The notes below the pieces were generated by a model. It saw only the letters and a program-made list of their open reading frames with translations. It was not told the origin of the DNA and did no database searches. Below, one piece after another: positions 1 to 64,000 of a stretch of DNA of 64,000 nucleotides. Where the stretch lies: positions 1-64,000 of the forward strand of contig CASFTV010000019.1 in the NCBI GenBank assembly GCA_949297765.1, given 5' to 3'. Positions within the stretch are counted from its first letter, which is position 1. Every line of letters starts with the position of its first letter. Source of the stretch: an uncultured bacterium. GTDB taxonomy: Bacteria; Verrucomicrobiota; Lentisphaeria; Victivallales; UBA1829. The translations under genes and the position numbers were made by a program.

Positions 1-8
1 TCCTCCGA

Positions 9-37
9 TTCCGGCCTCTATTTTTCATGGGCCGGAA
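9..37. repeat. Inverted repeat, 8-bp perfect arms
   Basis: TTCCGGCC at 9-16 and GGCCGGAA at 30-37 flank a 13-base spacer containing a T-run. A second, weaker hairpin (ATGCTG at 48-53, CAGCAT at 67-72) follows. The stretch 1-113 has no gene. It lies downstream of the minus-strand glycosidase ending at 114, so these hairpins could end its transcript or belong to a gene outside the window. Confidence 0.4.
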
Positions 38-113
38 ACCGATCATTATGCTGTTTTTTCAAAATTCAGCATGATCCCTTCCGGTTCAGCAGACCCTAAA
101 TAATTCCATCTTC

Positions 114-2339
114 TCAATCTCCCTTGAAAGCGTCGGAATCCGCGATGCGGCGAAAAAAGAAATCCGCCTCGGGAGAGACTCCGAAACGCCGATCGTCCGG
201 AGAGTATGCGGCGATCCGGGAGGAATATGCGTTTCCGAATTTTTCCCTCATTTCCGCATTTCCGGAGATTCTCTCCCACTCTCCGGCCAATATTCCAACG
301 ACCTCCAGTTCCAGAGAATTCCTTCCCTTCCGCAAACCGTCCAGACGGAACACCCAGGGAGGAAATGCCCGGATTCCCGTTTTCTTCCCGTTCACTCTCA
401 GAACCGCCCCGCAGCCGATCCAGTCAAACCGGACGCAGAACGGCAGAGGATCGCCCCCCCCGAATTCGAGGCTTGTTTTCAGATGGAGTATGCCGGAGCG
501 GTCCGGCTCCACCGCGTTCCAGTCTCCTCCGTCCGGCAGGTTCCGTCCGATCCGGGAGAAACGCGGACGGGCAGAGGACCCGAGACGGTATTCCTCCATG
601 GATTCCACAATCCATTCCAGGAATCCGCGTTCCCTGCGGAAGCGCGGCGGATCCGCCATTTTTCCCGAGGACACGCGGCGGAAGATCCGCAGTTCGCCCG
701 CGGAGAAACCGATCTCGCAGCCGCCGGGAATCCGGTGCAGAGGTGAAAGTTCGGACGGCAGCGGATCCGGCGGAGGGATCTCCTCCCAGACCTCATCCGG
801 CTCCGTCCGGAAACGGAAAATCCCCTCTCCCGGACCTTTGCTGAACACCATAACCGCCTCCGTTCCGTCATTGCGGCGGCAGGGAAGAATCTGAAATTCA
901 CCGTCGGAAGGGAGCGGAGGAAGAATGGAGAACGCACGCCATTGTTCCCGATCCTTTTCAGAAAACGTGCGGGGATCGACAGAAAGAACCCCCTTTTCCT
1001 TTGCGGGGAACTCCTCCTTCCCGGCGAAGCGCCAGAAAATCCGGTCTCCGTCAAGAGCGGAGATCAGAGCTTCCAGTCTTGCATCCTGCAGTTTTCCCTC
1101 CGCCTCGGAGTCCGGCAGAGCGGGATCATACAGAATCCGGACCGGAGCTTCAAGCGCTCCCGCATCGAACGAACCGGCCCACGCCCAGTGGGCGGTCAGC
1201 GCGGGGAAGAGGCGCCACAGCGGATTCCGCGGCGAAAAATCGGTACAGCATCCCCATGTCCGCCCTCCCCGGATTCCGGAAAGGAACGGCATCACCATCA
1301 GACGGTTCACCCCGCGGATAAACTGTGCATTTGCAATCCAGTTCATGGAGGAGGCGGTCAGATCATATCCGTAGACATTGAAACTTTCGCTGAGCACCTC
1401 ATGCCGTTTCCGACGGATTGCGGAGGAGACGGCGAATTTTGCAAACGCTCCATCCTTCCCCCCCGGCCAGATCTGGCGCCAGATGGCATCCACGCCGGGA
1501 GTTTCCATGCAGTCGAAAACGGCGATCGCATCTCCGAAAACGCCGGCGTGACAATGGAATTCATCCTCCCCGGAAAGATGACCTTCCAGACCGATTCCGT
1601 GATTCCGGCACCATTCCGCAAGGATCTCATAATAGTTCCGGATCGACAGAGCGGTGCAGCACTCGAGATAAAGACGGCGCATCCGGCGGACCTCCTCCGT
1701 GATTTCGGGAAGCGGAAAGAGCATCGCATAGATCTCTTCGACCGGGAAGCCGTTGCGGCGCAGAAACTCTTCCGGAAGGAGCGGCGACCAGGGAATCTCT
1801 TCCTGACCGATCCGGCCGACCCAGCGCGCCTCGTCGGTGAAAATCCCGGTAATGGTCTTTCCGAACTCCTCTTCTGCCGACTCGAAATAGCGGTCATGGG
1901 TCAGGCGGATGAACGTCCGGGCGGCATCGGGATTCATCAGATCGATTCGTCCCCTCTCCGCCACGGGGACCGCCTGAAACGTCCCCTGCTCCGTCCGGAT
2001 CAGGACATGCGCGGCAAGAGCGGGATCGTTCCGGACCACCTCTCCGCAGGCCCCTCCGCTCGGCCATCCGCCCTCGTCGTACAGGGTCATCCGGAGTCCG
2101 AGACGCCTGCACACCTCCACCGCGAAGCGGAAACGCCGGAAATAGGTTTTTCCGAGATAGGGAATCCGCATGCCTTTCCCGAAAAACAGCTTCGGACCGA
2201 ACGCTGCCGGCATCGGATGAATGCTGACCGAACGGAATCCGGCATCGCGGATTCCGTTCAGCTGCCGTGCGATCCCTGCTTCCGAGAGATCCGTATTCCA
2301 GTACCAGAAGATGGCGGGATTCCGGGATAAGTTCTTCAT
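114..2339 (-). CDS. GH106-like glycoside hydrolase (alpha-L-rhamnosidase-type), cytoplasmic
   Basis: Large protein of about 741 residues. The N-terminal half carries signatures of GH106-type rhamnosidase relatives: FWYWNTDLSE near residue 10, VSIHPMP, LYDEGGWPSG near residue 93, and a later GLEGHLSGEDE stretch. The C-terminal 150 residues look like a galactose-binding jelly roll (RVNGKKTG, then LRKGRNSLELEVV), as in GH2/GH106 enzymes. A cytoplasmic location is inferred because no signal peptide is seen. The start at 2339 was chosen over the longer frame from 2372 because GAGG lies 6-7 bases upstream and the pseudopilin gene stops only 13 bases before. It is co-transcribed with that pseudopilin and divergent from an AraC regulator (cassette A). 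Substrate is inferred only from family resemblance. Confidence 0.72.
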   Translation of the reverse strand: MKNLSRNPAIFWYWNTDLSEAGIARQLNGIRDAGFRSVSIHPMPAAFGPKLFFGKGMRIPYLGKTYFRRFRFAVEVCRRLGLRMTLYDEGGWPSGGACGEVVRNDPALAAHVLIRTEQGTFQAVPVAERGRIDLMNPDAARTFIRLTHDRYFESAEEEFGKTITGIFTDEARWVGRIGQEEIPWSPLLPEEFLRRNGFPVEEIYAMLFPLPEITEEVRRMRRLYLECCTALSIRNYYEILAEWCRNHGIGLEGHLSGEDEFHCHAGVFGDAIAVFDCMETPGVDAIWRQIWPGGKDGAFAKFAVSSAIRRKRHEVLSESFNVYGYDLTASSMNWIANAQFIRGVNRLMVMPFLSGIRGGRTWGCCTDFSPRNPLWRLFPALTAHWAWAGSFDAGALEAPVRILYDPALPDSEAEGKLQDARLEALISALDGDRIFWRFAGKEEFPAKEKGVLSVDPRTFSEKDREQWRAFSILPPLPSDGEFQILPCRRNDGTEAVMVFSKGPGEGIFRFRTEPDEVWEEIPPPDPLPSELSPLHRIPGGCEIGFSAGELRIFRRVSSGKMADPPRFRRERGFLEWIVESMEEYRLGSSARPRFSRIGRNLPDGGDWNAVEPDRSGILHLKTSLEFGGGDPLPFCVRFDWIGCGAVLRVNGKKTGIRAFPPWVFRLDGLRKGRNSLELEVVGILAGEWERISGNAEMREKFGNAYSSRIAAYSPDDRRFGVSPEADFFFRRIADSDAFKGD

Positions 2340-2352
2340 TCTGAACCTCTTT

Positions 2353-3138
2353 TCAGTTTTTATTTGAAGCAAAATATTTTTTCCGGATTTCGGGTTCTCG
2401 GCTTCCGCCCTCTGCGTTCAGATGGGTCAGAACATCCATCAGACCGGCATGACCGTCGAAGCAGAGGACCCCTGCCGCGCGCCTGTGAACCGGACCGATC
2501 GAAGGGCTGCTCGAAGAGTTGAAAAGATAGCGTCCGTCCAGAAGATATCCGAGTCCGGCAAAATTTCTCTCCATCTGATACTCGATCACCCCGATTTTCA
2601 CGGATGGACTCCGGACCCGTTCCGGACGAACCGCGGCAGCCGAACCGCCCTCCAGAGGTCCGGTGATTCCGATGGAACCTTCCGCATACCACGGAGCGCC
2701 GTTGACAAATACAGACATTCCGACGGCAAGATAATGAGTGGGCAGAGCGCCTCCGACCTCCGTCTGCTGAGCCGCATGGGCGGCACATTTCAATCCAAGA
2801 TAACTGCCGTTCCCTCCGTGGGATGGATCCATCGGAAGGCAGGGATATCCGAATTTCGCTCCGGATGCGGCAATTCCGGTCAGAAGCTGCCACCACCGAC
2901 CCTTTTCCGGCGTTCCGGGCAGAATCTGCGACTCATCCTGAGGCCACGGGTAAAATACGGAATCATTGGCATACAGGGAGAGCGCCAGTCCGATCTGCTT
3001 CAGGTTATTCACACCCGTTACCGCATGCGCTCGGTTCCGAGCGCTCTTCAGGGCCGGGAGCAGAAGGGCCATCAGGATCACAAGGATCGAAATCACGACG
3101 AGCAATTCTATCATGGGGAATTTTTTTCGTGTTTTCAT
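2353..3138 (-). CDS. Pseudopilin, H-X9-DG type (cassette A)
   Basis: A 261-residue protein with a short basic N-terminus followed by a type IV prepilin-like segment: Phe, then Glu at +5, then a hydrophobic helix ([20 protein letters not shown]). The C-terminus has a His, nine residues, then Asp-Gly ([13 protein letters not shown]), the H-X9-DG motif of prepilin-like proteins abundant in Planctomycetes and Lentisphaerae. Lys, not the usual Gly, precedes the expected cleavage site, and the third position is Pro rather than Thr. The start at 3138 has a GAGAGGCGG ribosome site; the longer frame extends into the intergenic promoter region. It is followed after 13 bases by the GH106-like gene. Function is inferred: membrane-anchored or secretion-associated pseudopilin. 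Confidence 0.85.
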
Positions 3139-3204
3139 TTTCCGCCTCTCCGTTTTGGACTCTGACCTCTCTTCTGCATGGTGGAGCAGAACGATTCTCC
3201 GTCT

Positions 3205-3226
3205 TTCCGGAAATAATATACCGGAA
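3205..3226. promoter_or_regulatory. Possible operator palindrome between divergent genes
   Basis: TTCCGG at 3205-3210 and CCGGAA at 3221-3226 flank an AT-only 10-base spacer. It lies between the pseudopilin start (3138, minus) and the AraC start (3340, plus). It may be a binding site or simply reflect the high frequency of CCGGAA in this genome. Confidence 0.3.
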
Positions 3227-3283
3227 GAAATCTGAAAATCCATGAAGAATTGGACCTGTTTTATGATGGAATGTAACATCCTC

Positions 3284-3312
3284 TTGTATTTTGCGCGTGA
3301 CGGACTTATATT
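3284..3312 (+). promoter_or_regulatory. Sigma70-type promoter of the AraC gene
   Basis: TTGTAT at 3284-3289, a 17-base spacer and TATATT at 3307-3312. It sits 27 bases before the AraC start codon and fits a short leader with AAGGAG before the ATG. Confidence 0.6.
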
Positions 3313-3339
3313 TTCCGCGGCAGAGGAAAAGGAGCTTCC

Positions 3340-4155
3340 ATGACAGAGAAACACAGGCGGGGAAAAACAGACGGAACCATCCGCGGACCGGAAATTCTCG
3401 GATCCCTGTTCCGGATTTCCCGCTGCAGCTTCCACCGGGGAATCTGGCCGTGGATCCAGAACGGATTGTGTCCCGGCCACTGGCGTTTTTACTGGAATCC
3501 CGTGCCGGGAGGCGTTCTCCGGATCGGGGAATCGGAGGTGGCTCTGGAAAAGGATTTCTTTTATCTGCTCCCCCCGTTTCTCCATTTTTCAACCGCCGCG
3601 CGGCAGCCGTTCGATCAGTTTTTCGTCCACTTCCATCTTTATGCGAAGCGGCCGCAGATTTCGAAACTTTTCCGGATTCCGGCAGATCCGGCGGGCATCG
3701 CGCAGATCCGGAAAATCATCGAACTCGGACAGGCATGGGAGACTCTTCAGATGCGGACTCTGCTCGTTCATGCGCTTCTGTCAAACGCTCTTCTCCATCT
3801 GCCCGGAGAACTGTTCCGTCTGGAGCGGTGTCCCGACCCGCGCATAGAACGAATCTGCAAATTTCTGGAAGAACCCTCCGGAAAAAACCGGACAAACAAT
3901 GAACTGGCGGAGGAACTGCACATGTCCCGCAACAGCTTCATCCGCCTGTTCCATCAGGAGACGGGCGACACCCCTCAGCGCTACCGGCGCAGAAAATGTA
4001 TTGAAAAAGCCTGCGGCCTTCTCCGTTCCGCCGATCTCAGCATCGACGATATCGCAGAGGCCTCCGGTTTTTCCGACCGGAGTCATTTCACCCGCATTTT
4101 CACGCAGATCATCGGTCTCTCCCCCGGCAGCTACCGCAAACGTTTTCCGTTCTGA
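3340..4155 (+). CDS. AraC-family transcriptional regulator (cassette A)
   Basis: A 271-residue AraC/XylS regulator. The N-terminal half resembles a cupin-like ligand domain ([15 protein letters not shown]). The last 100 residues hold two helix-turn-helix units: [18 protein letters not shown], and the diagnostic second unit [20 protein letters not shown] ending in [17 protein letters not shown] lies seven bases before the ATG. It is divergent from the pseudopilin and GH106-like genes, which it likely activates in response to a sugar; the ligand cannot be read from sequence. A gap of 158 bases with its own strong promoter separates it from the next regulator. Confidence 0.88.
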
Positions 4156-4210
4156 GAACCGGCCCCCTCCCTCCATCCGCCGGACAGGCGTCCTTCCCCT
4201 TCCGCAGCCG

Positions 4211-4250
4211 CTCTGTATTGATTTTATACAAAAAATTTTCTCTGTATTGA
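4211..4250. promoter_or_regulatory. 11-bp direct repeat, candidate operator of the GntR/LacI gene
   Basis: CTCTGTATTGA occurs at 4211-4221 and again at 4240-4250. The second copy overlaps the -35 box of the promoter at 4247. A 29-base period on an otherwise AT-rich stretch, directly before a GntR-type regulator, suggests an autoregulatory operator. Confidence 0.5.
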
Positions 4251-4275
4251 CATTTTTTGCAAAATATGCTATAAT
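4247..4275 (+). promoter_or_regulatory. Consensus sigma70 promoter of cassette B
   Basis: Perfect TTGACA at 4247-4252, a 17-base spacer and perfect TATAAT at 4270-4275. It should drive the regulator, pseudopilin and GH5-like genes as one transcript, since those genes overlap or nearly touch. Confidence 0.8.
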
Positions 4276-4313
4276 TAAAAGGAAAGACAATCAGAACAGC
4301 GGAGTCAATTGAG

Positions 4314-5495
4314 ATGGAGTGCTGGACGACACGAAAATTGAATACAGAACAGAATCTTCCGCTCTACCGGGTTCTGGCGGATCATCTGCGGGAGTGTATC
4401 CGGGACGGGAAACTGAAAACAGGAAGCCGGCTTCCCTCCTCCCGGGAATTGCAGACCACATACCACCTTTCATCCAGCACCGTGGAACACGGGGTCAAAC
4501 TTCTGGTGCGGGAAGGATGGCTGCTCCGCAGGCCGCGGCTCGGGACCTTCATCAACAATCCGGAAAACCGGCGTCCCTGTGTACAGGAAAAACTCCGGAT
4601 CAAGGTCCTGTTCAGCAACATCAGAGTGGAAGGCGAACACTGGTTCCGGGGACTTTTTTTCATCGAACAGTATCTCCGGGAGCATCATGCGGAATTTCTT
4701 TTTGAACGGCAGGAACTCGAACATCCGACGGCGGATGCGTTTGAAATCATGGGAAGCTGCAACGGCGTGATTCTCTGCGGAACCAATCCCATCGACCTTG
4801 CGGAAACGCTTCTGGAACACAAATTTCCCTTTATCATGCTCGGCGCCCCGGACCGGAAAACACCCTCGCTGAAAAAAATGGACGCCTACATCGGCGACGA
4901 TGAAAACCGGATGATCAAAGCGGTGAAAGCTCTGGTCGACATGGGACACCGCCGCATCTCCGCAGTCTATGCTCCGGAAGGAACCATGTATGGCGAGGAG
5001 CTGAAAAGCGGTCTTTCCAAGGCGGCGCAGCTGTTCCATCTGGAAGATGATCTTCAGATTTATCCGCTGAAGGAGGCCGGTGTGGAATACGGGAACCGGA
5101 TTGCCTGCCAGATCCTCTGCCAGGAAAAGAGGCCGACGGCGATTCTCTCTTCCGATATCATGCTCAGCATCGGCATTCTCCATGCGGCGGGCAAACTCGG
5201 TTTTTCCGTTCCGGAGGATTTTTCTGTTCTCAGCTGCGGCTCCAATCTTTTTGCAGAATTCGCCACTCCGCCCCTGACCACCACCGGATCGGCAGACAGC
5301 GACCAGAATCTGCTGGCCTGTTTCCGCGAGATGCTGGACCGGCTCTTCGACCAGATTCACAATCCGGACCATCAATGCGCCAACCTGGTCAACCGGAATT
5401 TTTCCATCACCTTCCGAAGCACCCTGATCTGCAACAAGCAGAACGATATCCATGAAATCGAATTAAATACAAAAAGAAAGGATCTCGCAATATGA
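4314..5495 (+). CDS. GntR/LacI-type transcriptional regulator (cassette B)
   Basis: A 393-residue regulator. Residues 10-80 form a GntR winged helix ([20 protein letters not shown], then [21 protein letters not shown] and [13 protein letters not shown]). From about residue 95 on there is a LacI/periplasmic-binding-protein-type sensor ([51 protein letters not shown]). This GntR plus sugar-sensor layout is the AraR-like type, typically a repressor released by a sugar. The start has GGAG 10 bases upstream. The last codon and stop overlap the pseudopilin start by 4 bases (ATGA), implying translational coupling and a role controlling its own operon. The effector is unknown. Confidence 0.88.
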
Positions 5496-6133
5496 ATTCC
5501 AGACAATCCCGCCTGCCGGACAAAACCTGCCGATATGTACGGAAAGGATTTACTCTTGTTGAACTTCTTGTCGTAATTGCGATCCTTGCGATCCTTGCAG
5601 CGCTTCTTCTTCCGGCGCTGAACAAGGCGCGGGCGCGGGCGACCGCTATTGAATGTATGAGCTATCTTTCCCAGATCGGCAAAGCGTTTCACATGTATGC
5701 GGACGATTACGAGGGGTATTTCCCGAGAACCGGTTACGACGGAAGCAACAAAGCTCACTGGTATTTTATCCTTACCGGAGAAGGAATTCCGATTATCAAG
5801 CCTTATTTTCCAAGAAAATTTCGCTACTGTCCGGATACCAGCATTCCCAAAGAGGACTCCCGCGCCTATGGCGGCAACTATCAGAACTCGGATACGTTCG
5901 AGATCAAGAAATGCTACCATCCGAGCAGACGGGCCATTCTGTTCGACTGGAACCAGTACCGGAACAACCGGGCAACCAATCAATGGGATCCGGTCTGGAA
6001 TACGGAACCGCTCGACATTTTCCGCCATCTCCGCCGGATGAACATTCTCTATTGCGACGGACATGTCGGCAATCTGAACTACGCCGTCTTCCGGGTTCAG
6101 AAAACCCTCTATCTCTTCAACAACAAACCGTAA
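5492..6133 (+). CDS. Pseudopilin, H-X9-DG type (cassette B)
   Basis: A 213-residue pseudopilin. This is the only one of the five in the window with the canonical cleavage context: RKG then [17 protein letters not shown], with Gly at -1, Phe at +1 and Glu at +5. After the helix comes [13 protein letters not shown], shared with its paralogues. The C-terminus has H-X9-DG ([15 protein letters not shown]). Its ATG overlaps the regulator stop, with AAAGGA upstream inside that gene. The GH5-like gene follows after 19 bases. By family it is a membrane-inserted pilin-like protein; a role in export or display of the enzyme is inference from its position. Confidence 0.88.
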
Positions 6134-6152
6134 GAAGGAGGGAGGAAATTTC

Positions 6153-9026
6153 ATGCGCTCTCTATCCTTGCTTTTCCTGCTGACCGCCGCACTCTGCAGT
6201 TCCGCCGCCGACCTCTCCTTCAATGCCGGGATCTTCCGGGCGGACCCGGATGGGAAAATGGAACTTCAGACAAAAAACGGCGAAAAACTCACCCTGCAGT
6301 TCGGCGTTTTTCTCCCGACCTGGAATTTTCTGCCGCAGACACCCCTGCGGAATGCAAAAATTCTCCGGGATACTCCGCAGGGCTTTGAACAGAACGGAAC
6401 TCTGAATGCGAGAGGGAAACATCTTTCCTGTTCGCTCAAAGGATCCGCGGAAGGCGGAAATCTTCTTTTCGAGTTTTCCATGGCTCTCCCGGACGACCTC
6501 AAAACTCAGGACGGCCTTCCCCCCCAGCTGACCATCAGCGCCGCGCCGGGCATACTCAACGGATCGCTTGTGCAGTTCGGAGGCAAAACCGTAAAACTTC
6601 CGGCGGACAACACCTGGAGTCACGGGACCTCGTTTCTCATTCAGAAATACGGACTCCGGCTGGAACTTCTCAACGGAGCGCAATCCATCTCCGTCTGGGG
6701 AAAGGGAAACACCTCCATCTCCTTCCGGATCCCGGCAAAGCAGGAAGTCGGGAAAAACGGGGAACGGCTCTACCGCATCCGTTTCCGTCTTTCCGCGTCC
6801 GCGGAAAAGCTCCGGGAAGTGGTCGACATGGTCAAACTCAAGCGGGAGCAGTATCTGCGCGTCCTGTATCCGCCGATGGAACCGGAATTCAAACCGGCAA
6901 AGCTGATCGCGATGCTGAATGCTCCGGACGTGTCGCACAAGACGCTGAAGCAGATCGAAAACTGTCTCGACATCCGAGCGGTACTTTACTCGCTGCGGGA
7001 ACGTCTGGTCCATGCGGACACCCCCTCCCCCGCGCTCAGAAGCGGACTGGAGAACGCCTACGGAAAACTCAACCGCGGCGACTGGAAGGGCGTCCGGGCA
7101 ATGATTCCGGATCTGGAAAAACAGGCGGAAAAGCTCCCGCCTCTTCCGATGACCTCCCCCAATCCGTACACCTGGATCAAATCGTTTACGCAGTACGGCT
7201 ATTTCAAACATCCGGACGGCTGTTCCCTCTCCGAGCCGAATCCGTTCTGCGTGCTGTTTCAGGACGGCTTCCGTTTTGCGATTGCGGAGCATCCGGGCGT
7301 CGAACGGATCAGCGACGGCGCATTTCAGCAGATCCGCTACACCCGTCCGATGGAGGATATCACGGTCGAGCGCACCTGGGTGGATACGAAATGGAATCTG
7401 CCCGGGCAGACCGTCACCTTCAGCATGCTGACTCCGGTCATCAACGTGGAGAATACGGACACGCTGGTGCTTTCCAACTTCAGCCGGCCGCCGAGCGGCA
7501 TCAGCTATGTCAATCAGCAGATGCGTCTCTGGGGGACCTCCCTGACCGACATGACCCGGAGCTCGGAAACAATCGCCAGCGTTCTGGTGGACAATCAGGC
7601 TGCGGGAAACACCAGAATCGCCGGGAAAGTGTATTCCTTCGCCCCGTTCTTTCCGGGACGTCCGTGGATTGTGCTTTCCTCGAAGAAGGATGCGTGGAAC
7701 CTGATTCTGATCCTCGGCGAACGTCCCCTTTCCGCGACATTGAAGGACGGGAAATTCATTCTGAAACTGGAAAAGAAAACCCACATCGGCATTGTGCGTC
7801 TTCCCTTCGCCCGCCATCCGCGGGAGGCGGCCGGGCTTGCGGAGTTTTTCGCCGAGACCGCTCTGGACTACCCGTCCGGGGTCACCGAAACGGTCCGGGA
7901 CGGTACGGTCACCTGGAACTACCGCTACAAAAAGCGGAGCAACGCATGGAACACCGCCGCCCGCCGCATCGCCCCGCTCTCTCCGCTGCTCCAACTCGGG
8001 AACGTGAATGTTCCGGGTGCAAGGAAAAGCACCTTCAACACCAAATACGGCATGTACAGTTATGTGGACGGCGAACAGGCGGTTTTCCGCACGGCGCGGC
8101 AGAACATGAAACCGCTGGCCGGAGTCAATACGCAGATGAATCCGGAACAGCTGCTCCGGCATGCGAAAGACGGTGCGCAATGGCAGCGGCTCTACCTTCG
8201 TCCGCGCTCCCGGGAACCGGAGGAGACCTTCCGGAAACTGGAAGAAACGCTGAAATTCTGTGCCGAACATAAGATCAAAGTCCTGATTGATCCGCACGAT
8301 TTCATCTTCAAGGTCAGCTGGAACACGGGGATCCCGGGTGAGGACAGGAAGATTGCGCCGTTTGTGGAGATGTGGGACCGTATTTCCCGGATCGCGGCAA
8401 ACTATCCGGAGGCGGTCGCGGGATACGATCTCTACAACGAGCTGGGCGTCAAGGAGGGCGCGGAGTTCCGCTGGCGGGAGATCGCCCGGCAGTGCGTGGA
8501 ACGGATCCGCAAAAACGATCCGCACACCCCGATCTATGTCACCGGAATGGACGGAGCGAATCCGTCGGGCTACTTCAACTACATGCCGCCGGAGGACGGG
8601 AATCTCGTGGTCACATTCCATTTCTACACGCCGCATTCGCTGACGCATCAGAAGACCTCAACACGAATTGACAACGATCCCTTCGTCTTCTATCCGGGCT
8701 ATGCGCCGCGGATGGACTGGAAGAAACGGATCCACTACGGCGGATCGACGGTCGACTGGTTCGACCGCTGGACACTGGCAGCCATTCTCCTGCCCGTGTG
8801 GGAAACCGGAATTTCGACCGGACGGCCTCTGCACTGCGGCGAATTCGCCGTGGTCGGGTACGCCAATGCAAGCGCCGAAAATTCCGCTTTTCTCTGGACA
8901 AGGGATGTCTGCGAGCTGTTCCGGCACGCGGATGTCTCCTGGCATCTCTGGAATCAGGGATTCGGACTCGGCAACCGGAAGGTCCGCGAATTCATATTCC
9001 AGCTCTGGAACTCCCGGACAAACTAG
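6153..9026 (+). CDS. Exported GH5/clan-A-like glycoside hydrolase (cassette B)
   Basis: A 957-residue protein with a clear signal peptide (hydrophobic core LSLLFLLTAALC, cut near SSAA-DL). Residues 25-600 form a long beta-rich region I do not recognise. The C-terminal third resembles a cellulase-type TIM barrel: DLYNELG holds the likely acid/base Glu763, VTFHFYTPH follows, and HCGEFAVVG holds the likely nucleophile Glu897, with WHLWNQGFG near the end as in GH5. AGGAGGGAGG lies just before the start. It is the third gene of the cassette. The substrate is not predictable; a beta-linked glycan is likely for clan A. Confidence 0.75.
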   Translation: MRSLSLLFLLTAALCSSAADLSFNAGIFRADPDGKMELQTKNGEKLTLQFGVFLPTWNFLPQTPLRNAKILRDTPQGFEQNGTLNARGKHLSCSLKGSAEGGNLLFEFSMALPDDLKTQDGLPPQLTISAAPGILNGSLVQFGGKTVKLPADNTWSHGTSFLIQKYGLRLELLNGAQSISVWGKGNTSISFRIPAKQEVGKNGERLYRIRFRLSASAEKLREVVDMVKLKREQYLRVLYPPMEPEFKPAKLIAMLNAPDVSHKTLKQIENCLDIRAVLYSLRERLVHADTPSPALRSGLENAYGKLNRGDWKGVRAMIPDLEKQAEKLPPLPMTSPNPYTWIKSFTQYGYFKHPDGCSLSEPNPFCVLFQDGFRFAIAEHPGVERISDGAFQQIRYTRPMEDITVERTWVDTKWNLPGQTVTFSMLTPVINVENTDTLVLSNFSRPPSGISYVNQQMRLWGTSLTDMTRSSETIASVLVDNQAAGNTRIAGKVYSFAPFFPGRPWIVLSSKKDAWNLILILGERPLSATLKDGKFILKLEKKTHIGIVRLPFARHPREAAGLAEFFAETALDYPSGVTETVRDGTVTWNYRYKKRSNAWNTAARRIAPLSPLLQLGNVNVPGARKSTFNTKYGMYSYVDGEQAVFRTARQNMKPLAGVNTQMNPEQLLRHAKDGAQWQRLYLRPRSREPEETFRKLEETLKFCAEHKIKVLIDPHDFIFKVSWNTGIPGEDRKIAPFVEMWDRISRIAANYPEAVAGYDLYNELGVKEGAEFRWREIARQCVERIRKNDPHTPIYVTGMDGANPSGYFNYMPPEDGNLVVTFHFYTPHSLTHQKTSTRIDNDPFVFYPGYAPRMDWKKRIHYGGSTVDWFDRWTLAAILLPVWETGISTGRPLHCGEFAVVGYANASAENSAFLWTRDVCELFRHADVSWHLWNQGFGLGNRKVREFIFQLWNSRTN

Positions 9027-9053
9027 GAAACCGGCCGCCGAAGCCCGGTCCGC

Positions 9054-9082
9054 TTGCAAAAAAGCGAACGGACTGTTATAGT
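9054..9082 (+). promoter_or_regulatory. Sigma70-type promoter of AraC gene (cassette C)
   Basis: TTGCAA at 9054-9059, a 17-base spacer and TATAGT at 9077-9082. It lies in the 134-base gap between the GH5-like gene and the AraC gene, so the regulator is likely transcribed separately from cassette B. Confidence 0.55.
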
Positions 9083-9160
9083 ACGCCGGAAGGAGAATCC
9101 CCTCCCGGAGACCTCTTTCAGACGAGGAATCGAAACAGGAGGGTATCCGGCGCGCGGCCA

Positions 9161-10063
9161 ATGAAACAACAGCGGAAAAACTCCACAGAATTCTATCACA
9201 ACAGCTTCTCCTACGACCACGGACACACCAGAAGCCAGACACATACCGCATGGAATTTCGAGGAAAGCATCAAATCCACGCTCCCTGTGTGGCCGAATTT
9301 TGTCAACAGAACGAATTTCCAGCCGGATTCCTGGATGGATCACACAAACTGCATCTATACAGTTGTGGAAGTGCCGCTGGAAGGAGATATGCGCTTCCAT
9401 CAGAGAGACGAGAACATTGTTGTGAAACCCGGGGAAGCGTATCTGATCCACCGGGGGGAAAACAGCCGTCTGAACTGCGGACCGGCCGGATTCTGCCGGA
9501 AAATCTCCATCGGGCTCTCGGGCAATTCGCTCCCGTCGATCCTGATGGACACAGGACTTCTCCACTACACAAAACTCAAGCTGGCGGATCCGGATGAAAT
9601 CTACCGGCTGATCTCGGCGGTCGAAAAGGTTCTGAGAATCCGGGAGAAGACGCCCGACAACACCCGGGAAATTTCCATTCTCTGCTACTCCCTGCTCATG
9701 GAACTGGCGCGCTCCCTGAACAGCAAATATCCCTCGCCGCTGGCGCGGGCCATGGAGCTGATGACCGTCAATCTCGGACGGAAGCTGACCATCCGCCAGA
9801 TCGCCGAAGAGTTGAATATCAGCCAGTCCAAAATGGAAGATCTTTTTCTCAAACGCTTCCGCACATCCCCCAAGGAATACTTTCTTGATCTGAGAATGGA
9901 GAAGGCAAAACAGCTTCTGAGCCGGACCGATCTCTCCGTCAAACTGATCGCTCATCAGCTCGGCTATCCGGATCAGATGAATTTCTCCCGCATTTTCCGA
10001 AAAAAAACAGGAAAAACCCCGACGGAATTCCGGGAACAAGCCCGGAACTTAAAAACAACATAA
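9161..10063 (+). CDS. AraC-family transcriptional regulator (cassette C)
   Basis: A 300-residue AraC-type regulator. The first 130 residues look like a cupin sensor ([21 protein letters not shown]...[10 protein letters not shown]). Residues 200-295 carry the paired helix-turn-helix: [21 protein letters not shown] and [20 protein letters not shown], then [13 protein letters not shown]. The start at 9161 was preferred over the longer frame from 8798, which runs through the end of the GH5-like gene. AGGAGG is present but about 20 bases from the ATG, longer than usual. Its stop codon lies inside the first half of a 13-bp direct repeat spaced 21 bases, a typical AraC binding arrangement, just upstream of the next promoter. 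Confidence 0.87.
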
Positions 10064-10084
10064 TATTCAGGAAAAACAACATAA
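10051..10084. promoter_or_regulatory. 13-bp direct repeat at 21-bp spacing, candidate AraC site
   Basis: AAAAACAACATAA occurs at 10051-10063 and 10072-10084. The period is exactly 21 bases (two helical turns), the spacing of tandem half-sites in AraC-type operators. The downstream copy ends 19 bases before the -35 box at 10104. The upstream copy contains the stop codon of the AraC gene. This points to direct activation of the cassette C pseudopilin and glycosidase genes. Confidence 0.68.
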
Positions 10085-10103
10085 CAATCCATTTTTCCCC
10101 TTC

Positions 10104-10132
10104 TTGTCTTTTTTCTCTTTTCCGCTTATAAT
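10104..10132 (+). promoter_or_regulatory. Sigma70-type promoter of pseudopilin-GH39 operon
   Basis: TTGTCT at 10104-10109, a 17-base spacer and perfect TATAAT at 10127-10132, 94 bases before the pseudopilin start. The weak -35 box fits an activator-dependent promoter. Confidence 0.65.
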
Positions 10133-10226
10133 TTACATCAGAAAAAAACGTTCGGGATCTCCGGAGCCGTGCAAAAACCCGGTCTTCCGGAGAAAGCGGA
10201 TGAAATCATTACAAGGAAGGGGAAAT

Positions 10227-11009
10227 ATGGAACAGATCATCCGGCGAGCCCACATTCCGGGCATTTCAAAAACGGGGACAGGATTTCAGACTGCGCACTT
10301 CACTCTGATCGAGCTTCTCATCACCATTGCGATCATCGCCATCCTTGCGGGGATGCTTCTCCCGGCGCTGAACAAGGCGCGGGAAAACGCACGGAAAGCG
10401 AACTGTTCCGGCAACACCAAACAGATCGGTGTGGCAGCGGCAATGTACCGGAGCGATTTTGACGACTATGTGGCTCCGCAGTACTGGAGGGGGACCGATT
10501 CAAAAGGGCCGGGACATCTTTACTCCTCCTGCTACCACTGGGATTATTACTTTGTCAAAGCCTACATGAACGGCAGCGTATCGCCTTCCTCCTGGCCGGT
10601 CGGGGATGCGTGGAAGGTCATGCACTGTCCCTCCCATGTGACGGATGCAGCACCGGCGCCGCGGAGCTATGCCATTCCATACCACTGGATCTACATTGAT
10701 ACGGCTCCCCGGGCGACCAATTCCATTTACCGGACCCCCTCCGCGATCTATTTTCTTGCGGAAGCGGATTACAACAACTATCTGGGGGAATCGGAAGACT
10801 GGTTCTCAACCTCGCGTTGCGGTCGGTCCGCCACCAATGCCTCCATTTATTTTTCCAACTCCCGGCAGATCGGCCCGAACCATCTGAACAGCGCCAGCAT
10901 CCTGTTTCTGGATGGCCATACCGCATCCCGGGGCAACTGGAAGAACCGACACACAACCGCTTACTACGGAGGGGATTCGGAAACGACCGTCCGAAACTTC
11001 ACGGAATAA
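10227..11009 (+). CDS. Pseudopilin, H-X9-DG type (cassette C)
   Basis: A 260-residue protein. After a polar 26-residue leader comes [18 protein letters not shown] and [15 protein letters not shown], the pilin-like helix shared by all five copies. His precedes the Phe where Gly would be expected. H-X9-DG is present near the end ([14 protein letters not shown]). The middle part is Tyr/Trp-rich ([23 protein letters not shown]). The start at 10227 has AAGGAAGGGG upstream; the longer frame from 10104 begins inside the promoter and was rejected. The glycosidase gene follows after 57 bases. Confidence 0.87.
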
Positions 11010-11066
11010 ACCAGTCAGAAGCATCATCATTTTCAAGGATTCAGAAAATAAAGAAAGGATTCAGCA

Positions 11067-14000
11067 ATGCAAGTTCGAACAAGTGGAGGGATTCTTTTTC
11101 TACTGTTTACCGTCTTCACGCTTTCCGCGGATTTTCAGGCGGAGTTCGACGGAAAAATAACCGTGAAAGAGGAGAAGAATCAGCGGATTTCCTTCCGGAC
11201 CGCCAACGGATTTTACGGAACAATGGACCGGAAAGCCTTTCCATCCATCCAGGTGCGTGCAACGGAAGAAGGACTCGTCATTGACGCAACGGGAGCGGAT
11301 CTTTCGAAAAAGAAGAGCTTTCTCATCCGCCTCCATCCACCGAAACAGGATCAGAAGAAAGATGTATTTCTCGGCAAGACGCTGAATTCGAGCGTGACCG
11401 TAAAGGCGGATCGGGGCGCCTCCGGGACCCTTCTGATCGAAGGCAGCCGGAACGGGAAACACTACCATGCGGGAAAAATAGTTCCCGTCGGAACGAGTTT
11501 CCAGAGTCAGGTCTTTTCCCAGCGGATCCCGGAAGGAGTGGAAAGGCTCACACTCCGCTTCGACCTCAGGACTCCCGCGGTCTATACGATCCGGAATGCA
11601 GGGATGACCTCCGTCACGGAGACGGTCCGTCCCGACAACAGCAACCAGATCGTCAACGGCGGAGCCGAGCGCGGCTGGTACGGCACCTATATCGACGATT
11701 TTCACGCACAGGCGGTCAACGGCCAGTACATCCGCTACGACGGGCGGATCGTTACATTCGGGCGGAACTTTGCCATCGACGACAAAGTCTTCCATTCCGG
11801 ACGCCATTCGTTCCGGATCGAAGGCCATCCGTCCGTCGCCGGAAGCCTCTATCTGAATCCGGTCAAATACATCCCGGGCCGGCCGTTCACCGTCTCCTTC
11901 TGGGCGAAAGCGGAAAAGCCGAACACCGCGCTGAATCTCGGTCTTTTTCTCGGTTTTTCCCGAACCTATGCCATTCCTCTGAGCGCCGGACCGGAATGGA
12001 AAAAATATGAATTCACCATTCCGAAATGGGGAGAGAAAGGTCCCGGTCTGCACATCATCGGCGACGTGGTCACCGGCAGCATCTTCGAGGAGGTCTATCC
12101 GCGATTCGATCCGGCAGGCACAGTCTGGATCGACGACTTTGCCTGCTCCTCCGGCACCCGGGCGCCCTTCCGCAACGATCCGCTCTCCCTGCGCGGCACC
12201 CTGAACACCCGGAACTCCTATTACAAAGAGGGCGACCCCATCCGGATGCTCATGGAAATCGAAAATCCGGGAACGAGCACCCGGAATGCGGAACTTTCGT
12301 ATTCCATCCGGGATTTCTTCGGGAAAACGCTCTTTACCTCTCCTTCCACCCGTCTGACCATCGCGCCGAACGCGACCGTCAAACAGGAGTTCCCGGTAAC
12401 GACCCAACAGAAAGGGGCATTCAATTTGATCGTGGAACTGCGGATTCCGGAAACCGGGGAAACGATCCGGCACGCCTTTCTCACCGGCGTGATCGGCAAG
12501 GAGGGGGACAAGGTCGCCCGAATCGGGCTGGACGCTCCGATTTCCGGCAATCCGGATCTTCTGATCCCGGTCTTCCAGGATTTCCGGGTCGGCACGGTCC
12601 GCCTCTGGGGCTCCTACAACAAGGCGATCAAGGACTACACCGGGACCCGGCGGATCGACGCATTCCACCGTGCAGGCGTCAAAATTCTTCTGAACATCGG
12701 CGACATCCATAAACTTCCGTTTGTCCGCAAAGACATGACCCCGTGGAAGGAGTTTCTGAAAAAAGCCCTGAAACCCTATGCCGGCAAAGTCGCCCTCTAC
12801 GAAGTGACCAACGAGCCGAACGCCTGGAGCGGACAGGGCAGCAGGAAAGATCCCGCCCTGTTCGACGACATGACCCCCCTCACCTACATCCGGATGCTGA
12901 AAGCCGCCTCCGAAGCGGTGCACGCGATTGATCCGGGCGCAAAAATCGGCGGTCCGACCACCTGCGGCACGGATCTCTCCTTCACGGAAAGCGTTCTTGC
13001 CCACGGAGGAGCGGAATATCTGGATGTCATCACGGAACACCCCTACCGGACCCTGCCCGAACTGCCCGATTATGAAGCGGATCTGACCGCCATGAAACAG
13101 ATCGCGGCACGATACAGTCCGAAGCGGAACATCCCGATCTGGGCATCGGAGTCCGGCTCGCAGAACGCGGCTCTGCTGCGGGACAATCTGATCGACGAGA
13201 AAACCCGCGCCGCCGTTGCCAAAGATATCCGCAACATGCTCATCTCCTATGCGTGCGGCAATGAAGTCTACATTCACTTTGCGGCCGCGCCGTACGGAAT
13301 CGGCATCGGATGGAACGTCTTTTACGGAGGCAATCCGGACACGGGTTCCCATCCGGTCGTCAATCCCACGCTCTATGCGATCCGGACCGTTGCCGATCTC
13401 ATCGGGAATGCCGCTCCCGCTGGGAAAATCAAACTTGGCTCCGATTTCCGCTGCTATGCGTTCGACAACGGGAAAGAGCGGATTCTCGCTCTCTGGAAAT
13501 GGAACGGGGCACCCGGGGAGATCGCTTCGCTGAAGGAGCTTGATCCGTCGATGCGCGCATACGACATCATGGGCAATCTTCTTCCGGGGGAAAATCTTCC
13601 GCTCTCCCGCTTTCCCGTCTACCTGAAGACGAGCCGGAGCGTACAGGAGCTGGAGAAGGCGTTTTCCGCGCTCCGCCTGACCCGGGGAGATGCTGTCGCA
13701 GCGGCGGTTTCCGTAACGGACCGTCAACATTTCGATGTTCAGCTTTCGAACCGGAACAACCGTCCGCTCTCCGGCAGACTTACAGTCTCCGTCAACGGAC
13801 AGAAACAGGAAAAGGAGTTCCACGCGATTCCCGCGGAAGAGAAGCGCACCCTCCGCTTTCTTTCTCCCGAACCGATCTCTGCGAATCCGCAATCCGGACA
13901 TCTTGCAGTCAAAACCGGAGACGGCGAATTCCGGAAAGAGTTCCAGCTGAAAGCAACCTTTGTTCCGAAAACCAAAGGAGACATTGTCATCGACGGCAAT

Positions 14001-14624
14001 CTTGACGACTGGCCGCGGGAGACGACAGTCCGGCTTTCCGCAGAAAAAAACTCCATCCGGACAGCCCCGGCACTCTGGAGAACAGAGGACGGAACCATCA
14101 CAGCCGAAGTGAGAACGGCATGGAATGAGAATGCACTCTACGCTGCCGTGACCGTCTTCAAGCCGGGATTCGTGCAGAACTCGACCACCTGCGCGGAGAT
14201 CTGGCGGGGAGACTCCGTGCAGTTCGGCTTCGATCCGCTGAAGAATGCGATGCCGGACACGGAAAAATATCAGGATGACGATTTCGAATACGCCGTTTCG
14301 CTTCTGAATGGACAGCCGGCAATCTACCGCCAGTACGCTTCCAGCGCCGTGCATGACAGTCTTCTGAAATCCACGGGAGAACTGAAAAACGGCACGGAAG
14401 TGCAGTCCGCGGTCCGCATTCTCCCGGATCGGACCATATATGAAATTGCATTCACGCCGCGAGCGGTCAGTCCATTCAAACTGAAGGCGGGCAGCTCCAT
14501 GCGGTGGAACATCCTGGTCAATCTGAACAACGGAAAGGGACGAATCGGTCATCTTGAACTGACCGACGGAATCGGCGGCAAAAAACGTCCCGGCCAGTTC
14601 ATGGATCTGGTCCTCCTGCCCTGA
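11067..14624 (+). CDS. Exported multidomain clan-A glycoside hydrolase, GH39-like, with C-terminal CBM9-like domain (cassette C)
   Basis: An 1185-residue exported enzyme with signal core GILFLLFTVFTLSA. Residues 190-370 resemble a carbohydrate-binding jelly roll (NQIVNGGAERGWYG, FHSGRHSFRIEGHPS). An Ig-like segment follows. A TIM barrel covers about 480-800: YEVTNEPN carries the likely acid/base Glu583 and PIWASESGS the likely nucleophile Glu695, as in GH39/GH5 clan-A enzymes. The last 180 residues look like a CBM9-type module (GDIVIDGNLDDWP, AVTVF, WRGDSVQFGFDP). It is the paralogue of the convergent gene at 14699-18112, with the same order of domains. Co-transcribed with its pseudopilin. 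The exact substrate is unknown. Confidence 0.77.
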   Translation: MQVRTSGGILFLLFTVFTLSADFQAEFDGKITVKEEKNQRISFRTANGFYGTMDRKAFPSIQVRATEEGLVIDATGADLSKKKSFLIRLHPPKQDQKKDVFLGKTLNSSVTVKADRGASGTLLIEGSRNGKHYHAGKIVPVGTSFQSQVFSQRIPEGVERLTLRFDLRTPAVYTIRNAGMTSVTETVRPDNSNQIVNGGAERGWYGTYIDDFHAQAVNGQYIRYDGRIVTFGRNFAIDDKVFHSGRHSFRIEGHPSVAGSLYLNPVKYIPGRPFTVSFWAKAEKPNTALNLGLFLGFSRTYAIPLSAGPEWKKYEFTIPKWGEKGPGLHIIGDVVTGSIFEEVYPRFDPAGTVWIDDFACSSGTRAPFRNDPLSLRGTLNTRNSYYKEGDPIRMLMEIENPGTSTRNAELSYSIRDFFGKTLFTSPSTRLTIAPNATVKQEFPVTTQQKGAFNLIVELRIPETGETIRHAFLTGVIGKEGDKVARIGLDAPISGNPDLLIPVFQDFRVGTVRLWGSYNKAIKDYTGTRRIDAFHRAGVKILLNIGDIHKLPFVRKDMTPWKEFLKKALKPYAGKVALYEVTNEPNAWSGQGSRKDPALFDDMTPLTYIRMLKAASEAVHAIDPGAKIGGPTTCGTDLSFTESVLAHGGAEYLDVITEHPYRTLPELPDYEADLTAMKQIAARYSPKRNIPIWASESGSQNAALLRDNLIDEKTRAAVAKDIRNMLISYACGNEVYIHFAAAPYGIGIGWNVFYGGNPDTGSHPVVNPTLYAIRTVADLIGNAAPAGKIKLGSDFRCYAFDNGKERILALWKWNGAPGEIASLKELDPSMRAYDIMGNLLPGENLPLSRFPVYLKTSRSVQELEKAFSALRLTRGDAVAAAVSVTDRQHFDVQLSNRNNRPLSGRLTVSVNGQKQEKEFHAIPAEEKRTLRFLSPEPISANPQSGHLAVKTGDGEFRKEFQLKATFVPKTKGDIVIDGNLDDWPRETTVRLSAEKNSIRTAPALWRTEDGTITAEVRTAWNENALYAAVTVFKPGFVQNSTTCAEIWRGDSVQFGFDPLKNAMPDTEKYQDDDFEYAVSLLNGQPAIYRQYASSAVHDSLLKSTGELKNGTEVQSAVRILPDRTIYEIAFTPRAVSPFKLKAGSSMRWNILVNLNNGKGRIGHLELTDGIGGKKRPGQFMDLVLLP

Positions 14625-14656
14625 AACAGAGGGGAAATATAATATTTCCAAATCCA

Positions 14657-14704
14657 TTTTCCCGTATCCCGCCAGAAAGGGGATGCGGGAAAATTCTTTT
14701 ATTT
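14657..14704 (+). terminator. Hairpin terminator between convergent glycosidase genes
   Basis: TTTTCCCGTATCCC (14657-14670) pairs with the complementary arm at 14680-14693 with one wobble, followed by TTCTTTTATTT. The hairpin's A and T flanks may also stop the opposite transcript. A small palindrome (GGAAATAT, A, ATATTTCC) precedes it at 14634-14650. Confidence 0.75.
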
Positions 14705-17700
14705 GGTGAAATAGAGAGTCCGGAACGAGCGGATATCCTTTACCGGGAAACTCAAAGCCCCTTGGAGTTTCCGGCCCCGGCCATCGTTTTCATTGACCAG
14801 AAGATTAAAGGAAAGATGATCGGGACAACGACTGAAACCGATTAAACTCCAGGGAATTACGGCTTCATAAACGGTCGTTTTCTCCTTCTCGTTTCGGGAG
14901 GTTTTCAGCTGAACGGAGTTCGAGGGGGTCATTTCAGGAATGGCGTTCCAGAAACAGACTTCATTTTTCCCATTCGGGAAATGAGTCAGTCCAATTTCCA
15001 GAAAACGCTTCTCGCCGGGCAGACTCAGACAGAGCTGTACATTGTCGCCACGCCAGACATCGCGACCACGGTACGTCTGGCAGTGCACATCGTCGCGAAC
15101 AACGACTTTGACCTTCAACGCGGCTTCCGAATGGTTCAAAAACAGAGCAGCGGAAAGGTCCTCCGCGCCTCTCCAGAGCTGGTGCTCTCCGGGAGCGTTG
15201 ATCGTCAGACGCATCATCTGAGAAGCCCGGTCAATGCGCAGATCCGGTTCGTTGCGGAACTCCGCCGTGCGCGGGATCCTGCTGTACAGTTTGATCGGCA
15301 GAACCGCAAAGCGCCTCTGTTTCATTCCCTCCAGAGAGAAGTTCAACGGGATCTTCCCGACCATCTGATTTCCGTCATAGCTCACCAGCAGGGCAACAGG
15401 AGTTTTTCCTCCCGCAGGAATTTCAAACGAATGCTCCCGGAAAGAGATGGGACTCTCCTTTTCCGGAAAGATTCTGCCACGGATTGGAACACGAAGAGGA
15501 TTATGCAGAGTAAAGCCGACTTTTCCCTTCCCCTGTTGAACATGAAACTCCGCATCCGTCAGGAACGGAAAAAAGCGGGGAGAATATGGATTCTTTACAA
15601 CAAACGTGCGCGGAAGCTGTTCACTCTGCAGGAGGAAGGCACCGTGGAAGCTCTCCAACGTTTCCGTGTTCCCGAAGAGATCGGCAACTTCCGCCTCCGG
15701 CGAATCCAGCATCCAGAAAGGACGGTCGGCGCAGACGGGAACCGTGTTGCTCCAGCAGGGATAATACGATTTTTCCCTGTCCCGGAATTCATAGAGAAAG
15801 GTCTGATGATCGGAATGATCCTTTTTGAAATTCGCCCGTTTCAGCAGACGGGTCAATGCGTTATAGACCGGATATCCGGCTTTCGGCTCCAGATCGTAGG
15901 TGTAGATGCCGAAATTATGTTCCGCCTCCCATGCGTAGCGCCCGTCATTTTTAAAATCATACCACATATAGCCGATCGCACCGTTTGCCCAGGAGTAGAT
16001 CAGTTTTTTGAACAACGTCTGCGCCTGCTCCAGTTCTGAGCGACTGACACTGGAAATACCGGTCTCGGTAGGGAACCACGGAATCGTCTCGATTCCCAGA
16101 CGCTTCCGCATGTCCAGAAGATATTCTATTTCCGGGGTATATGTCTCAAATGTTCCATGACAGTGAATGGCAATCACATCATAGAAACCCTTTCCGGCCT
16201 TCAGATTCTTCTCCATGTACTTCGGCTCCAGAAGATAGATCTGCGGAATGACGGCCATAAATCCGCCGGTCATGATCTTTGCTTCCGGATCCATTTTCCG
16301 GATCTCCTCCGCCGCAATTTTCTGAAGCTCCGCCAGCTCCTCCGGAGAATAGTTGCAAAAACTGATGTGATCCGGCTCATTCTGCAGTTCGTAAAATGGA
16401 AATGTTCCTTTCGGGAAATGGGATGCCAGACGTTTCGCCCATTCCCGGAAAGCCTCATGATCCGGCGGATACCCACCCGGCCAGCGATGCGGGAAATAGA
16501 CTTCGTTCTTTGCCTTGTACGGCACCCAGTCTTTCCGTTTCGCCCATTTCGGCGTGGCGGAAAGAGAACCGATAAAGGCGACTCCCCGTTTCCGGAAACG
16601 CCGGACCCGTCCTTCCAGCTCCTGGAAATTCCACACCCCTTTTTTCGGCTGCACACTGCCCCACTGCGCCCCGTTGCGAATCAGACGAATTCCCGCAAGC
16701 TGATACGCCTCCGCTGCCAGAGCCTGTTCAAAGGGAGAAAAGCGCTGAGCATGCATCTGAATTCCAAAGAAAAACGGATTTTCCTCCGGAACCGCCGGAC
16801 CGGATGGAGTCATCACAGCGAATGATGTTTTTCCTCTGCGAAGATCCGCCTTTCCTGGCTGTTTCAGTGTATAATGAAGGAAGTAGATCCCCTCCTTCTT
16901 CATTTCCGGCATATACAGCCGCACCTCCTGCCCCGGAAGAAGATGCAGCCGATGTGTCTCCTTCCGAAGCTCCTTTTCGTGATCACGCAAGGAAAGCTGA
17001 ACCTCCACTTCGGCCTTCTCTTCCATTGTGTTCCGGAAGCCGATGGAAGCTCTGCGCTGTTTGGTTTCCGGAAGGATCAAACCAAGTTTCTGTTCCGTTT
17101 TTTTAACTTGAATTCCCTGAAGGAACGGTTGTGGAATAAAGAGTTCGATTTCCTGAATGGAAACGGATGCGTCTTCCCTGGAATCAAAACAGAATCCTCC
17201 GAATTTGAGCTTTCCTCCTCCATGCAGTTCCTCCGGAACAGGAAACACCAGTTCATGACTTCCCTTTGGAAGCCTCTGTTGTGAAAGAGGGATCCGGCCC
17301 CCCTTTTCCTTCAGAAGATACGGAGAAAGTGCAACGTGATCCCGGTCGCACTCCATCCGGACCCGAATCTGTTTCATGCTGGAATAGAAAGACCGCAATC
17401 CGCGTCCCTGTGGGATCACGAGTTCAGAGGATCCCTTCCGCAGATGCAGGAGCACATTTTGTTCCCGTTGAACGAGTTCCGCATTTTTTGCTGTCGGCAT
17501 TCCGAAAAAGAGACCATCCGGATAATGCAGAGCGGGAAAAATACTGTACGCGAGGGAAAGCATCTCCTCATCCCCCCGGATCATATTCAGTTTTCCGAAA
17601 CGGATTTCCGCCGGTTTCGCAACAGTAGAGGAGTCAAACAAAATACCGAAACCACGAATCCGGATCGGGAAATCCAGTTTTTTGTTTTTCGCTTTTCGAG

Positions 17701-18112
17701 CCTCAAAGCAATTCTTTGGAATATTTGAGGAGAACTGCCAGACCAGATGCGAAACACCTTTTTCCGTCTTTTTCAGCTCTTTGTTGAGAATCACAAGTTC
17801 ACCATCCGCATCCTCCAGATGCAGCGCTACAATTTTCACAGAATCTTTTTCCGGCAGATCCAGCTTCAGATCCAATTCAAATACAGGAGCGTTCCTGTAT
17901 TGTTTCGTTTCGCGCAGCCGAATCTCATAATAGCTCTTGCCGGCTTGAAATGAGCGCATCGGAGTTCCATCGGAAGCAATAACAGGAAAATGCTTTCCAC
18001 TGGCATAAAATTTCAACGGCTGAGCAGAATCAGCGAAATCAATGATTTCCTTTCCCGACAGCAGAGAACAGACAGAAAAAAAAGAGACAAAAAACATTCT
18101 TTTCAACATCAT
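14699..18112 (-). CDS. Exported GH39-like glycoside hydrolase with C-terminal CBM9-like domain (cassette D)
   Basis: An 1137-residue protein with signal core MFFVSFFSVCSLLSG. Residues 20-440 are beta-rich. The TIM barrel (about 440-770) has typical GH39-type features: FFFGIQMHAQ, LIRNGAQWGSVQPKKG, WNFQELEGRVRRFRKRG, YELQNEPDH with likely acid/base Glu579, and FPTETGISS with likely nucleophile Glu683. The C-terminal part resembles a CBM9-type domain (VVRDDVHCQTYRGRDVWRG, NVQLCLSLPG). It follows its pseudopilin by 39 bases and ends against the cassette C enzyme, with which it shares architecture. Two ATG codons are adjacent (18112, 18109), with AGGAAAGG upstream. Confidence 0.78.
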   Translation of the reverse strand: MMLKRMFFVSFFSVCSLLSGKEIIDFADSAQPLKFYASGKHFPVIASDGTPMRSFQAGKSYYEIRLRETKQYRNAPVFELDLKLDLPEKDSVKIVALHLEDADGELVILNKELKKTEKGVSHLVWQFSSNIPKNCFEARKAKNKKLDFPIRIRGFGILFDSSTVAKPAEIRFGKLNMIRGDEEMLSLAYSIFPALHYPDGLFFGMPTAKNAELVQREQNVLLHLRKGSSELVIPQGRGLRSFYSSMKQIRVRMECDRDHVALSPYLLKEKGGRIPLSQQRLPKGSHELVFPVPEELHGGGKLKFGGFCFDSREDASVSIQEIELFIPQPFLQGIQVKKTEQKLGLILPETKQRRASIGFRNTMEEKAEVEVQLSLRDHEKELRKETHRLHLLPGQEVRLYMPEMKKEGIYFLHYTLKQPGKADLRRGKTSFAVMTPSGPAVPEENPFFFGIQMHAQRFSPFEQALAAEAYQLAGIRLIRNGAQWGSVQPKKGVWNFQELEGRVRRFRKRGVAFIGSLSATPKWAKRKDWVPYKAKNEVYFPHRWPGGYPPDHEAFREWAKRLASHFPKGTFPFYELQNEPDHISFCNYSPEELAELQKIAAEEIRKMDPEAKIMTGGFMAVIPQIYLLEPKYMEKNLKAGKGFYDVIAIHCHGTFETYTPEIEYLLDMRKRLGIETIPWFPTETGISSVSRSELEQAQTLFKKLIYSWANGAIGYMWYDFKNDGRYAWEAEHNFGIYTYDLEPKAGYPVYNALTRLLKRANFKKDHSDHQTFLYEFRDREKSYYPCWSNTVPVCADRPFWMLDSPEAEVADLFGNTETLESFHGAFLLQSEQLPRTFVVKNPYSPRFFPFLTDAEFHVQQGKGKVGFTLHNPLRVPIRGRIFPEKESPISFREHSFEIPAGGKTPVALLVSYDGNQMVGKIPLNFSLEGMKQRRFAVLPIKLYSRIPRTAEFRNEPDLRIDRASQMMRLTINAPGEHQLWRGAEDLSAALFLNHSEAALKVKVVVRDDVHCQTYRGRDVWRGDNVQLCLSLPGEKRFLEIGLTHFPNGKNEVCFWNAIPEMTPSNSVQLKTSRNEKEKTTVYEAVIPWSLIGFSRCPDHLSFNLLVNENDGRGRKLQGALSFPVKDIRSFRTLYFTK

Positions 18113-18151
18113 TCAACACCTTTCCTGTATATTTATGGCTTCCGATTTTAC

Positions 18152-18991
18152 TCAGCGAAAAGTCTGGATCATCCCCTCTCCCCAGGAATAGCGAATCGGA
18201 ACCGGCAGAGAAGCCAGTCCGGAAGCTGAAAGGGAAGAGACATGACCATCCGCAAACGCCATAGGACATCCTCCACCGGAATGAAGCCGGGAAAGAGCGA
18301 TGCCGGAGGCAATCCCCGCAGATTCCGTTCCCCAGAAAAACCAGTACCCATATCGATAATATGTCTCCGAGGGAACTCCGATCACCATGTCTGCAAAGAT
18401 CGGCAGTCTGGAAGGACTCTTCATTCTGTTGATTTGAAAAAGATTCAGATCCGTTCCTTTTCGATAACAGTCCCCATACACCGACAGGAAAGAATCCGAT
18501 AAGGCAGACGCCGTCGTTCCGAACATGGGAGTATAAATTCCGTATGTTCCATAAAAAATATAATCGCTGGCATTGGTGATTCTATCCACTCTGTTCTCAG
18601 GACACCGGAGAGTTTTGAAAGGGAAATAGTTTTTCGAGTTGGAAAAGTGAACAGGAGCAGTGTATTCGGCATCCGGTTCGGCCAGGAGCTGAATCCAGTT
18701 CCAGTATCCGCCCCCGTTCCTGGGAATTGCTCTGCCGATCTGATCGTTGTAGTCGCCTGCATAAAACTGGGCGGCTGCAATCACCGTTTTCATTTGCGAC
18801 ATGCAGCTGATACTCAGAGCCTTGCGTTTTGCCGCATTCAGAGCGGGAAGCAGGATCCCCGCGAGAATTGCAATGATTGCGATTACAACCAGAAGCTCTA
18901 TCAGAGAAAATCTTGCCATTTTTTTTCTGTTCCATGAGCGGATTTCCGTCTTTCTTCCGACTCTGTTCTTTCTTTTCCCCGGACTTCTCAT
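18152..18991 (-). CDS. Pseudopilin, H-X9/10-DG type (cassette D)
   Basis: A 279-residue pseudopilin with a very basic 28-residue leader, then [18 protein letters not shown] and LLPALNAAKRKALS. Arg, not Gly, precedes the Phe at the expected cleavage point. The C-terminus carries HSGGGCPMAFADGHVS, with ten residues between His and Asp-Gly, one more than in its paralogues. The start at 18991 has AAAGGAG seven bases upstream, overlapping the stop of the regulator gene two bases away, so translation is probably coupled. Confidence 0.87.
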   Translation of the reverse strand: MRSPGKRKNRVGRKTEIRSWNRKKMARFSLIELLVVIAIIAILAGILLPALNAAKRKALSISCMSQMKTVIAAAQFYAGDYNDQIGRAIPRNGGGYWNWIQLLAEPDAEYTAPVHFSNSKNYFPFKTLRCPENRVDRITNASDYIFYGTYGIYTPMFGTTASALSDSFLSVYGDCYRKGTDLNLFQINRMKSPSRLPIFADMVIGVPSETYYRYGYWFFWGTESAGIASGIALSRLHSGGGCPMAFADGHVSSLSASGLASLPVPIRYSWGEGMIQTFR

Positions 18992-18993
18992 TT

Positions 18994-20040
18994 TTACTCC
19001 TTTCGAACACTTTCTGTGGATTCTATTACCAGTTTTGGAGGAATGGTGCGCCAGCCGAACGGTTCTCCACGCAGAATTGCTTCCACACCATCGACCAGCG
19101 CAACAACAGCGGAATCTATATCAAAGAGAATATTTGCGGAAGGGGCAAGAAGGTCGGAATTCAAAAGACCGGATCCATTCACGATGCAAATTTTCTTCTC
19201 AACCTTTTCCCCCTTTTTCTTCAAAAGACGGACCAGCGGAATTGAATTTGTCACGAAACATCCGGAAAAATCAAAAGGATTGTTTTGAAAATACTCTTCC
19301 AAAAAATCTTCTGCCAGAGCTTCGGAAGCCTCTCCATTTCGCTGTTGACAGTCGATGAGTCCTGGTTCGATGCCATTCACCCGCATATAATTCAGGAAAC
19401 CTGTGACTTTTTTCCGACAGGTCAATCCAAAAGGTTCAGTAACAATCACCGCGGTTTTCCGATGCCCCTTTTTCAGAAGATATTCTGCAGCCATCATTCC
19501 AAACATTTCCTGCTGAAGATCCAGAATACTGGCGTTATACAGCATCATTCCGGAATCGAAAAAGACCACAGGAATGCCAAGATGCGCCAGAATGGAAACC
19601 TTTTCCATATCTCCTTTTTCAAGCCAGACCACAAGCACATCGGCGATGGATGGTTCCAAGCGGCGCAAAGAGTCATTCAGATTTTCCGGATCGTAACGGA
19701 TTTCCGAATAAGCGCAGAAATTTCTTTTCTGAAATTCCGCACGGATCTGTCTGGAAAAAAGCTCCGCATGAAGACAAGGCCAGTCAACCCGGAGAAACAA
19801 AACCCGTTTCTGCCGCATTTTCGAGTCTTTCCGGATAAACATCCCGGATCGGCTCTCCGTGCGAAGAATTCCCTTCTGCTTCAACTCCTGCAACGCCAAA
19901 GTCAACGTTTGCCTGGAACAATCATAGCGACGCAGTAACATCCGGTAGGACGGAAGCCGTTTTCCTTCTGCATAAAACAGAAAATCCTGCATCAGTTTTT
20001 CTGTCAGATTCAATACTTGTGCTCGAATATTTTTCGGCAT
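18994..20040 (-). CDS. GntR/LacI-type transcriptional regulator (cassette D)
   Basis: A 348-residue regulator. The N-terminus is a GntR-like winged helix (LTEKLMQDFLFYAEGKRLPS, RMLLRRYDCSRQTLTLALQE, GILRTESRSGMFI). The rest is a LacI-type sensor (RVLFLRVDWP, IADVLVVWLEKGD, HLGIPVVFFDSGM, AAEYLLKKGHRKTAVIVTEP). The start at 20040 was chosen over 20106 because GGAGAGGAGG lies directly upstream and the longer frame begins inside the promoter. It heads an operon with the pseudopilin two bases away and the GH39-like enzyme. The palindrome overlapping its promoter suggests autorepression. The effector is unknown. Confidence 0.87.
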   Translation of the reverse strand: MPKNIRAQVLNLTEKLMQDFLFYAEGKRLPSYRMLLRRYDCSRQTLTLALQELKQKGILRTESRSGMFIRKDSKMRQKRVLFLRVDWPCLHAELFSRQIRAEFQKRNFCAYSEIRYDPENLNDSLRRLEPSIADVLVVWLEKGDMEKVSILAHLGIPVVFFDSGMMLYNASILDLQQEMFGMMAAEYLLKKGHRKTAVIVTEPFGLTCRKKVTGFLNYMRVNGIEPGLIDCQQRNGEASEALAEDFLEEYFQNNPFDFSGCFVTNSIPLVRLLKKKGEKVEKKICIVNGSGLLNSDLLAPSANILFDIDSAVVALVDGVEAILRGEPFGWRTIPPKLVIESTESVRKE

Positions 20041-20067
20041 ATCCTCCTCTCCAGATTTTAAGAATTC

Positions 20068-20096
20068 ATTATATCTTTTTTGTACAATATTGTCAA
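20068..20096 (-). promoter_or_regulatory. Consensus sigma70 promoter of cassette D
   Basis: On the minus strand, TTGACA at 20096-20091, a 17-base spacer and TATAAT at 20073-20068. It lies 28 bases before the regulator start codon and should transcribe regulator, pseudopilin and glycosidase together. Confidence 0.82.
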
Positions 20097-20110
20097 TCCT
20101 GTACAAAAAA
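20076..20110. promoter_or_regulatory. 11-bp perfect palindrome bracketing the -35 box, candidate repressor operator
   Basis: TTTTTTGTACA at 20076-20086 and TGTACAAAAAA at 20100-20110 are perfect inverted copies. One arm lies in the promoter spacer and the other just upstream of -35, so a bound dimer would block RNA polymerase. The gene downstream is a GntR/LacI regulator, hence probable autoregulation. Confidence 0.7.
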
Positions 20111-20154
20111 AATTTTTAAAAAAATAAGACTTGCCAACGCGAACGAAGGAACCA

Positions 20155-20294
20155 GGAATGCAGGGCTCCGGGAGTCCCGCCGAGGAGCTTTGGAGACGAG
20201 AAGCCTCCAACAAAAAAAACAAAAGGATCACGGGTGCAGGGCTCTGGGAGTCCTGCCGAGGGGTGTTGGGGGCGAGAAGCCTCCAACAAAAACC
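20155..20294. repeat. Two tandem copies of a 76-bp-period intergenic repeat with hairpin
   Basis: Two imperfect copies (about 20159-20215 and 20235-20291) share a core that starts TGCAGGGCTC and ends GAGAAGCCTCCAACAAAAA. Each copy folds: TTGG-rich arm, GAGAA loop, CCAA arm. Copy 2 differs from copy 1 by A-to-G changes in the stem that keep or restore pairing. The element fills the gap between the cassette D promoter (20110) and the end of the GH78-like gene (20312). No coding potential is convincing. It may be a dispersed repeat family, a transcript-end structure or a remnant of a mobile element. Confidence 0.65.
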
Positions 20295-20311
20295 CTCTCA
20301 CAAAAAATACC

Positions 20312-21841
20312 TCAAAACCTCCTGCGCAGGAAATACGCAGGAGCACAACTCCATGCGTGACAGGCACTGTTAATTCTCGGATCCTGGCCATAAGGAGTCA
20401 AAAATTCCTGATTCTCCACAAAGACCTCGGGGAATACATTCATCCCCTTCTTCACCATTGCCCCCCAGTAACGGAGCAAATGCTCCATCATCCGCTCCCT
20501 CTCTCCAGCGACGCAGCAGGCTTCAAGAAGATGATGATGAAGATACGGAGTCACCGGCCGGACAATCTGCTCCATCCGATCCATCCGCCCGAGAAGCCTT
20601 GCCGCCTCGTCACCGACCACGACCTCCGCAAGGACCATCCAGATCTGCGACGCACAGGAGATCTGCCGGTTCTTTCCGCTGACAAACAGCCCTGCATTCG
20701 AATCAAAACACCGTTTTTTCAATTCTCCGACAAGGAATTCCACCTCTGCCTCGAAGGCTTCGGCTTCCTTTTTTTTCCCGAGGAAGCGGGCGATTTTTGC
20801 GAGTTTCCGGAGTCCGAACACATAACACCCCTCCACCGCGACAGACCGGTCCAGTTCAGCGCACCAGTCGATGAATCCCTTCAGCGGCCGATCGGCATCG
20901 GGCACTCCCTTCTCATAACAATGCCGAAACAAATCAAACTGTTTTTTTGCGACAGGATACATCTCCTGAAGGAGCGTTCCATTTCCCGTCTGCTCATAAT
21001 GAAACCAGAGCAAATCCGCAAAAAGGAACGCATAATCAGCGAGAAAACAGCTTCTGACTCCGTACGGTTCGGGACGGTCGAACACACAGGCGGGGATCCG
21101 TCCATCCTCCATCGGGAAGGCTGCAAGAAGATAAATACTCCGTTCGATGATATCAAACCTCCGGAAGGTCAGGGCATTGACCTGCGCCTCAAGACGGAGA
21201 TCGCCAAGCCAGAGCCGGCGGTCGCGCTTCGGGCCATCCAGCATCACGCCCTGCATACAGTTCCGGAGAGTCCGCTGGGCGACCCGGTCGAGCTCCGCCT
21301 CCTCCGGCGAGAACCCCGGAAGCGGCGGCAGCAGATCCCTTACCGCGGACTGCGCCAGAAAACAGACTTCTTCAAACACCAGACGATTCGGCGTTGCCAT
21401 CACTTCAATGTACACATAGCGCATGGCATAGATCCGCGGCAGAGTATAGGTCTGCGGCATATCGTCGAGCGTCACGATCTCGTCCTGAATCCATGCGGAG
21501 CTGAGCGTAAACGAACCTTTCCGGTTCCGTTCGGCGATTTCCAGCGGGAATTCCGCGAAAACGAGTCTCAAACGAACCGGCGAATCATTGAAGTTTGTTT
21601 CCGAACGGAGCGTCAGCTGCAACCTTCCGACCAGCTCTTCACCGAAATCCAGAATCAGACGAGCGCCCTTCTGAAACGACCGTTCCGCAAGCGGCTTCCG
21701 AGAGGGAAGAGCCTGCATCCGCCATCCCTGCCACGCCTCGGGATCGCGAACGGTCTTCACCAGAGAAACCGGCCGGACCTTCCAGCGCCGGACCCCGGGA
21801 TGACATCGCTCCGCCTTCTCAACAAACTCTCTCTTCCCCAT
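20312..21841 (-). CDS. GH78-like alpha-L-rhamnosidase, cytoplasmic
   Basis: A 509-residue protein. The region MLDGPKRDRRLWLGDLRLEA near residue 215 is the signature of the GH78 (alpha/alpha)6 catalytic domain, with acidic catalytic residues. An N-terminal beta-sandwich (LILDFGEELVGRLQLTL) precedes it and HAWSCAPAYFL sits at the end, as in many GH78 enzymes. It is short for the family, lacking extra N-terminal modules. The start at 21841 has GGAAGGG upstream; a longer start at 21877 would overlap the preceding SGNH gene. No signal peptide. Last gene of a minus-strand run with fucosidase and esterase. Rhamnose release inside the cell is the likely role. Confidence 0.78.
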   Translation of the reverse strand: MGKREFVEKAERCHPGVRRWKVRPVSLVKTVRDPEAWQGWRMQALPSRKPLAERSFQKGARLILDFGEELVGRLQLTLRSETNFNDSPVRLRLVFAEFPLEIAERNRKGSFTLSSAWIQDEIVTLDDMPQTYTLPRIYAMRYVYIEVMATPNRLVFEEVCFLAQSAVRDLLPPLPGFSPEEAELDRVAQRTLRNCMQGVMLDGPKRDRRLWLGDLRLEAQVNALTFRRFDIIERSIYLLAAFPMEDGRIPACVFDRPEPYGVRSCFLADYAFLFADLLWFHYEQTGNGTLLQEMYPVAKKQFDLFRHCYEKGVPDADRPLKGFIDWCAELDRSVAVEGCYVFGLRKLAKIARFLGKKKEAEAFEAEVEFLVGELKKRCFDSNAGLFVSGKNRQISCASQIWMVLAEVVVGDEAARLLGRMDRMEQIVRPVTPYLHHHLLEACCVAGERERMMEHLLRYWGAMVKKGMNVFPEVFVENQEFLTPYGQDPRINSACHAWSCAPAYFLRRRF

Positions 21842-21867
21842 ATTGCGCCCTTCCCCTTTTCCGTGCG

Positions 21868-22632
21868 TCAGATCCACTCTTTGACGGCCCGAATCCAGGC
21901 ATCGGCCATCAGCTGGAACCCTTCGGCGGTCGGATGAACCCCATCCTTCAGCCAGAACTCTCCGGGAGCTTTTTTCAACGCATTGTCAAAAATGCTCTGC
22001 ATGGGAATAAACATCAGCCCATACTCCCCCGCCAGTTTTTTGACGATCTTTCCGCGTTCCTTCATCTCCGGAAGCCATGAATCCGAAACCGCACCGAAGT
22101 TCAGAACAAACGGTTCCATTAAAACGATTTTTGTTTTCGGGAGTTCCTGTTTTGTCCATTCGATCAGCATGCGGAGGAACTGCTCATAGCGGGGCAGCTC
22201 GACGCCGTTTCTGTTTCCGAACTCATGCCAGGTGTCATTGACCCCGATCAGGATGCTGAGGAGATCGGGCTTCAGATTCAGCGCATCGACCTTCCAGCGG
22301 GCATAGAGATCCACACTGCGGTTTCCACTGATGCCGCGGTTCAGGACAACAATCCTTTTCTCCGGAAAATCGCAGCGGAGACGGGCGGAAATCAGATACG
22401 GATACCCCAGTCCGAGATCATGATTGAAATCTTTTGCCAGATTGCGTCCCGCATCGGTTACGGAATCGCCCTGAAACAGGATGACAAACTCTTTTCCTTC
22501 CGATTTCTTCGCATCATTTTTCTTCACCGCCGGTTTCTTCGCTTCCATTTTCTTCACCGCCGGTTTCTTTTCGACGTTTTTCTTTCGAGACACATTCCGG
22601 ACAGAAACTTTCCTGACAACCATTTTCACCAT
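21868..22632 (-). CDS. SGNH/GDSL esterase with lysine-rich N-terminal tail
   Basis: A 254-residue protein. Residues 50-254 are an SGNH hydrolase: FQGDSVTD with nucleophile Ser57, RGISGNRS, LIGVNDTW and the terminal Asp-His motif LKDGVHPTAEG. It most resembles acetylxylan/rhamnogalacturonan-acetylesterase-like members. The first 45 residues are a strongly basic low-complexity tail with repeated KKPAVKK units and no signal peptide, unusual for this family. The start at 22632 has AAGGAG four bases upstream; a TTG at 22647 is less likely. It lies between the fucosidase and rhamnosidase genes, so removal of acetyl groups from imported oligosaccharides is a fair guess. Confidence 0.8.
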   Translation of the reverse strand: MVKMVVRKVSVRNVSRKKNVEKKPAVKKMEAKKPAVKKNDAKKSEGKEFVILFQGDSVTDAGRNLAKDFNHDLGLGYPYLISARLRCDFPEKRIVVLNRGISGNRSVDLYARWKVDALNLKPDLLSILIGVNDTWHEFGNRNGVELPRYEQFLRMLIEWTKQELPKTKIVLMEPFVLNFGAVSDSWLPEMKERGKIVKKLAGEYGLMFIPMQSIFDNALKKAPGEFWLKDGVHPTAEGFQLMADAWIRAVKEWI

Positions 22633-22683
22633 TTTCTCCTTTTCCAATCATCCAACGCGACCGGCCCGGGATTCTGCCGTTTT

Positions 22684-23928
22684 TCAGGCGTCCACCCCGT
22701 CGATCAAAACGATCTTCATCACATCCCCCGCCCGGACGCCGCGGGGACGGACCCGCTGTTCGTCGTTCCGCAGCAGTTCAAAGCCCCAGTCATTGACCAT
22801 CGGCACGGCCTCTCCGGTCCGCAGCAGGACAATGGACTCAATTTTCCCCTTGAGCTGAGGAAGAATCACATCCCCCATCGGAGCAACAAGGAAATAACAG
22901 TAGAGAACCCTCCCCTTCCGGGTGTAGACACACCCGAACGGAGGCCGGAACTCCGACGCGCCGCACCCCTCGACCGCCTCCCCCGCAAAGGAAAACCAGT
23001 TTCCGAACTCGCGCAGGAGCTCCGCCGCCCGTTCCGGAATACGACCGGTTTCGTCGGGACCGACATTCAAGAGAAGATTTCCGTTTTTGGAAACACAGCC
23101 GATCAGACCGGCCGTCAGCGTTTCCAGCGGTTTGTAATTTGAATCCGACCGGCAGTACCCCCAGTGATCGTTCATCGTGGCGCAGGTCTCCCAGAGCACC
23201 TCCCTCCCCTTTACCGCCTGCGGCTGGTTCGGCACGCAGATTTCAGGGGTGTAGTAATCAAAATCGCGGACATTGTCCTTGAAATAGGCAAGCCGGTCGT
23301 CGACCAGAATTCCCGGCTGGTTGCGGTAAATCATCTCCAGCAGACGATCCCTGCCGAAATAATCCGCATCCGCCTTCCATCGACTGGTATAATCCAGAAA
23401 CAGCAGATCAATCGTTCCATACTCCGTGGTCAGCTGCTCCAGATGGTGATACAGCAGCTCCCGGAAAGCCGTATGCTCTTCCGCGGTGGGAGTATGCAGT
23501 TCCCCTCTCTGAATGAATTCCGGGCTTTCGCGGTCGGCATATCCGGGATGCGTCCAGTCCGGCAGGGAGTGGTAGAATCCGACCCGCAGCCCCTCCTTCC
23601 GGAACGCTTCCGCATACATCCGGACAACATCCTTCCCATAGGGCGTATTGGTGATTTTATAGTTGGTCCAGTGGCTGTCGAACATGCAGAACCCGTCATG
23701 GTGACGGGTCGTGAGGACCGCATACTTCATTCCCGCCCCCTTCGCCAGACGCGCCCATTCCGAAGGATCAAAAGCCGTCGGATTGAACCGCTTCGCCAGC
23801 GCTTCATACTCTCCCTTCTCCCATCGGTCGCGCGCATACGTCCACTCCCCGCGTCCGGGGATGGCATACAGTCCCCAGTGGATGAACATCCCGAACCGGG
23901 CCTTTCTGAACCAGTCACTTTTTTCCAT
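22684..23928 (-). CDS. GH29 alpha-L-fucosidase, cytoplasmic
   Basis: A 414-residue GH29 enzyme. Typical features in order: WFRKARFGMFIHWGLYAIP, KYAVLTTRHHDGFCMFDS, YHSLPDWTHPGY, the nucleophile segment IDLLFLDYTSRW with likely Asp179, and GNLLLNVGPDETGRIP. No signal peptide is seen, so it probably acts on imported fucosides. The start at 23928 (MEKSDWF) was chosen because the longer frame from 24057 adds a low-quality Arg-rich stretch; the ribosome site (GGGGTG) is weak. It lies 115 bases after the transporter gene and 51 before the SGNH gene. Confidence 0.88.
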   Translation of the reverse strand: MEKSDWFRKARFGMFIHWGLYAIPGRGEWTYARDRWEKGEYEALAKRFNPTAFDPSEWARLAKGAGMKYAVLTTRHHDGFCMFDSHWTNYKITNTPYGKDVVRMYAEAFRKEGLRVGFYHSLPDWTHPGYADRESPEFIQRGELHTPTAEEHTAFRELLYHHLEQLTTEYGTIDLLFLDYTSRWKADADYFGRDRLLEMIYRNQPGILVDDRLAYFKDNVRDFDYYTPEICVPNQPQAVKGREVLWETCATMNDHWGYCRSDSNYKPLETLTAGLIGCVSKNGNLLLNVGPDETGRIPERAAELLREFGNWFSFAGEAVEGCGASEFRPPFGCVYTRKGRVLYCYFLVAPMGDVILPQLKGKIESIVLLRTGEAVPMVNDWGFELLRNDEQRVRPRGVRAGDVMKIVLIDGVDA

Positions 23929-24043
23929 TGCACACACCCCATGCTGCCGCCGACGGAAGCTCCCGTTCCCCGGCATTTTCCTGTTTTCCCATCGGGAAGA
24001 GCGGCCGACACAGCGCCCCCTCCTGCGACAGGACGTTCCTTTC

Positions 24044-24940
24044 TCACGACGAAGCAAGAGAATACAGCACGATTCCCGCCGTCATCATCACCGCCGCGGC
24101 AATCCGCCGAATCCACATTTCCCGACTGATCTCCGCATCCAGCTTTCCGAAGCCGAGATGCAGAAGCACAATTCCTATGGCGATCGAAATCAGTCCCCGG
24201 CTCGCCTGAATCACATTTCCGAACACCGTCCCGAGCAGCCCGAAACTCACAAACAGCACCACCTGCGACAGGAACCAGCTCACAGCAAACGGAGCCGCCA
24301 GCACAAACTGGCGGTTCGTCCAGCGGAAACGGAGAAGCATCGGCAGCGTCAGCAGGCCGAGAACTCCGTAGCAGACAACCCCCATCCCGATCGCCGAACG
24401 GAACACCCCGATCCCCTGCGGCAGACGGACCAGATGCGTCTCCGCCATGTCCGTCAGAGAATAAAACACCAGAGCAAGAAGAAGCCAGATCATCCCCTTC
24501 CCCGTGAAATGAGCTCCCCCGCTCCAGTTCATTCCGACCGCCGCCAGCGTGCTAATCAGCACCGCCGTCCACTGCAGAGAATTCAGCGGATGACGCAGAA
24601 ACACCACCGAAATCACCGCAAGCACAATGATCTTCAGCCCGAGAAGCGACGACATCCGGCTTGCTTCAATCGAACGCAGAGCATTGAAAAATGCGATCTG
24701 CCCGATCGCGAACACGACAATCCAGATTCCCACCCAGAGCAGGAACTCCCCCCCGCGCCCGTCCAGCCCCTCCGGATAAAGGAACGGCACCAGCGGCAGG
24801 CAGAACACCCCCATCCCCAGCTGCGAAAAGATCACAAGCCGCAGCGACGAACGATATTTCCGCATGAACCCCGCACTGCAGACATACGACACCGCCTGAA
24901 GAAACGCGCACAGCAGCCCCGCCACAATCCCCGTAATCAC
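24044..24940 (-). CDS. EamA/DMT-family membrane transporter
   Basis: A 298-residue protein with about ten hydrophobic helices in two halves, the EamA (drug/metabolite transporter) pattern (ITGIVAGLLCAFLQAVSYV, SLLGLKIIVLAVISVVFLRHPL, AAAVMMTAGIVLYSLA). The GTG start at 24940 is preceded by GGGAGGAAAATC. Upstream ATG/alternative starts would add a polar 49-residue stretch untypical of the family. It is the first gene of the minus-strand run leading to fucosidase, esterase and rhamnosidase, so it may move a sugar or sugar product; that link is inference. Confidence 0.75.
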   Translation of the reverse strand: MITGIVAGLLCAFLQAVSYVCSAGFMRKYRSSLRLVIFSQLGMGVFCLPLVPFLYPEGLDGRGGEFLLWVGIWIVVFAIGQIAFFNALRSIEASRMSSLLGLKIIVLAVISVVFLRHPLNSLQWTAVLISTLAAVGMNWSGGAHFTGKGMIWLLLALVFYSLTDMAETHLVRLPQGIGVFRSAIGMGVVCYGVLGLLTLPMLLRFRWTNRQFVLAAPFAVSWFLSQVVLFVSFGLLGTVFGNVIQASRGLISIAIGIVLLHLGFGKLDAEISREMWIRRIAAAVMMTAGIVLYSLASS

Positions 24941-25088
24941 GATTTTCCTCCCGACTCCCTCGCCCCGGCATTGACAAATTCCGGACAATCCGGATCCTTC
25001 TCGAACTCGGAAAGGAAATACTGTACACGCCCTTCGGAAAAATTCAATTCCCCCGCCCTCCGGCAGACAAAGATTTTGAAAAAACATC

Positions 25089-25117
25089 TTGCAAGAAAAG
25101 CATTTCCGGTGTAAATT
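25089..25117 (+). promoter_or_regulatory. Sigma70-type promoter of fmdB-rsmA
   Basis: TTGCAA at 25089-25094, a 17-base spacer and TAAATT at 25112-25117, 47 bases before the first gene. It lies in the 224-base divergent gap after the transporter start; no promoter for the minus strand stands out there. Confidence 0.5.
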
Positions 25118-25164
25118 ACCCGGGAAACCACCACCCGCAAACCGTAGAGAGGAAAGAAGCGATC

Positions 25165-25407
25165 ATGCCGATCTTTGAATATGTCTGCAAACACTGCGGA
25201 AAAGAGTTTGAACAACTGGTGCCGTCCGCATCGGCAAAGCCCGCCTGCCCGGAGTGCGGGACGACAACGGAAATTGTCAAAAAGCTCTCCCGGTTTGCTC
25301 CGGCGGCAGGAGAGAGCGGAGAATGCCCGTCGCGGCCGTTCTGCCCCGCAGCGGGAAGCGGCGGATGCGGATGCGGACACGCAGGATGCGGACATCACCG
25401 GGGGTGA
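25165..25407 (+). CDS. FmdB-family zinc ribbon protein
   Basis: An 80-residue protein with the standard FmdB opening MPIFEYVCKHCGKEFE, two CxxC knuckles (CKHC and CPEC) and a family-type hydrophobic/charged stretch. The tail is Cys/Gly/His-rich (GGCGCGHAGCGHH), which may bind additional metal. FmdB proteins are small putative regulators with unclear function. GAGGAAAG precedes the start. The stop is one base from the rsmA ATG, so the pair is co-translated. Confidence 0.85.
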   Translation: MPIFEYVCKHCGKEFEQLVPSASAKPACPECGTTTEIVKKLSRFAPAAGESGECPSRPFCPAAGSGGCGCGHAGCGHHRG

Positions 25408-25408
25408 C

Positions 25409-26248
25409 ATGAAAAAAAGCGAACTGACCGCCCTGCTCTCGGCCATCGGCCTTGCCCCGAGCCGCAAACTCGGCCAGAATTTTCTGATCGACGACAATTT
25501 TCTCGACTGGCTCGTCCGGGAATCCGGAGCGGCGAAAGGAGAAACGATCGTGGAGGTTGGCCCCGGATTCGGCGCGCTGACCGGCAGGATGCTGGCGCTC
25601 GGAGCAAACGTGACGGCCATCGAATTTGATCACCGGATCTGCGAATGGCTCCGGTCCGTACTGGTCCCGAAAGGACTCCGTCTGGTGGAAGGCGACGCAT
25701 GCAAAATCAATTTTTCCACGCTGTTTCCGCCGGGGACACCGTTCCGGCTGATCTCAAATCTGCCGTATTCCGCTGGGACGGTTGTCGTGGCAAAGCTGCT
25801 CGATCAGGAAACGCCGCCGGAAGAGATGATCGTGATGCTCCAGAAAGAGGTCGCCATGCGTCTGGCGGCAGATGCCGGGGACGAGGAATACGGAGCGCTC
25901 TCCGTCCGGGCGAAAACGGTCTGTGAAGTTGAAATTCTCCGGATGGTCCCGCCCCAGCTGTTCCATCCGAAACCGGAGGTGGACTCCTGTGTTCTGCGGA
26001 TGAAACGGCGCGCGGATCTTCCCCCCGCCGAGTTCCGGACTCTGCTTTCCCAGGTGGTGCGTCTGGCCTTCTCTCAGCGGCGGAAAAAAATGATCAAACA
26101 GCTCGCCGCCGTTTTCGGACGCGAAACCGTAGAGGCGGCCTATCGGGAAATCGGACTTTCCGAAGACATCCGCGCGGAACGCGTCACCGCCGCCCAGTTC
26201 GGAGAGCTGACTCGATTTTTCCAAAATATAAAACATTCACCCCTATAA
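25409..26248 (+). CDS. rsmA: 16S rRNA (adenine1518/1519-N6)-dimethyltransferase
   Basis: A 279-residue KsgA/RsmA enzyme which dimethylates two adjacent adenines in the 3' hairpin of 16S rRNA using S-adenosylmethionine. Visible motifs: RKLGQNFLID, the SAM loop VEVGPGFGALT, the catalytic NLPYSAGT and FHPKPEVDS. Length is standard. The start at 25409 (MKKSEL) is set by the fmdB stop one base upstream, with GGGGGTG as ribosome site; the long frame from 25175 is the overlap with fmdB. Confidence 0.95.
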   Translation: MKKSELTALLSAIGLAPSRKLGQNFLIDDNFLDWLVRESGAAKGETIVEVGPGFGALTGRMLALGANVTAIEFDHRICEWLRSVLVPKGLRLVEGDACKINFSTLFPPGTPFRLISNLPYSAGTVVVAKLLDQETPPEEMIVMLQKEVAMRLAADAGDEEYGALSVRAKTVCEVEILRMVPPQLFHPKPEVDSCVLRMKRRADLPPAEFRTLLSQVVRLAFSQRRKKMIKQLAAVFGRETVEAAYREIGLSEDIRAERVTAAQFGELTRFFQNIKHSPL

Positions 26249-26267
26249 ATATTTCTCAAAAAAAGAG

Positions 26268-26295
26268 TTGAAAAACAGGTTTTTTGAGGTATATT
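26268..26295 (+). promoter_or_regulatory. Sigma70-type promoter of dehydratase-like gene
   Basis: TTGAAA at 26268-26273, a 16-base spacer and TATATT at 26290-26295, in the 87-base AT-rich gap after rsmA. Confidence 0.5.
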
Positions 26296-26335
26296 TTATC
26301 AAAAAAATTTATTTTTCAGGGCAGGAACGAAAGTC

Positions 26336-28426
26336 ATGACAAAGCAAAAACGTTATCTGGGAATCGACATTGGTTCCACCACATTTAAAGCCGTCATTCT
26401 GACGGAGGACGGGAAAGTCGAACATGTGACCTATCAGCGGACCAAACCGGTGGAATCCGGCCGCGTGACCTGCTCCAGCAAATGTTCGGAATGCGGACGC
26501 TGCAATCTCGGCGCGCTCAAAAAGACCGTTCTTTCCTTTCTCGCGGATGCGGGAATCCAGCCGGAAGACATCCGCTGCACGGTCGTGACGGGCAGTCAGA
26601 TCGTCGAAGGGATGAAGCGGTTCATCCATTATGATTTCCAGGTCAGCGAAGTCTCCGCGCATGTGGCGGGAGCACTGCACTACTATCCGCATGTCAAGGC
26701 GATCCTCGACGTCGGAGGACAGGACAGCAAGGCGATGATCTTCAACGAACGGATGGGAATGTGGACCTCCAAAATGAGCGGGATCTGCGCGGCGGGAACC
26801 GGAGCGTTTCTCGACAGCGTCGCACTCAAGCTCGGAGTCCCCGTCGAAGAGATGGCCGAGAAGGTCAACTACGACACCGATCTGGAATTCTCCTCGGTCT
26901 GCGCGGTTCTGAGCGCGACCTCGATCAACAAGTTCAAAAACCGCATGCCGCTCGGACAGGTCATCGGAGGCGCGTGCCGCGCTCAGGCGCGGACCATCAT
27001 CTCCGGCGTGGGACAGCTGCTGTTCAACTACAAAGGCGATATTGTCTTTCAGGGCGGAGTCGCCTCAAATCGCGCCGTCGCCTATTATCTGAAGGAGATC
27101 ACCGGCAACAACATCATCATTCCGGAATTTCATCAGGTGATGGGAGCGCTCGGAGCGGCCTGCATCGCACGGAAATACACCGAGCTGAAGGATTCGCTCA
27201 ACATGGAAAAGATCCAGTACGAACCGACGCCGATGCGTTCGGTGTCGATGCGGGCGAACAACACGCGCCGGGAATTCTTCTCCAAGACCAGAGGCGGCCC
27301 GATGGTGTGGCGGAATCTCTTTTTCCCGACCGAGCTGCTCAATGCGCTCGGAGTCAAGATGCTGACACTTGAGACCTACGCGGCGCTCTTCGCCCGCAAT
27401 TCCAAGCGGACAAAAAAAGCTCTGGACATCGCAGCCTACAAAGGATTCGCCGGAGAGACGTGTTCGTTCCTCCGCGTTCTGGAAGGGACCGATCTTCCGA
27501 AGCCGGCGTTCGGCGTTTCGACTTCGCAGCCGTGCCAGCAGGGGGAGCGGATCTTTCAGGATCTTGCGCGGCAGTACAATTTTTCCGACCGTTTCTATTC
27601 CCTCCATACGCCGATCAACGCGGAGGACCCCAATTCGGTCGATCAGATTGCGGAAGGACTGCAGGAAGCGGTCTTCCTGATGGAGAAGGCTCTGGACATG
27701 AAGCTGGATCCGGCGCGTCTGGCGGAAGCGTGCGAACTCTCCAACGAGGCCGCGGAATACTCCAAACGCTGCAATGAACTGCGCTGGACAAGTCCGCCGC
27801 TGATCCGGGGAACGGAAGGGGTGTACAGCGCCATTCTCTTCTCCCAGCTCTGGGGAAGGAAAGAACTGATCGACATCCAGAAGCAGTTTTACGAAGAACT
27901 CTGCCGGAAAAAGGAGTGGGCGGAAAAACGGTACAACATCGACGACACGCACCGTCTCCTGTGGCTGCATCTGCCCCCCTTCTACGACACAAAGATCCTT
28001 GATTACATCGAAACGACCTGCAATGCGCCGATTGTTTTCGAAGAGGTCAACTTTGTCGACTGGGAGATGCTGGATCCGTCCGATCCGTTCCGTTCCCTTG
28101 CGCGGAAACTTCTGACCGTGGGGTATCTGGATCCGAAACTGCGGGTGCACTACATTGTCCAGACGGCGAAAAAAGCGAAACTCAACGGCTGCATTCTCTA
28201 CAACCACGGATTCGGCCGCTGTTCGCTGTCGGACAGCTGTTTCGCCAAACATCTGCGCGAAGAACTCGACAAAGTGGGTCTTCCGCTCCTCACGCTCGAC
28301 GGCGACTGCATGGATCCGACCACCGACCCCTGCAGCACCCTGACTAAAATCTCTTCATTTGTGGAATCGCTGAACGCGAAAAAATACGGCAACATGTTCG
28401 GCAGAATCAAAGGAGTCCAATCATGA
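26336..28426 (+). CDS. Fused activase / 2-hydroxyacyl-CoA dehydratase-like (double-cubane type) protein
   Basis: A 696-residue fusion. Residues 1-285 are a BadF/HgdC-type ASKHA ATPase activator: IDIGSTTFKAVI, VVTGSQIVEG, DVGGQDSKAM, GICAAGTGAF with Cys151, SSVCAVLS with Cys189, and FQGGVASNRAV. The two Cys are the family's [4Fe-4S] ligands shared across the dimer. Residues 340-690 resemble the HgdB/BcrC-type D component or double-cubane cluster proteins (GETCSFLRVLEG, FGVSTSQPCQQGER, GCILYNHGFGRCSLSDS, LDGDCMDPTTDP). These enzymes use ATP to inject low-potential electrons. An extra Cys motif (C46, C50, C53, C56) in the activator is unusual. The stop overlaps the cupin start. The substrate is unknown. 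Confidence 0.83.
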   Translation: MTKQKRYLGIDIGSTTFKAVILTEDGKVEHVTYQRTKPVESGRVTCSSKCSECGRCNLGALKKTVLSFLADAGIQPEDIRCTVVTGSQIVEGMKRFIHYDFQVSEVSAHVAGALHYYPHVKAILDVGGQDSKAMIFNERMGMWTSKMSGICAAGTGAFLDSVALKLGVPVEEMAEKVNYDTDLEFSSVCAVLSATSINKFKNRMPLGQVIGGACRAQARTIISGVGQLLFNYKGDIVFQGGVASNRAVAYYLKEITGNNIIIPEFHQVMGALGAACIARKYTELKDSLNMEKIQYEPTPMRSVSMRANNTRREFFSKTRGGPMVWRNLFFPTELLNALGVKMLTLETYAALFARNSKRTKKALDIAAYKGFAGETCSFLRVLEGTDLPKPAFGVSTSQPCQQGERIFQDLARQYNFSDRFYSLHTPINAEDPNSVDQIAEGLQEAVFLMEKALDMKLDPARLAEACELSNEAAEYSKRCNELRWTSPPLIRGTEGVYSAILFSQLWGRKELIDIQKQFYEELCRKKEWAEKRYNIDDTHRLLWLHLPPFYDTKILDYIETTCNAPIVFEEVNFVDWEMLDPSDPFRSLARKLLTVGYLDPKLRVHYIVQTAKKAKLNGCILYNHGFGRCSLSDSCFAKHLREELDKVGLPLLTLDGDCMDPTTDPCSTLTKISSFVESLNAKKYGNMFGRIKGVQS

Positions 28427-28773
28427 TCAGAAGACCGGATCAGTTCACTGGCGAAGTCCGGAAAAACGCACGCGGCGGCGAAGGAGAGGTCCTCTTCTCC
28501 GCCATCTGGAAACCGGGAACCGAAATGAAGTCCAACACCCGCATGTACTCGAAACTGGTGCTTGAGCCGGGCTGCTCCATCGGCAGCCACATGCACGAGA
28601 ACGAGGAGGAGATCTTCTACGTTCTGAAAGGCACGGCGGAAACTCTGGACAACGGAAAAACCGCAGTTCTCCATCCGGGCGACTCCAGCATCACCGGAAA
28701 CGGCGAGACCCATTACCTGAAGAACATCGGGAACGAGACGCTGGAAGTTCTGGCGGTGATTCTCAAATACTGA
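28423..28773 (+). CDS. Small cupin-domain protein
   Basis: A 116-residue single cupin barrel with the metal-binding first motif GSHMHENEEEIFYVLKG (two His and a Glu) and a second motif with NGETHYLKN. Such cupins often bind a divalent metal and act as small isomerases, dioxygenases or sensors; the sequence does not decide. The ATG overlaps the stop of the dehydratase-like gene by 4 bases, so it is translationally coupled and probably works in the same pathway. Confidence 0.82.
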   Translation: MIRRPDQFTGEVRKNARGGEGEVLFSAIWKPGTEMKSNTRMYSKLVLEPGCSIGSHMHENEEEIFYVLKGTAETLDNGKTAVLHPGDSSITGNGETHYLKNIGNETLEVLAVILKY

Positions 28774-28805
28774 CCGTCGGCGCGGTCTGCTTCGGAAGCG
28801 GGAGA

Positions 28806-29822
28806 TCAGAGAAACCGGGCGGGCAGAACCAGCGACCGCGGTTTCCGCCGGGTGTTGATCGCATGAATCAACCGGGAGGCGATCTCCTCCCCGCACTCCC
28901 GCCGGGAAACCGCAACGACATGACGGTCCCGCGGAATCCCCGGAAGAGAAAGGCCGTCACAGCCGATCACGGGAATGTCAAAGTTCCGGGAGCGAAGCGT
29001 TTCCAGGATCTCCGGGAGCTGATGGTCATACGCGGCAATCAGAGCGTCGGGGCGGGTGCGGCGGAGCAGCCGTTCCAGCGCCGGAGCGCCGCTGCCTGCC
29101 AGCGGACGGACATCTTCGATCAGCTCCGGATCAATCTGTCGATAGCGCTGAACGGCTTTCAGATACGCGTCGAATTTCCGCATCTGCTGAAGATTCACAT
29201 AGCTCCGGGTCTGTCCGATGAAGGCGATGCGGGAACAGTTCCGGGCGACGAGCCAGTCGACCGCCTCGCGGATGCCGTCGGAAAAATCGAAGGCGACCTG
29301 CGGAATGGCCGGATCGTCGATCGGGTCGCATGCGGTGATAAAGGGAACTTTCGACGCGGCAATGCGGTCAAGCAGCAGTTTCTCCCCGATCCCCAGAACG
29401 ATCTTCCCCGTGGAGGCGCAGAGCGAAAAGTTCTCCAGTTTGAGCAGTCCGGTGGCGGGATCGGATTCCAGCATATTGAGGATGGTCCGGTATCCGGCCG
29501 CGCTCAGGCGCTGCATCATGGCCTCCCAGATTCCGCTCCAGAACGGATGGGTGAAAATGGTGGTGAATCCTTCAAAGATCACTTCGATCATCCGTTCGGG
29601 AAAAAGGTCGCGCCGCGAGGAAAGGATGCGGGTTCCGCTGCGTTTTTTCCGCTCCAGGAGTCCCTGATCCACGAGCTGCGAGACAGCCTTGTGGACCGTT
29701 TTGATGTTGACCCCGAATTCTTCCGCCAGCAGACGCGAACAGGGAATGCGGTCGCAGTAAATCCCTTCCGCGATTCTCCGTTTCAGTTCTTCCGCGATCA
29801 GCGGCTGTTTGTATTCCACCAT
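28806..29822 (-). CDS. GntR/LacI-type transcriptional regulator
   Basis: A 338-residue regulator. Residues 5-75 form a GntR winged helix (LIAEELKRRIAEGIYCDRIP, LLAEEFGVNIKTVHKAVSQ, GLLERKKRSGTRIL). The rest is a LacI-type sensor (IEVIFEGFTTIFTHPFWSGI, CSRIAFIGQTRSYVN, RPDALIAAYDHQLPEIL, FDIPVIGCDG). The start at 29822 was preferred to a GTG at 29888, which lies inside an intergenic repeat; its ribosome site is weak. It is divergent from the dehydrogenase-esterase operon at 30035, which it likely represses. Confidence 0.85.
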   Translation of the reverse strand: MVEYKQPLIAEELKRRIAEGIYCDRIPCSRLLAEEFGVNIKTVHKAVSQLVDQGLLERKKRSGTRILSSRRDLFPERMIEVIFEGFTTIFTHPFWSGIWEAMMQRLSAAGYRTILNMLESDPATGLLKLENFSLCASTGKIVLGIGEKLLLDRIAASKVPFITACDPIDDPAIPQVAFDFSDGIREAVDWLVARNCSRIAFIGQTRSYVNLQQMRKFDAYLKAVQRYRQIDPELIEDVRPLAGSGAPALERLLRRTRPDALIAAYDHQLPEILETLRSRNFDIPVIGCDGLSLPGIPRDRHVVAVSRRECGEEIASRLIHAINTRRKPRSLVLPARFL

Positions 29823-29879
29823 TTCATTTTCCCATGATTTCCGCGCCCGGATTTCCCGCGAGACTCCGCGATAAATAAG

Positions 29880-29987
29880 ACCATACACCGGATTTTCAGA
29901 AAATCAAATTAAAACCATACCGGAACGGGAAAAATGGGATCGAAACTCTTGACAAGAGCATAAACTCTTCCTATAATATAACCATAT
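29880..29987. promoter_or_regulatory. Three ACCATA(C/T) repeats in the divergent control region
   Basis: ACCATAC at 29880-29886 and 29914-29920 and ACCATAT at 29981-29987, spaced 34 and 67 bases. The first lies near the regulator gene, the last just after the -10 box of the operon promoter. A separate palindrome CTCTT-GAC-AAGAG (29946-29958) covers the -35 box. Either set could be the operator of the divergent regulator. Confidence 0.45.
29949..29977 (+). promoter_or_regulatory. Consensus sigma70 promoter of the dehydrogenase-esterase operon
   Basis: Perfect TTGACA at 29949-29954, 17-base spacer, perfect TATAAT at 29972-29977; 57 bases before the first start codon. The genes to 35859 are tightly packed and end at a strong terminator. 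Confidence 0.82.
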
Positions 29988-30034
29988 CATTCCAAAAAGC
30001 CGAAAAAGCGGCACAACCAACGGAAGGAGATATC

Positions 30035-31084
30035 ATGTCCGACGTCAAAACAATGGCAACCGTGATCGAACGCCCCGGCGAGGCGGCGTTCCGCGAAGTG
30101 ACCCTGACCCCGAAACGGGACGACACCGTGGTCTGCAAAACCCGGATGAGCGCGATCAGCACCGGGACCGACATGAAAACCTATCATGGCATGCAGCATC
30201 CGGAACAGTGCTACTATCCGCTGGTCCCCGGCTACGAGAACATGGGAATCATCCTTGAGGAGGGAGCCTACGCCCCGGGACTCAAAAAAGGCGACCGCGT
30301 CATGATCAACGAATGCCGCATCTATCAGGATGTCTGCGCGGCATGGGGCGGCGGGACCCTGCTGGTCCACAAGGACTCCGTCAACGCGGGCGGAGCCGGC
30401 GACCCTCTCTGCAAAGTACCGGACAATGTCACGGATGAACAGGCGGTCCTGGCGTATCTGTTCTGCGTTTCGCTGAAGGGCGTCCAGCGTCTCGGACTCA
30501 CCGAAGGGTTCACCGGAACCGTTCTGGTGTTCGGCGCGGGCATGAACGGAATCGGAGCGGCGCAGATCATCCGGATTTTCGCACCGAAGGCAACGATTGT
30601 CCTTGCGGAACCGCATCCGTACCGGCAGTCGATCGCGCGCCATTATGCGAATTTCGTCATCACGCCCGACGAGGCCGGAATCAAACAGCTGGAAGAGATC
30701 ACAAACGGGAAAAAAGCGGACAAGATCATCGAATGCTCCGGCAATCCGGCTGTCCCGGGCATGCTCTACCGCTTCATCAAGGACGGCGGATGGAAAGAGG
30801 ATGACGAACCCGGCTATATCCATCTGAACGGCGACTATCCGGAAAAACTGCTGTTCGACCATTACCATCGCTGGTTTGTGAAAAACGTCAACATGTCGAT
30901 GACCTGCGCGATGAAATGGAGCGCAAAGGCGCAGATTCTGAAGTGGATCGGCGAAGGAAAGATCGACACATCGCACCTTCCCTATGAGATCTGGCCCGCG
31001 GGCAAGGCGGCGGAGGCGTTCGAATACCAGTCCCGGAAGGGAATGGACTGCTTCAAAATCCTCTTCGACTGGAGGGATCTCTGA
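30035..31084 (+). CDS. Zinc-type MDR (alcohol dehydrogenase-like) oxidoreductase
   Basis: A 349-residue medium-chain dehydrogenase/reductase. It has an N-terminal GroES-like part (ISTGTDMKTYHG, VPGYENMG, LKKGDRVMI) and a Rossmann fold with VLVFGAGMNGIGAAQIIR. The usual structural-zinc Cys cluster is absent, as in the subfamily acting on sugars and related polyols. AAGGAG lies upstream of the ATG. Its stop overlaps the next start by one base (TGATG). As first gene of an esterase operon it likely oxidises or reduces a released sugar derivative. Confidence 0.82.
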   Translation: MSDVKTMATVIERPGEAAFREVTLTPKRDDTVVCKTRMSAISTGTDMKTYHGMQHPEQCYYPLVPGYENMGIILEEGAYAPGLKKGDRVMINECRIYQDVCAAWGGGTLLVHKDSVNAGGAGDPLCKVPDNVTDEQAVLAYLFCVSLKGVQRLGLTEGFTGTVLVFGAGMNGIGAAQIIRIFAPKATIVLAEPHPYRQSIARHYANFVITPDEAGIKQLEEITNGKKADKIIECSGNPAVPGMLYRFIKDGGWKEDDEPGYIHLNGDYPEKLLFDHYHRWFVKNVNMSMTCAMKWSAKAQILKWIGEGKIDTSHLPYEIWPAGKAAEAFEYQSRKGMDCFKILFDWRDL

Positions 31085-31905
31085 TGCGCTACGGACTTGC
31101 CGCGTGGGGACTCCGGGAGGAGTCCCTGGAATCCCAGCTCCGGATCACCGCCGGACTCGGACTGGATCTGCTGGAATTCTCCATTGCCAACTACGACAAG
31201 GACGCTCTGCAGACCGGAGCCACCGCCGGACAGATCGAGGAAGTCCGGGAACTGTTCCGGAAATCCGGAGTCCGTCTGGAATGCGGCTGCACAGGGAACG
31301 ATTTCACCAACGACGACGTCGAGAGCCAGATCCGGAAGGTCTCCGAGGTCATCGACATTGCCGCCGCACTCGGGTTGCGCTATCTCCGCATTTTTGCCGG
31401 CTTCAACTCCGACAGTCTCATTTACGGCAGCCGGAAGGAACGGATGCTGAACGCTCTGCGGACCGTCCATGAACACGCCCGAAAGAAAAATATTCTTCTC
31501 TGCGTGGAAACTCACGGTGGAGTGACCGCGCTCGACAACGGCGCGCTTCTGCACTTCAACAGTGCCACGACCCGCACGGATTTCTGGAAGGAAATTCTGG
31601 AAACGGGAGTTTCCTGCGCCTACGATCCGGCGAATCTTGCGGCGGTCGGGACCTGCGCTCCGTGCGCGTTCTACCGGCAGTTCCGGGAGAAGATCGCCTA
31701 TGTGCATCTCAAGGATTTCCGCGACACGGAAGGCGGAATTCTTCCCGCCGCGTGCGGCGAAGGCCGTCTGGACTGGCCCTGCCTCATGAACACGCTGAAA
31801 GAGTTCTCCGGTCCGGCCATGATCGAATACGAACTTCCCGGAGATGTCGAAGACGGCATGAAAAGAAGTCTTGAATTTCTGAAAAACAACGAGGTGAAAC
31901 AATGA
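31084..31905 (+). CDS. Sugar phosphate isomerase/epimerase (AP-endonuclease-2-like TIM barrel)
   Basis: A 273-residue xylose-isomerase-like TIM barrel. Metal/substrate motifs: LEFSIANYDK, LRIFAGFNSD, LCVETHGGVTA with catalytic Glu, CAYDPANL, YVHLKDFRDTEGG and MIEYELPGD. Family members isomerise or epimerise keto- and aldo-sugars or inositol intermediates. The start overlaps the dehydrogenase stop by one base and its own stop overlaps the esterase start by four, so translation is coupled across three genes. The specific sugar is unknown. Confidence 0.85.
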   Translation: MRYGLAAWGLREESLESQLRITAGLGLDLLEFSIANYDKDALQTGATAGQIEEVRELFRKSGVRLECGCTGNDFTNDDVESQIRKVSEVIDIAAALGLRYLRIFAGFNSDSLIYGSRKERMLNALRTVHEHARKKNILLCVETHGGVTALDNGALLHFNSATTRTDFWKEILETGVSCAYDPANLAAVGTCAPCAFYRQFREKIAYVHLKDFRDTEGGILPAACGEGRLDWPCLMNTLKEFSGPAMIEYELPGDVEDGMKRSLEFLKNNEVKQ

Positions 31906-33143
31906 AACAAATCTTTGCGCTTCTTCTTTTCTGCTGTACGGCGGCGCTGTTCGGCGGAGAAATCTACTTTCAGGGAGATTCCGAAAAGAATCCGCTGACC
32001 TACCGCTGCGGAGAGAAAATTGTCTTCCGCGCGACCCTTGTGGAGGACGGCAAACCGCTCTCCGGCATTCCGATTCAGTGGAACCTGTTCAGTGAAGACG
32101 GAACCAAAGAGAAAGGAACGGCCGTTTCAGACCCCGCCAAACCGCTGACGGTCCGGACAAAACTTGCGAAACCGGGCTTTGCCTATCTGGAAGTCAAGGC
32201 GATGGACAAGGACGGGAAAGCGCTCAAGGGGGCCCTGCCGCTCTGCATCTCCGCGGGGGCGGATGTGGAAAAAATCCGTCAGACCGTTCCCGAGCCGAAG
32301 GATTTCGACGAGTTCTGGACCAGACAGAAACAGCGCCTTGCCGCAGTTCCCATGAAAGCCAAACTCACTCCGGTGACGAGCAAGCACAAAAATGTGGACT
32401 GCTGGATGTTTGAAATTCCGTCGGTTGGCGAGTATCCCGCGACGGGCTACATCTCCATGCCGAAAGGAGCCAAACCCGGTTCCCTGAAGGCCTGGGTGAC
32501 CGTCTACGGTTACGGATTCCACTCCGTCCCGATGCAGGACAACATGGCGAACCGCGGTTATCTTTCCCTGTCGATCAGCCGTCACGGTCTGCCGCAGGGC
32601 CGCGACAAACAGTTTTACGAAGACCAGCGCAAGGGCGCCTACAAAGGCTTCGGCTTCCGCAACAACAAGGAAGCGGAGAGCTGCGATTTCAATCTGATGA
32701 TTCTCCGGGACCTCCGGGCGATCGAATACCTGAAAACCCGTCCGGAATGGGATGGGAAACATCTCCATGTGAACGGAGGAAGCATGGGCGCTTTCCAGGC
32801 GATCAACATTGCCGGACAGGAACCGGCGGTCACCTCGGTTCAGGCGGCAATTCCGTGGTGCGCGGATCTTGGAGGAGTCACAAAGGGACGTTTCCAGGGA
32901 TGGCGGCCCGGCTATACGCCCGCGCTCGATTATTTCGACATTGTCAATCAGGCGAAACGGATTCAATGCCCGGTATCCTTCTACATCGGGCTCGGCGACC
33001 GGGTCTGCCCCGCGTCCAGCCAGTTTGCCATGTACAACAACATGACCTGCGAACGCAAACTCACCGCGGAGCAGACGGCCGGACACCGGAAGAAATCGCC
33101 CGGAGCCAAAAGCTACAAGATCTCGGCTCCGAAATCGAAATGA
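31902..33143 (+). CDS. Exported CE7 acetyl xylan esterase-like enzyme
   Basis: A 413-residue exported esterase. Signal core FALLLFCCTAALFGG is followed by a beta-sandwich of about 100 residues (RCGEKIVFRATLVEDGKPLSG). The CE7 alpha/beta-hydrolase has NGGSMGAF with nucleophile Ser294, Asp in GLGDRVCP and His 29 residues later in TAGHRK; that Asp-His spacing matches the family. Function: removes acetyl groups from xylan or related oligosaccharides, probably in the periplasm. It has a tandem paralogue without signal peptide 10 bases downstream. Confidence 0.86.
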   Translation: MKQIFALLLFCCTAALFGGEIYFQGDSEKNPLTYRCGEKIVFRATLVEDGKPLSGIPIQWNLFSEDGTKEKGTAVSDPAKPLTVRTKLAKPGFAYLEVKAMDKDGKALKGALPLCISAGADVEKIRQTVPEPKDFDEFWTRQKQRLAAVPMKAKLTPVTSKHKNVDCWMFEIPSVGEYPATGYISMPKGAKPGSLKAWVTVYGYGFHSVPMQDNMANRGYLSLSISRHGLPQGRDKQFYEDQRKGAYKGFGFRNNKEAESCDFNLMILRDLRAIEYLKTRPEWDGKHLHVNGGSMGAFQAINIAGQEPAVTSVQAAIPWCADLGGVTKGRFQGWRPGYTPALDYFDIVNQAKRIQCPVSFYIGLGDRVCPASSQFAMYNNMTCERKLTAEQTAGHRKKSPGAKSYKISAPKSK

Positions 33144-33153
33144 CGAGGGGGCA

Positions 33154-34455
33154 ATGAAGTTTCACCCGATCCGAATCGACCGCCAGCCGGAATACGACAA
33201 GCTCTGTCCGGAATGGAAACTGGAAGAGACGCCCCCTCCCCGGGAGCGTCTTGCCATCACCACCGCAGACCGGGCCGACGGCACATTCCGCTGCGGAGAG
33301 ACGGTCCGCTTTTCCATCGAGTATCTCCGGGACGGAAAACCGCTTCCCGGACGGAAACTCCACTGCCGGCTGCAGCGGGATTTTCACCCGGAGGAAACGT
33401 TTGACCTTCTCTCGGAGGAAACCCCTGTCTTCCGGGAAACGACGCTGGAGCGGCCGGGCTTTGTCCGGCTTCAGGTCACCGCGGAAAATCTGTCGGCGGC
33501 GCGCGGAGCGGGATTTGATCCGCTGGACATCCGCCCGGCGCCGGACGTGGAGGATTTCGACGCCTTCTGGGATGCCGAACGCCGGAAGCTGGCCCGGATC
33601 CCCGTTCAAGTACTGCGGATGGAAAAGGTCCCTCTTGACGATCCCGCTTATGAAGGAATCGTCGACTGCTACGATGTGCAGGTACGGTGCACAGACGGCG
33701 AACCGGTCTCGGGCTTTCTGGCGCTTCCGTGCGGAGCGGCCCCGGGAACGCTTCCGGCCTATGTGTTCTTTCACGGAGCCGGAGTGCGTCCGGCATTCCA
33801 GCCGCTGCCGTGGGCGGCGCACGGGATGATCGCATTCAACGTCAATGCCCACGGACTGCCGAACCGGGAGTCGGAGGAGTTCTACAAAGAAGCCTCCCGC
33901 CGTCTGGAGAACTACCCCGCCCGCCTCTACCGGACCCCGGAAGAGTCTCTGTTTGTCCGCATGACGCTGCGGGTGATCCGCGCTCTGGAATACATCAAAA
34001 CCCGTCCGGAATATGACGGGAAGACCCTGATCGTCCACGGAGGCAGTCAGGGAGGATACCAGACGCTTGCCGCGGCGGGCCTGGATCCGGATATTTCGCT
34101 GATTATCCCGAATGCGCCGGCGATGTGCAATCTTGCGGGCGCGCTGGAGGGAAGGACCCCCTCGTGGCCGTTCACGGTCCGTCTGGAAAGCGAAGAACTG
34201 CGGAACAACCGGAATGCGCTCTACTGCGACGGCGTTGCGTTTGCCCGAAGGGCGAAGGCGCAGGCGCTGTTCACGGTAGGCTTTTCGGACCAAGCGGCCG
34301 TTCCCTCCTCGGTCTACGCCGCGTACAACGTATATGCGGGAGAAAAACAGATCATGGATTTCCCCGATCTGGGGCATGAGACCTCCGTCTTCTGGACCGC
34401 AGAGGCGGAAATCGTGCAATTCATCCGGACAAAACAACAATCATCCGAACGATAA
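33154..34455 (+). CDS. Cytoplasmic CE7 acetyl xylan esterase-like enzyme
   Basis: A 433-residue paralogue of the preceding esterase, with the same beta-sandwich (RCGETVRFSIEYLRDGKPLPG) but no signal peptide. The catalytic residues are intact: VHGGSQGGYQ with Ser298, Asp in GFSDQAAVPS and His 29 residues later in LGHETS, the canonical CE7 spacing. It probably deacetylates imported oligosaccharides. GAGGGGGC lies before the ATG. The pair suggests duplication followed by division of labour between compartments. Confidence 0.86.
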   Translation: MKFHPIRIDRQPEYDKLCPEWKLEETPPPRERLAITTADRADGTFRCGETVRFSIEYLRDGKPLPGRKLHCRLQRDFHPEETFDLLSEETPVFRETTLERPGFVRLQVTAENLSAARGAGFDPLDIRPAPDVEDFDAFWDAERRKLARIPVQVLRMEKVPLDDPAYEGIVDCYDVQVRCTDGEPVSGFLALPCGAAPGTLPAYVFFHGAGVRPAFQPLPWAAHGMIAFNVNAHGLPNRESEEFYKEASRRLENYPARLYRTPEESLFVRMTLRVIRALEYIKTRPEYDGKTLIVHGGSQGGYQTLAAAGLDPDISLIIPNAPAMCNLAGALEGRTPSWPFTVRLESEELRNNRNALYCDGVAFARRAKAQALFTVGFSDQAAVPSSVYAAYNVYAGEKQIMDFPDLGHETSVFWTAEAEIVQFIRTKQQSSER

Positions 34456-34479
34456 GAATACCAACAAAGGAGACAGTCA

Positions 34480-35859
34480 ATGTCGAAGAAACCGCAAGTC
34501 ATTTTCATGCCGCATGCGAACATCCAATATTCGCAGCTGGATCCGAAACGCCGCGCATGGGTGTGCGAACACTGCTACAGACCGCTGTTCGAGCTGGTGC
34601 GCGACGGAGGATACAAAGTCGCGTTTGAAGCCTCCGGACGGACGCTGGAGGTGATGGATCAGGAGGCGCCCGCCGTTCTGGCGCTTCTGAAGGAGCTGGT
34701 CAAAGGAGGACAGATCGAACCGGTCGCCTCGCCGTTCATCCATGTGATGCTCGCGAACGTTCCGCCGGAAATCGGCCTGGACACGCTCAAGCACGGACTT
34801 GACGCGTGGGAGAAATATACCGGAGTCCGTCCGGAAACCGGCTGGAACCCGGAATGCGGCTGGGCCTCCTATCTTCCGGAGATCTACAAGGAGGCGGGAT
34901 ACAAAAACCTCGTCATGGACGCCGACAGCTTCTTCCTCTCCTTCCCCGAGATCCGCGAGGCAACCGGACTCAAGTACGATGTTCAGGGTCATTCCAACAA
35001 AAACCATCTCTTCAAGATTGAGGAGTACATCAAGGACAAGCCGGAATTTCTCAAATATCTGACCAATCCGTCCGTCGCCCCGAACGGCCTGCGGATGGTG
35101 TTCCGGTCCGACTGCATGGCCAATCCGATGCTCTGGTATCTCATGGGCGCGACCGAAGGATGCCGCGAAACGCCGGTCAGTCTTTCCGAGCTCCGGGAGA
35201 TGTTCCTCAAGTGGCAGCCGCGCATTGCGCAGACGGGATCGTTCATCATGCCGTATGCCGAGGATGCGGAATACATCGGTTCGTCGGCCTATTTCTATGT
35301 GAAACAGTTCAATCAGGCGCGGTTCTTCGAGCCGGAACCGGAATCCGTCCGCCGCTTCAAGGAACTGCTCGACATGGCAAAAGAGATCGGCTACGAACTC
35401 ACCACTCCCGCCGAAGTCATCCACAATGCGAACGACCTGATCCGCAACGATCTGATCGACCGCATCGAAAACGGCGCCGCATGGCACGGCGGAACCTACA
35501 AAGCCTGGGCCAACACCAGCTACTCGCTGATCTTCGATCCGGTCTGCCGGATGATTTACGACGGCATTGTCGCGGTCCGCAAGCACATCGGCAGCACCCC
35601 GGAACTGGAAAAGGCGATGAAAGCGGTCACCTCCGCCTACGTTTCCGATTCCAGATGGCCCCCGCTGCCGACCACGCCCGGACGCTTCAATGTCCGTGAA
35701 TCCCTGGATGATCTCTTCGCGGCCAACCGTTTCCTCGGCGAAGCAATGGAAAAAGGAGGGATCGGCGAAAAACGCGCGATCTACTCCGCTCCGCTGATGG
35801 AAACCCAGATCCGTCTGATTGAGCAGAAGCTCATGGATCAGAAATACTTCGGGGAATAA
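34480..35859 (+). CDS. GH57-like glycoside hydrolase/transferase
   Basis: A 459-residue protein resembling the N-terminal barrel of GH57: FMPHANIQYSQL near the start (His in the first conserved region), then WNPECGWAS with likely nucleophile Glu125, and a later FIMPYAEDAEYIG acidic region. The C-terminal half is helical. GH57 enzymes act on alpha-glucans or alpha-galactosides; polysaccharide-deacetylase-like relatives cannot be excluded. AAAGGAG lies upstream. It is the last gene of the operon, 23 bases after the esterase, and a terminator follows. Confidence 0.72.
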   Translation: MSKKPQVIFMPHANIQYSQLDPKRRAWVCEHCYRPLFELVRDGGYKVAFEASGRTLEVMDQEAPAVLALLKELVKGGQIEPVASPFIHVMLANVPPEIGLDTLKHGLDAWEKYTGVRPETGWNPECGWASYLPEIYKEAGYKNLVMDADSFFLSFPEIREATGLKYDVQGHSNKNHLFKIEEYIKDKPEFLKYLTNPSVAPNGLRMVFRSDCMANPMLWYLMGATEGCRETPVSLSELREMFLKWQPRIAQTGSFIMPYAEDAEYIGSSAYFYVKQFNQARFFEPEPESVRRFKELLDMAKEIGYELTTPAEVIHNANDLIRNDLIDRIENGAAWHGGTYKAWANTSYSLIFDPVCRMIYDGIVAVRKHIGSTPELEKAMKAVTSAYVSDSRWPPLPTTPGRFNVRESLDDLFAANRFLGEAMEKGGIGEKRAIYSAPLMETQIRLIEQKLMDQKYFGE

Positions 35860-35927
35860 AACGGAACTTTCTCCGGGGAAGGAACACTCCGAGTTTCCGA
35901 TCCGGGAGGAGGAATCTCCGTTCACGC

Positions 35928-35969
35928 CGCGCCGTGCAGAAAAATTCTGTGCGGCGCGTTTTATTTTTT
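35928..35969 (+). terminator. Rho-independent terminator of the 30035-35859 operon
   Basis: A 14-base arm (35928-35941) pairs with 35945-35958, with two wobbles and an AAA loop, followed by TTTTATTTTTT. It overlaps the last codons of the convergent channel gene, whose stop is at 35961. Confidence 0.88.
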
Positions 35970-37256
35970 CCGGGGAAATGTGCCGGAAGGACGGTAGAAT
36001 TCCCGGCGGTCCGGTTCGGGAGAAGAAAACGGAACCATGCCGGAGGTGTCGCTGCACTGCTGGAAGACGCGGAGTCCGAAGACCGGAAGGATCGCCAGAA
36101 GATGATCGAAGATATCCGACTGGACCTCTTCATGGGCAATCCACTGGACGTCGCGCGTGAAGCAGTAGATTTCGAGCGGGATTCCGGTCACGCCGGGCGG
36201 GAGCTGGCGGACCAGAAGGAGCATGTCCTGATTGATTTTCCGGTTGTTCCGGAGATACTGTTCCACATAGGCGCGGAAGGATCCCAGATTGGTGATGCGG
36301 CGGCCGTTGATCGGTTTGGCGCCTTCGGCGGCGAGTCGGGCGTTCCATTCGGCAAGTTCATGACGCTTTCTTTCCAGATAGGCGTTCAGGAGAACGAACT
36401 CTTCGAGCTTGCGGATTTCGTCCTCTTCCAGGAACCGGACGCTCCGCTGGTCAATGAAGAGCGAACGTTTGATGCGCCGTCCGCCGGATTCATACATTCC
36501 GCGCCAGTTTTTGAAGGACTCGGTGATGAGCTTGCGGATGGGAAGCGTGGAAATGGTCTTATCCCAGTTCTGAACCTTGATGGTGTGGAGGGCAATTTCG
36601 ATGACGCTTCCATCCGCATTCTGGCTGGGCATTTCGATCCAGTCGCCGATGCGGACCATGTCGTTGGAACTGATCTGCATTGCCGCGACGACGGAGAGAA
36701 TCGTATCCTGAAAGATCAGGATCAGCACGGCCGCCATCGCGCCGAGCCCGGAAAAGAGGAGCAGCGGACTGCGGTTGATCAGCATGGCGATCATCAGAAA
36801 CACGGCGCCCGTCCAGATGCAGATTTTCATCAGCTGGAGATAGCCTTTGATCGGCCGGTCCGCAGCATCCGGACGGCGGCTATAAAGAAGATCAACCAGA
36901 TCCAGCGTTTTCCCAAGCGCGAGCGAGAACGCCAGGACAATGAATGCGGCGCTGAGATTGCGGATCAGCGTGGCCGGAATTTCATGAATTCCCGGAATCG
37001 TGGAGGCCCCTGCCGCCAGGACCACCGCCGGAATAATGTTCGCCAGGCGCGAAATAATCGCAAGGAAGACACGGTGTTCCTCGCTCCCGGCCGGAGGAAG
37101 TGCATCCAGAACCCGGCGCATCCCCCGGAAAAGAATCCATTTGGTAATGAAGTTCACTGCCAGCGTCATCACAATCAGTGCAACGACCACCAGTGCGCTG
37201 TACGCCCACGGATACGGTTCCAGAGCAAGCTGGAGATCCTTCAGCCAAGTCATCAT
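35961..37256 (-). CDS. MscS-family mechanosensitive channel, YbdG-like
   Basis: A 431-residue membrane protein with about five N-terminal hydrophobic helices (WAYSALVVVALIVMTLAV, LIRNLSAAFIVLAFSLALG, LMKICIWTGAVFLMIAMLI). The MscS pore/beta region follows: FSGLGAMAAVLILIFQDTI, VRIGDWIEMP, TIKVQNWDKTISTLP. Length and the charged cytoplasmic domain with an extra RRIKRSLFIDQRS segment match the YbdG/MscM type. It releases solutes on hypo-osmotic shock. Two ATG codons are adjacent (37256, 37253), with AAGGGGG upstream. Confidence 0.9.
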   Translation of the reverse strand: MMTWLKDLQLALEPYPWAYSALVVVALIVMTLAVNFITKWILFRGMRRVLDALPPAGSEEHRVFLAIISRLANIIPAVVLAAGASTIPGIHEIPATLIRNLSAAFIVLAFSLALGKTLDLVDLLYSRRPDAADRPIKGYLQLMKICIWTGAVFLMIAMLINRSPLLLFSGLGAMAAVLILIFQDTILSVVAAMQISSNDMVRIGDWIEMPSQNADGSVIEIALHTIKVQNWDKTISTLPIRKLITESFKNWRGMYESGGRRIKRSLFIDQRSVRFLEEDEIRKLEEFVLLNAYLERKRHELAEWNARLAAEGAKPINGRRITNLGSFRAYVEQYLRNNRKINQDMLLLVRQLPPGVTGIPLEIYCFTRDVQWIAHEEVQSDIFDHLLAILPVFGLRVFQQCSDTSGMVPFSSPEPDRREFYRPSGTFPRKK

Positions 37257-37430
37257 TCGGCCATCCCCCTTTCCTTGGAATTCGTGTAACTATACTCTCC
37301 GTTTTCCGGATTTAAAACCGAAGAAGGAAAAAACGTTCTGATTTTTTTCCGTTCGGGTTTGCAATCATCGAAAAGCGTGGCATTTTACAATCGGATTGAA
37401 CAACCGGTACTCTTTTTTACAGGGAGCAGA

Positions 37431-38504
37431 ATGAAATTACTTGTAGGACTCAGCGGAGGAGTCGACTCCGCCGTGACCGCGCTGCTGCTGAAACAGGCGG
37501 GACACGACGTCTCCGGCGCAATCATGACACTCTGGAGCGACAGAAACCCGTGGAAGGGCGGAGACCGCCGCGCCTGTTACGGCCCCCGGGAAAAAGAAAA
37601 CGTCGCAAGCGCCCGTCAAGTGGCACAGGCGGTCGGCATTCCGTTTCACGAGTTCGACTGCTCCGCGGAATACGAACGGATCGTTCTCGAAAATTTCAAG
37701 GATGAATACAATGCGGGGCGCACCCCGAATCCGTGCATCCGGTGCAACAGCCGGATCAAATTCGGCGTTCTTCCCGAAGCCGCCAGAAAAGCGGGAGTGG
37801 AGTTCGACAAATTCGCAACCGGACATTATGTCCGTCTCCGGGAACAGAATGGACGGTATCAGCTTCTGCGCGCCGTTGATTCCGGGAAGGACCAGTCCTA
37901 CTTTCTCTACCGGCTGAGTCAGGAACAGCTTTCGAACGTGCTGTTTCCGCTCGGGGAATACCGGAAATCCGAAATCCGGCGGATCGCGGAGGAGCACGGT
38001 CTTCCGGTCAGCGACCGCCCCGACAGTCAGGATTTCTATTCCGGCGACTACCGGGAACTGCTTCTCCGGAACGAGGAAAAAGGAGAGATCGCCGATGCGG
38101 AAACCGGAACGGTTCTGGGTCACCACAACGGATTCTGGAACTATACCATCGGACAGCGCCGCGGTCTCGGAATCGCCGCGAAACATCCGCTTTATGTTGT
38201 CGGCATAGATCCGGAACGGAACCGGATCCTCGTCGGACCGGAAGAGATGCTGAAAAAGACGCGGATGCGTGTAACGGAACTCAACTGGAGCGGAATCGTC
38301 TGTCCGGAACGGCCGCGCGATGTCCGGATCAAAGTCCGGTCGATGGGAATCGGAACCGCCGGGAGCGTCGCTCCGGAAGCGGACGGATCCGCAACCGTCA
38401 CGTTCTATGAGGAGCAGAAATCGCCCACGCCGGGCCAGTCCGCGGTGTTTTACGACGGCGAACTTCTGCTCGGCGGCGGCGTGATCGGGGAGGTCTTCGA
38501 ATGA
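37431..38504 (+). CDS. mnmA: tRNA 2-thiouridine(34) synthase, variant active site
   Basis: A 357-residue MnmA-type enzyme that thiolates U34 of tRNA. Motifs: PP-loop VGLSGGVDSAVTA, PNPCIRCN with Cys102 and Cys105, FATGHYVR, KDQSYFLYRL and YTIGQRRGLG. The second catalytic cysteine of the common form (in a SQEICF-type motif) is absent: here the region reads SQDFYSGDY (residues 199-207). A Cys49 in RACYGP is present instead, so C49, C102 and C105 could ligate an iron-sulfur cluster. Start at 37431 (AGGGAGC upstream) rather than 37359. Overlaps hydE by 4 bases. Confidence 0.9.
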   Translation: MKLLVGLSGGVDSAVTALLLKQAGHDVSGAIMTLWSDRNPWKGGDRRACYGPREKENVASARQVAQAVGIPFHEFDCSAEYERIVLENFKDEYNAGRTPNPCIRCNSRIKFGVLPEAARKAGVEFDKFATGHYVRLREQNGRYQLLRAVDSGKDQSYFLYRLSQEQLSNVLFPLGEYRKSEIRRIAEEHGLPVSDRPDSQDFYSGDYRELLLRNEEKGEIADAETGTVLGHHNGFWNYTIGQRRGLGIAAKHPLYVVGIDPERNRILVGPEEMLKKTRMRVTELNWSGIVCPERPRDVRIKVRSMGIGTAGSVAPEADGSATVTFYEEQKSPTPGQSAVFYDGELLLGGGVIGEVFE

Positions 38505-39562
38505 CCGATGCGGAACTCAGAGAACTGCTGGAGCTGACCGATCCGGCGGAGCAGAAGACTCTTTTCGCTTCCGCCTATGCGGAAAAACTGCGCCATACGG
38601 GACCGAACGTGAGCCTGCGGGGATTGATCGAGATCAGCAACATCTGCCGAAAGAACTGCTTCTACTGCGGCATTCGCTCGGGCAACAGGAAACTGAAACG
38701 GTACCGGGTGGGAAAAGAGGAGATTGTCGCCTCGGCTCTGTGGGCGTACCGCCATCATTACGGATCGGTGGTTCTCCAGTCCGGCGAGACGGTTTCGGAG
38801 GAGTTCACGGCGTTTATCGAATCGGCGGTCCGGGAGATCATGGAGCGCTCGGAAGGGAAACTCGGGATCACCCTCTGCTGCGGCGAACAGGAGAGCCGGG
38901 TGTATGAACGCTGGCGGAAAGCGGGGGCCAGACGCTATCTGCTCCGGATTGAAACGTCCGATCCGGAATTCTACGGGAAGCTCCATCCGGCGGATCACAA
39001 CTTTCAGGCACGGGTGAACTGCCTGCGCCGTCTGCGGGAACTGGATTATCAGGTGGGGTCCGGTGTGATGATCGGCCTTCCCGGACAGACCACGGATCAG
39101 CTGGTCCGCGATCTGCGTTTTTTCGAGGAGTCCGATCTGGACATGATCGGAATGGGTCCCTACATTCCGCATGAGGATACACCGCTCGGCAGAGGAATCG
39201 AAATGACGCAGGAATACCGGAACGGCCAGCTGGGAAAAGGACTCCGGATGATCGCCTGCACCCGTCTTCTGCTGAAGGACGTGAACATTGCCGCGACCAC
39301 CGCGCTTCAGGCGCTCGCCGACGACGGACGCGAACGGGGACTTCTGGCGGGAGCGAATGTCATCATGCCCAACGTGACCGATCTTTCCTACCGGCGGCGC
39401 TACCAGCTCTATGCCGACAAGCCGAATCTTGACGAGAATTCCGAGGAGTCGCGCGACGATCTCATCCGGCGGATTCATTCCATCGGAGAAACCATTCTCT
39501 GGGATCAGCACGGGGACTCCCGCCACTATTTCAACCGCAAACAGAAAGAGCAGAAAACATGA
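38501..39562 (+). CDS. hydE: [FeFe]-hydrogenase maturation radical SAM protein HydE
   Basis: A 353-residue radical SAM enzyme with the HydE/BioB-type N-terminus (LRGLIEISNICRKNCFYCGIR), cluster cysteines C49, C53 and C56, and typical later motifs VVLQSGE, LRIETSDPEFYGKLHP, VGSGVMIGLPGQT, FIPHEDTPL-like (YIPHEDTPLG) and VIMPNVTD. HydE helps build the H-cluster of [FeFe]-hydrogenase. No other hyd gene lies in the window, so the partners must be elsewhere. Coupled to mnmA upstream and the GH36 gene downstream by 4-base ATGA overlaps. Confidence 0.9.
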   Translation: MTDAELRELLELTDPAEQKTLFASAYAEKLRHTGPNVSLRGLIEISNICRKNCFYCGIRSGNRKLKRYRVGKEEIVASALWAYRHHYGSVVLQSGETVSEEFTAFIESAVREIMERSEGKLGITLCCGEQESRVYERWRKAGARRYLLRIETSDPEFYGKLHPADHNFQARVNCLRRLRELDYQVGSGVMIGLPGQTTDQLVRDLRFFEESDLDMIGMGPYIPHEDTPLGRGIEMTQEYRNGQLGKGLRMIACTRLLLKDVNIAATTALQALADDGRERGLLAGANVIMPNVTDLSYRRRYQLYADKPNLDENSEESRDDLIRRIHSIGETILWDQHGDSRHYFNRKQKEQKT

Positions 39563-41322
39563 ACATTGCATCCATTCTCGGAGAAATGCGTCTGGAAGGA
39601 GATCTTTCCGGCTGGCATCTGACCCACACGCGAACGGAACTGGAACCGGATCTTGAAATCATCCGCTTTCATCTGGAGGCGGAACGCGATCTTCCGCCCC
39701 CGAGCCTCCGTCTGTTCTGGGAAGTTCCCCAGCTGGACATGCAGACCCGCTGGATGCCGGGAGGCCTCTACCATCGCAATCTTCCGCCCGACTGGGGAGC
39801 CGGAACCTCCTCCCAGCTTGCCTCCAACATGCCGATGATGACATTTCTGAATCTGAAGGGGCAGAACCGCCTGACATTTGCATTTTCCGAGGCGAAACGC
39901 TTTGTGAAACTTTCCGCGGGAGTCCGGGAGGAGTCGAACCGGATTGTCTGCGAACTCTCCCTGTTCACGATCCCGGAAGCGCCGATCCGCTCCTACGATG
40001 CGGAACTGCGGATCGACACCCGGAGCATCTTCTATGCGGATGCGATCCGCGCCGTTTCCGAGTGGTACGCCGCATTTCCAGACTACACGCCGTCCCCTGC
40101 GCCGGAAGGAGCGTTCGAACCGATCTACTCCTCCTGGTACAGCTATCACCAGAATCTGTTCGACCACGAGCTGGAAGCGGAATGCACTCAGGCGAAAGAG
40201 TTCGGCATGAAGGGAATCATCGTCGACGACGGCTGGCAGACCGAAGACAACAACCGCGGCTATGCCTGGTGCGGCGACTGGGAAATCTCCCGGAAACGCT
40301 TCCCCGACATGCGCGCTCATGTTGCCAGGGTTCATGCGCTCGGGATGAAATATATTGTCTGGTATTCCGTTCCGTTTGCGGGAACCAAAAGCAAAATTTA
40401 TCAGCGTTTCAAAGGCAAATTCCTCTATGAGATTCCGCGTCTGCAAACAGCCGTTCTTGATCCGCGTTTTCCGGAAATCCGCGAATACCTCATCCACACC
40501 TATGAAACGGCGATCCGGGAATGGGATCTTGACGGGTTCAAGCTGGACTTCATCGACTGTTTCCGCTTTGACGGAGAGGATCCCGCGGTCGCGGAAAACT
40601 ATGCGGGACGCGACCTCAAATCCCTCCCGGACGCGGTGGATCTTCTTCTTTCCGAAACCATGCGCCGCCTGCGCGCGCTGAAACCGGAGATTCTGATTGA
40701 ATTCCGCCAGAGCTACATCGGCCCCGCGATCCGCAAGTACGGCAACATGTTCCGGGCCGGAGACTGCCCCGCCGATATTCTTTCCAACCGGGTCCGCACC
40801 CTGGATCTGCGTCTGACCTCCGGCAATACCGCGGTCCATTCCGACATGCTGGAATGGAATGAGGCGGACACCCCCGAAACCGCCGCGCTTCAGCTTCTGA
40901 ATGTTCTCTTCAGCGTTCCGCAGATCTCGGTCCGTCTGGAGAGCATCCCGGAAACGCACCGGCGGATGCTCCGCTTCTGGCTGGATTTTGCAATCCGCCA
41001 CCGGGATGTGCTGCTGCACGGATATCTGAAGCCGTTCCATCCGGATCTGAACTACCCGATCGTCTCCTCCGAAACCGCAAAGGAGAAGGTGATCGCCGTC
41101 TACAACTACGGACAGATCGTCAAGATCGCCTGCGAGCCGGGAAAGAGCTGTTTCCTGGTCAATGCAACGGGCCGTTCGGAACTCTATGTGGATCTCCAGA
41201 CCGCCCCGCTCTCCGCGGAGTTCTTCGACACCTTCGGGCGTCCCGTCCCGGCGGATGAAGTAAAAACCGGCGTTTCCAAAATCGCCATTCCGTATTCAGG
41301 GCTTATGGTTCTGAAATTCTGA
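39559..41322 (+). CDS. GH36-like alpha-galactosidase, cytoplasmic
   Basis: A 587-residue clan-D glycoside hydrolase. The N-terminal beta domain is followed by the barrel motifs YSSWYSYHQN, GIIVDDGWQTEDNN, GDWEISRKRFPD, and DGFKLDFIDCF with likely nucleophile Asp330, then RQSYIGP and AGDCPAD, where the acid/base Asp is expected. The C-terminal beta domain ends in SGLMVLKF. No signal peptide. It probably hydrolyses alpha-galactosides in the cytoplasm; other alpha-linked substrates occur in the family. Its position behind mnmA and hydE is unusual. Confidence 0.83.
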   Translation: MNIASILGEMRLEGDLSGWHLTHTRTELEPDLEIIRFHLEAERDLPPPSLRLFWEVPQLDMQTRWMPGGLYHRNLPPDWGAGTSSQLASNMPMMTFLNLKGQNRLTFAFSEAKRFVKLSAGVREESNRIVCELSLFTIPEAPIRSYDAELRIDTRSIFYADAIRAVSEWYAAFPDYTPSPAPEGAFEPIYSSWYSYHQNLFDHELEAECTQAKEFGMKGIIVDDGWQTEDNNRGYAWCGDWEISRKRFPDMRAHVARVHALGMKYIVWYSVPFAGTKSKIYQRFKGKFLYEIPRLQTAVLDPRFPEIREYLIHTYETAIREWDLDGFKLDFIDCFRFDGEDPAVAENYAGRDLKSLPDAVDLLLSETMRRLRALKPEILIEFRQSYIGPAIRKYGNMFRAGDCPADILSNRVRTLDLRLTSGNTAVHSDMLEWNEADTPETAALQLLNVLFSVPQISVRLESIPETHRRMLRFWLDFAIRHRDVLLHGYLKPFHPDLNYPIVSSETAKEKVIAVYNYGQIVKIACEPGKSCFLVNATGRSELYVDLQTAPLSAEFFDTFGRPVPADEVKTGVSKIAIPYSGLMVLKF

Positions 41323-41347
41323 ACCGGCCGGCGGGAACGCGGCATGC

Positions 41348-43525
41348 TCAATCCAGTCCGCGTTCCCAGTTGAACGGGGAGTTCCCTTTTCCGCAATCGG
41401 CAATCCGGAGATCCCGGATGCGGTCCGCCGGAAGGCGGGACTCCACCGACATCGCAGCGGCCGGATACAGAAGCGTCAGATTCTCCTCCGTCCGGCGCAC
41501 AAGAAACAACTCCCCTCTGGAGTCGGTCAACGTCCGGAGTTTCCCTGTTTCCGCCCGCGTCGCGAGCAGCAGAGGATGTCCCTGGACGTAGAGTTCCACC
41601 GGAACCGGCGACCGGCGCAGAAGCTCCTCCGCATCCTTCTCCGACAGCTCCACATGCGCGTGGACGGATTCCGCTCCGAGACTCCGCACCTCCTCCGCCG
41701 CAAATGAATTCGCCACCGGGAACGGCGGAGCGGTCCGGATCTCAATTCCGGGAAACTCGCGCAAAAGATGAAAATGGGAAAGCGATGTTGCCCGGAACAC
41801 CCGGACTCCCGCCCTCACCGCTCCGGCAATCCGTTCCCGGAGCGCCGCGAGTCCGGTTTCCGGCGTGAAAAACGGCAGGATGCACTCCCTTCCCGGGTCC
41901 GGCAACGGACTAAGCTCCTCCGCCACACGGCATTCTCTCTCCGGAGCCGGCGCGCCGGACGGCAGAAACAGAACCGTTTCCGGATGCTCCGGCGGAAGTG
42001 CGGGAATCCGGGTGCGGTGAACACGCAGAAGCTCCTCCGCCCGCTCCGATGACCGGCCGAGAATCCGTTCCGGAGAGATCTCCCGGAGAAGCCATTGCTG
42101 AAACGCCCGTTTTGCGGCTTTCAGGTGGTCCCGCCGGATGAAATAAGCGCCGTCGATCTCAGCGGAAATGCGTCCCGCTGCAAACGGCGTACCGGGGAGC
42201 ACACGGAAGAACGCGGCAAGATCCTCCACGGAGAAGGGACACGTTCCGGCCGGTTCGGTCGGCAGCGGCGAGGACCACTCTTTTCCGCCGGTCGAGATCC
42301 GGAGTTCCGATTCGGAAAGATGCAGGGAGAGATCCAGCACCGCCCCCTGCAGAGGAAGATTCGCACACCGTTTTTCCATAGTTCCGTGCGTCTCTCCGAC
42401 CCGGTAGAGGATGCCGTTGCGGACAACGCTTTTTCCACGGGACGGAATCCGGCAGAGCTGTCCGGGAAACGCCTTCTTCACCGGACGTCCGCCGACCGAC
42501 ATTTCCAGCACGCTCAGAGTCTCCCCCTCTCCGCCCGCGGCGGATTGAACACGGACCACATCGCCGACATGAAGACGGCCGGAGAGACGGACTTCAAACG
42601 AATCGTCGAAAACGCGTCCGACTCGTCCGCAGGGCCGGCCGACCCCGCCCGGAGCATCGGAGCGAATCAGTTTTTTCATGGAATCCGCCGTAAAAAATCC
42701 GAGCGAAGGCTCCCGGGAACAGGTACGTCCGAGCAGATCGGCGATCTCCTCCTCCGGAGCGCCGTCGATCGCCTTCCGGTACGCCGCAACCACGCTCGAC
42801 ACATAGTCCGCCCCCCGCAGACGGCCTTCGATCTTCAGCGATGCGATCCCCAGTTCCCGGAACTTTGGAATCAGCCGGAACGCCGCAAGATCGCGCGTGG
42901 AAAAATAAAATCCCTCGTTTCCCCCGTCGGCACGAAACGGACGGCGGCAGGGCTGTCTGCACCGTCCGCGGTTTCCGCTCGCACCTCCGAGCCACGATGA
43001 AAACAGACAGTTTCCTGAAAGACACGCACAAAGCGCCCCGTGAACAAATACCTCCAGTTCCAGCGGCGACTTCCGAGCGATTATTTCGAGTTCATCAAGC
43101 GTGATCTGCCGTTCAAGGATCACGCGTTTCGCCCCGATTTCCGCAGCTGCCAGGACCGCCTCCGAATTGTGGAGCGCCATCTGCGTGGACGCATGGATGG
43201 TCAATGCGGGAAAAAACTCGCGGATCATCCGCAGCACGCCGAGATCCTGAACGATCAGGGCGTCGGGCCGCAGGGCATCCAGATCGGCAAGAAACTTCGC
43301 GGCTTCGTCGATCTCCGCCTCCCGGACAAGCGTGTTGAAGGTAACATACACGCGCCGTCCGTTCCGGTGCGCATAGGCGATCAGGCGCGAAAGATCTTCG
43401 ACGCTGAAATTATCGCTTCGTTCCCGCGCATTGAATTTCTTCAATCCGCAGTAGACGGCGTCCGCCCCCGCATCGAATGCGGCCAAAGCGACCGGAAGTG
43501 AACCGGCCGGCGCCAGAAGTTCCAT
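41348..43525 (-). CDS. Peptidase U32-family protein, RlhA-like (23S rRNA C2501 hydroxylation)
   Basis: A 725-residue U32 protein: MELLAPAGSLPVALAAFDAGADAVYCG at the N-terminus in family style, the cysteine-rich segment HGALCACLSGNCLFSSWLGG and NRGRCRQPCRRP near residues 165-195, then IEGRLRGADYVSSVV. The size and the C-terminal DUF3656-like part match RlhA (YdcP), which makes 5-hydroxycytidine in 23S rRNA, more than the shorter TrhP/YegQ or UbiU proteins. Start at 43525 with GGGAG upstream. Monocistronic, downstream of the Gfo/Idh terminator. Confidence 0.85.
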   Translation of the reverse strand: MELLAPAGSLPVALAAFDAGADAVYCGLKKFNARERSDNFSVEDLSRLIAYAHRNGRRVYVTFNTLVREAEIDEAAKFLADLDALRPDALIVQDLGVLRMIREFFPALTIHASTQMALHNSEAVLAAAEIGAKRVILERQITLDELEIIARKSPLELEVFVHGALCACLSGNCLFSSWLGGASGNRGRCRQPCRRPFRADGGNEGFYFSTRDLAAFRLIPKFRELGIASLKIEGRLRGADYVSSVVAAYRKAIDGAPEEEIADLLGRTCSREPSLGFFTADSMKKLIRSDAPGGVGRPCGRVGRVFDDSFEVRLSGRLHVGDVVRVQSAAGGEGETLSVLEMSVGGRPVKKAFPGQLCRIPSRGKSVVRNGILYRVGETHGTMEKRCANLPLQGAVLDLSLHLSESELRISTGGKEWSSPLPTEPAGTCPFSVEDLAAFFRVLPGTPFAAGRISAEIDGAYFIRRDHLKAAKRAFQQWLLREISPERILGRSSERAEELLRVHRTRIPALPPEHPETVLFLPSGAPAPERECRVAEELSPLPDPGRECILPFFTPETGLAALRERIAGAVRAGVRVFRATSLSHFHLLREFPGIEIRTAPPFPVANSFAAEEVRSLGAESVHAHVELSEKDAEELLRRSPVPVELYVQGHPLLLATRAETGKLRTLTDSRGELFLVRRTEENLTLLYPAAAMSVESRLPADRIRDLRIADCGKGNSPFNWERGLD

Positions 43526-43563
43526 CGACTGCTCCCTCTCTCATCCCGTTTCCCGCGGCGCGA

Positions 43564-43606
43564 AACAAAAAACGGATGTCCGCAACCATCGCCGCGGACA
43601 TCCGTT
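43564..43606 (-). terminator. Rho-independent terminator of the Gfo/Idh/MocA gene
   Basis: A perfect 13-base stem (43571-43583 with 43594-43606) with a 10-base loop. Read on the minus strand it is followed by a TTTTTTGTTT run. It separates the oxidoreductase from the U32 gene. Confidence 0.88.
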
Positions 43607-43629
43607 GGTTTCTGCGCCGGGAACGTCGT

Positions 43630-44751
43630 TTACTTGATGACGATCTCTTTTCCGGCCGCGGCGGAGTCGTAGATTCCGTTCAGGATCTTCTGAACAGCCA
43701 GGCCCGCCTCGCCCGGTGCGCGCAGCTCGGTTCCGTAGAGGCATCCGCTGACCCAGTTTTTGAGCTTTGCGGTGAAGAGCATGTTCCAGTCGCTTCCCGG
43801 CAGGAATCCCGGAACCTCGTTGATCATGGTTCCGGCGCAGTCGCGATAGATTTCAGCCGGAGACCACGATCCGCCGCCCTTGTCGCCCATGAACGTGAAG
43901 TTCCAGACATCCTCCTTGATGTGGGCGGAGAAGGACGATTCGATCTGCATGATCGCGCCGTTGGCAAAGCGGATCTGCCCGATCGCGAGATCCTCCACGG
44001 TGAAGGTTTTCCAATCCCAGTTCGGCCACGGGGAAACCACTTCGGAGGGTTTGTCGCCGATGTAGGTCCAGATGTTGCCAGACGCCGCCACCGGTTTCGG
44101 AGATCCCATGAAGAAGTGCGCCACTTCGATCAGATGCACGCCGATATCAATCATCGGACCGCCGCCCTGGAGAGCCTTCTGACCGAACACGCCCCAGTTC
44201 GGAATGCCTCTTCTGCGCAGCGCGCGGCATTTCACGAACATGATGTTGCCGAACTGGCCTTCATCCCGCGCACGGAGAAGGAATTCCGTATTGTTGTGAT
44301 ATCTCTGCTGGAAGCCGACAGAGAGTTTGCGTTTGTTTTTCTTTGCCACCTTCACCATCTCTTCGCACTCTTTGACATTCATGCCCATCGGCTTTTCGGT
44401 GATTGCATGGCAGCCGGCGTTGAGGGCGTCGATCACGGCGGGAGCATGAACGCCGTTCGGAGTGCAGACGTCCACCGCGTCCGGTTTGATCTTTTTGAGC
44501 ATGACCTTCCAGTCCTTGAAGAGCGCCTTTTTCGGAAGGCCCCACTTGCTCTCCATCACATCAAGTCTCTCCTGGAGGATATCCACGCCCGCGACGATCT
44601 CAACTTCAGGAATCCCCTTGTACGCCTCCATGTGCGTCTGTGCAATTCCGCCGCATCCGACAATCGCCACACGAAGTTTCTTCCCTTTGTACTCCGCTTT
44701 CTTCGAGTCCATTGCAAGAGACTGGGTTCCAACACTTTTATCGAGCGCCAT
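43630..44751 (-). CDS. Gfo/Idh/MocA-family NAD(P)-dependent oxidoreductase
   Basis: A 373-residue oxidoreductase. The N-terminal Rossmann fold has VAIVGCGGIAQTHMEAYKG and VDVCTPNGVHAPAVIDAL, then the catalytic-lysine motif ITEKPMGMN. The C-terminal domain has GGGPMIDIGVHLIEVAHFFMG, with the Asp-x3-His pair typical of inositol/sugar dehydrogenases. No signal peptide is seen. AAGGAGG lies before the ATG. It stands alone between a palindromic control region and a terminator. The substrate is probably a sugar or cyclitol. Confidence 0.87.
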   Translation of the reverse strand: MALDKSVGTQSLAMDSKKAEYKGKKLRVAIVGCGGIAQTHMEAYKGIPEVEIVAGVDILQERLDVMESKWGLPKKALFKDWKVMLKKIKPDAVDVCTPNGVHAPAVIDALNAGCHAITEKPMGMNVKECEEMVKVAKKNKRKLSVGFQQRYHNNTEFLLRARDEGQFGNIMFVKCRALRRRGIPNWGVFGQKALQGGGPMIDIGVHLIEVAHFFMGSPKPVAASGNIWTYIGDKPSEVVSPWPNWDWKTFTVEDLAIGQIRFANGAIMQIESSFSAHIKEDVWNFTFMGDKGGGSWSPAEIYRDCAGTMINEVPGFLPGSDWNMLFTAKLKNWVSGCLYGTELRAPGEAGLAVQKILNGIYDSAAAGKEIVIK

Positions 44752-44852
44752 CTGAAATCCTCCTTCTGTTGTTTGGTTTCCTTCCGGCGAATTTTCTGCC
44801 TGTGGAATAAGGTAACGGAAAAAACGGCAAATTCAACAGTATAAAAAAGTCT

Positions 44853-44875
44853 TTTTGTGCAAAAAGTACACAAAA
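44853..44875. promoter_or_regulatory. Palindrome upstream of the Gfo/Idh gene, candidate operator
   Basis: TTTTGTG at 44853-44859 and CACAAAA at 44869-44875 with a 9-base spacer, about 100 bases before the minus-strand start at 44751. The 194-base gap 44752-44945 holds no gene; no strong sigma70 promoter was recognised. Confidence 0.45.
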
Positions 44876-44905
44876 TGTGATCTGCGGATCATTTCAGGCA
44901 TTTTT

Positions 44906-44936
44906 CCCGGGAGTTCCCGCCTTCGCAGCTCCCGGG
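44906..44936. repeat. 8-bp perfect hairpin after topA
   Basis: CCCGGGAG at 44906-44913 and CTCCCGGG at 44929-44936. It lies just downstream of the topA stop on the minus strand, but the T-run is on the wrong side for a standard minus-strand terminator. Confidence 0.4.
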
Positions 44937-44945
44937 CGGCCGGGA

Positions 44946-47492
44946 TCACGAAATTTTATATTTTGCGGCGAGCTTCATCAGAGCGGCGGTCTGTTTCGGC
45001 GAGAGGACCCGCCCGGAAGCGCACTGTTTCGAGAGCGATTCAAAAAATTCTCTGTCGTCATAGACGCGCCGTCCTTTCTTTTCCGGAGCGGCCCACTCCT
45101 TCACTTCGGCAAGCGCCTTGAGAATCCGGGTGATCTCGCTCTGCGCACCGGGATTTTCCTCTCCGGACGTAGCCGTTTCGACACCGAGATTTTTCATCAG
45201 CTCCTCATATCCGGGAATCGACGCGGAATAGCGCGCCGCGAGTTTCGCAAGCGCCGACGCCTGACGCTCCGAAAGCACTTTTCCCGATTCCACCTGCGCC
45301 TTCAGAGAATCGAAGAACTTTCTGTCGTCATACACGCGTGCACCCCGTTTTTCCGGCGGCGTCCACGGCACATTCGCCATTGCGCGGAACACGGCGAGCA
45401 CATTTTCCTGCGGCGGCGCACTGTTCACCGCCTCCTCCCGCCGGAGCTGGATCTCCTCCCGCATTCTGCGGATATTCGCCACCCGTTCCCGGGCGGATTC
45501 GATATCGTCTTTCAGATGATACTGTTCCGCGCAGCGGTCCACATCCTTCAGCTGATCGGCATACTTGATGACAAGATTCAGAAGCGCCTCCCACTGTTTG
45601 GAAGAGATTCCCGCGCCCTGTTCCGCCTTGGCCTGAACGGAGGTATAGAACTTCTTGTCGTCATACACGCGTTTGGCGCCTTTTTCGGGAGCTTCCCAGT
45701 TCCGGACATTCCGGAGCAGTTTCAGCACGGCGGCGGCTTTTTCCGCTTCGGGAGCGCCGGCGCTTTTCGCATCGGAAAGCCATTTGGAAAATTTTTCGTA
45801 GAACTCCTTCAGCATTGCGGTCCACTGGATTTTCCCCTCTTCGACGCCGTCGAGCTGGTTTTCCATATCGGCCGTGAAGCCGACCTGGATCAGATCCGGA
45901 AGGGAGGCGACAAGATAATCGTTGATTTTGAACCCGAGATCCGTCGGGATCAGCTTTCCTTTCTCCTTGCTGACATAGGAACGCTCCTGAATGGTATTGA
46001 CGATCGTCGCGTAGGTGGACGGACGGCCGATTCCGTTGGATTCCAGTTCCTTGATCAGCGTGGCTTCGGAGAAGCGGGGCGGCGGCTCGGTATATTTCTG
46101 TTCGCCGGCCGTGTCGAGCAGCGTGCAGGATTCGTGTTCGCGAAGACGGGCCAGCGCATCGGCATCTTTGGAATCCTCGTCCTCGGGACGGGCGGCGCCT
46201 TCCTCTTCGATATTGTAGGCCTTGAGAAATCCCGGGAAGGTGGTGACTGTCGCCGTCGCACGGAACGTGTAGAGACGGCGGTCCGCTCCGGTTCCCTCCA
46301 CATCGACCGTCGTGCGGAGCTGGTCGGCGGACGCCATCTGCGATGCGAGGAAGCGGCGCCAGATCAGCCGGTAGAGCTTCAGCTGTCCCGCATCCAGCGT
46401 ATCCTTCAGCGATTCCGGCGTCAGCGTCACATCGGTCGGACGGATCGCCTCATGCGCTCCCTGCGCATTGGATTTGGATTTGTAGAAATTCGGTTTTTCC
46501 GGCACGAACTCCGGTCCGTAGCTGGAGCGGATGAAATCGCGGCAGGCGTTCTGAGCCTCGACGGCGATTGCCACGGAGTCGGTTCTCATATAGGTAATCA
46601 ACCCGAGATGTCCGGCAGGCGTATCGACGCCCTCGTAAAGCTGCTGTGCGTACCGCATGGTTGTACTCGCGGAAAAACCGAGAGCCGATCCGGCGGCCTG
46701 CTGGAGCGTGCTGGTGATGAACGGCGGCGGCGCATGACGCTTCCGCGGCTGCTGTTCGATGGAGGCGATCTTCCATGCTCCGGCGCCCCGGACCGCCGCG
46801 AGGACTTTGTCGGCCTCTTCGCGGTTTCCGACCTCGAATTTTCCGTTGTCGATCTTTGCGAGACGGGTTGAGAATTCGCAGGCCTCACCCTGCGAGAAAC
46901 GGGCGAGGAAGTTCCAGTATTCCTTCGGCTGAAACGCCAGGATCTCCCGTTCGCGTTCGCAGACAAGGCGCAGAGCGACCGACTGGACCCGTCCAGCGCT
47001 CACGCCGCGTTCGATCCGCGACCAGAGCAGAGGACTGATCATGTATCCGACAATCCGGTCGAGAACGCGGCGCGCCTGCTGCGCGTCCACCAGATTCATA
47101 TTGAGCGAACCGGGATTCTGAAACGCCTTTGTAATCGCGCTGCGGGTGATCTCGTGAAAGGCGACCCGGTGAAAGGCGGCCTTTTTATTGCAGTTTTTCA
47201 GGACCTCGTGCAGATGCCATGCGATCGCCTCCCCTTCGCGGTCCGGGTCGGGCGCCAGATAGATCTCCTTGACCGCCTTCGCGCTTTTTTTGAGTTCGGA
47301 AAGATTTTTTCCGCGGCTTTTGGACTCCTCGTACTGCGGAGCGAAATTGTGGTCGATATCGACTCCGAAGGCGCGTTCGGGCAGATCCCGGATATGGCCG
47401 TAGGAGGCCTTGATGAGATAATCCTTTCCGAGAATTCTCCCGATGGTTTTTGCCTTGGCAGGCGATTCCACAATGACGAGTTTATCCGGCAT
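44946..47492 (-). CDS. topA: DNA topoisomerase I with three C-terminal repeats instead of zinc ribbons
   Basis: An 848-residue type IA topoisomerase that relaxes negative supercoils. Motifs: TOPRIM KLVIVESPAKAKTIGRILG, APDPDREGEAIAWHL, GRVQSVALRLV, active-site Tyr in ITYMRTDS, and AHEAIRPTD and SNGIGRPSTYA. The usual C-terminal zinc ribbons are missing. Residues 589-848 hold three copies (about 589-648, 698-757, 787-848) of a 60-residue unit with the pattern W-x-x-PEK-x(2)-RVYDD-x(2)-F and a following LS-x-KQ helix, separated by a coiled-coil-like linker. Start at 47492 chosen over the longer frame; GGAG lies 10 bases upstream. Confidence 0.93.
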   Translation of the reverse strand: MPDKLVIVESPAKAKTIGRILGKDYLIKASYGHIRDLPERAFGVDIDHNFAPQYEESKSRGKNLSELKKSAKAVKEIYLAPDPDREGEAIAWHLHEVLKNCNKKAAFHRVAFHEITRSAITKAFQNPGSLNMNLVDAQQARRVLDRIVGYMISPLLWSRIERGVSAGRVQSVALRLVCEREREILAFQPKEYWNFLARFSQGEACEFSTRLAKIDNGKFEVGNREEADKVLAAVRGAGAWKIASIEQQPRKRHAPPPFITSTLQQAAGSALGFSASTTMRYAQQLYEGVDTPAGHLGLITYMRTDSVAIAVEAQNACRDFIRSSYGPEFVPEKPNFYKSKSNAQGAHEAIRPTDVTLTPESLKDTLDAGQLKLYRLIWRRFLASQMASADQLRTTVDVEGTGADRRLYTFRATATVTTFPGFLKAYNIEEEGAARPEDEDSKDADALARLREHESCTLLDTAGEQKYTEPPPRFSEATLIKELESNGIGRPSTYATIVNTIQERSYVSKEKGKLIPTDLGFKINDYLVASLPDLIQVGFTADMENQLDGVEEGKIQWTAMLKEFYEKFSKWLSDAKSAGAPEAEKAAAVLKLLRNVRNWEAPEKGAKRVYDDKKFYTSVQAKAEQGAGISSKQWEALLNLVIKYADQLKDVDRCAEQYHLKDDIESARERVANIRRMREEIQLRREEAVNSAPPQENVLAVFRAMANVPWTPPEKRGARVYDDRKFFDSLKAQVESGKVLSERQASALAKLAARYSASIPGYEELMKNLGVETATSGEENPGAQSEITRILKALAEVKEWAAPEKKGRRVYDDREFFESLSKQCASGRVLSPKQTAALMKLAAKYKIS

Positions 47493-47574
47493 ATTCGCGC
47501 ATCTCCACACTATGTTCCTCCGTCCGCGCCGGAGCGGGACGGTTTCTGTTTTCACGGTCGATCCATATTTTATT

Positions 47575-47603
47575 ACAATGGTCCTGTTTCCTCCCGTTGT
47601 CAA
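47575..47603 (-). promoter_or_regulatory. Possible promoter of topA
   Basis: On the minus strand TTGACA at 47603-47598, a 17-base spacer and a poor -10 (CATTGT, 47580-47575). Only the -35 is convincing. Confidence 0.35.
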
Positions 47604-47654
47604 GAGGAGGATCTGAATTTTTTCAAAAAAACGATGAAAAATGATAAAAAAAGG

Positions 47655-47682
47655 TTGAAACTTTCACGATCCGTGTTATTAT
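47655..47682 (+). promoter_or_regulatory. Sigma70-type promoter of argD
   Basis: TTGAAA at 47655-47660 with TATTAT at 47677-47682 (16-base spacer) or TATAAT at 47680-47685 (19-base spacer). It lies in the 245-base gap between the divergent topA and argD genes. Confidence 0.55.
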
Positions 47683-47737
47683 AATGATTTGCTACTGACG
47701 CAACAGAAAAATGATTTTTATGGAGGAAATCTTGTAA

Positions 47738-48940
47738 ATGCATACTGCTTTGACCCAGAAAAGCATTGATCTCTACGACCGGTACGTCATGAAAACCTAC
47801 CCGAAGGCCGACATTCTCTTCACGCGGGGCGCCGGATGCCGACTCTGGGACGGTGACGGACGGGAGTATCTCGACTTTGCCGCGGGAATCGCGGTCTGCA
47901 GCCTCGGGCACTGCCATCCCGCGGTGACACGGGCGATTGCCGAACAGGCGGGAACCCTTGTCCATGTCTCCAATCTCTATATGAATCAGCGGCAGCCGGA
48001 ACTGGCGGAAAAGCTCATCCGGAACGGTTTTGACGGCGTCTGCTTCTTCTGCAACAGCGGAGCGGAAGCCAATGAAGGACTCATCAAACTTGCCCGCAAA
48101 TGGGGATCCGCGCACGGAGGGAAATACGAGATCATCGCCATGGCCGATTCGTTCCACGGGCGCACTCTTGCCACCCTCGCCGCCACCGGCCGGAGCAAAT
48201 ACCGCAAAGGATTTGAACCCGATACGCTCGGCTTCCAGCATGTTCCGTTCAACGATCTGGAGGCTGCACGCAACGCGATCACGGAAAAAACTGCGGCGAT
48301 TCTGCTGGAACCCGTGCAGGGCGAAGGCGGCATCATCCCCGCAACCCAGGAATATCTGGAAGGAGTCCGAAAACTCTGCGATGAAAAGGGAATCCTGCTG
48401 CTCTTCGACGAAGTCCAGTGCGGAATGGGACGGACGGGAACGCTGTTCGCATGGCAGGGCTACGGCGTGCAGCCGGATGCGCTCTCACTGGCGAAAGCTC
48501 TCGGCAACGGATATCCGATTGCGGCACTTGTCGCTCAGCGCAAACTGGAGAATGTCCTGACGCCGGGAACGCATGCAAGCACCTTCGGAGGAACTCCGCT
48601 TGCATGTGCCGCGGCCTGCGCCGTGATCGACACGCTCACGCAGGGCGGAGTGCTGGAAAACTGCCGCAGGCAGGGAGCGTATCTGATGAAACGCCTGCTG
48701 GAGCTGAAAGAGAAATATGCGTGTGTCCGGGATGTCCGGGGCAAAGGACTGATGCTCGGCGTTGTGCTGGATTTCCCCGCGACGGAGCTGCTCGGGCTTC
48801 TGCGGGAGAAAGGATTTCTTGCTCTTTCCGCCGGAGAGACCGTACTCCGGCTCGTTCCGCCGCTGATTATCACGAAAGAAGACTGCGATCAGGCGGTCTC
48901 CTGCATTGACGCGGCGCTTGCCGAATATACAAAGAAATAA
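47738..48940 (+). CDS. argD: Acetylornithine aminotransferase
   Basis: A 400-residue class-III PLP aminotransferase. Motifs: RLWDGDGREYLDFAAGIAVCSLGHCHP, NSGAEANEGLIKLAR, SFHGRTLATLAATG, EPVQGEGGI, LLLFDEVQCGMGRTG and SLAKALGNGYPI with PLP Lys253. It converts N-acetylglutamate semialdehyde to N-acetylornithine in arginine synthesis. GGAGG lies upstream. argF follows 14 bases downstream, supporting the assignment over other class-III transaminases. Confidence 0.92.
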   Translation: MHTALTQKSIDLYDRYVMKTYPKADILFTRGAGCRLWDGDGREYLDFAAGIAVCSLGHCHPAVTRAIAEQAGTLVHVSNLYMNQRQPELAEKLIRNGFDGVCFFCNSGAEANEGLIKLARKWGSAHGGKYEIIAMADSFHGRTLATLAATGRSKYRKGFEPDTLGFQHVPFNDLEAARNAITEKTAAILLEPVQGEGGIIPATQEYLEGVRKLCDEKGILLLFDEVQCGMGRTGTLFAWQGYGVQPDALSLAKALGNGYPIAALVAQRKLENVLTPGTHASTFGGTPLACAAACAVIDTLTQGGVLENCRRQGAYLMKRLLELKEKYACVRDVRGKGLMLGVVLDFPATELLGLLREKGFLALSAGETVLRLVPPLIITKEDCDQAVSCIDAALAEYTKK

Positions 48941-48954
48941 CGGAGGACTTGACG

Positions 48955-49863
48955 ATGAACAAAGATCTGCTCTCCTGCGCGGAACTGACGAAAGATGATC
49001 TCAATGCGATCATAGAACTTTCCCGGAAACTCAAAAAGGAGCGCGGCACACCGGCGGCGATCAAACCGCTGGCGGGCAAAAGCATCGGGATGATTTTTGC
49101 GAAATCCTCCACGAGAACGCGCGTCTCCTTCGAGGTCGGCATTCAGGAACTCGGGGGCTATCCCGTGGTGCTGGACCAGGGGCAGACGCAGATGGGACGC
49201 GGAGAAACCATTCCGGATACCGCCCATGTGCTGGAGCGCTATCTTCAGGGAATCGTCATCCGGACCTACAAACAGAGCGATGTCGAAGGGCTCGCGGCCA
49301 ACTCCCGGTATCCGGTGATCAACGCTCTGACGGACGAATACCATCCCTGCCAGGCTCTGACCGATATTTTCACCATGTGGGAATATTCCGGGGGAAACCT
49401 TGCGGGCCTCAAGCTCGCGTATCTCGGGGACGGGGCAAGCAACATGGCCAACTCGCTGATGCTGGCAACCCAGCTTGCGGGAATCGACATGGCCATCGCC
49501 GCGCCGGAGGAGTTCGCTCCGATGCAGTCGATTCTGGACCGGAAAGCCGACGGCCGCTCCACATGGACCACCGATGTGACGGAGGCTCTCCGCGATGCGG
49601 ATTTCATCTATACCGACGTCTGGGTCAGCATGGGCTTTGAAGCGGAATCCAGAAGAAGAATGGAGATTCTTGCGCCCTATCAGCTGAACATGGCGAATCT
49701 GAAAAAGGCAAAACCGGGAGCCAAGGTGCTGCACTGTCTGCCGGCGCACCGGGGAGAGGAAATCACGGACGACGTCATGGATTCGGATGCGTCGATCGTG
49801 TTCGACCAGGCGGAAAACCGTCTGCATGTGCAGAAGGCCATCATGACGCTCCTGATGGGCTGA
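48955..49863 (+). CDS. argF: Ornithine carbamoyltransferase
   Basis: A 302-residue transcarbamoylase. The carbamoyl phosphate site KSSTRTRVSFEVG, QTQMGRGETI, HPCQALTDI and the ornithine-site HCLPAHRGEEI are all present. It makes citrulline from ornithine. The start at 48955 (CGGAGG upstream) is preferred over a TTG six bases earlier. It forms an arginine operon with argD; the remaining arg genes are not in the window. Confidence 0.95.
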   Translation: MNKDLLSCAELTKDDLNAIIELSRKLKKERGTPAAIKPLAGKSIGMIFAKSSTRTRVSFEVGIQELGGYPVVLDQGQTQMGRGETIPDTAHVLERYLQGIVIRTYKQSDVEGLAANSRYPVINALTDEYHPCQALTDIFTMWEYSGGNLAGLKLAYLGDGASNMANSLMLATQLAGIDMAIAAPEEFAPMQSILDRKADGRSTWTTDVTEALRDADFIYTDVWVSMGFEAESRRRMEILAPYQLNMANLKKAKPGAKVLHCLPAHRGEEITDDVMDSDASIVFDQAENRLHVQKAIMTLLMG

Positions 49864-49924
49864 GGGCCGGAACCGCAGCGGGACCGGGAATCATGACCGG
49901 TCCCGGACCAACAACGCAGGGGGG

Positions 49925-50620
49925 ATGATGGTAGATTTGTCGAACTACACGTTCGCCGACTGGATGAACTTCACCTTCGGGCATCCGGTCGATCTGAACC
50001 GGCCCTGGTTTTCCGGGGAGTTTTTCCTCTACGATTTTGATTCAAAACTCATTCTGGAGCATCTGACGAGTTTCTTTTCCCGGCCGGAACTGGGATATCT
50101 GCTCTACACGCCGGAGCAGATTGATCAGGGACTGGGATTCATCGTCTCCGACCGCGGATTTCTCGGTGTTCTTCTGGATCAGAGCATTCCGCTGCGTCTG
50201 CGGCGGGAGTGCATCATGGAAATGGGGACCCTTTTCCGCTTTCACATGGAACAGAATCCCGACCTGCCTTCCAACCGGATCTGGTGGAGAGAGGCGGTCC
50301 GCAACTGCCGCTATCAGTATCAGCATCTGTATCTGCATGTGGACATCCTCCGGTATTTCTTCCGGATTCTCTGCCGTCTTCTCGACCGGAAAACCATTCT
50401 GCCCCGGCTCCGCCTTCCGCTGGAAGAGGGATTGCTGGAACTCAAACGAACCGCCGCCGAAGGACTCCGTCTCGCGCAGGACAGCCGGAAACGCATTTAT
50501 ACAAGAGCGGAACTCCGGATCCTGGACGAGGTTCTCCGCGCCGATCTCGACGATCCCGATTCCGCAGACGCCATCGGAGCCCCCTCCCCCGGCCGTTCCG
50601 GAAAAATCCCGCTTTTTTGA
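49925..50620 (+). CDS. Hypothetical protein after argF
   Basis: A 231-residue protein I do not recognise. It is soluble, acidic to neutral, rich in aromatic residues (FTFGHPVDLNRPWFSGEFF, RIWWREAVRNCRYQYQHLYL) and mostly helical in the second half; no signal peptide or membrane segment. The C-terminus is Pro/Ser-rich and poorly structured. AGGGGGG immediately before two ATG codons (49925, 49928) supports real translation. It lies 61 bases after argF and may belong to that operon. Confidence 0.65.
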   Translation: MMVDLSNYTFADWMNFTFGHPVDLNRPWFSGEFFLYDFDSKLILEHLTSFFSRPELGYLLYTPEQIDQGLGFIVSDRGFLGVLLDQSIPLRLRRECIMEMGTLFRFHMEQNPDLPSNRIWWREAVRNCRYQYQHLYLHVDILRYFFRILCRLLDRKTILPRLRLPLEEGLLELKRTAAEGLRLAQDSRKRIYTRAELRILDEVLRADLDDPDSADAIGAPSPGRSGKIPLF

Positions 50621-50631
50621 TCGTCCTCCTC

Positions 50632-50660
50632 TTGACAAAAAAAGGAAAATATGTTATAAT
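50632..50660 (+). promoter_or_regulatory. Consensus sigma70 promoter of cassette E
   Basis: Perfect TTGACA at 50632-50637, a 17-base spacer and perfect TATAAT at 50655-50660, 40 bases before the regulator start. Confidence 0.82.
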
Positions 50661-50669
50661 ATATCCAAG

Positions 50670-50686
50670 ATACTAACAAATACTAA
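50670..50686. promoter_or_regulatory. ATACTAA direct repeat at 10-bp spacing, candidate operator
   Basis: ATACTAA at 50670-50676 and 50680-50686, one helical turn apart, in the leader just after the -10 box. A repressor bound here would block transcription of its own operon. Confidence 0.5.
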
Positions 50687-50700
50687 ATTTCTGGAGTATT

Positions 50701-51747
50701 ATGACAAAACCGGGGACATCGGTATCGGGCTATATCCGGATCCGGCGTTATATTCTGACGCTGGTGCAGAAGGCGGAGGGACAGCCGCTTCCGCTGCCGT
50801 CGATCCGGGAACTGTCGGAGCTGTTCAATGTCAGCACGCCGACGGTAAGCCGGGCGATGAAGGAACTGACCGCGGAAGGGCTGGTCATCGGGAAACGCGG
50901 AATCGGAGCGTTTGTGAATCCGGCGAAAGCGGCGGTGTGGCTGAACGGACAGCCGACGGTCGGCATTCTGATCGGAGACGGACGACTGCTGCACTACAGC
51001 GGTTACCACAGCCGCGTCCTGGCCAATCTGATGGTGAAGACGACCGATCTTCCGGCAGTGGTCCATCTTGTTTTTCTGAGTTCGACAAATCCGGAAACGG
51101 TCTATCAGGAGATTGTCAATGAACGTCTCGACGCCCTGATCTGGCATGGTTCACGGGATCTGGATTTGCAGATCATCCGGCGTCTGCAGCAGGATGGACT
51201 GCCTGTTGTCCTGAGTTCAAGTGACCGTTTCATTCCGGAGTATCCCGGAGTTCCCGGCGCTTTTTTCAGCAACACGAAATTCCGGCGGGAATACATGAAT
51301 CTTCTGGCATCCGAGAAACGGGAACGGATCGTGTTTCTTCCCGCCTTCGGCGAGTGGGATGAAACGGAAACTTTCCGGAAGGAATACCGGGAACGCACAG
51401 GGATCGACCTGAATCCGAACCTGTTTCTGCACGACCCGACGACGTGTCTGGACTCTCTGCGGAACATGCTTTCACTCGGGGTTCCGGTGGATGCGGTCTT
51501 CTGCTCCGCTCTGGGAAGAGAGGTGCACGAGATTCTGAAGGAGTTCCGGATTGACACCGTCCGGGACTGCCGCATCATCGCCAGCGAACTGGATGTTGCC
51601 GCCATTGAGGATTTTCACGGACTCATCTACCGGTTTCCTTTCGAGAAGCATGCGGAGGCCGTGGCGGAAATTCTCAGGAAGATTCTGAAGAAGGAACCCG
51701 TTGAGAATCCGATTGTTCCAACAGATATTGAATGGGATTTAAAATAA
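50701..51747 (+). CDS. GntR/LacI-type transcriptional regulator (cassette E)
   Basis: A 348-residue regulator. N-terminal GntR winged helix ([53 protein letters not shown]) joined to a LacI-like sensor ([56 protein letters not shown]). CTGGAG precedes the ATG. It heads the same gene order as cassettes B and D: pseudopilin 20 bases later, then a large exported glycosidase. The sugar effector is unknown. Confidence 0.86.
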
Positions 51748-51766
51748 ACAGAGAAAGGGAGGCGTC

Positions 51767-52524
51767 ATGAGAAAAAAACAGAGAGAGTTTTTTACTTTAA
51801 TTGAACTTCTTGTCGTTATCGCGATCATTGCGATTCTTGCAGGACTTCTTCTTCCGGCGCTGAACAAGGCGAGAGACAAGGCTCAGACCGTCTCCTGCGT
51901 ATATCTGATGAAGGCAATGGTTCAGGGAGCGCTCTCCTATGCAAACGAATCGGACGGGACCATGGTTCCGGACAAATGGGCGGGCGCACTGGATCTTCCG
52001 AGCTATCAATGCTGGGTGACCAACATCCCTTTTCTGAGGAATGCGGGGATCCGTTTTCACTCGGAAAACTACTCTCACATGTGGCATCGGCAGAGTCTCT
52101 GTCCGAAAGTGGAGATTGCGCAGAAGTGCGGCACATGGTCGGCGACTGGAGATTGGGCGCTCGGCGACAAGGTTTACTGCATGCAAACCACACTCCATTG
52201 GGACTACTGGAACTATGCGGAGGAAAAAACAAAAATCGAAAAAGAAGGGGTCAACCTTTCCCGTGTCCGCTCCCCCTCGTTCAAAATACTTTTCCTGGAG
52301 GGACAGAATGGCCACAGCATCAGCGGAGAAACCAATACGAGTCTAGCCACCTGGCTTCAGTATGAGGAGAATCCGCCGCTGTACGGCAACTATCTCTCCT
52401 ATCGCCACAACGGCAAAGGGCCTCGAACAACGCCTATTACGACGGCCATGTGGAGACCAACCGGGCGTCGATGATGCTCGACACGACCTCCAAACCGAAC
52501 AAACGACTCTATTTTATGGATTAA
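51767..52524 (+). pseudogene. Pseudopilin with a frameshift in its C-terminus (cassette E)
   Basis: The frame opens as a normal pseudopilin (leader, then [19 protein letters not shown] and [14 protein letters not shown]) and reads to a stop at 52474. The last 20 residues in that frame are Arg/Pro/Thr noise. Moving by one base near 52412-52424 restores a family-type ending, [18 protein letters not shown], to a stop at 52522-52524, including the Asp-Gly of the H-X9-DG motif. One base therefore appears to be missing (or two extra) at AAAGGGCC. It may be a real inactivating mutation, recoding or an assembly error. GGGAGG precedes the start. Phe or Glu, not Gly, is at the -1 cleavage position. Confidence 0.82.
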
Positions 52525-52548
52525 AGATTCATCAGAAAGGAGATTTTT

Positions 52549-55500
52549 ATGAAATGGAACGCGCTGTTCTGCGTCCTTTGCGCGGGCGCACTGCTCTCTG
52601 CGGCGGAAAAGCCGGCGCCGGTCACACCGGAAACGTATCAGCCGGATTTTTCGGAATCGGACATCTACCTGCCGCATCTGAAGCGGACCCCTCTGTGGGG
52701 ATGGTGGGATGTCCGCAAGGTGACGTCGGACCGGAAGAACGATCCGAATGACGAGGGGACCCGTCTCCGCTTCTATGCGGCGGACTATGACTCGTCCGGC
52801 TGGGACAAGGATCTTGTTCCGAACCGTCTGACTCTCCCGATTTCTTACAAAATTGAGAAACCGGACTGGCACAAGCTCTTTCAGGTTCCGAGCCGTGTCC
52901 GCGAATGGGGAGGCGTCGCATGGCTGCTCAAGACCTTTCAGGCGCCCGATCGCAAGCCCGGGGAACGGGCCATTCTCCACTTCGAGGAGATCGCCGGAGC
53001 CTTCACGCTCTATGTCAACGGGAAACGGATCGCCGGGGAAATCCCCTATACTCCGCCGGTCTCCTACAAGGGACCGGAGCGAGCCTGGGATTTCGATATC
53101 ACCGACGTTCTCAAACCGGGAAAAACCAACCGGATCGCCGTCCGCCTGTTTCATGACGGCACACCGGTCCGCTGGGGCTGGGCGGGAATCTCCGGAATTG
53201 TCGATATCGTCTATCTGGACATCCGGCCGGCCGCCTACACGCAGAATGTGATGATCACAACCGCTCCGGACTGCCGGACCGTGGAATTTGAAGCGCTCCT
53301 TTCCGGCTCCTCCGCGGCGGCGGACACCGAAAACTGGAGCGGAGAAATCTTTGAATGGAACAGCCGGAAAAGCGTTGCATCCGTCCGGTTCGGCGCTCCG
53401 CACAAGGCGCATGAGACCACCGCGGTTTCGGCAAAACATCTCTTTTCGAATCCGAAGCTCTGGAGTCCGGAACACCCCTTCCTGTACGGGATCCGGATCC
53501 GGAATGCGCGCGGAGAAGTCACCGGAATCCAGCGTTTCGGAATCCGGACCTTCGGAATCAGGGACGGTCATTTCGTTCTGAACGGACAGCCGATCATGCT
53601 GCGCGGAGTCTGCGGGCACGACCCCTCCTCTCTTCAATTCTGGAAACCGGGCAGTCTCTATTCGTTCCGCACGAACCGCGACGGCACGTTCTATAAATAC
53701 TGGAAGTATTTCCGCGATGCGCATGTCAACCACCTCCGTTTTCACGGCGGCACGTTCTCCCGTCCGAATCTCGACATGCTCGACGAGCTCGGGATTCTGC
53801 TGACCTATGAGCTCAGCTATCCGGAGACGATGATTCAGGATCCCACCCGCGTGGACCTGATCTCGGTCAAGGGATACGACGGAGCCTGCGACCGCAGCGG
53901 CAAACTTCTTCCGGAGTTTGTCGACCGGGTGAAATACCGGATCCGCACCACCTACTCCCATCCGGTGATCTGCACCTACAGTTTCGGCAACGAACTCTGC
54001 ACGGGATACGACGATCCCCGCATGATCAACATGCTGAACAATCTTTACGACCTCTATGCGAAAACCGACAAACAGCGCCGTCCGGTCACCAACTCCTCCG
54101 GCCGCGCCGCTCCGGAAGCCACGCAGCTTGCCACGATCAGCAAATACGAAAAAACCGATTATCTTGACATGCACGACTATTCCGGCTCTCTGCGCCAGAC
54201 GCCGTTCTTCTATGGGGAACAGGTCTTCCGGAACTATCTGGCGAACGTTCTGAAATACTACGGGAGGAAACTGCCGATCGTCAACGGCGAATTTCTCTAC
54301 TACTTCTACGGCAACTACAAACCCTACCGGAACGTCTGGAAATCGGACGATGCCGATGAACCCGACTGGAATGCCGCAAAATTCATCTTCAACGGCGGTC
54401 TCCGGAAACAGGACGTCATGATGGGCAATCTCTCCTTCTACTGGTGCCGGAACTTCGGGACGCGCGCCTATCAGCTCCACCATCGCGAGACCCGCACACT
54501 CGCCCAGGAGCGGATTCTGGAACTTCAGCGCAAAAACTGGCCCGATCTCAACGGCTTTGAGGCGCTGAGCGACTTCATCGAAATTCCCGACCTCTATCCG
54601 GACCGGAAGGTGGAATTTGCCCGGATTCCGGAATGGCATGCGCTCGCCCGCGGCTGTGCGCCCGTCATTCCGATTCTCGACCGGATTCATCCGAACAGCT
54701 TCTGCGGCGAGGAGTTCCGGACAAACCTGTTCGTCATCAACAATGCCGAATCGGCGAAGAAAAACCTTCTGTTCGAGGCGGAGATCCGGGATGCGAAAGG
54801 ACGAATTCTCCGTTCGGTCCGGACTCCGGTCGGAGATCTTGCCAGCGGCGAACGGAAAACCTTCCCGTTTGTCATCCGTGCGCCGGAAACGGAGGGAGCG
54901 TTCCGTCTGGTCTACCGTCTCCGCTCGGGCAAGGAGATGGTTCTGGAGCGCAAAATGGGCGTGAATGCCCGGAATCGGGAAACGGTTTTTGCACCGATTG
55001 AAACCCAAAAGAAAATCGGCCTTTACGATGCGTCGTCGCTGTTCGGGGGAATGAAGCCGTACAGCACGGCGAAGGTTCTGAAGATGTTCCATCTCCCGTA
55101 TGAGAACATTACGGATTTCGACAGGCTCGGGTCGTATGAGATTCTGATCATCGGAAACGACTCCATCGACCAGCCGCTCCAGGAAAACGCGGAGAAAATC
55201 CGGCGCTTTGTGGAAAACGGCGGACGGCTTCTGGTGTTCGATCAGAACTTTGTCGGCCGCATTCCGTTCCTCAGCGAACTGGAATACGTTCCGGCGGGAC
55301 CGGTGGAATTCACGGAGATTCTGAAACGGAAACATCCGCTGGTCGCGGGGATGCGCCAGGAGGAGCTGTACTGCTGGAAACAGGCGGACGCCTCAGTGTA
55401 CCGTTCGTTCATCATGCCGGTTTCGGAAGCGGCGGTGACGGTCGGAGCCAACACGACGGTCTGGGGATCGACGGCGTTCGGCATGACGGCGGCCCATCTC

Positions 55501-56283
55501 AAGCTCGGGAAAGGCGACATTCTGTTCGTCCAGCCGGAGATCACGAAAACGCTGACCGGCGATTCCGGCGCCGCCGCCCTCGCCCGCAATACTCTCGCTC
55601 TGATTCTGGACGATGCGACGCGCGAAAAAGCGGTCAACTTTCACGGCAAGACCGCGCTGAAAGCCTCTCCTCTCGCCCGGAAGAACGCCCTCTGCATCCC
55701 GCTGACCCGCGCGGCGAACATGGCGTTTGCCGACAGCGTGGCGGCCGACGGCAAAGGCGGATGGACCGATCAGGGACCGACCAACGATCTCTCCCCCATC
55801 CCGCTCGGACAGCAGATCTTTATCGGCATCCCGTTTGAGATCGCCGATCCGCAGACCAATGGCGGACGCTCCTGTCTTGTCGTTGCGGACCGGAAGGAAT
55901 CCAAAATCCGGAAAAAAAGCGGAACCATTCCCGTCGGTGCGCAAGTGAAACGACTTCTGTTTCTGCACGCGGGAGCCTATCTTCCGGAGATCCGGCAGAA
56001 GGTCGGGACCTATACGATCCGCTACCGCTCGGGACAGCAGGCCGTCATTCCGCTGATCGCCATGGAAAATATCGCCGACTGGTGGAATGCGCCGACCAGC
56101 GTGGTCTCGAAGGCGGACTGTGCATGGAGCGCTCCCAACCGGAGCGGGGTGGTCGGGCTGTTCCTGTTCGAATGGAAGAATCCCCGCCCGGAGGATCCGG
56201 TCGAGAGCGTCACTCTCACTGCCGACAACGCCGTCATCGGCCTTGCCGGGCTCACCGGAGAAGCAATCACTCAAAGCAAATAA
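52549..56283 (+). CDS. Exported GH2-family glycoside hydrolase (cassette E)
   Basis: A 1244-residue exported enzyme (signal core ALFCVLCAGALLSAA). Domains in order: a jelly roll about 90-225 (GVAWLLKTFQAPDR, LYVNGKRIAGE), an Ig-like domain to about 335 (LWSPEHPFLYGIRI, QRFGIRTFGI), the TIM barrel (VLNGQPIMLRGVCGHD), likely acid/base Glu482 in YSFGNELC, and likely nucleophile Glu581 in IVNGEFLYY. After 830 comes a second beta part and a glutamine-amidotransferase-like fold (ILIIGNDSIDQPLQ, GGRLLVFDQNF). This matches large beta-galactosidase/glucuronidase-type GH2 proteins, though the substrate is open. AAAGGAG precedes the start. Confidence 0.82.
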   Translation: MKWNALFCVLCAGALLSAAEKPAPVTPETYQPDFSESDIYLPHLKRTPLWGWWDVRKVTSDRKNDPNDEGTRLRFYAADYDSSGWDKDLVPNRLTLPISYKIEKPDWHKLFQVPSRVREWGGVAWLLKTFQAPDRKPGERAILHFEEIAGAFTLYVNGKRIAGEIPYTPPVSYKGPERAWDFDITDVLKPGKTNRIAVRLFHDGTPVRWGWAGISGIVDIVYLDIRPAAYTQNVMITTAPDCRTVEFEALLSGSSAAADTENWSGEIFEWNSRKSVASVRFGAPHKAHETTAVSAKHLFSNPKLWSPEHPFLYGIRIRNARGEVTGIQRFGIRTFGIRDGHFVLNGQPIMLRGVCGHDPSSLQFWKPGSLYSFRTNRDGTFYKYWKYFRDAHVNHLRFHGGTFSRPNLDMLDELGILLTYELSYPETMIQDPTRVDLISVKGYDGACDRSGKLLPEFVDRVKYRIRTTYSHPVICTYSFGNELCTGYDDPRMINMLNNLYDLYAKTDKQRRPVTNSSGRAAPEATQLATISKYEKTDYLDMHDYSGSLRQTPFFYGEQVFRNYLANVLKYYGRKLPIVNGEFLYYFYGNYKPYRNVWKSDDADEPDWNAAKFIFNGGLRKQDVMMGNLSFYWCRNFGTRAYQLHHRETRTLAQERILELQRKNWPDLNGFEALSDFIEIPDLYPDRKVEFARIPEWHALARGCAPVIPILDRIHPNSFCGEEFRTNLFVINNAESAKKNLLFEAEIRDAKGRILRSVRTPVGDLASGERKTFPFVIRAPETEGAFRLVYRLRSGKEMVLERKMGVNARNRETVFAPIETQKKIGLYDASSLFGGMKPYSTAKVLKMFHLPYENITDFDRLGSYEILIIGNDSIDQPLQENAEKIRRFVENGGRLLVFDQNFVGRIPFLSELEYVPAGPVEFTEILKRKHPLVAGMRQEELYCWKQADASVYRSFIMPVSEAAVTVGANTTVWGSTAFGMTAAHLKLGKGDILFVQPEITKTLTGDSGAAALARNTLALILDDATREKAVNFHGKTALKASPLARKNALCIPLTRAANMAFADSVAADGKGGWTDQGPTNDLSPIPLGQQIFIGIPFEIADPQTNGGRSCLVVADRKESKIRKKSGTIPVGAQVKRLLFLHAGAYLPEIRQKVGTYTIRYRSGQQAVIPLIAMENIADWWNAPTSVVSKADCAWSAPNRSGVVGLFLFEWKNPRPEDPVESVTLTADNAVIGLAGLTGEAITQSK

Positions 56284-56294
56284 AGGAGATCATC

Positions 56295-57053
56295 ATGAAT
56301 TCAGGAAAACGCATTCTTGCCGGAATCGTCTTTGCGGCCGCGTGTCTTGCCGCGGCGGAGAATTACGAAAGCAAAGGGTTTTCGGTTCAGTTCTCGCCGT
56401 CGGGCCTCATCCGGAATTTAAGCTATGCCGGAGTTCCGCTTTCCAATTCGATTTCGCTGGTCGGAGAGTACAAGCGGACCGCGGAGGAACCGAAATACGA
56501 TTCGCATTTCTACCAGACATGGGACTACTCCGGGAAAGCCGTCTTCCAGAAGAACGGAGATGCGATGACGGTCACCGTGAACTCAACTCTCAGCAACGAC
56601 GGCAAGAAAAACGGCGTTGCCTACACCATCCGGTACGATCTCACGCCGGACCGCATCACCGGAACGTTCGAGGTCCGGCAGAATACGGTTCTTCACACCC
56701 AGAAGGATATCTTCGATGCGCAGATTGCGATGCTCCCCTCCTACTTCGGACGGGGGGTAAAAGCGGTCGCCGCCGACGGGCAGGAATCGCTCTCGCTCAT
56801 TCCGGGCACCTACAATCCGAAATACCGTCTTCAGGGCAGGAGCATCACCCTTTCCACCGGGAAAGGAATTCTGATGACCCTCACCGCCGGGAAAGATACC
56901 TTCATCGACTACATGGATCCGCGCGGCTGGGGCGGAAAAAACTTTATTTTCCGCATCCACCCGAAAACCGAATGGTCCGCAAAACAGGTTGCCTATCCCG
57001 CCGGAACCGTCTGGAAGTGGGATTTCACGATCGCCTGCGCCCGCGAGCAGTGA
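56295..57053 (+). CDS. Small secreted protein of unknown function (cassette E)
   Basis: A 252-residue secreted protein with signal core RILAGIVFAAACLAAA. The mature part is beta-rich with regular alternation (YTIRYDLTPDRITGTFEVRQ, LQGRSITLSTGKGILMTLT), perhaps a galactose-mutarotase-like or carbohydrate-binding sandwich; I cannot assign a family. It follows the GH2 gene by 11 bases with AAAGGAG, and its end overlaps the convergent gene by 29 bases. The start at 56295 was preferred to the longer frame inside the GH2 gene. Confidence 0.75.
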   Translation: MNSGKRILAGIVFAAACLAAAENYESKGFSVQFSPSGLIRNLSYAGVPLSNSISLVGEYKRTAEEPKYDSHFYQTWDYSGKAVFQKNGDAMTVTVNSTLSNDGKKNGVAYTIRYDLTPDRITGTFEVRQNTVLHTQKDIFDAQIAMLPSYFGRGVKAVAADGQESLSLIPGTYNPKYRLQGRSITLSTGKGILMTLTAGKDTFIDYMDPRGWGGKNFIFRIHPKTEWSAKQVAYPAGTVWKWDFTIACAREQ

Positions 57054-57570
57054 AAAACACGCTGTTCCCGCCGGATCCCGCTGAAAATTTCAGCGGGGTC
57101 AGCCATTCGGGCGCTTTTCTCCCGGTATAGCGGAACCGGGGCAGGACATGCCGCTTGAAGCGGTAGTAATTCCGATACGAAGCCACCACGCCCGTCATGG
57201 ATTCATCGCCGGTTTTGAAGGCATCCGGCATACATTTCGGGAATGTCAGGGCGGCGGGATCGAACGATCCGTGCGTCCGCCAGAACTCCTGGAACAGCGC
57301 TTCGGTCCGATGGCATTTTCCGAATCGGAGGGCATATTCCTCCAGCAGCGCCTCCAGATGGGCGCAGAGCCAGTTGTAGTTGTGCGGATTGGAAAGACTC
57401 CGCCGGCACGGATGCTCCGCATGGGTCAGACGATAACCGCGATCCAGTCCGCGGATCCGGTCCTGTGTGGAAAGCAGCTGCGCCGACTCCAGGATCATCT
57501 TCACCACATGGGCGTCACAGAGCGCCTGTGCCGCCTTCTCCGGGGATACGTCCACTGCAAAAATATTCAT
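57025..57570 (-). CDS. Conserved hypothetical protein of a phage-type family
   Basis: A 181-residue protein opening MNIFAVDVSPEKAAQALCD and continuing AHVVKMILESAQLLST, then HAEHPCRRSLSNPHNYNWL and VVASYRNYYRFKRH. From memory, this arrangement (His/Lys-rich N-terminus, NP-x-NYxW, terminal YRNYY) recurs in uncharacterised phage and bacterial proteins, sometimes linked to DNA metabolism; the family link was not checked. AAAGGCGG precedes the start at 57570; the longer frame from 57693 is not supported. It overlaps the secreted-protein gene's end and sits downstream of the rfb operon. Confidence 0.68.
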   Translation of the reverse strand: MNIFAVDVSPEKAAQALCDAHVVKMILESAQLLSTQDRIRGLDRGYRLTHAEHPCRRSLSNPHNYNWLCAHLEALLEEYALRFGKCHRTEALFQEFWRTHGSFDPAALTFPKCMPDAFKTGDESMTGVVASYRNYYRFKRHVLPRFRYTGRKAPEWLTPLKFSAGSGGNSVFFTARGRRRS

Positions 57571-57664
57571 TTGAACCGCCTTTCTCCCGCGTTCTCCGCT
57601 CCATCGTTCCGGACGGATCACGGGTTTGCAGAGAAAAAACAGGAGAAAAGACGAAAAAGTTCCC

Positions 57665-57692
57665 TGACGGGCAAAAAAAATTTCCCCCGTCA
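57665..57692 (-). terminator. Probable terminator hairpin after rfbD
   Basis: TGACGGG (57665-57671) pairs with CCCGTCA (57686-57692) around an A/T-rich loop. On the minus strand it is followed by a T-rich stretch, fitting the end of the rfb operon (stop at 57709). Confidence 0.55.
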
Positions 57693-57708
57693 CTCCGGAT
57701 GGGAACGG

Positions 57709-58569
57709 TCAGACAAACGTTTCCAGTTTCAGGAATTCCGCGAGAGCCTCCTTCCAGTCCGGCATCGGAGAGAATCCGAGTTCTTTCAGCCGGAGCTTGG
57801 TCAGACGGGAATTTTTCGGGCGCGGCGCCGGACGGGGGAACTCCTCCGTCGAACAGGGCTGCACCGCCTGGGAAATCTGTTTCTGGCGGAAAATCTCCCG
57901 GGCGAACTCCGCCCAGCTGGCTTCGCCCTCGCAGGTCATGTGAAGAATACCGGTCACGTCCGGCCGCTCCAGGACCTCCCCGAGTTTCCGGGCGACCGCG
58001 AGTGCACTGGTCGGATTGCCGATCTGATCGTCCACGACTTTGAGAACCGGCCGGCTCCCGTCCGCCAGCTTCAGCATCGTGTGAACAAAGCTCGGACCGC
58101 CGAACCCGTAGAGCCAGGAGATCCGGCAGATCACGGAGTTGTCGGGAAGGATCCGGCGGATCGCCTCCTCTCCGGCAAATTTGGTCTGTCCGTAGACGGT
58201 CGCCCCTCCGTTGGCCGCTTCGTATTCGGTATACGGATGTCCCGCCGTCCCGTCGAACACATAGTCGGTGGAGATCGCAATCAGGCGGACTCCCGCCTCC
58301 CGGCATGCGGCGGCCACATTGGCGCTGCCGTGAAGATTCAACCGGTCCGCAAGCTCCCGCTCCGTTTCGCAGCGGTCCACCGCGGTCATTGCGGCGCAGT
58401 GGATCACGGCGTCCGGAGAATGGCGGCGGAGAACGGCGCGGAGAGAGGCCGGATCCGTAATATCCGCTTCGGGAAGATCGGTCGGAATCATCGAAAAGCG
58501 GTCGCCGAGGACTCGGCAGAGGGTCCTTCCGAGCATTCCCCTCCCCCCGGTCAGAAGCACTTTTTTCAT
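57709..58569 (-). CDS. rfbD: dTDP-4-dehydrorhamnose reductase
   Basis: A 286-residue short-chain reductase that completes dTDP-L-rhamnose synthesis using NAD(P)H. Motifs: VLLTGGRGMLGRTLC, DITDPASLRAVL, NVAAACREAGVRLIAISTDYVFDG with YxxxK later in YGQTKFAGEEAI. Its start overlaps the rfbC stop by 4 bases. Last gene of rfbBACD. Confidence 0.95.
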   Translation of the reverse strand: MKKVLLTGGRGMLGRTLCRVLGDRFSMIPTDLPEADITDPASLRAVLRRHSPDAVIHCAAMTAVDRCETERELADRLNLHGSANVAAACREAGVRLIAISTDYVFDGTAGHPYTEYEAANGGATVYGQTKFAGEEAIRRILPDNSVICRISWLYGFGGPSFVHTMLKLADGSRPVLKVVDDQIGNPTSALAVARKLGEVLERPDVTGILHMTCEGEASWAEFAREIFRQKQISQAVQPCSTEEFPRPAPRPKNSRLTKLRLKELGFSPMPDWKEALAEFLKLETFV

Positions 58570-59138
58570 TTCATGTACTCCCGATTGCTGTAATCAAAGA
58601 GTTCGGCGTCTTTCAGAAGCGGATTCACCTGATCCTTCGGCGAAAGATTGAACTGTTCCACCCGGACACGCCAGTCGATGCCGAGGGCCGGATCGTTGAA
58701 GGCGATTCCCCGTTCGTGGGAAGGCGCGTAGAGATTGTCGCATTTGTACTGGAAAACGACATCTTCGGTCAGCACCACGAACCCGTGGGCGAAACCGCGG
58801 GGCACGAACAGCTGGCGTTTGTTCTCTCCGGAAAGCTCGACCGCCACATGTTTCCCGAAGGTTGGCGATCCCTTCCGGATATCCACCGCCACATCCAGCA
58901 CCGCGCCGAGAATCACCCGGACCAGTTTTGCCTGCGTATAGGGAGCGGCCTGATAGTGGAGTCCGCGGAGGACGCCGAATTTCGAACGAGATTCGTTGTC
59001 CTGCACCCAGTTGCAGTCGATGCCGGCGTCGCGGTAGCGCTGATCCGACCACGATTCAAAGAAGTATCCCCGGGCATCCCCGAAGACTTTCGGTTCAATG
59101 AGTTTCACATCCGGAAGATCCGTTTCCGTCACATTCAT
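58566..59138 (-). CDS. rfbC: dTDP-4-dehydrorhamnose 3,5-epimerase
   Basis: A 190-residue cupin-type epimerase. Motifs: [69 protein letters not shown]. Full family length. ATGA overlaps with rfbA upstream and rfbD downstream. It epimerises C3 and C5 of dTDP-4-keto-6-deoxyglucose. Confidence 0.96.
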
Positions 59139-60001
59139 TTTCCCACCAGGTGTTTCAGATATTGTCCATATTCGGTTTTCATCATATCCCCGGCGCTGTC
59201 GAGGACCTCCTGCGCGGTCATCCAGCCATTCTCGTATGCGATCTCCTGAAGACAGGCGATCTGGAGTCCCTGCCGGGTTTCGACCGTCCGGATGAAATTC
59301 GCGGCGTCGAGCATGCTGTCATGCGTCCCGGTATCGAGCCAGGCATAGCCGCGCTTGAACAGCTCCACATGGAGTTTTCCCGCTTTGAGATAGGCGTTGT
59401 TGACGCTGGTGATCTCCAGTTCGCCGCGCGCCGAGGGGCGGATGGTTTCCGCGATCCGGACAACGTCGTTGTCGTAGAAATAGAGACCGGTCACGGCATA
59501 GTTGGATTTCGGTTTTTCGGGTTTTTCCTCAATGCTGACCGCGTGTCCTTCGGAGTCGAACTCAACGACGCCGAACCGCTCCGGATCGCGGACGTAGTAC
59601 CCGAAAATCGTGGCGCCGACCGTCCGTTCTGTCGCTTTCCGCAGCAGACTGCTGAGATTGGCGCCGTAGAAGATGTTGTCTCCCAGCACCAGGGCGACGG
59701 AATCGCTCCCGATAAACTTCTTTCCGATCAGGAATGCCTGCGCAAGTCCTTCCGGCTTCGGCTGAATCTCGTAGCGGAACTGCACTCCGAACCGGGACCC
59801 GTCCCCGAGCAGGCGACGGAATGACGGCTGATCCTCCGGAGTCGTAATAATCAGGATTTCCCGGATTCCCGCCAGCATCAGTGTGCTGATCGGATAGTAG
59901 ATCATCGGTTTGTCATAAATTCCCAGAAGCTGTTTGGAAACGCCCCGGGTGATCGGATGCAGTCTCGTTCCGGCGCCGCCGGCCAGCACAATTCCCTTCA
60001 T
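59135..60001 (-). CDS. rfbA: Glucose-1-phosphate thymidylyltransferase
   Basis: A 288-residue nucleotidyltransferase: the pyrophosphorylase motif [16 protein letters not shown] is at the N-terminus, followed by [43 protein letters not shown] and [13 protein letters not shown]. It makes dTDP-glucose, the first step of dTDP-L-rhamnose synthesis. Start at 60001 (GGAG upstream) overlapping the rfbB stop by 4 bases; the longer frame from 60061 lies inside rfbB. Confidence 0.96.
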
Positions 60002-61074
60002 GGTTGTTCTCCTGTTCCAAGACGTTCCATTTTGTAGGCTCCGCTCAGCACATGAGCGCACCAGTCCTCCTTATGATCCAGATACCAGAGCACGGTTTTG
60101 CGGATTCCGGAATCGAAGGTCTCCTGCGGAGTCCAGCCGAGTTCGCGCGCGATTCTCGACGGATCAATGGCATAGCGGCGATCATGGCCGGGACGGTCCT
60201 TCACATGAACGATCTGTTCCGCATACGATTTCCCGTCCGGACGCGGACGCAGTTCATCGAGCAGAGAGCAGATGGTCCGGACCACCTCCAGATTGGTTTT
60301 CTCGTTATGTCCGCCGATGTTGTAGGTTTCGCCGGGGATTCCTTTGGTCGCGACCAGGTAGAGTGCTCGTGCATGATCCTCCACATAGAGCCAGTCGCGG
60401 ATCTGGAGACCTTCCCCGTAGACCGGCAGCTCCTTTCCGTCCAGCGCATGAAGAATCACGAGCGGAATCAGCTTTTCCGGAAAATGAAAGGGGCCGTAAT
60501 TGTTGGAACAGTTGGTCACCATGGTCGGCAGCCCGAAGGTGCGCATCCAGGCGCGGACCAGATGATCGCTGGAGGCTTTGCTGGCGCTGTACGGGGAGCT
60601 GGGAGCATAGGGGGTTGTCTCGCGGAAGAAATCCTCCGGTCCATTCAGATCGCCGAACACCTCGTCGGTGGAGATGTGATGGAAGCGGAAGGCCTTCTTC
60701 GCCTCGTCTTCCAGAGAATTCCAGTAGTTCCGGGCGGCTTCCAGAAGCGTATAGGTCCCGACAATGTTAGTGCGGATGAATTCGCCGGGGCCGTCGATGG
60801 AGCGGTCCACATGGGACTCCGCGGCAAGGTGCATCACATGGGTCGGCCGGAACGAGCGGAAAACGCGGTCCAGCTCTGCGCGGTCGCAGATGTCGACCTG
60901 TTCAAAACGGAAGCGGGGAGAGTCCGAAATTTCCGCCAGATTTTCCAGATTTCCCGCGTAGGTGAGCTTGTCCACGGTGCAGACATCGTCCGCCGTGGCG
61001 CGTATGATATGACGGACCAGTGCGGAGCCGATGAACCCCGCCCCTCCCGTAACAAGAATCCGATTGCCGTTCAT
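59998..61074 (-). CDS. rfbB: dTDP-glucose 4,6-dehydratase
   Basis: A 358-residue SDR dehydratase: [46 protein letters not shown], active-site [28 protein letters not shown] and [14 protein letters not shown]. Start at 61074 with GGAGAAGAAAAT upstream, rather than the longer frame from 61167. First gene of rfbBACD. The product, dTDP-L-rhamnose, is a cell-surface polysaccharide precursor. Confidence 0.96.
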
Positions 61075-61403
61075 ATTTTCTTCTCCTGCAGTTGCATGGC
61101 CCCGTGGACCGCCGGAAATTCCGGAAAACTTTTTCCGTCTGCTCCCGAAACCGGCGGCATTCGGCAACGAAAAGGAAACGAACCGGAATACCGATATAAA
61201 TCCGGCCGTTGAAATGTATCTTCTATAACCTTTTTTTCAAGTATACCGTATCGGATTTCAATCGTTTTTTTCAGGACGGCACCCGGCGGAAACGTCAAAA
61301 ATCGCTGCAAATCCCATCCTGCGCCTTTGTTGCGACAGATGGTTCCGGGCGGCCGGTTCCGATGGCGGAGTCCCGGCACCGGCGGCCCGGGAAAGATCCC
61401 CCT
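61075..61403. other. Gene-free stretch upstream of rfbB with GC-rich hairpin
   Basis: No convincing gene in this 329-base region. It contains AT-rich promoter-like sequence around 61200-61265 but no clear consensus promoter. A 13-base arm at 61345-61357 pairs with 61378-61390 with a single mismatch and a 20-base loop, just downstream of the lipoprotein gene. It could end that transcript, though no T-run follows on the minus strand. Confidence 0.5.
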
Positions 61404-61655
61404 TCAGTCTCCCAGCTCCTTTTCGAGCTTCTGATTGTAGCCGGACTGGATTTTTTCCAGTTTCTTTGCTGCCTGACGGCCCTGTTCAAGAGGTTTTTTC
61501 CCCGTCAGGTAATCCGTTGTTTTCTCCACGCTTCCGGCGGTTTTCTCCGCAGCGGCTTTCGATGCGGGTTCCGGCTGCCTGGAATCGTCGCCGCACGCGG
61601 AAAGCAGGACGGCGGTTCCGGCACAGAGGACAAGAACAAATACCAGCTTCTTCAT
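61404..61655 (-). CDS. Small lipoprotein
   Basis: An 83-residue lipoprotein: hydrophobic signal FVLVLCAGTAVLLSAC with a lipobox ending at Cys (LLSAC), then a charged, Lys/Glu/Ala-rich helical tail (KAAAEKTAGSVEKTTD, QAAKKLEKIQSGYNQKLE). Function unknown; perhaps an envelope-spanning or structural lipoprotein. Start at 61655 with AAGGAGG upstream; a TTG two codons earlier is less likely. Confidence 0.85.
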   Translation of the reverse strand: MKKLVFVLVLCAGTAVLLSACGDDSRQPEPASKAAAEKTAGSVEKTTDYLTGKKPLEQGRQAAKKLEKIQSGYNQKLEKELGD

Positions 61656-61692
61656 TTTCAACTCCTCCTTGATGGTTGCGGAAAAGAAGTGC

Positions 61693-61711
61693 GACGGTTT
61701 AAGATACCGTC
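61693..61711. promoter_or_regulatory. GACGGT/ACCGTC inverted repeat between divergent genes
   Basis: GACGGT at 61693-61698 and ACCGTC at 61706-61711, 7-base spacer, 38 bases upstream of the lipoprotein gene. The rest of the 255-base gap (61656-61910) is A/T-rich with a weak promoter-like TTCAAA at 61814 before the glycyl radical enzyme gene. Confidence 0.35.
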
Positions 61712-61910
61712 CCCGGAGAAAAAAGCAAGTCCGTTCCGGAGAAGAACAGAGCCGGAATCCATGAAAAAACGGGAGAAGATCAGAAAATTACATGTTTTTT
61801 TAAAAAAATCACATTCAAAAAAACCTTTTCCTATTCCATATTATCTCCAAGACGGGAAACAACAAAAAACTCTCCGTCCGAAACGATTCAAAAAAAAAGG
61901 AGATCTCAGA

Positions 61911-64000
61911 ATGAACGACCGAATCCGGCGCATGGTGGAACGCGTCCAGAAGGAAGAACTCAATCCGGACATCGTCCAGGTGGAATTCGATCCGTTTGAC
62001 GAAAAACTCGCGGAACCGATGATGATCGCCAAACGCCTCACCGAGTTTCTCAACGCGCAGAAACCGTTTTTCATTGAAGAGAGCCATCTGATCGGCGTCC
62101 CGCGCCTTTCGGGCTGTCCGGTCCCCGGCGACATTTTCACGCGCTCCGGCCATTCGAACTTCCGCGAAGCCACTGCCCGGTACTACAACAAACCGCAGGA
62201 GAATCTCTGCACGCTGGAATGGCAGCACTCCAATGCGAACTTTGCAAAAGTGATCCGGCTCGGACTCAACGGCTATCTCCGGGAAATCAACGCGGCGCGG
62301 AAAAACTTTCTCGGCAGACGCGACAATCTGGCCTTCCTTGCCGCGCTCGAAATGATGATCCGGGGCATCTCCATGTTCGCCGACAAATGCCGCGGCGAGG
62401 TTCTGAAACAGGCAAAGGAGAGCCGCGATCCCGAACGCCGCCAGGCACTTCTCCGTCTTGCGGAAAGCTGTCTGCAGGTGCCGATGAATCCCGCGCGGAA
62501 TTTTGAGGAGGCCGTGCAGAGCGTCTTCTTCTGTTTCGAATTCCTTCCCGACAGCATCGGGCGCGCCGACCAGTATTTCTATCCGCTCTACCGGAAGGGA
62601 ATCGACGAAGGAACGCTGACGCGCGATCATGCAAAGGAACTCCTTCAGGAACTGTTCATCCACATTCACGCCCATACGCCCAACAGCAGCTGCAACAACG
62701 ACCGGGGCGCCGAATCGCACTTTGTCGTCGGGGGCTACACGCGGGAGCATGAAGACGGATACAATGAACTTTCCGAACTCATTCTGGAATCCATGATGGA
62801 ACTTCCCCTCGAACGTCCGCAGGTCTCGCTGCGGTGGACGAACAAAACCCCGCGCGCCATTCTCCGCCGCACCATGGACCGGGAACGGCACGATCCCAAA
62901 AAGCGCATTGCCTTTGTCAACGACGAACCGCGGATCGCCTCGATGCAGAAGATCAACCACCTTCCGTTCGAAGTCGCCTGCGACTACATCATGGTCGGCT
63001 GCAACGAACCGGCGTATCAGGGCGGAATTTCGCTGGGCGGCAACACCTGCAACATTCTCCGCTCCCTGCTGAACACGCTGAACAGACGGCGGTCCGAAAT
63101 TCTGGAGTGTCCCGATTTCGACGCCTTCTACACCATCTACGAACAGGAGTTTTTCAAGGATCTGGAGCGGATGCTGGAATACTCCAACCGCTTCAACATT
63201 CTGCGCTCCCGGGACTGCAACGTTCTCAGTTCGCTGTTTCTGGAAGGGTGTATCGAGCGGGCGGAAAGCGCGACCCGCGGCGGAGCGAAGCTCGCCCGCG
63301 GCGGCGGCGTCAATCTGATGGGCGGAACCAATCTGATCGATTCGCTGACCGTGATCCGCCAGTTTGTCTACGACGAGAAACGCGTCACGCTGAAACGACT
63401 CCTCGACGCGCTGGACGCCGACTGGAAGGGTGCGGAGGACCTCCGGCTGGAAATCCTCCGAGACGGACGGTTCTTCGGCAATCATGATGAATACTCCGAC
63501 TCGATCGCCCGCCGCCTGAACGAAAGTCTCTACCGTTTTGCGAAAGACAGGACCGACCTGTTCGGCACACCGCTCACCTACGGGAATCTGACCGGCTACA
63601 ATCCGCACTTTGCGTTTTTCGGTTCTCTCACGGGAGCGACCCCGGACGGACGCGTTGCCGGAAGCGCCCTCACGTTCGGAAGCGGTCAGGTTTACGGCAA
63701 GGAACTCAACGGCATCACCTCCCATCTTCTTTCGGTCGCGCAGATGGATCCCACGGGAGTCCTCTGCGGGAACACAATCATGAATTTGACCGTGGACAAT
63801 TCAACCGTCCGGAACGAAGAGGGGTTCGAAAAACTCGTTCTTCTGATCGAAACGTATTTCAAAGCCGGCGGACTGCATATCCAGCTCAACTATCTCTCGC
63901 GGGAAGAGCTGATTGCGGCAAAGGCGGATCAGGAGAAATACAAGAATCTGCGGGTGCGCGTTTCCGGGTTCTCCGCAACATTCGTCAAGCTGAACGAATC
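61911..64000 (+). CDS. Glycyl radical enzyme (PFL/diol-dehydratase family), 3' end cut by window
   Basis: Open frame of 696 residues, still open at the window edge. Motifs of glycyl radical enzymes: catalytic cysteine Cys364 in VGCNEPAYQ (GCVEP in common dehydratases, GCNEP here) and the glycyl radical loop VRVSGFSAT with Gly686, close to the expected C-terminus. The N-terminus (ERVQKEELNPDIVQVEFDP) is typical of dehydratase-like or decarboxylase members. It needs a radical SAM activase, expected just beyond the window. AAAAGGAG precedes the ATG. Diol dehydratase, choline lyase-like or another role cannot be decided from sequence. Confidence 0.88.
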   Translation, partial: MNDRIRRMVERVQKEELNPDIVQVEFDPFDEKLAEPMMIAKRLTEFLNAQKPFFIEESHLIGVPRLSGCPVPGDIFTRSGHSNFREATARYYNKPQENLCTLEWQHSNANFAKVIRLGLNGYLREINAARKNFLGRRDNLAFLAALEMMIRGISMFADKCRGEVLKQAKESRDPERRQALLRLAESCLQVPMNPARNFEEAVQSVFFCFEFLPDSIGRADQYFYPLYRKGIDEGTLTRDHAKELLQELFIHIHAHTPNSSCNNDRGAESHFVVGGYTREHEDGYNELSELILESMMELPLERPQVSLRWTNKTPRAILRRTMDRERHDPKKRIAFVNDEPRIASMQKINHLPFEVACDYIMVGCNEPAYQGGISLGGNTCNILRSLLNTLNRRRSEILECPDFDAFYTIYEQEFFKDLERMLEYSNRFNILRSRDCNVLSSLFLEGCIERAESATRGGAKLARGGGVNLMGGTNLIDSLTVIRQFVYDEKRVTLKRLLDALDADWKGAEDLRLEILRDGRFFGNHDEYSDSIARRLNESLYRFAKDRTDLFGTPLTYGNLTGYNPHFAFFGSLTGATPDGRVAGSALTFGSGQVYGKELNGITSHLLSVAQMDPTGVLCGNTIMNLTVDNSTVRNEEGFEKLVLLIETYFKAGGLHIQLNYLSREELIAAKADQEKYKNLRVRVSGFSATFVKLNE

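Follow-up and report, generated by a model that had tools for sequence, protein, structure and literature searches.

ATP-driven radical enzymes reach potentials that are otherwise found only in nitrogenase-type chemistry, and they usually consist of several separate subunits. The 64,000-nt stretch of DNA from an uncultured member of the Victivallales that we analysed (the window) carries a gene in which an activator of this kind and a dehydratase-like D component appear on one chain, raising the question of what enzyme such a protein could be and whether it would need any partner. A first-pass annotation had suggested that it may be an ATP-driven reductase with an additional cysteine site and kinship to the double-cubane cluster proteins. 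As set out below, the fusion, the four-cysteine site and the ATP-driven reductase type stand, whereas the double-cubane kinship and the implied novelty of the fusion do not.

One chain carries an activase and a D-component-like part

The gene (positions 26336–28426, + strand) is an open reading frame with an ATG start and a TGA stop that encodes a 696-aa protein. Scanning this protein with Pfam matched two families and no other: BcrAD_BadFG (PF01869; 104.9 bits, cut-off 31.5) at residues 8–278 (26357–27169, +), an activase (ASKHA ATPase) part also recognized by its PDB relatives, and HGD-D (PF06050; 146.5 bits, cut-off 28.4) at residues 328–679 (27317–28372, +), a D-component-like part also recovered by fold search. 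With both domains above cut-off, the activator and the HgdB-like D component are indeed a single chain. None of the NCBIfam models reached its cut-off on the protein, the top scores being 120 bits for an activase domain model (cut-off 125.4) and 65.3 bits for the HadB model (cut-off 750). The AlphaFold2 model of the fusion had a pLDDT of 85 and a pTM of 0.86. A putative sigma-70-like promoter (TTGAAA-16-TATATT; 26268–26295, +), identified as a consensus match only, lies 40 bases 5′ of the start codon. Upstream of the fusion, at 25165–26248, the window has a gene for an FmdB-type zinc ribbon and then rsmA (rRNA adenine dimethylase), a pair that precedes the fusion in its near relatives L001, L002 and L004 as well.

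Structurally solved sequence relatives of the activase part are HadI, HgdC, MbdQ and the double-cubane cluster protein (DCCP) reductase DCCP-R, and the fold search returned MbdQ, HadI and HgdC with TM scores (by target) of 0.79–0.87. Its ATPase motifs are conserved relative to the solved activases. In activases, each monomer contributes two cysteines to the cluster, whose electron is passed on upon ATP hydrolysis (PMC11574389). In alignments to 1hux and 4eht, C151 and C189 of the fusion (26786–26902, +), which lie in CAAGTG and SSVC motifs, match the interface-cluster cysteines of HgdC and HadI and are invariant in 54 of 54 fusion sequences, making them putative ligands of an inter-subunit [4Fe-4S] cluster. 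A further cysteine of this part, C214 (26975–26977, +), is likewise invariant (54/54). Retention of all activase cluster ligands upholds the assignment to an ATP-driven reductase-type protein.

Joining an activase to a dehydratase is by itself already known from two precedents, contrary to the novelty that the first-pass annotation had implied. First, plasmid pAZKH of Azoarcus sp. KH32C encodes an activase–HGD-D fusion (WP_156822349.1, 685 aa) that shares domain order and length with ours; its D part, however, is of the DCCP-like kind, with 221.8 bits to NF040772, and the four-cysteine site is missing. Because trees place it elsewhere, this fusion arose independently. The pAZKH operon (L078:3006–7197) consists of a separate activase, the activase–DCCP-like fusion and a second HGD-D protein, with the fusion in between. 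Second, the ether-lipid enzyme PlsA unites domains for activation and for reduction/dehydration in a single polypeptide (PMC12838417), and the number of PF01869 domains in PlsA-like proteins can be one or two (PMC13274423).

The latter precedent also offers an identity for the fusion, namely a reduced form of PlsA (plasmalogen synthase) or Ger (glycerol ester reductase) that would convert lipid esters into vinyl or alkyl ethers. Although the single-chain arrangement of activation and reduction domains is shared with PlsA-type proteins (PMC12838417, PMC13274423), PlsA and Ger, which act on lipids, have two reduction domains and one or, often, two activation domains, whereas the fusion has one of each. 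Moreover, its activase part groups in the tree neither with the two-domain long-chain activases nor with the three-gene activases of the phylum, and we consider a PlsA- or Ger-type role highly improbable. The three-gene sets, seen in other phylum members (L058:963–4001 and similar loci among L053–L059), comprise two proteins with weak similarity to HGD-D and, behind them, an activase whose C-terminus is extended by CxxCxNxC...GGRCxKW; they resemble a split PlsA, with activation plus two reduction domains.

A conserved four-cysteine site in the activase part

The motif C46-x3-C50-x2-C53-x2-C56 (26471–26503, +) is an insertion in the ATPase fold, placed in the loop that leads from the third strand to the first helix. 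It is present as first described, and its four cysteines are invariant in 54 of 54 distinct fusion sequences from the Victivallales and their relatives, in nearly all of them in the form C-x-G-x-C-x-x-C-G-x-C-N-x-G. The claim of an extra site was therefore not refuted by examination of the orthologues, every one of which keeps the motif. By comparison, it occurs in 0 of 24 non-fused activases, three of the four PDB rows among them being too incomplete to span the motif, and composition shuffles of the protein produced it anywhere in the chain in 10 of 20,000 cases. Fusion orthologues of genus g4 (L047, L048, L049, L070 and L071) bear a variable insert of roughly 20 residues directly after the four-cysteine region, placed after about residue 74.

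The site is a candidate for an extra relay or ligand function. A different reading, in which the enzyme is otherwise the same, is that the four cysteines form a structural zinc knuckle or a redox-sensing thiol cluster: they fall within 11 residues together with glycines, in a loop that is partly below pLDDT 50 in the AlphaFold2 model; their spacing could also bind zinc; and the Pfam scan gave no iron–sulfur domain match at the motif. Against this, the host protein is of an iron–sulfur enzyme type in an apparent anaerobe, and the site is both strictly invariant and placed in the domain that receives electrons. We regard the zinc or thiol reading as possible but doubtful.

The D part keeps the HadB cysteine trio

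We aligned the D parts of 15 fusions with 22 non-fused HGD-D proteins of the phylum, two Azoarcus proteins and HadB. In the 24 sequences that are neither HadB nor query-type, six cysteine columns are each kept in 20–24 sequences, the pattern that a double cubane with its six cysteine ligands would lead one to expect (PMC11971306). The fusions retain three of these columns, C376 (27461–27463, +), C400 (27533–27535, +) and C629 (28220–28222, +), which align with the first, second and third cubane ligands of HadB, respectively, and thus correspond to the trio present in that protein. The remaining three double-cubane columns are occupied in the fusions by N327, a gap and a gap (15/15). Three cysteines (Cys95, Cys128 and Cys380) also ligate the catalytic cubane of BzdO (PMC11971306). 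In agreement with the cysteine pattern, HadB and BzdO were the closest folds to the D part (TM by target 0.76–0.83). The fusions are monophyletic in the trees of both halves (100/100 and 100/99), and in the D-part tree their clade (100/99) adjoins HadB (97/86), apart from the DCCP-like clade, on branches that the tree tool flags as long.

These data bear directly on the proposed kinship to double-cubane proteins, under which the gene would encode a DCCP fused to its reductase DCCP-R, with an [8Fe-9S] cluster that reduces small molecules. In favour of it, DCCP itself is homodimeric and has no second kind of subunit (PMC11971306), and the fusion gives a weak match to the double_cubane model NF040772 (38.8 bits) and a fold match to DCCP (6eno and 7yyl; TM by target 0.68–0.72). 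The single HGD-D gene of the window's genome is compatible with a homodimeric D-like protein. DCCP with DCCP-R further has in common with the fusion the lack of a second D-type subunit and ATP-driven electron transfer to a D-like protein, predicted in the case of the fusion. However, DCCP uses six cysteine ligands for its cluster, three of which are missing from every aligned fusion (15/15); the NF040772 score is far under the 350-bit cut-off; and the D part is nearest to HadB or BzdO by sequence, tree and fold, grouping with HadB rather than with the DCCP-like clade. On ligand columns, scores and tree we rejected the double-cubane identity, and we judge a DCCP-type function very unlikely.

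Among the 54 fusion sequences, the invariant D-part cysteines are C376, C400, C629, C658 and C666 only. The last two (GDC-x7-C; 28307–28333, +) are peculiar to the fusion clade, as no aligned relative, HadB included, has a cysteine at either position. They follow the strand that comes next after the C629 strand, and in the model the C629 loop and the C658/C666 loop both lie at the C-terminal ends of their strands (618–624 and 651–656). Because of this topology, C658 and C666 may lie near the predicted D-part cluster; like C46–C56, they are candidates for extra relay or ligand functions.

The fusion thus shares with HadB and HadI (3o3m and 4eht) both folds, the cysteine trio of the D cubane, the two activase cluster cysteines and the ATPase motifs. 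HadB and HadI are, in contrast, encoded by separate genes, their D component is heterodimeric and only about 20% identical to the D part of the fusion, and their activase is without the four-cysteine site. Class I benzoyl-CoA reductase (BzdO/MbdO with MbdQ/BzdQ; 8s02 and 9gai) likewise has both folds and a single three-cysteine catalytic [4Fe-4S] cluster, but it is built from four different subunits, including a second D subunit with a double cubane, and acts on aromatic CoA substrates; the fusion scored far below all cut-offs of the benzoyl-CoA reductase subunit models TIGR02259, TIGR02261, TIGR03191 and TIGR03192.

The fusion is widespread and usually the only D-type protein

Near-full-length versions, about 60–88% identical to the query, occur in 69 of 388 sampled genomes of the phylum, so the fusion is not an annotation artefact. 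In-frame stops in a few orthologues did not reflect selenocysteine; the match had simply extended over the natural stop codon. The genomes that carry the fusion belong to the class of the window's genome, except for those of a single family, f39, which is part of a different class; when that class was sampled more widely, 2 of 193 genomes had the fusion. In the D-part tree, sequences from f39 branch within or next to those of family f10, which belongs to the same class as the window's genome; this suggests horizontal transfer. The viral contigs that we searched contained no relative of the fusion, and the plasmid search returned distant relatives only.

Known 2-hydroxyacyl-CoA dehydratases (HADs) and benzoyl-CoA reductases (BCRs) have two different D-type subunits, and we know of no purely homodimeric enzyme of the HadB/BzdO type. 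In the window's genome (98.4% complete), by contrast, we found no second HGD-D gene and no further activase above cut-off, and the fusion is the sole HGD-D match in 64 of the 69 fusion genomes. It must therefore work without a second type of subunit, probably as a homodimer. A search with PF02515 found no class III CoA-transferase in the same genome. One acyl-CoA dehydrogenase N-domain match was obtained, along with three matches to the N-domain of pyruvate:ferredoxin oxidoreductase, from whose presence we expect reduced ferredoxin to be available.

These absences weigh on the most conventional alternative, a 2-hydroxyacyl-CoA dehydratase of amino-acid fermentation to which the activator has merely become fused. 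Such an enzyme would account for the HadB cubane trio in the D part and for HadB being the best of the NCBIfam D-component models (65.3 bits). That score, however, is far under the 750-bit equivalog cut-off; no fermentation genes lie alongside, the conserved neighbour being a cupin; and, in the absence of both a second D subunit and a class III CoA-transferase from the genome, classical 2-hydroxyacyl-CoA fermentation is an unlikely role for the fusion.

A cupin gene is the conserved neighbour

The start codon of a small cupin gene (116 aa, PF07883; 28423–28770, +) overlaps the stop codon of the fusion (ATGA). A cupin lies directly 3′ of the fusion in 33 genomes and is its only broadly conserved neighbour; other genes up- and downstream are varied housekeeping genes, with no catabolic operon among them. 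In one draft genome (G247; L015:1135–3582) the fusion and the cupin are in frame with no stop between them, giving an 830-codon open frame. A strict dependence of the fusion on the cupin was considered and rejected: cupin homologues occur in fusion-free genomes, and many genomes with the fusion carry theirs at an unlinked position; only the adjacency is conserved. The link between the two genes is thus real but not exclusive.

A proposed self-contained electron-transfer enzyme

The analysis shows the domains, the conservation of the named cysteines, the lack of partner subunits, the separate clade and the cupin linkage. We propose that the fusion is probably a self-contained ATP-driven low-potential electron-transfer enzyme, a reductase or a dehydratase, that forms its own subfamily of the BCR/HAD superfamily in Lentisphaeria. 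What is new is an activase–HadB/BzdO-type fusion that is free of partners and has an extra four-cysteine site and two extra D-part cysteines.

From these observations we infer cluster identities, a homodimer, an electron route and a chemistry, as follows. Two chains would pair through their activase parts and hold one [4Fe-4S] cluster between C151 and C189 of each. Ferredoxin would donate an electron, possibly via the C46–C56 site. ATP binding and hydrolysis would then swing the activase, delivering one very-low-potential electron to the D-part [4Fe-4S] cluster at C376, C400 and C629, whose open fourth iron site could support radical chemistry, either a ketyl-type elimination or a one-electron reduction. 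In such a homodimer one activase pair would face one D pair, the stoichiometry of known complexes, and, as most genomes have no second D component, identical subunits would have to cover both the catalytic and the electron-relay roles. A bolder version of this proposal, which we consider unlikely, is a one-gene ‘archerase’: a homodimer in which a ferredoxin-docking four-cysteine cluster, the ATP-driven activase and a catalytic cluster in a new five-cysteine environment (C376, C400, C629, C658 and C666) would together carry out a reduction that no member of the superfamily is known to perform.

An enzyme of this class encoded by one gene and independent of any further D subunit would offer a simple model for following the path of electrons, and its additional cysteines, which are strictly conserved, point to two places at which the relay may depart from that of characterized members. 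For the Victivallales and their relatives, the fusion is a widely retained enzyme.
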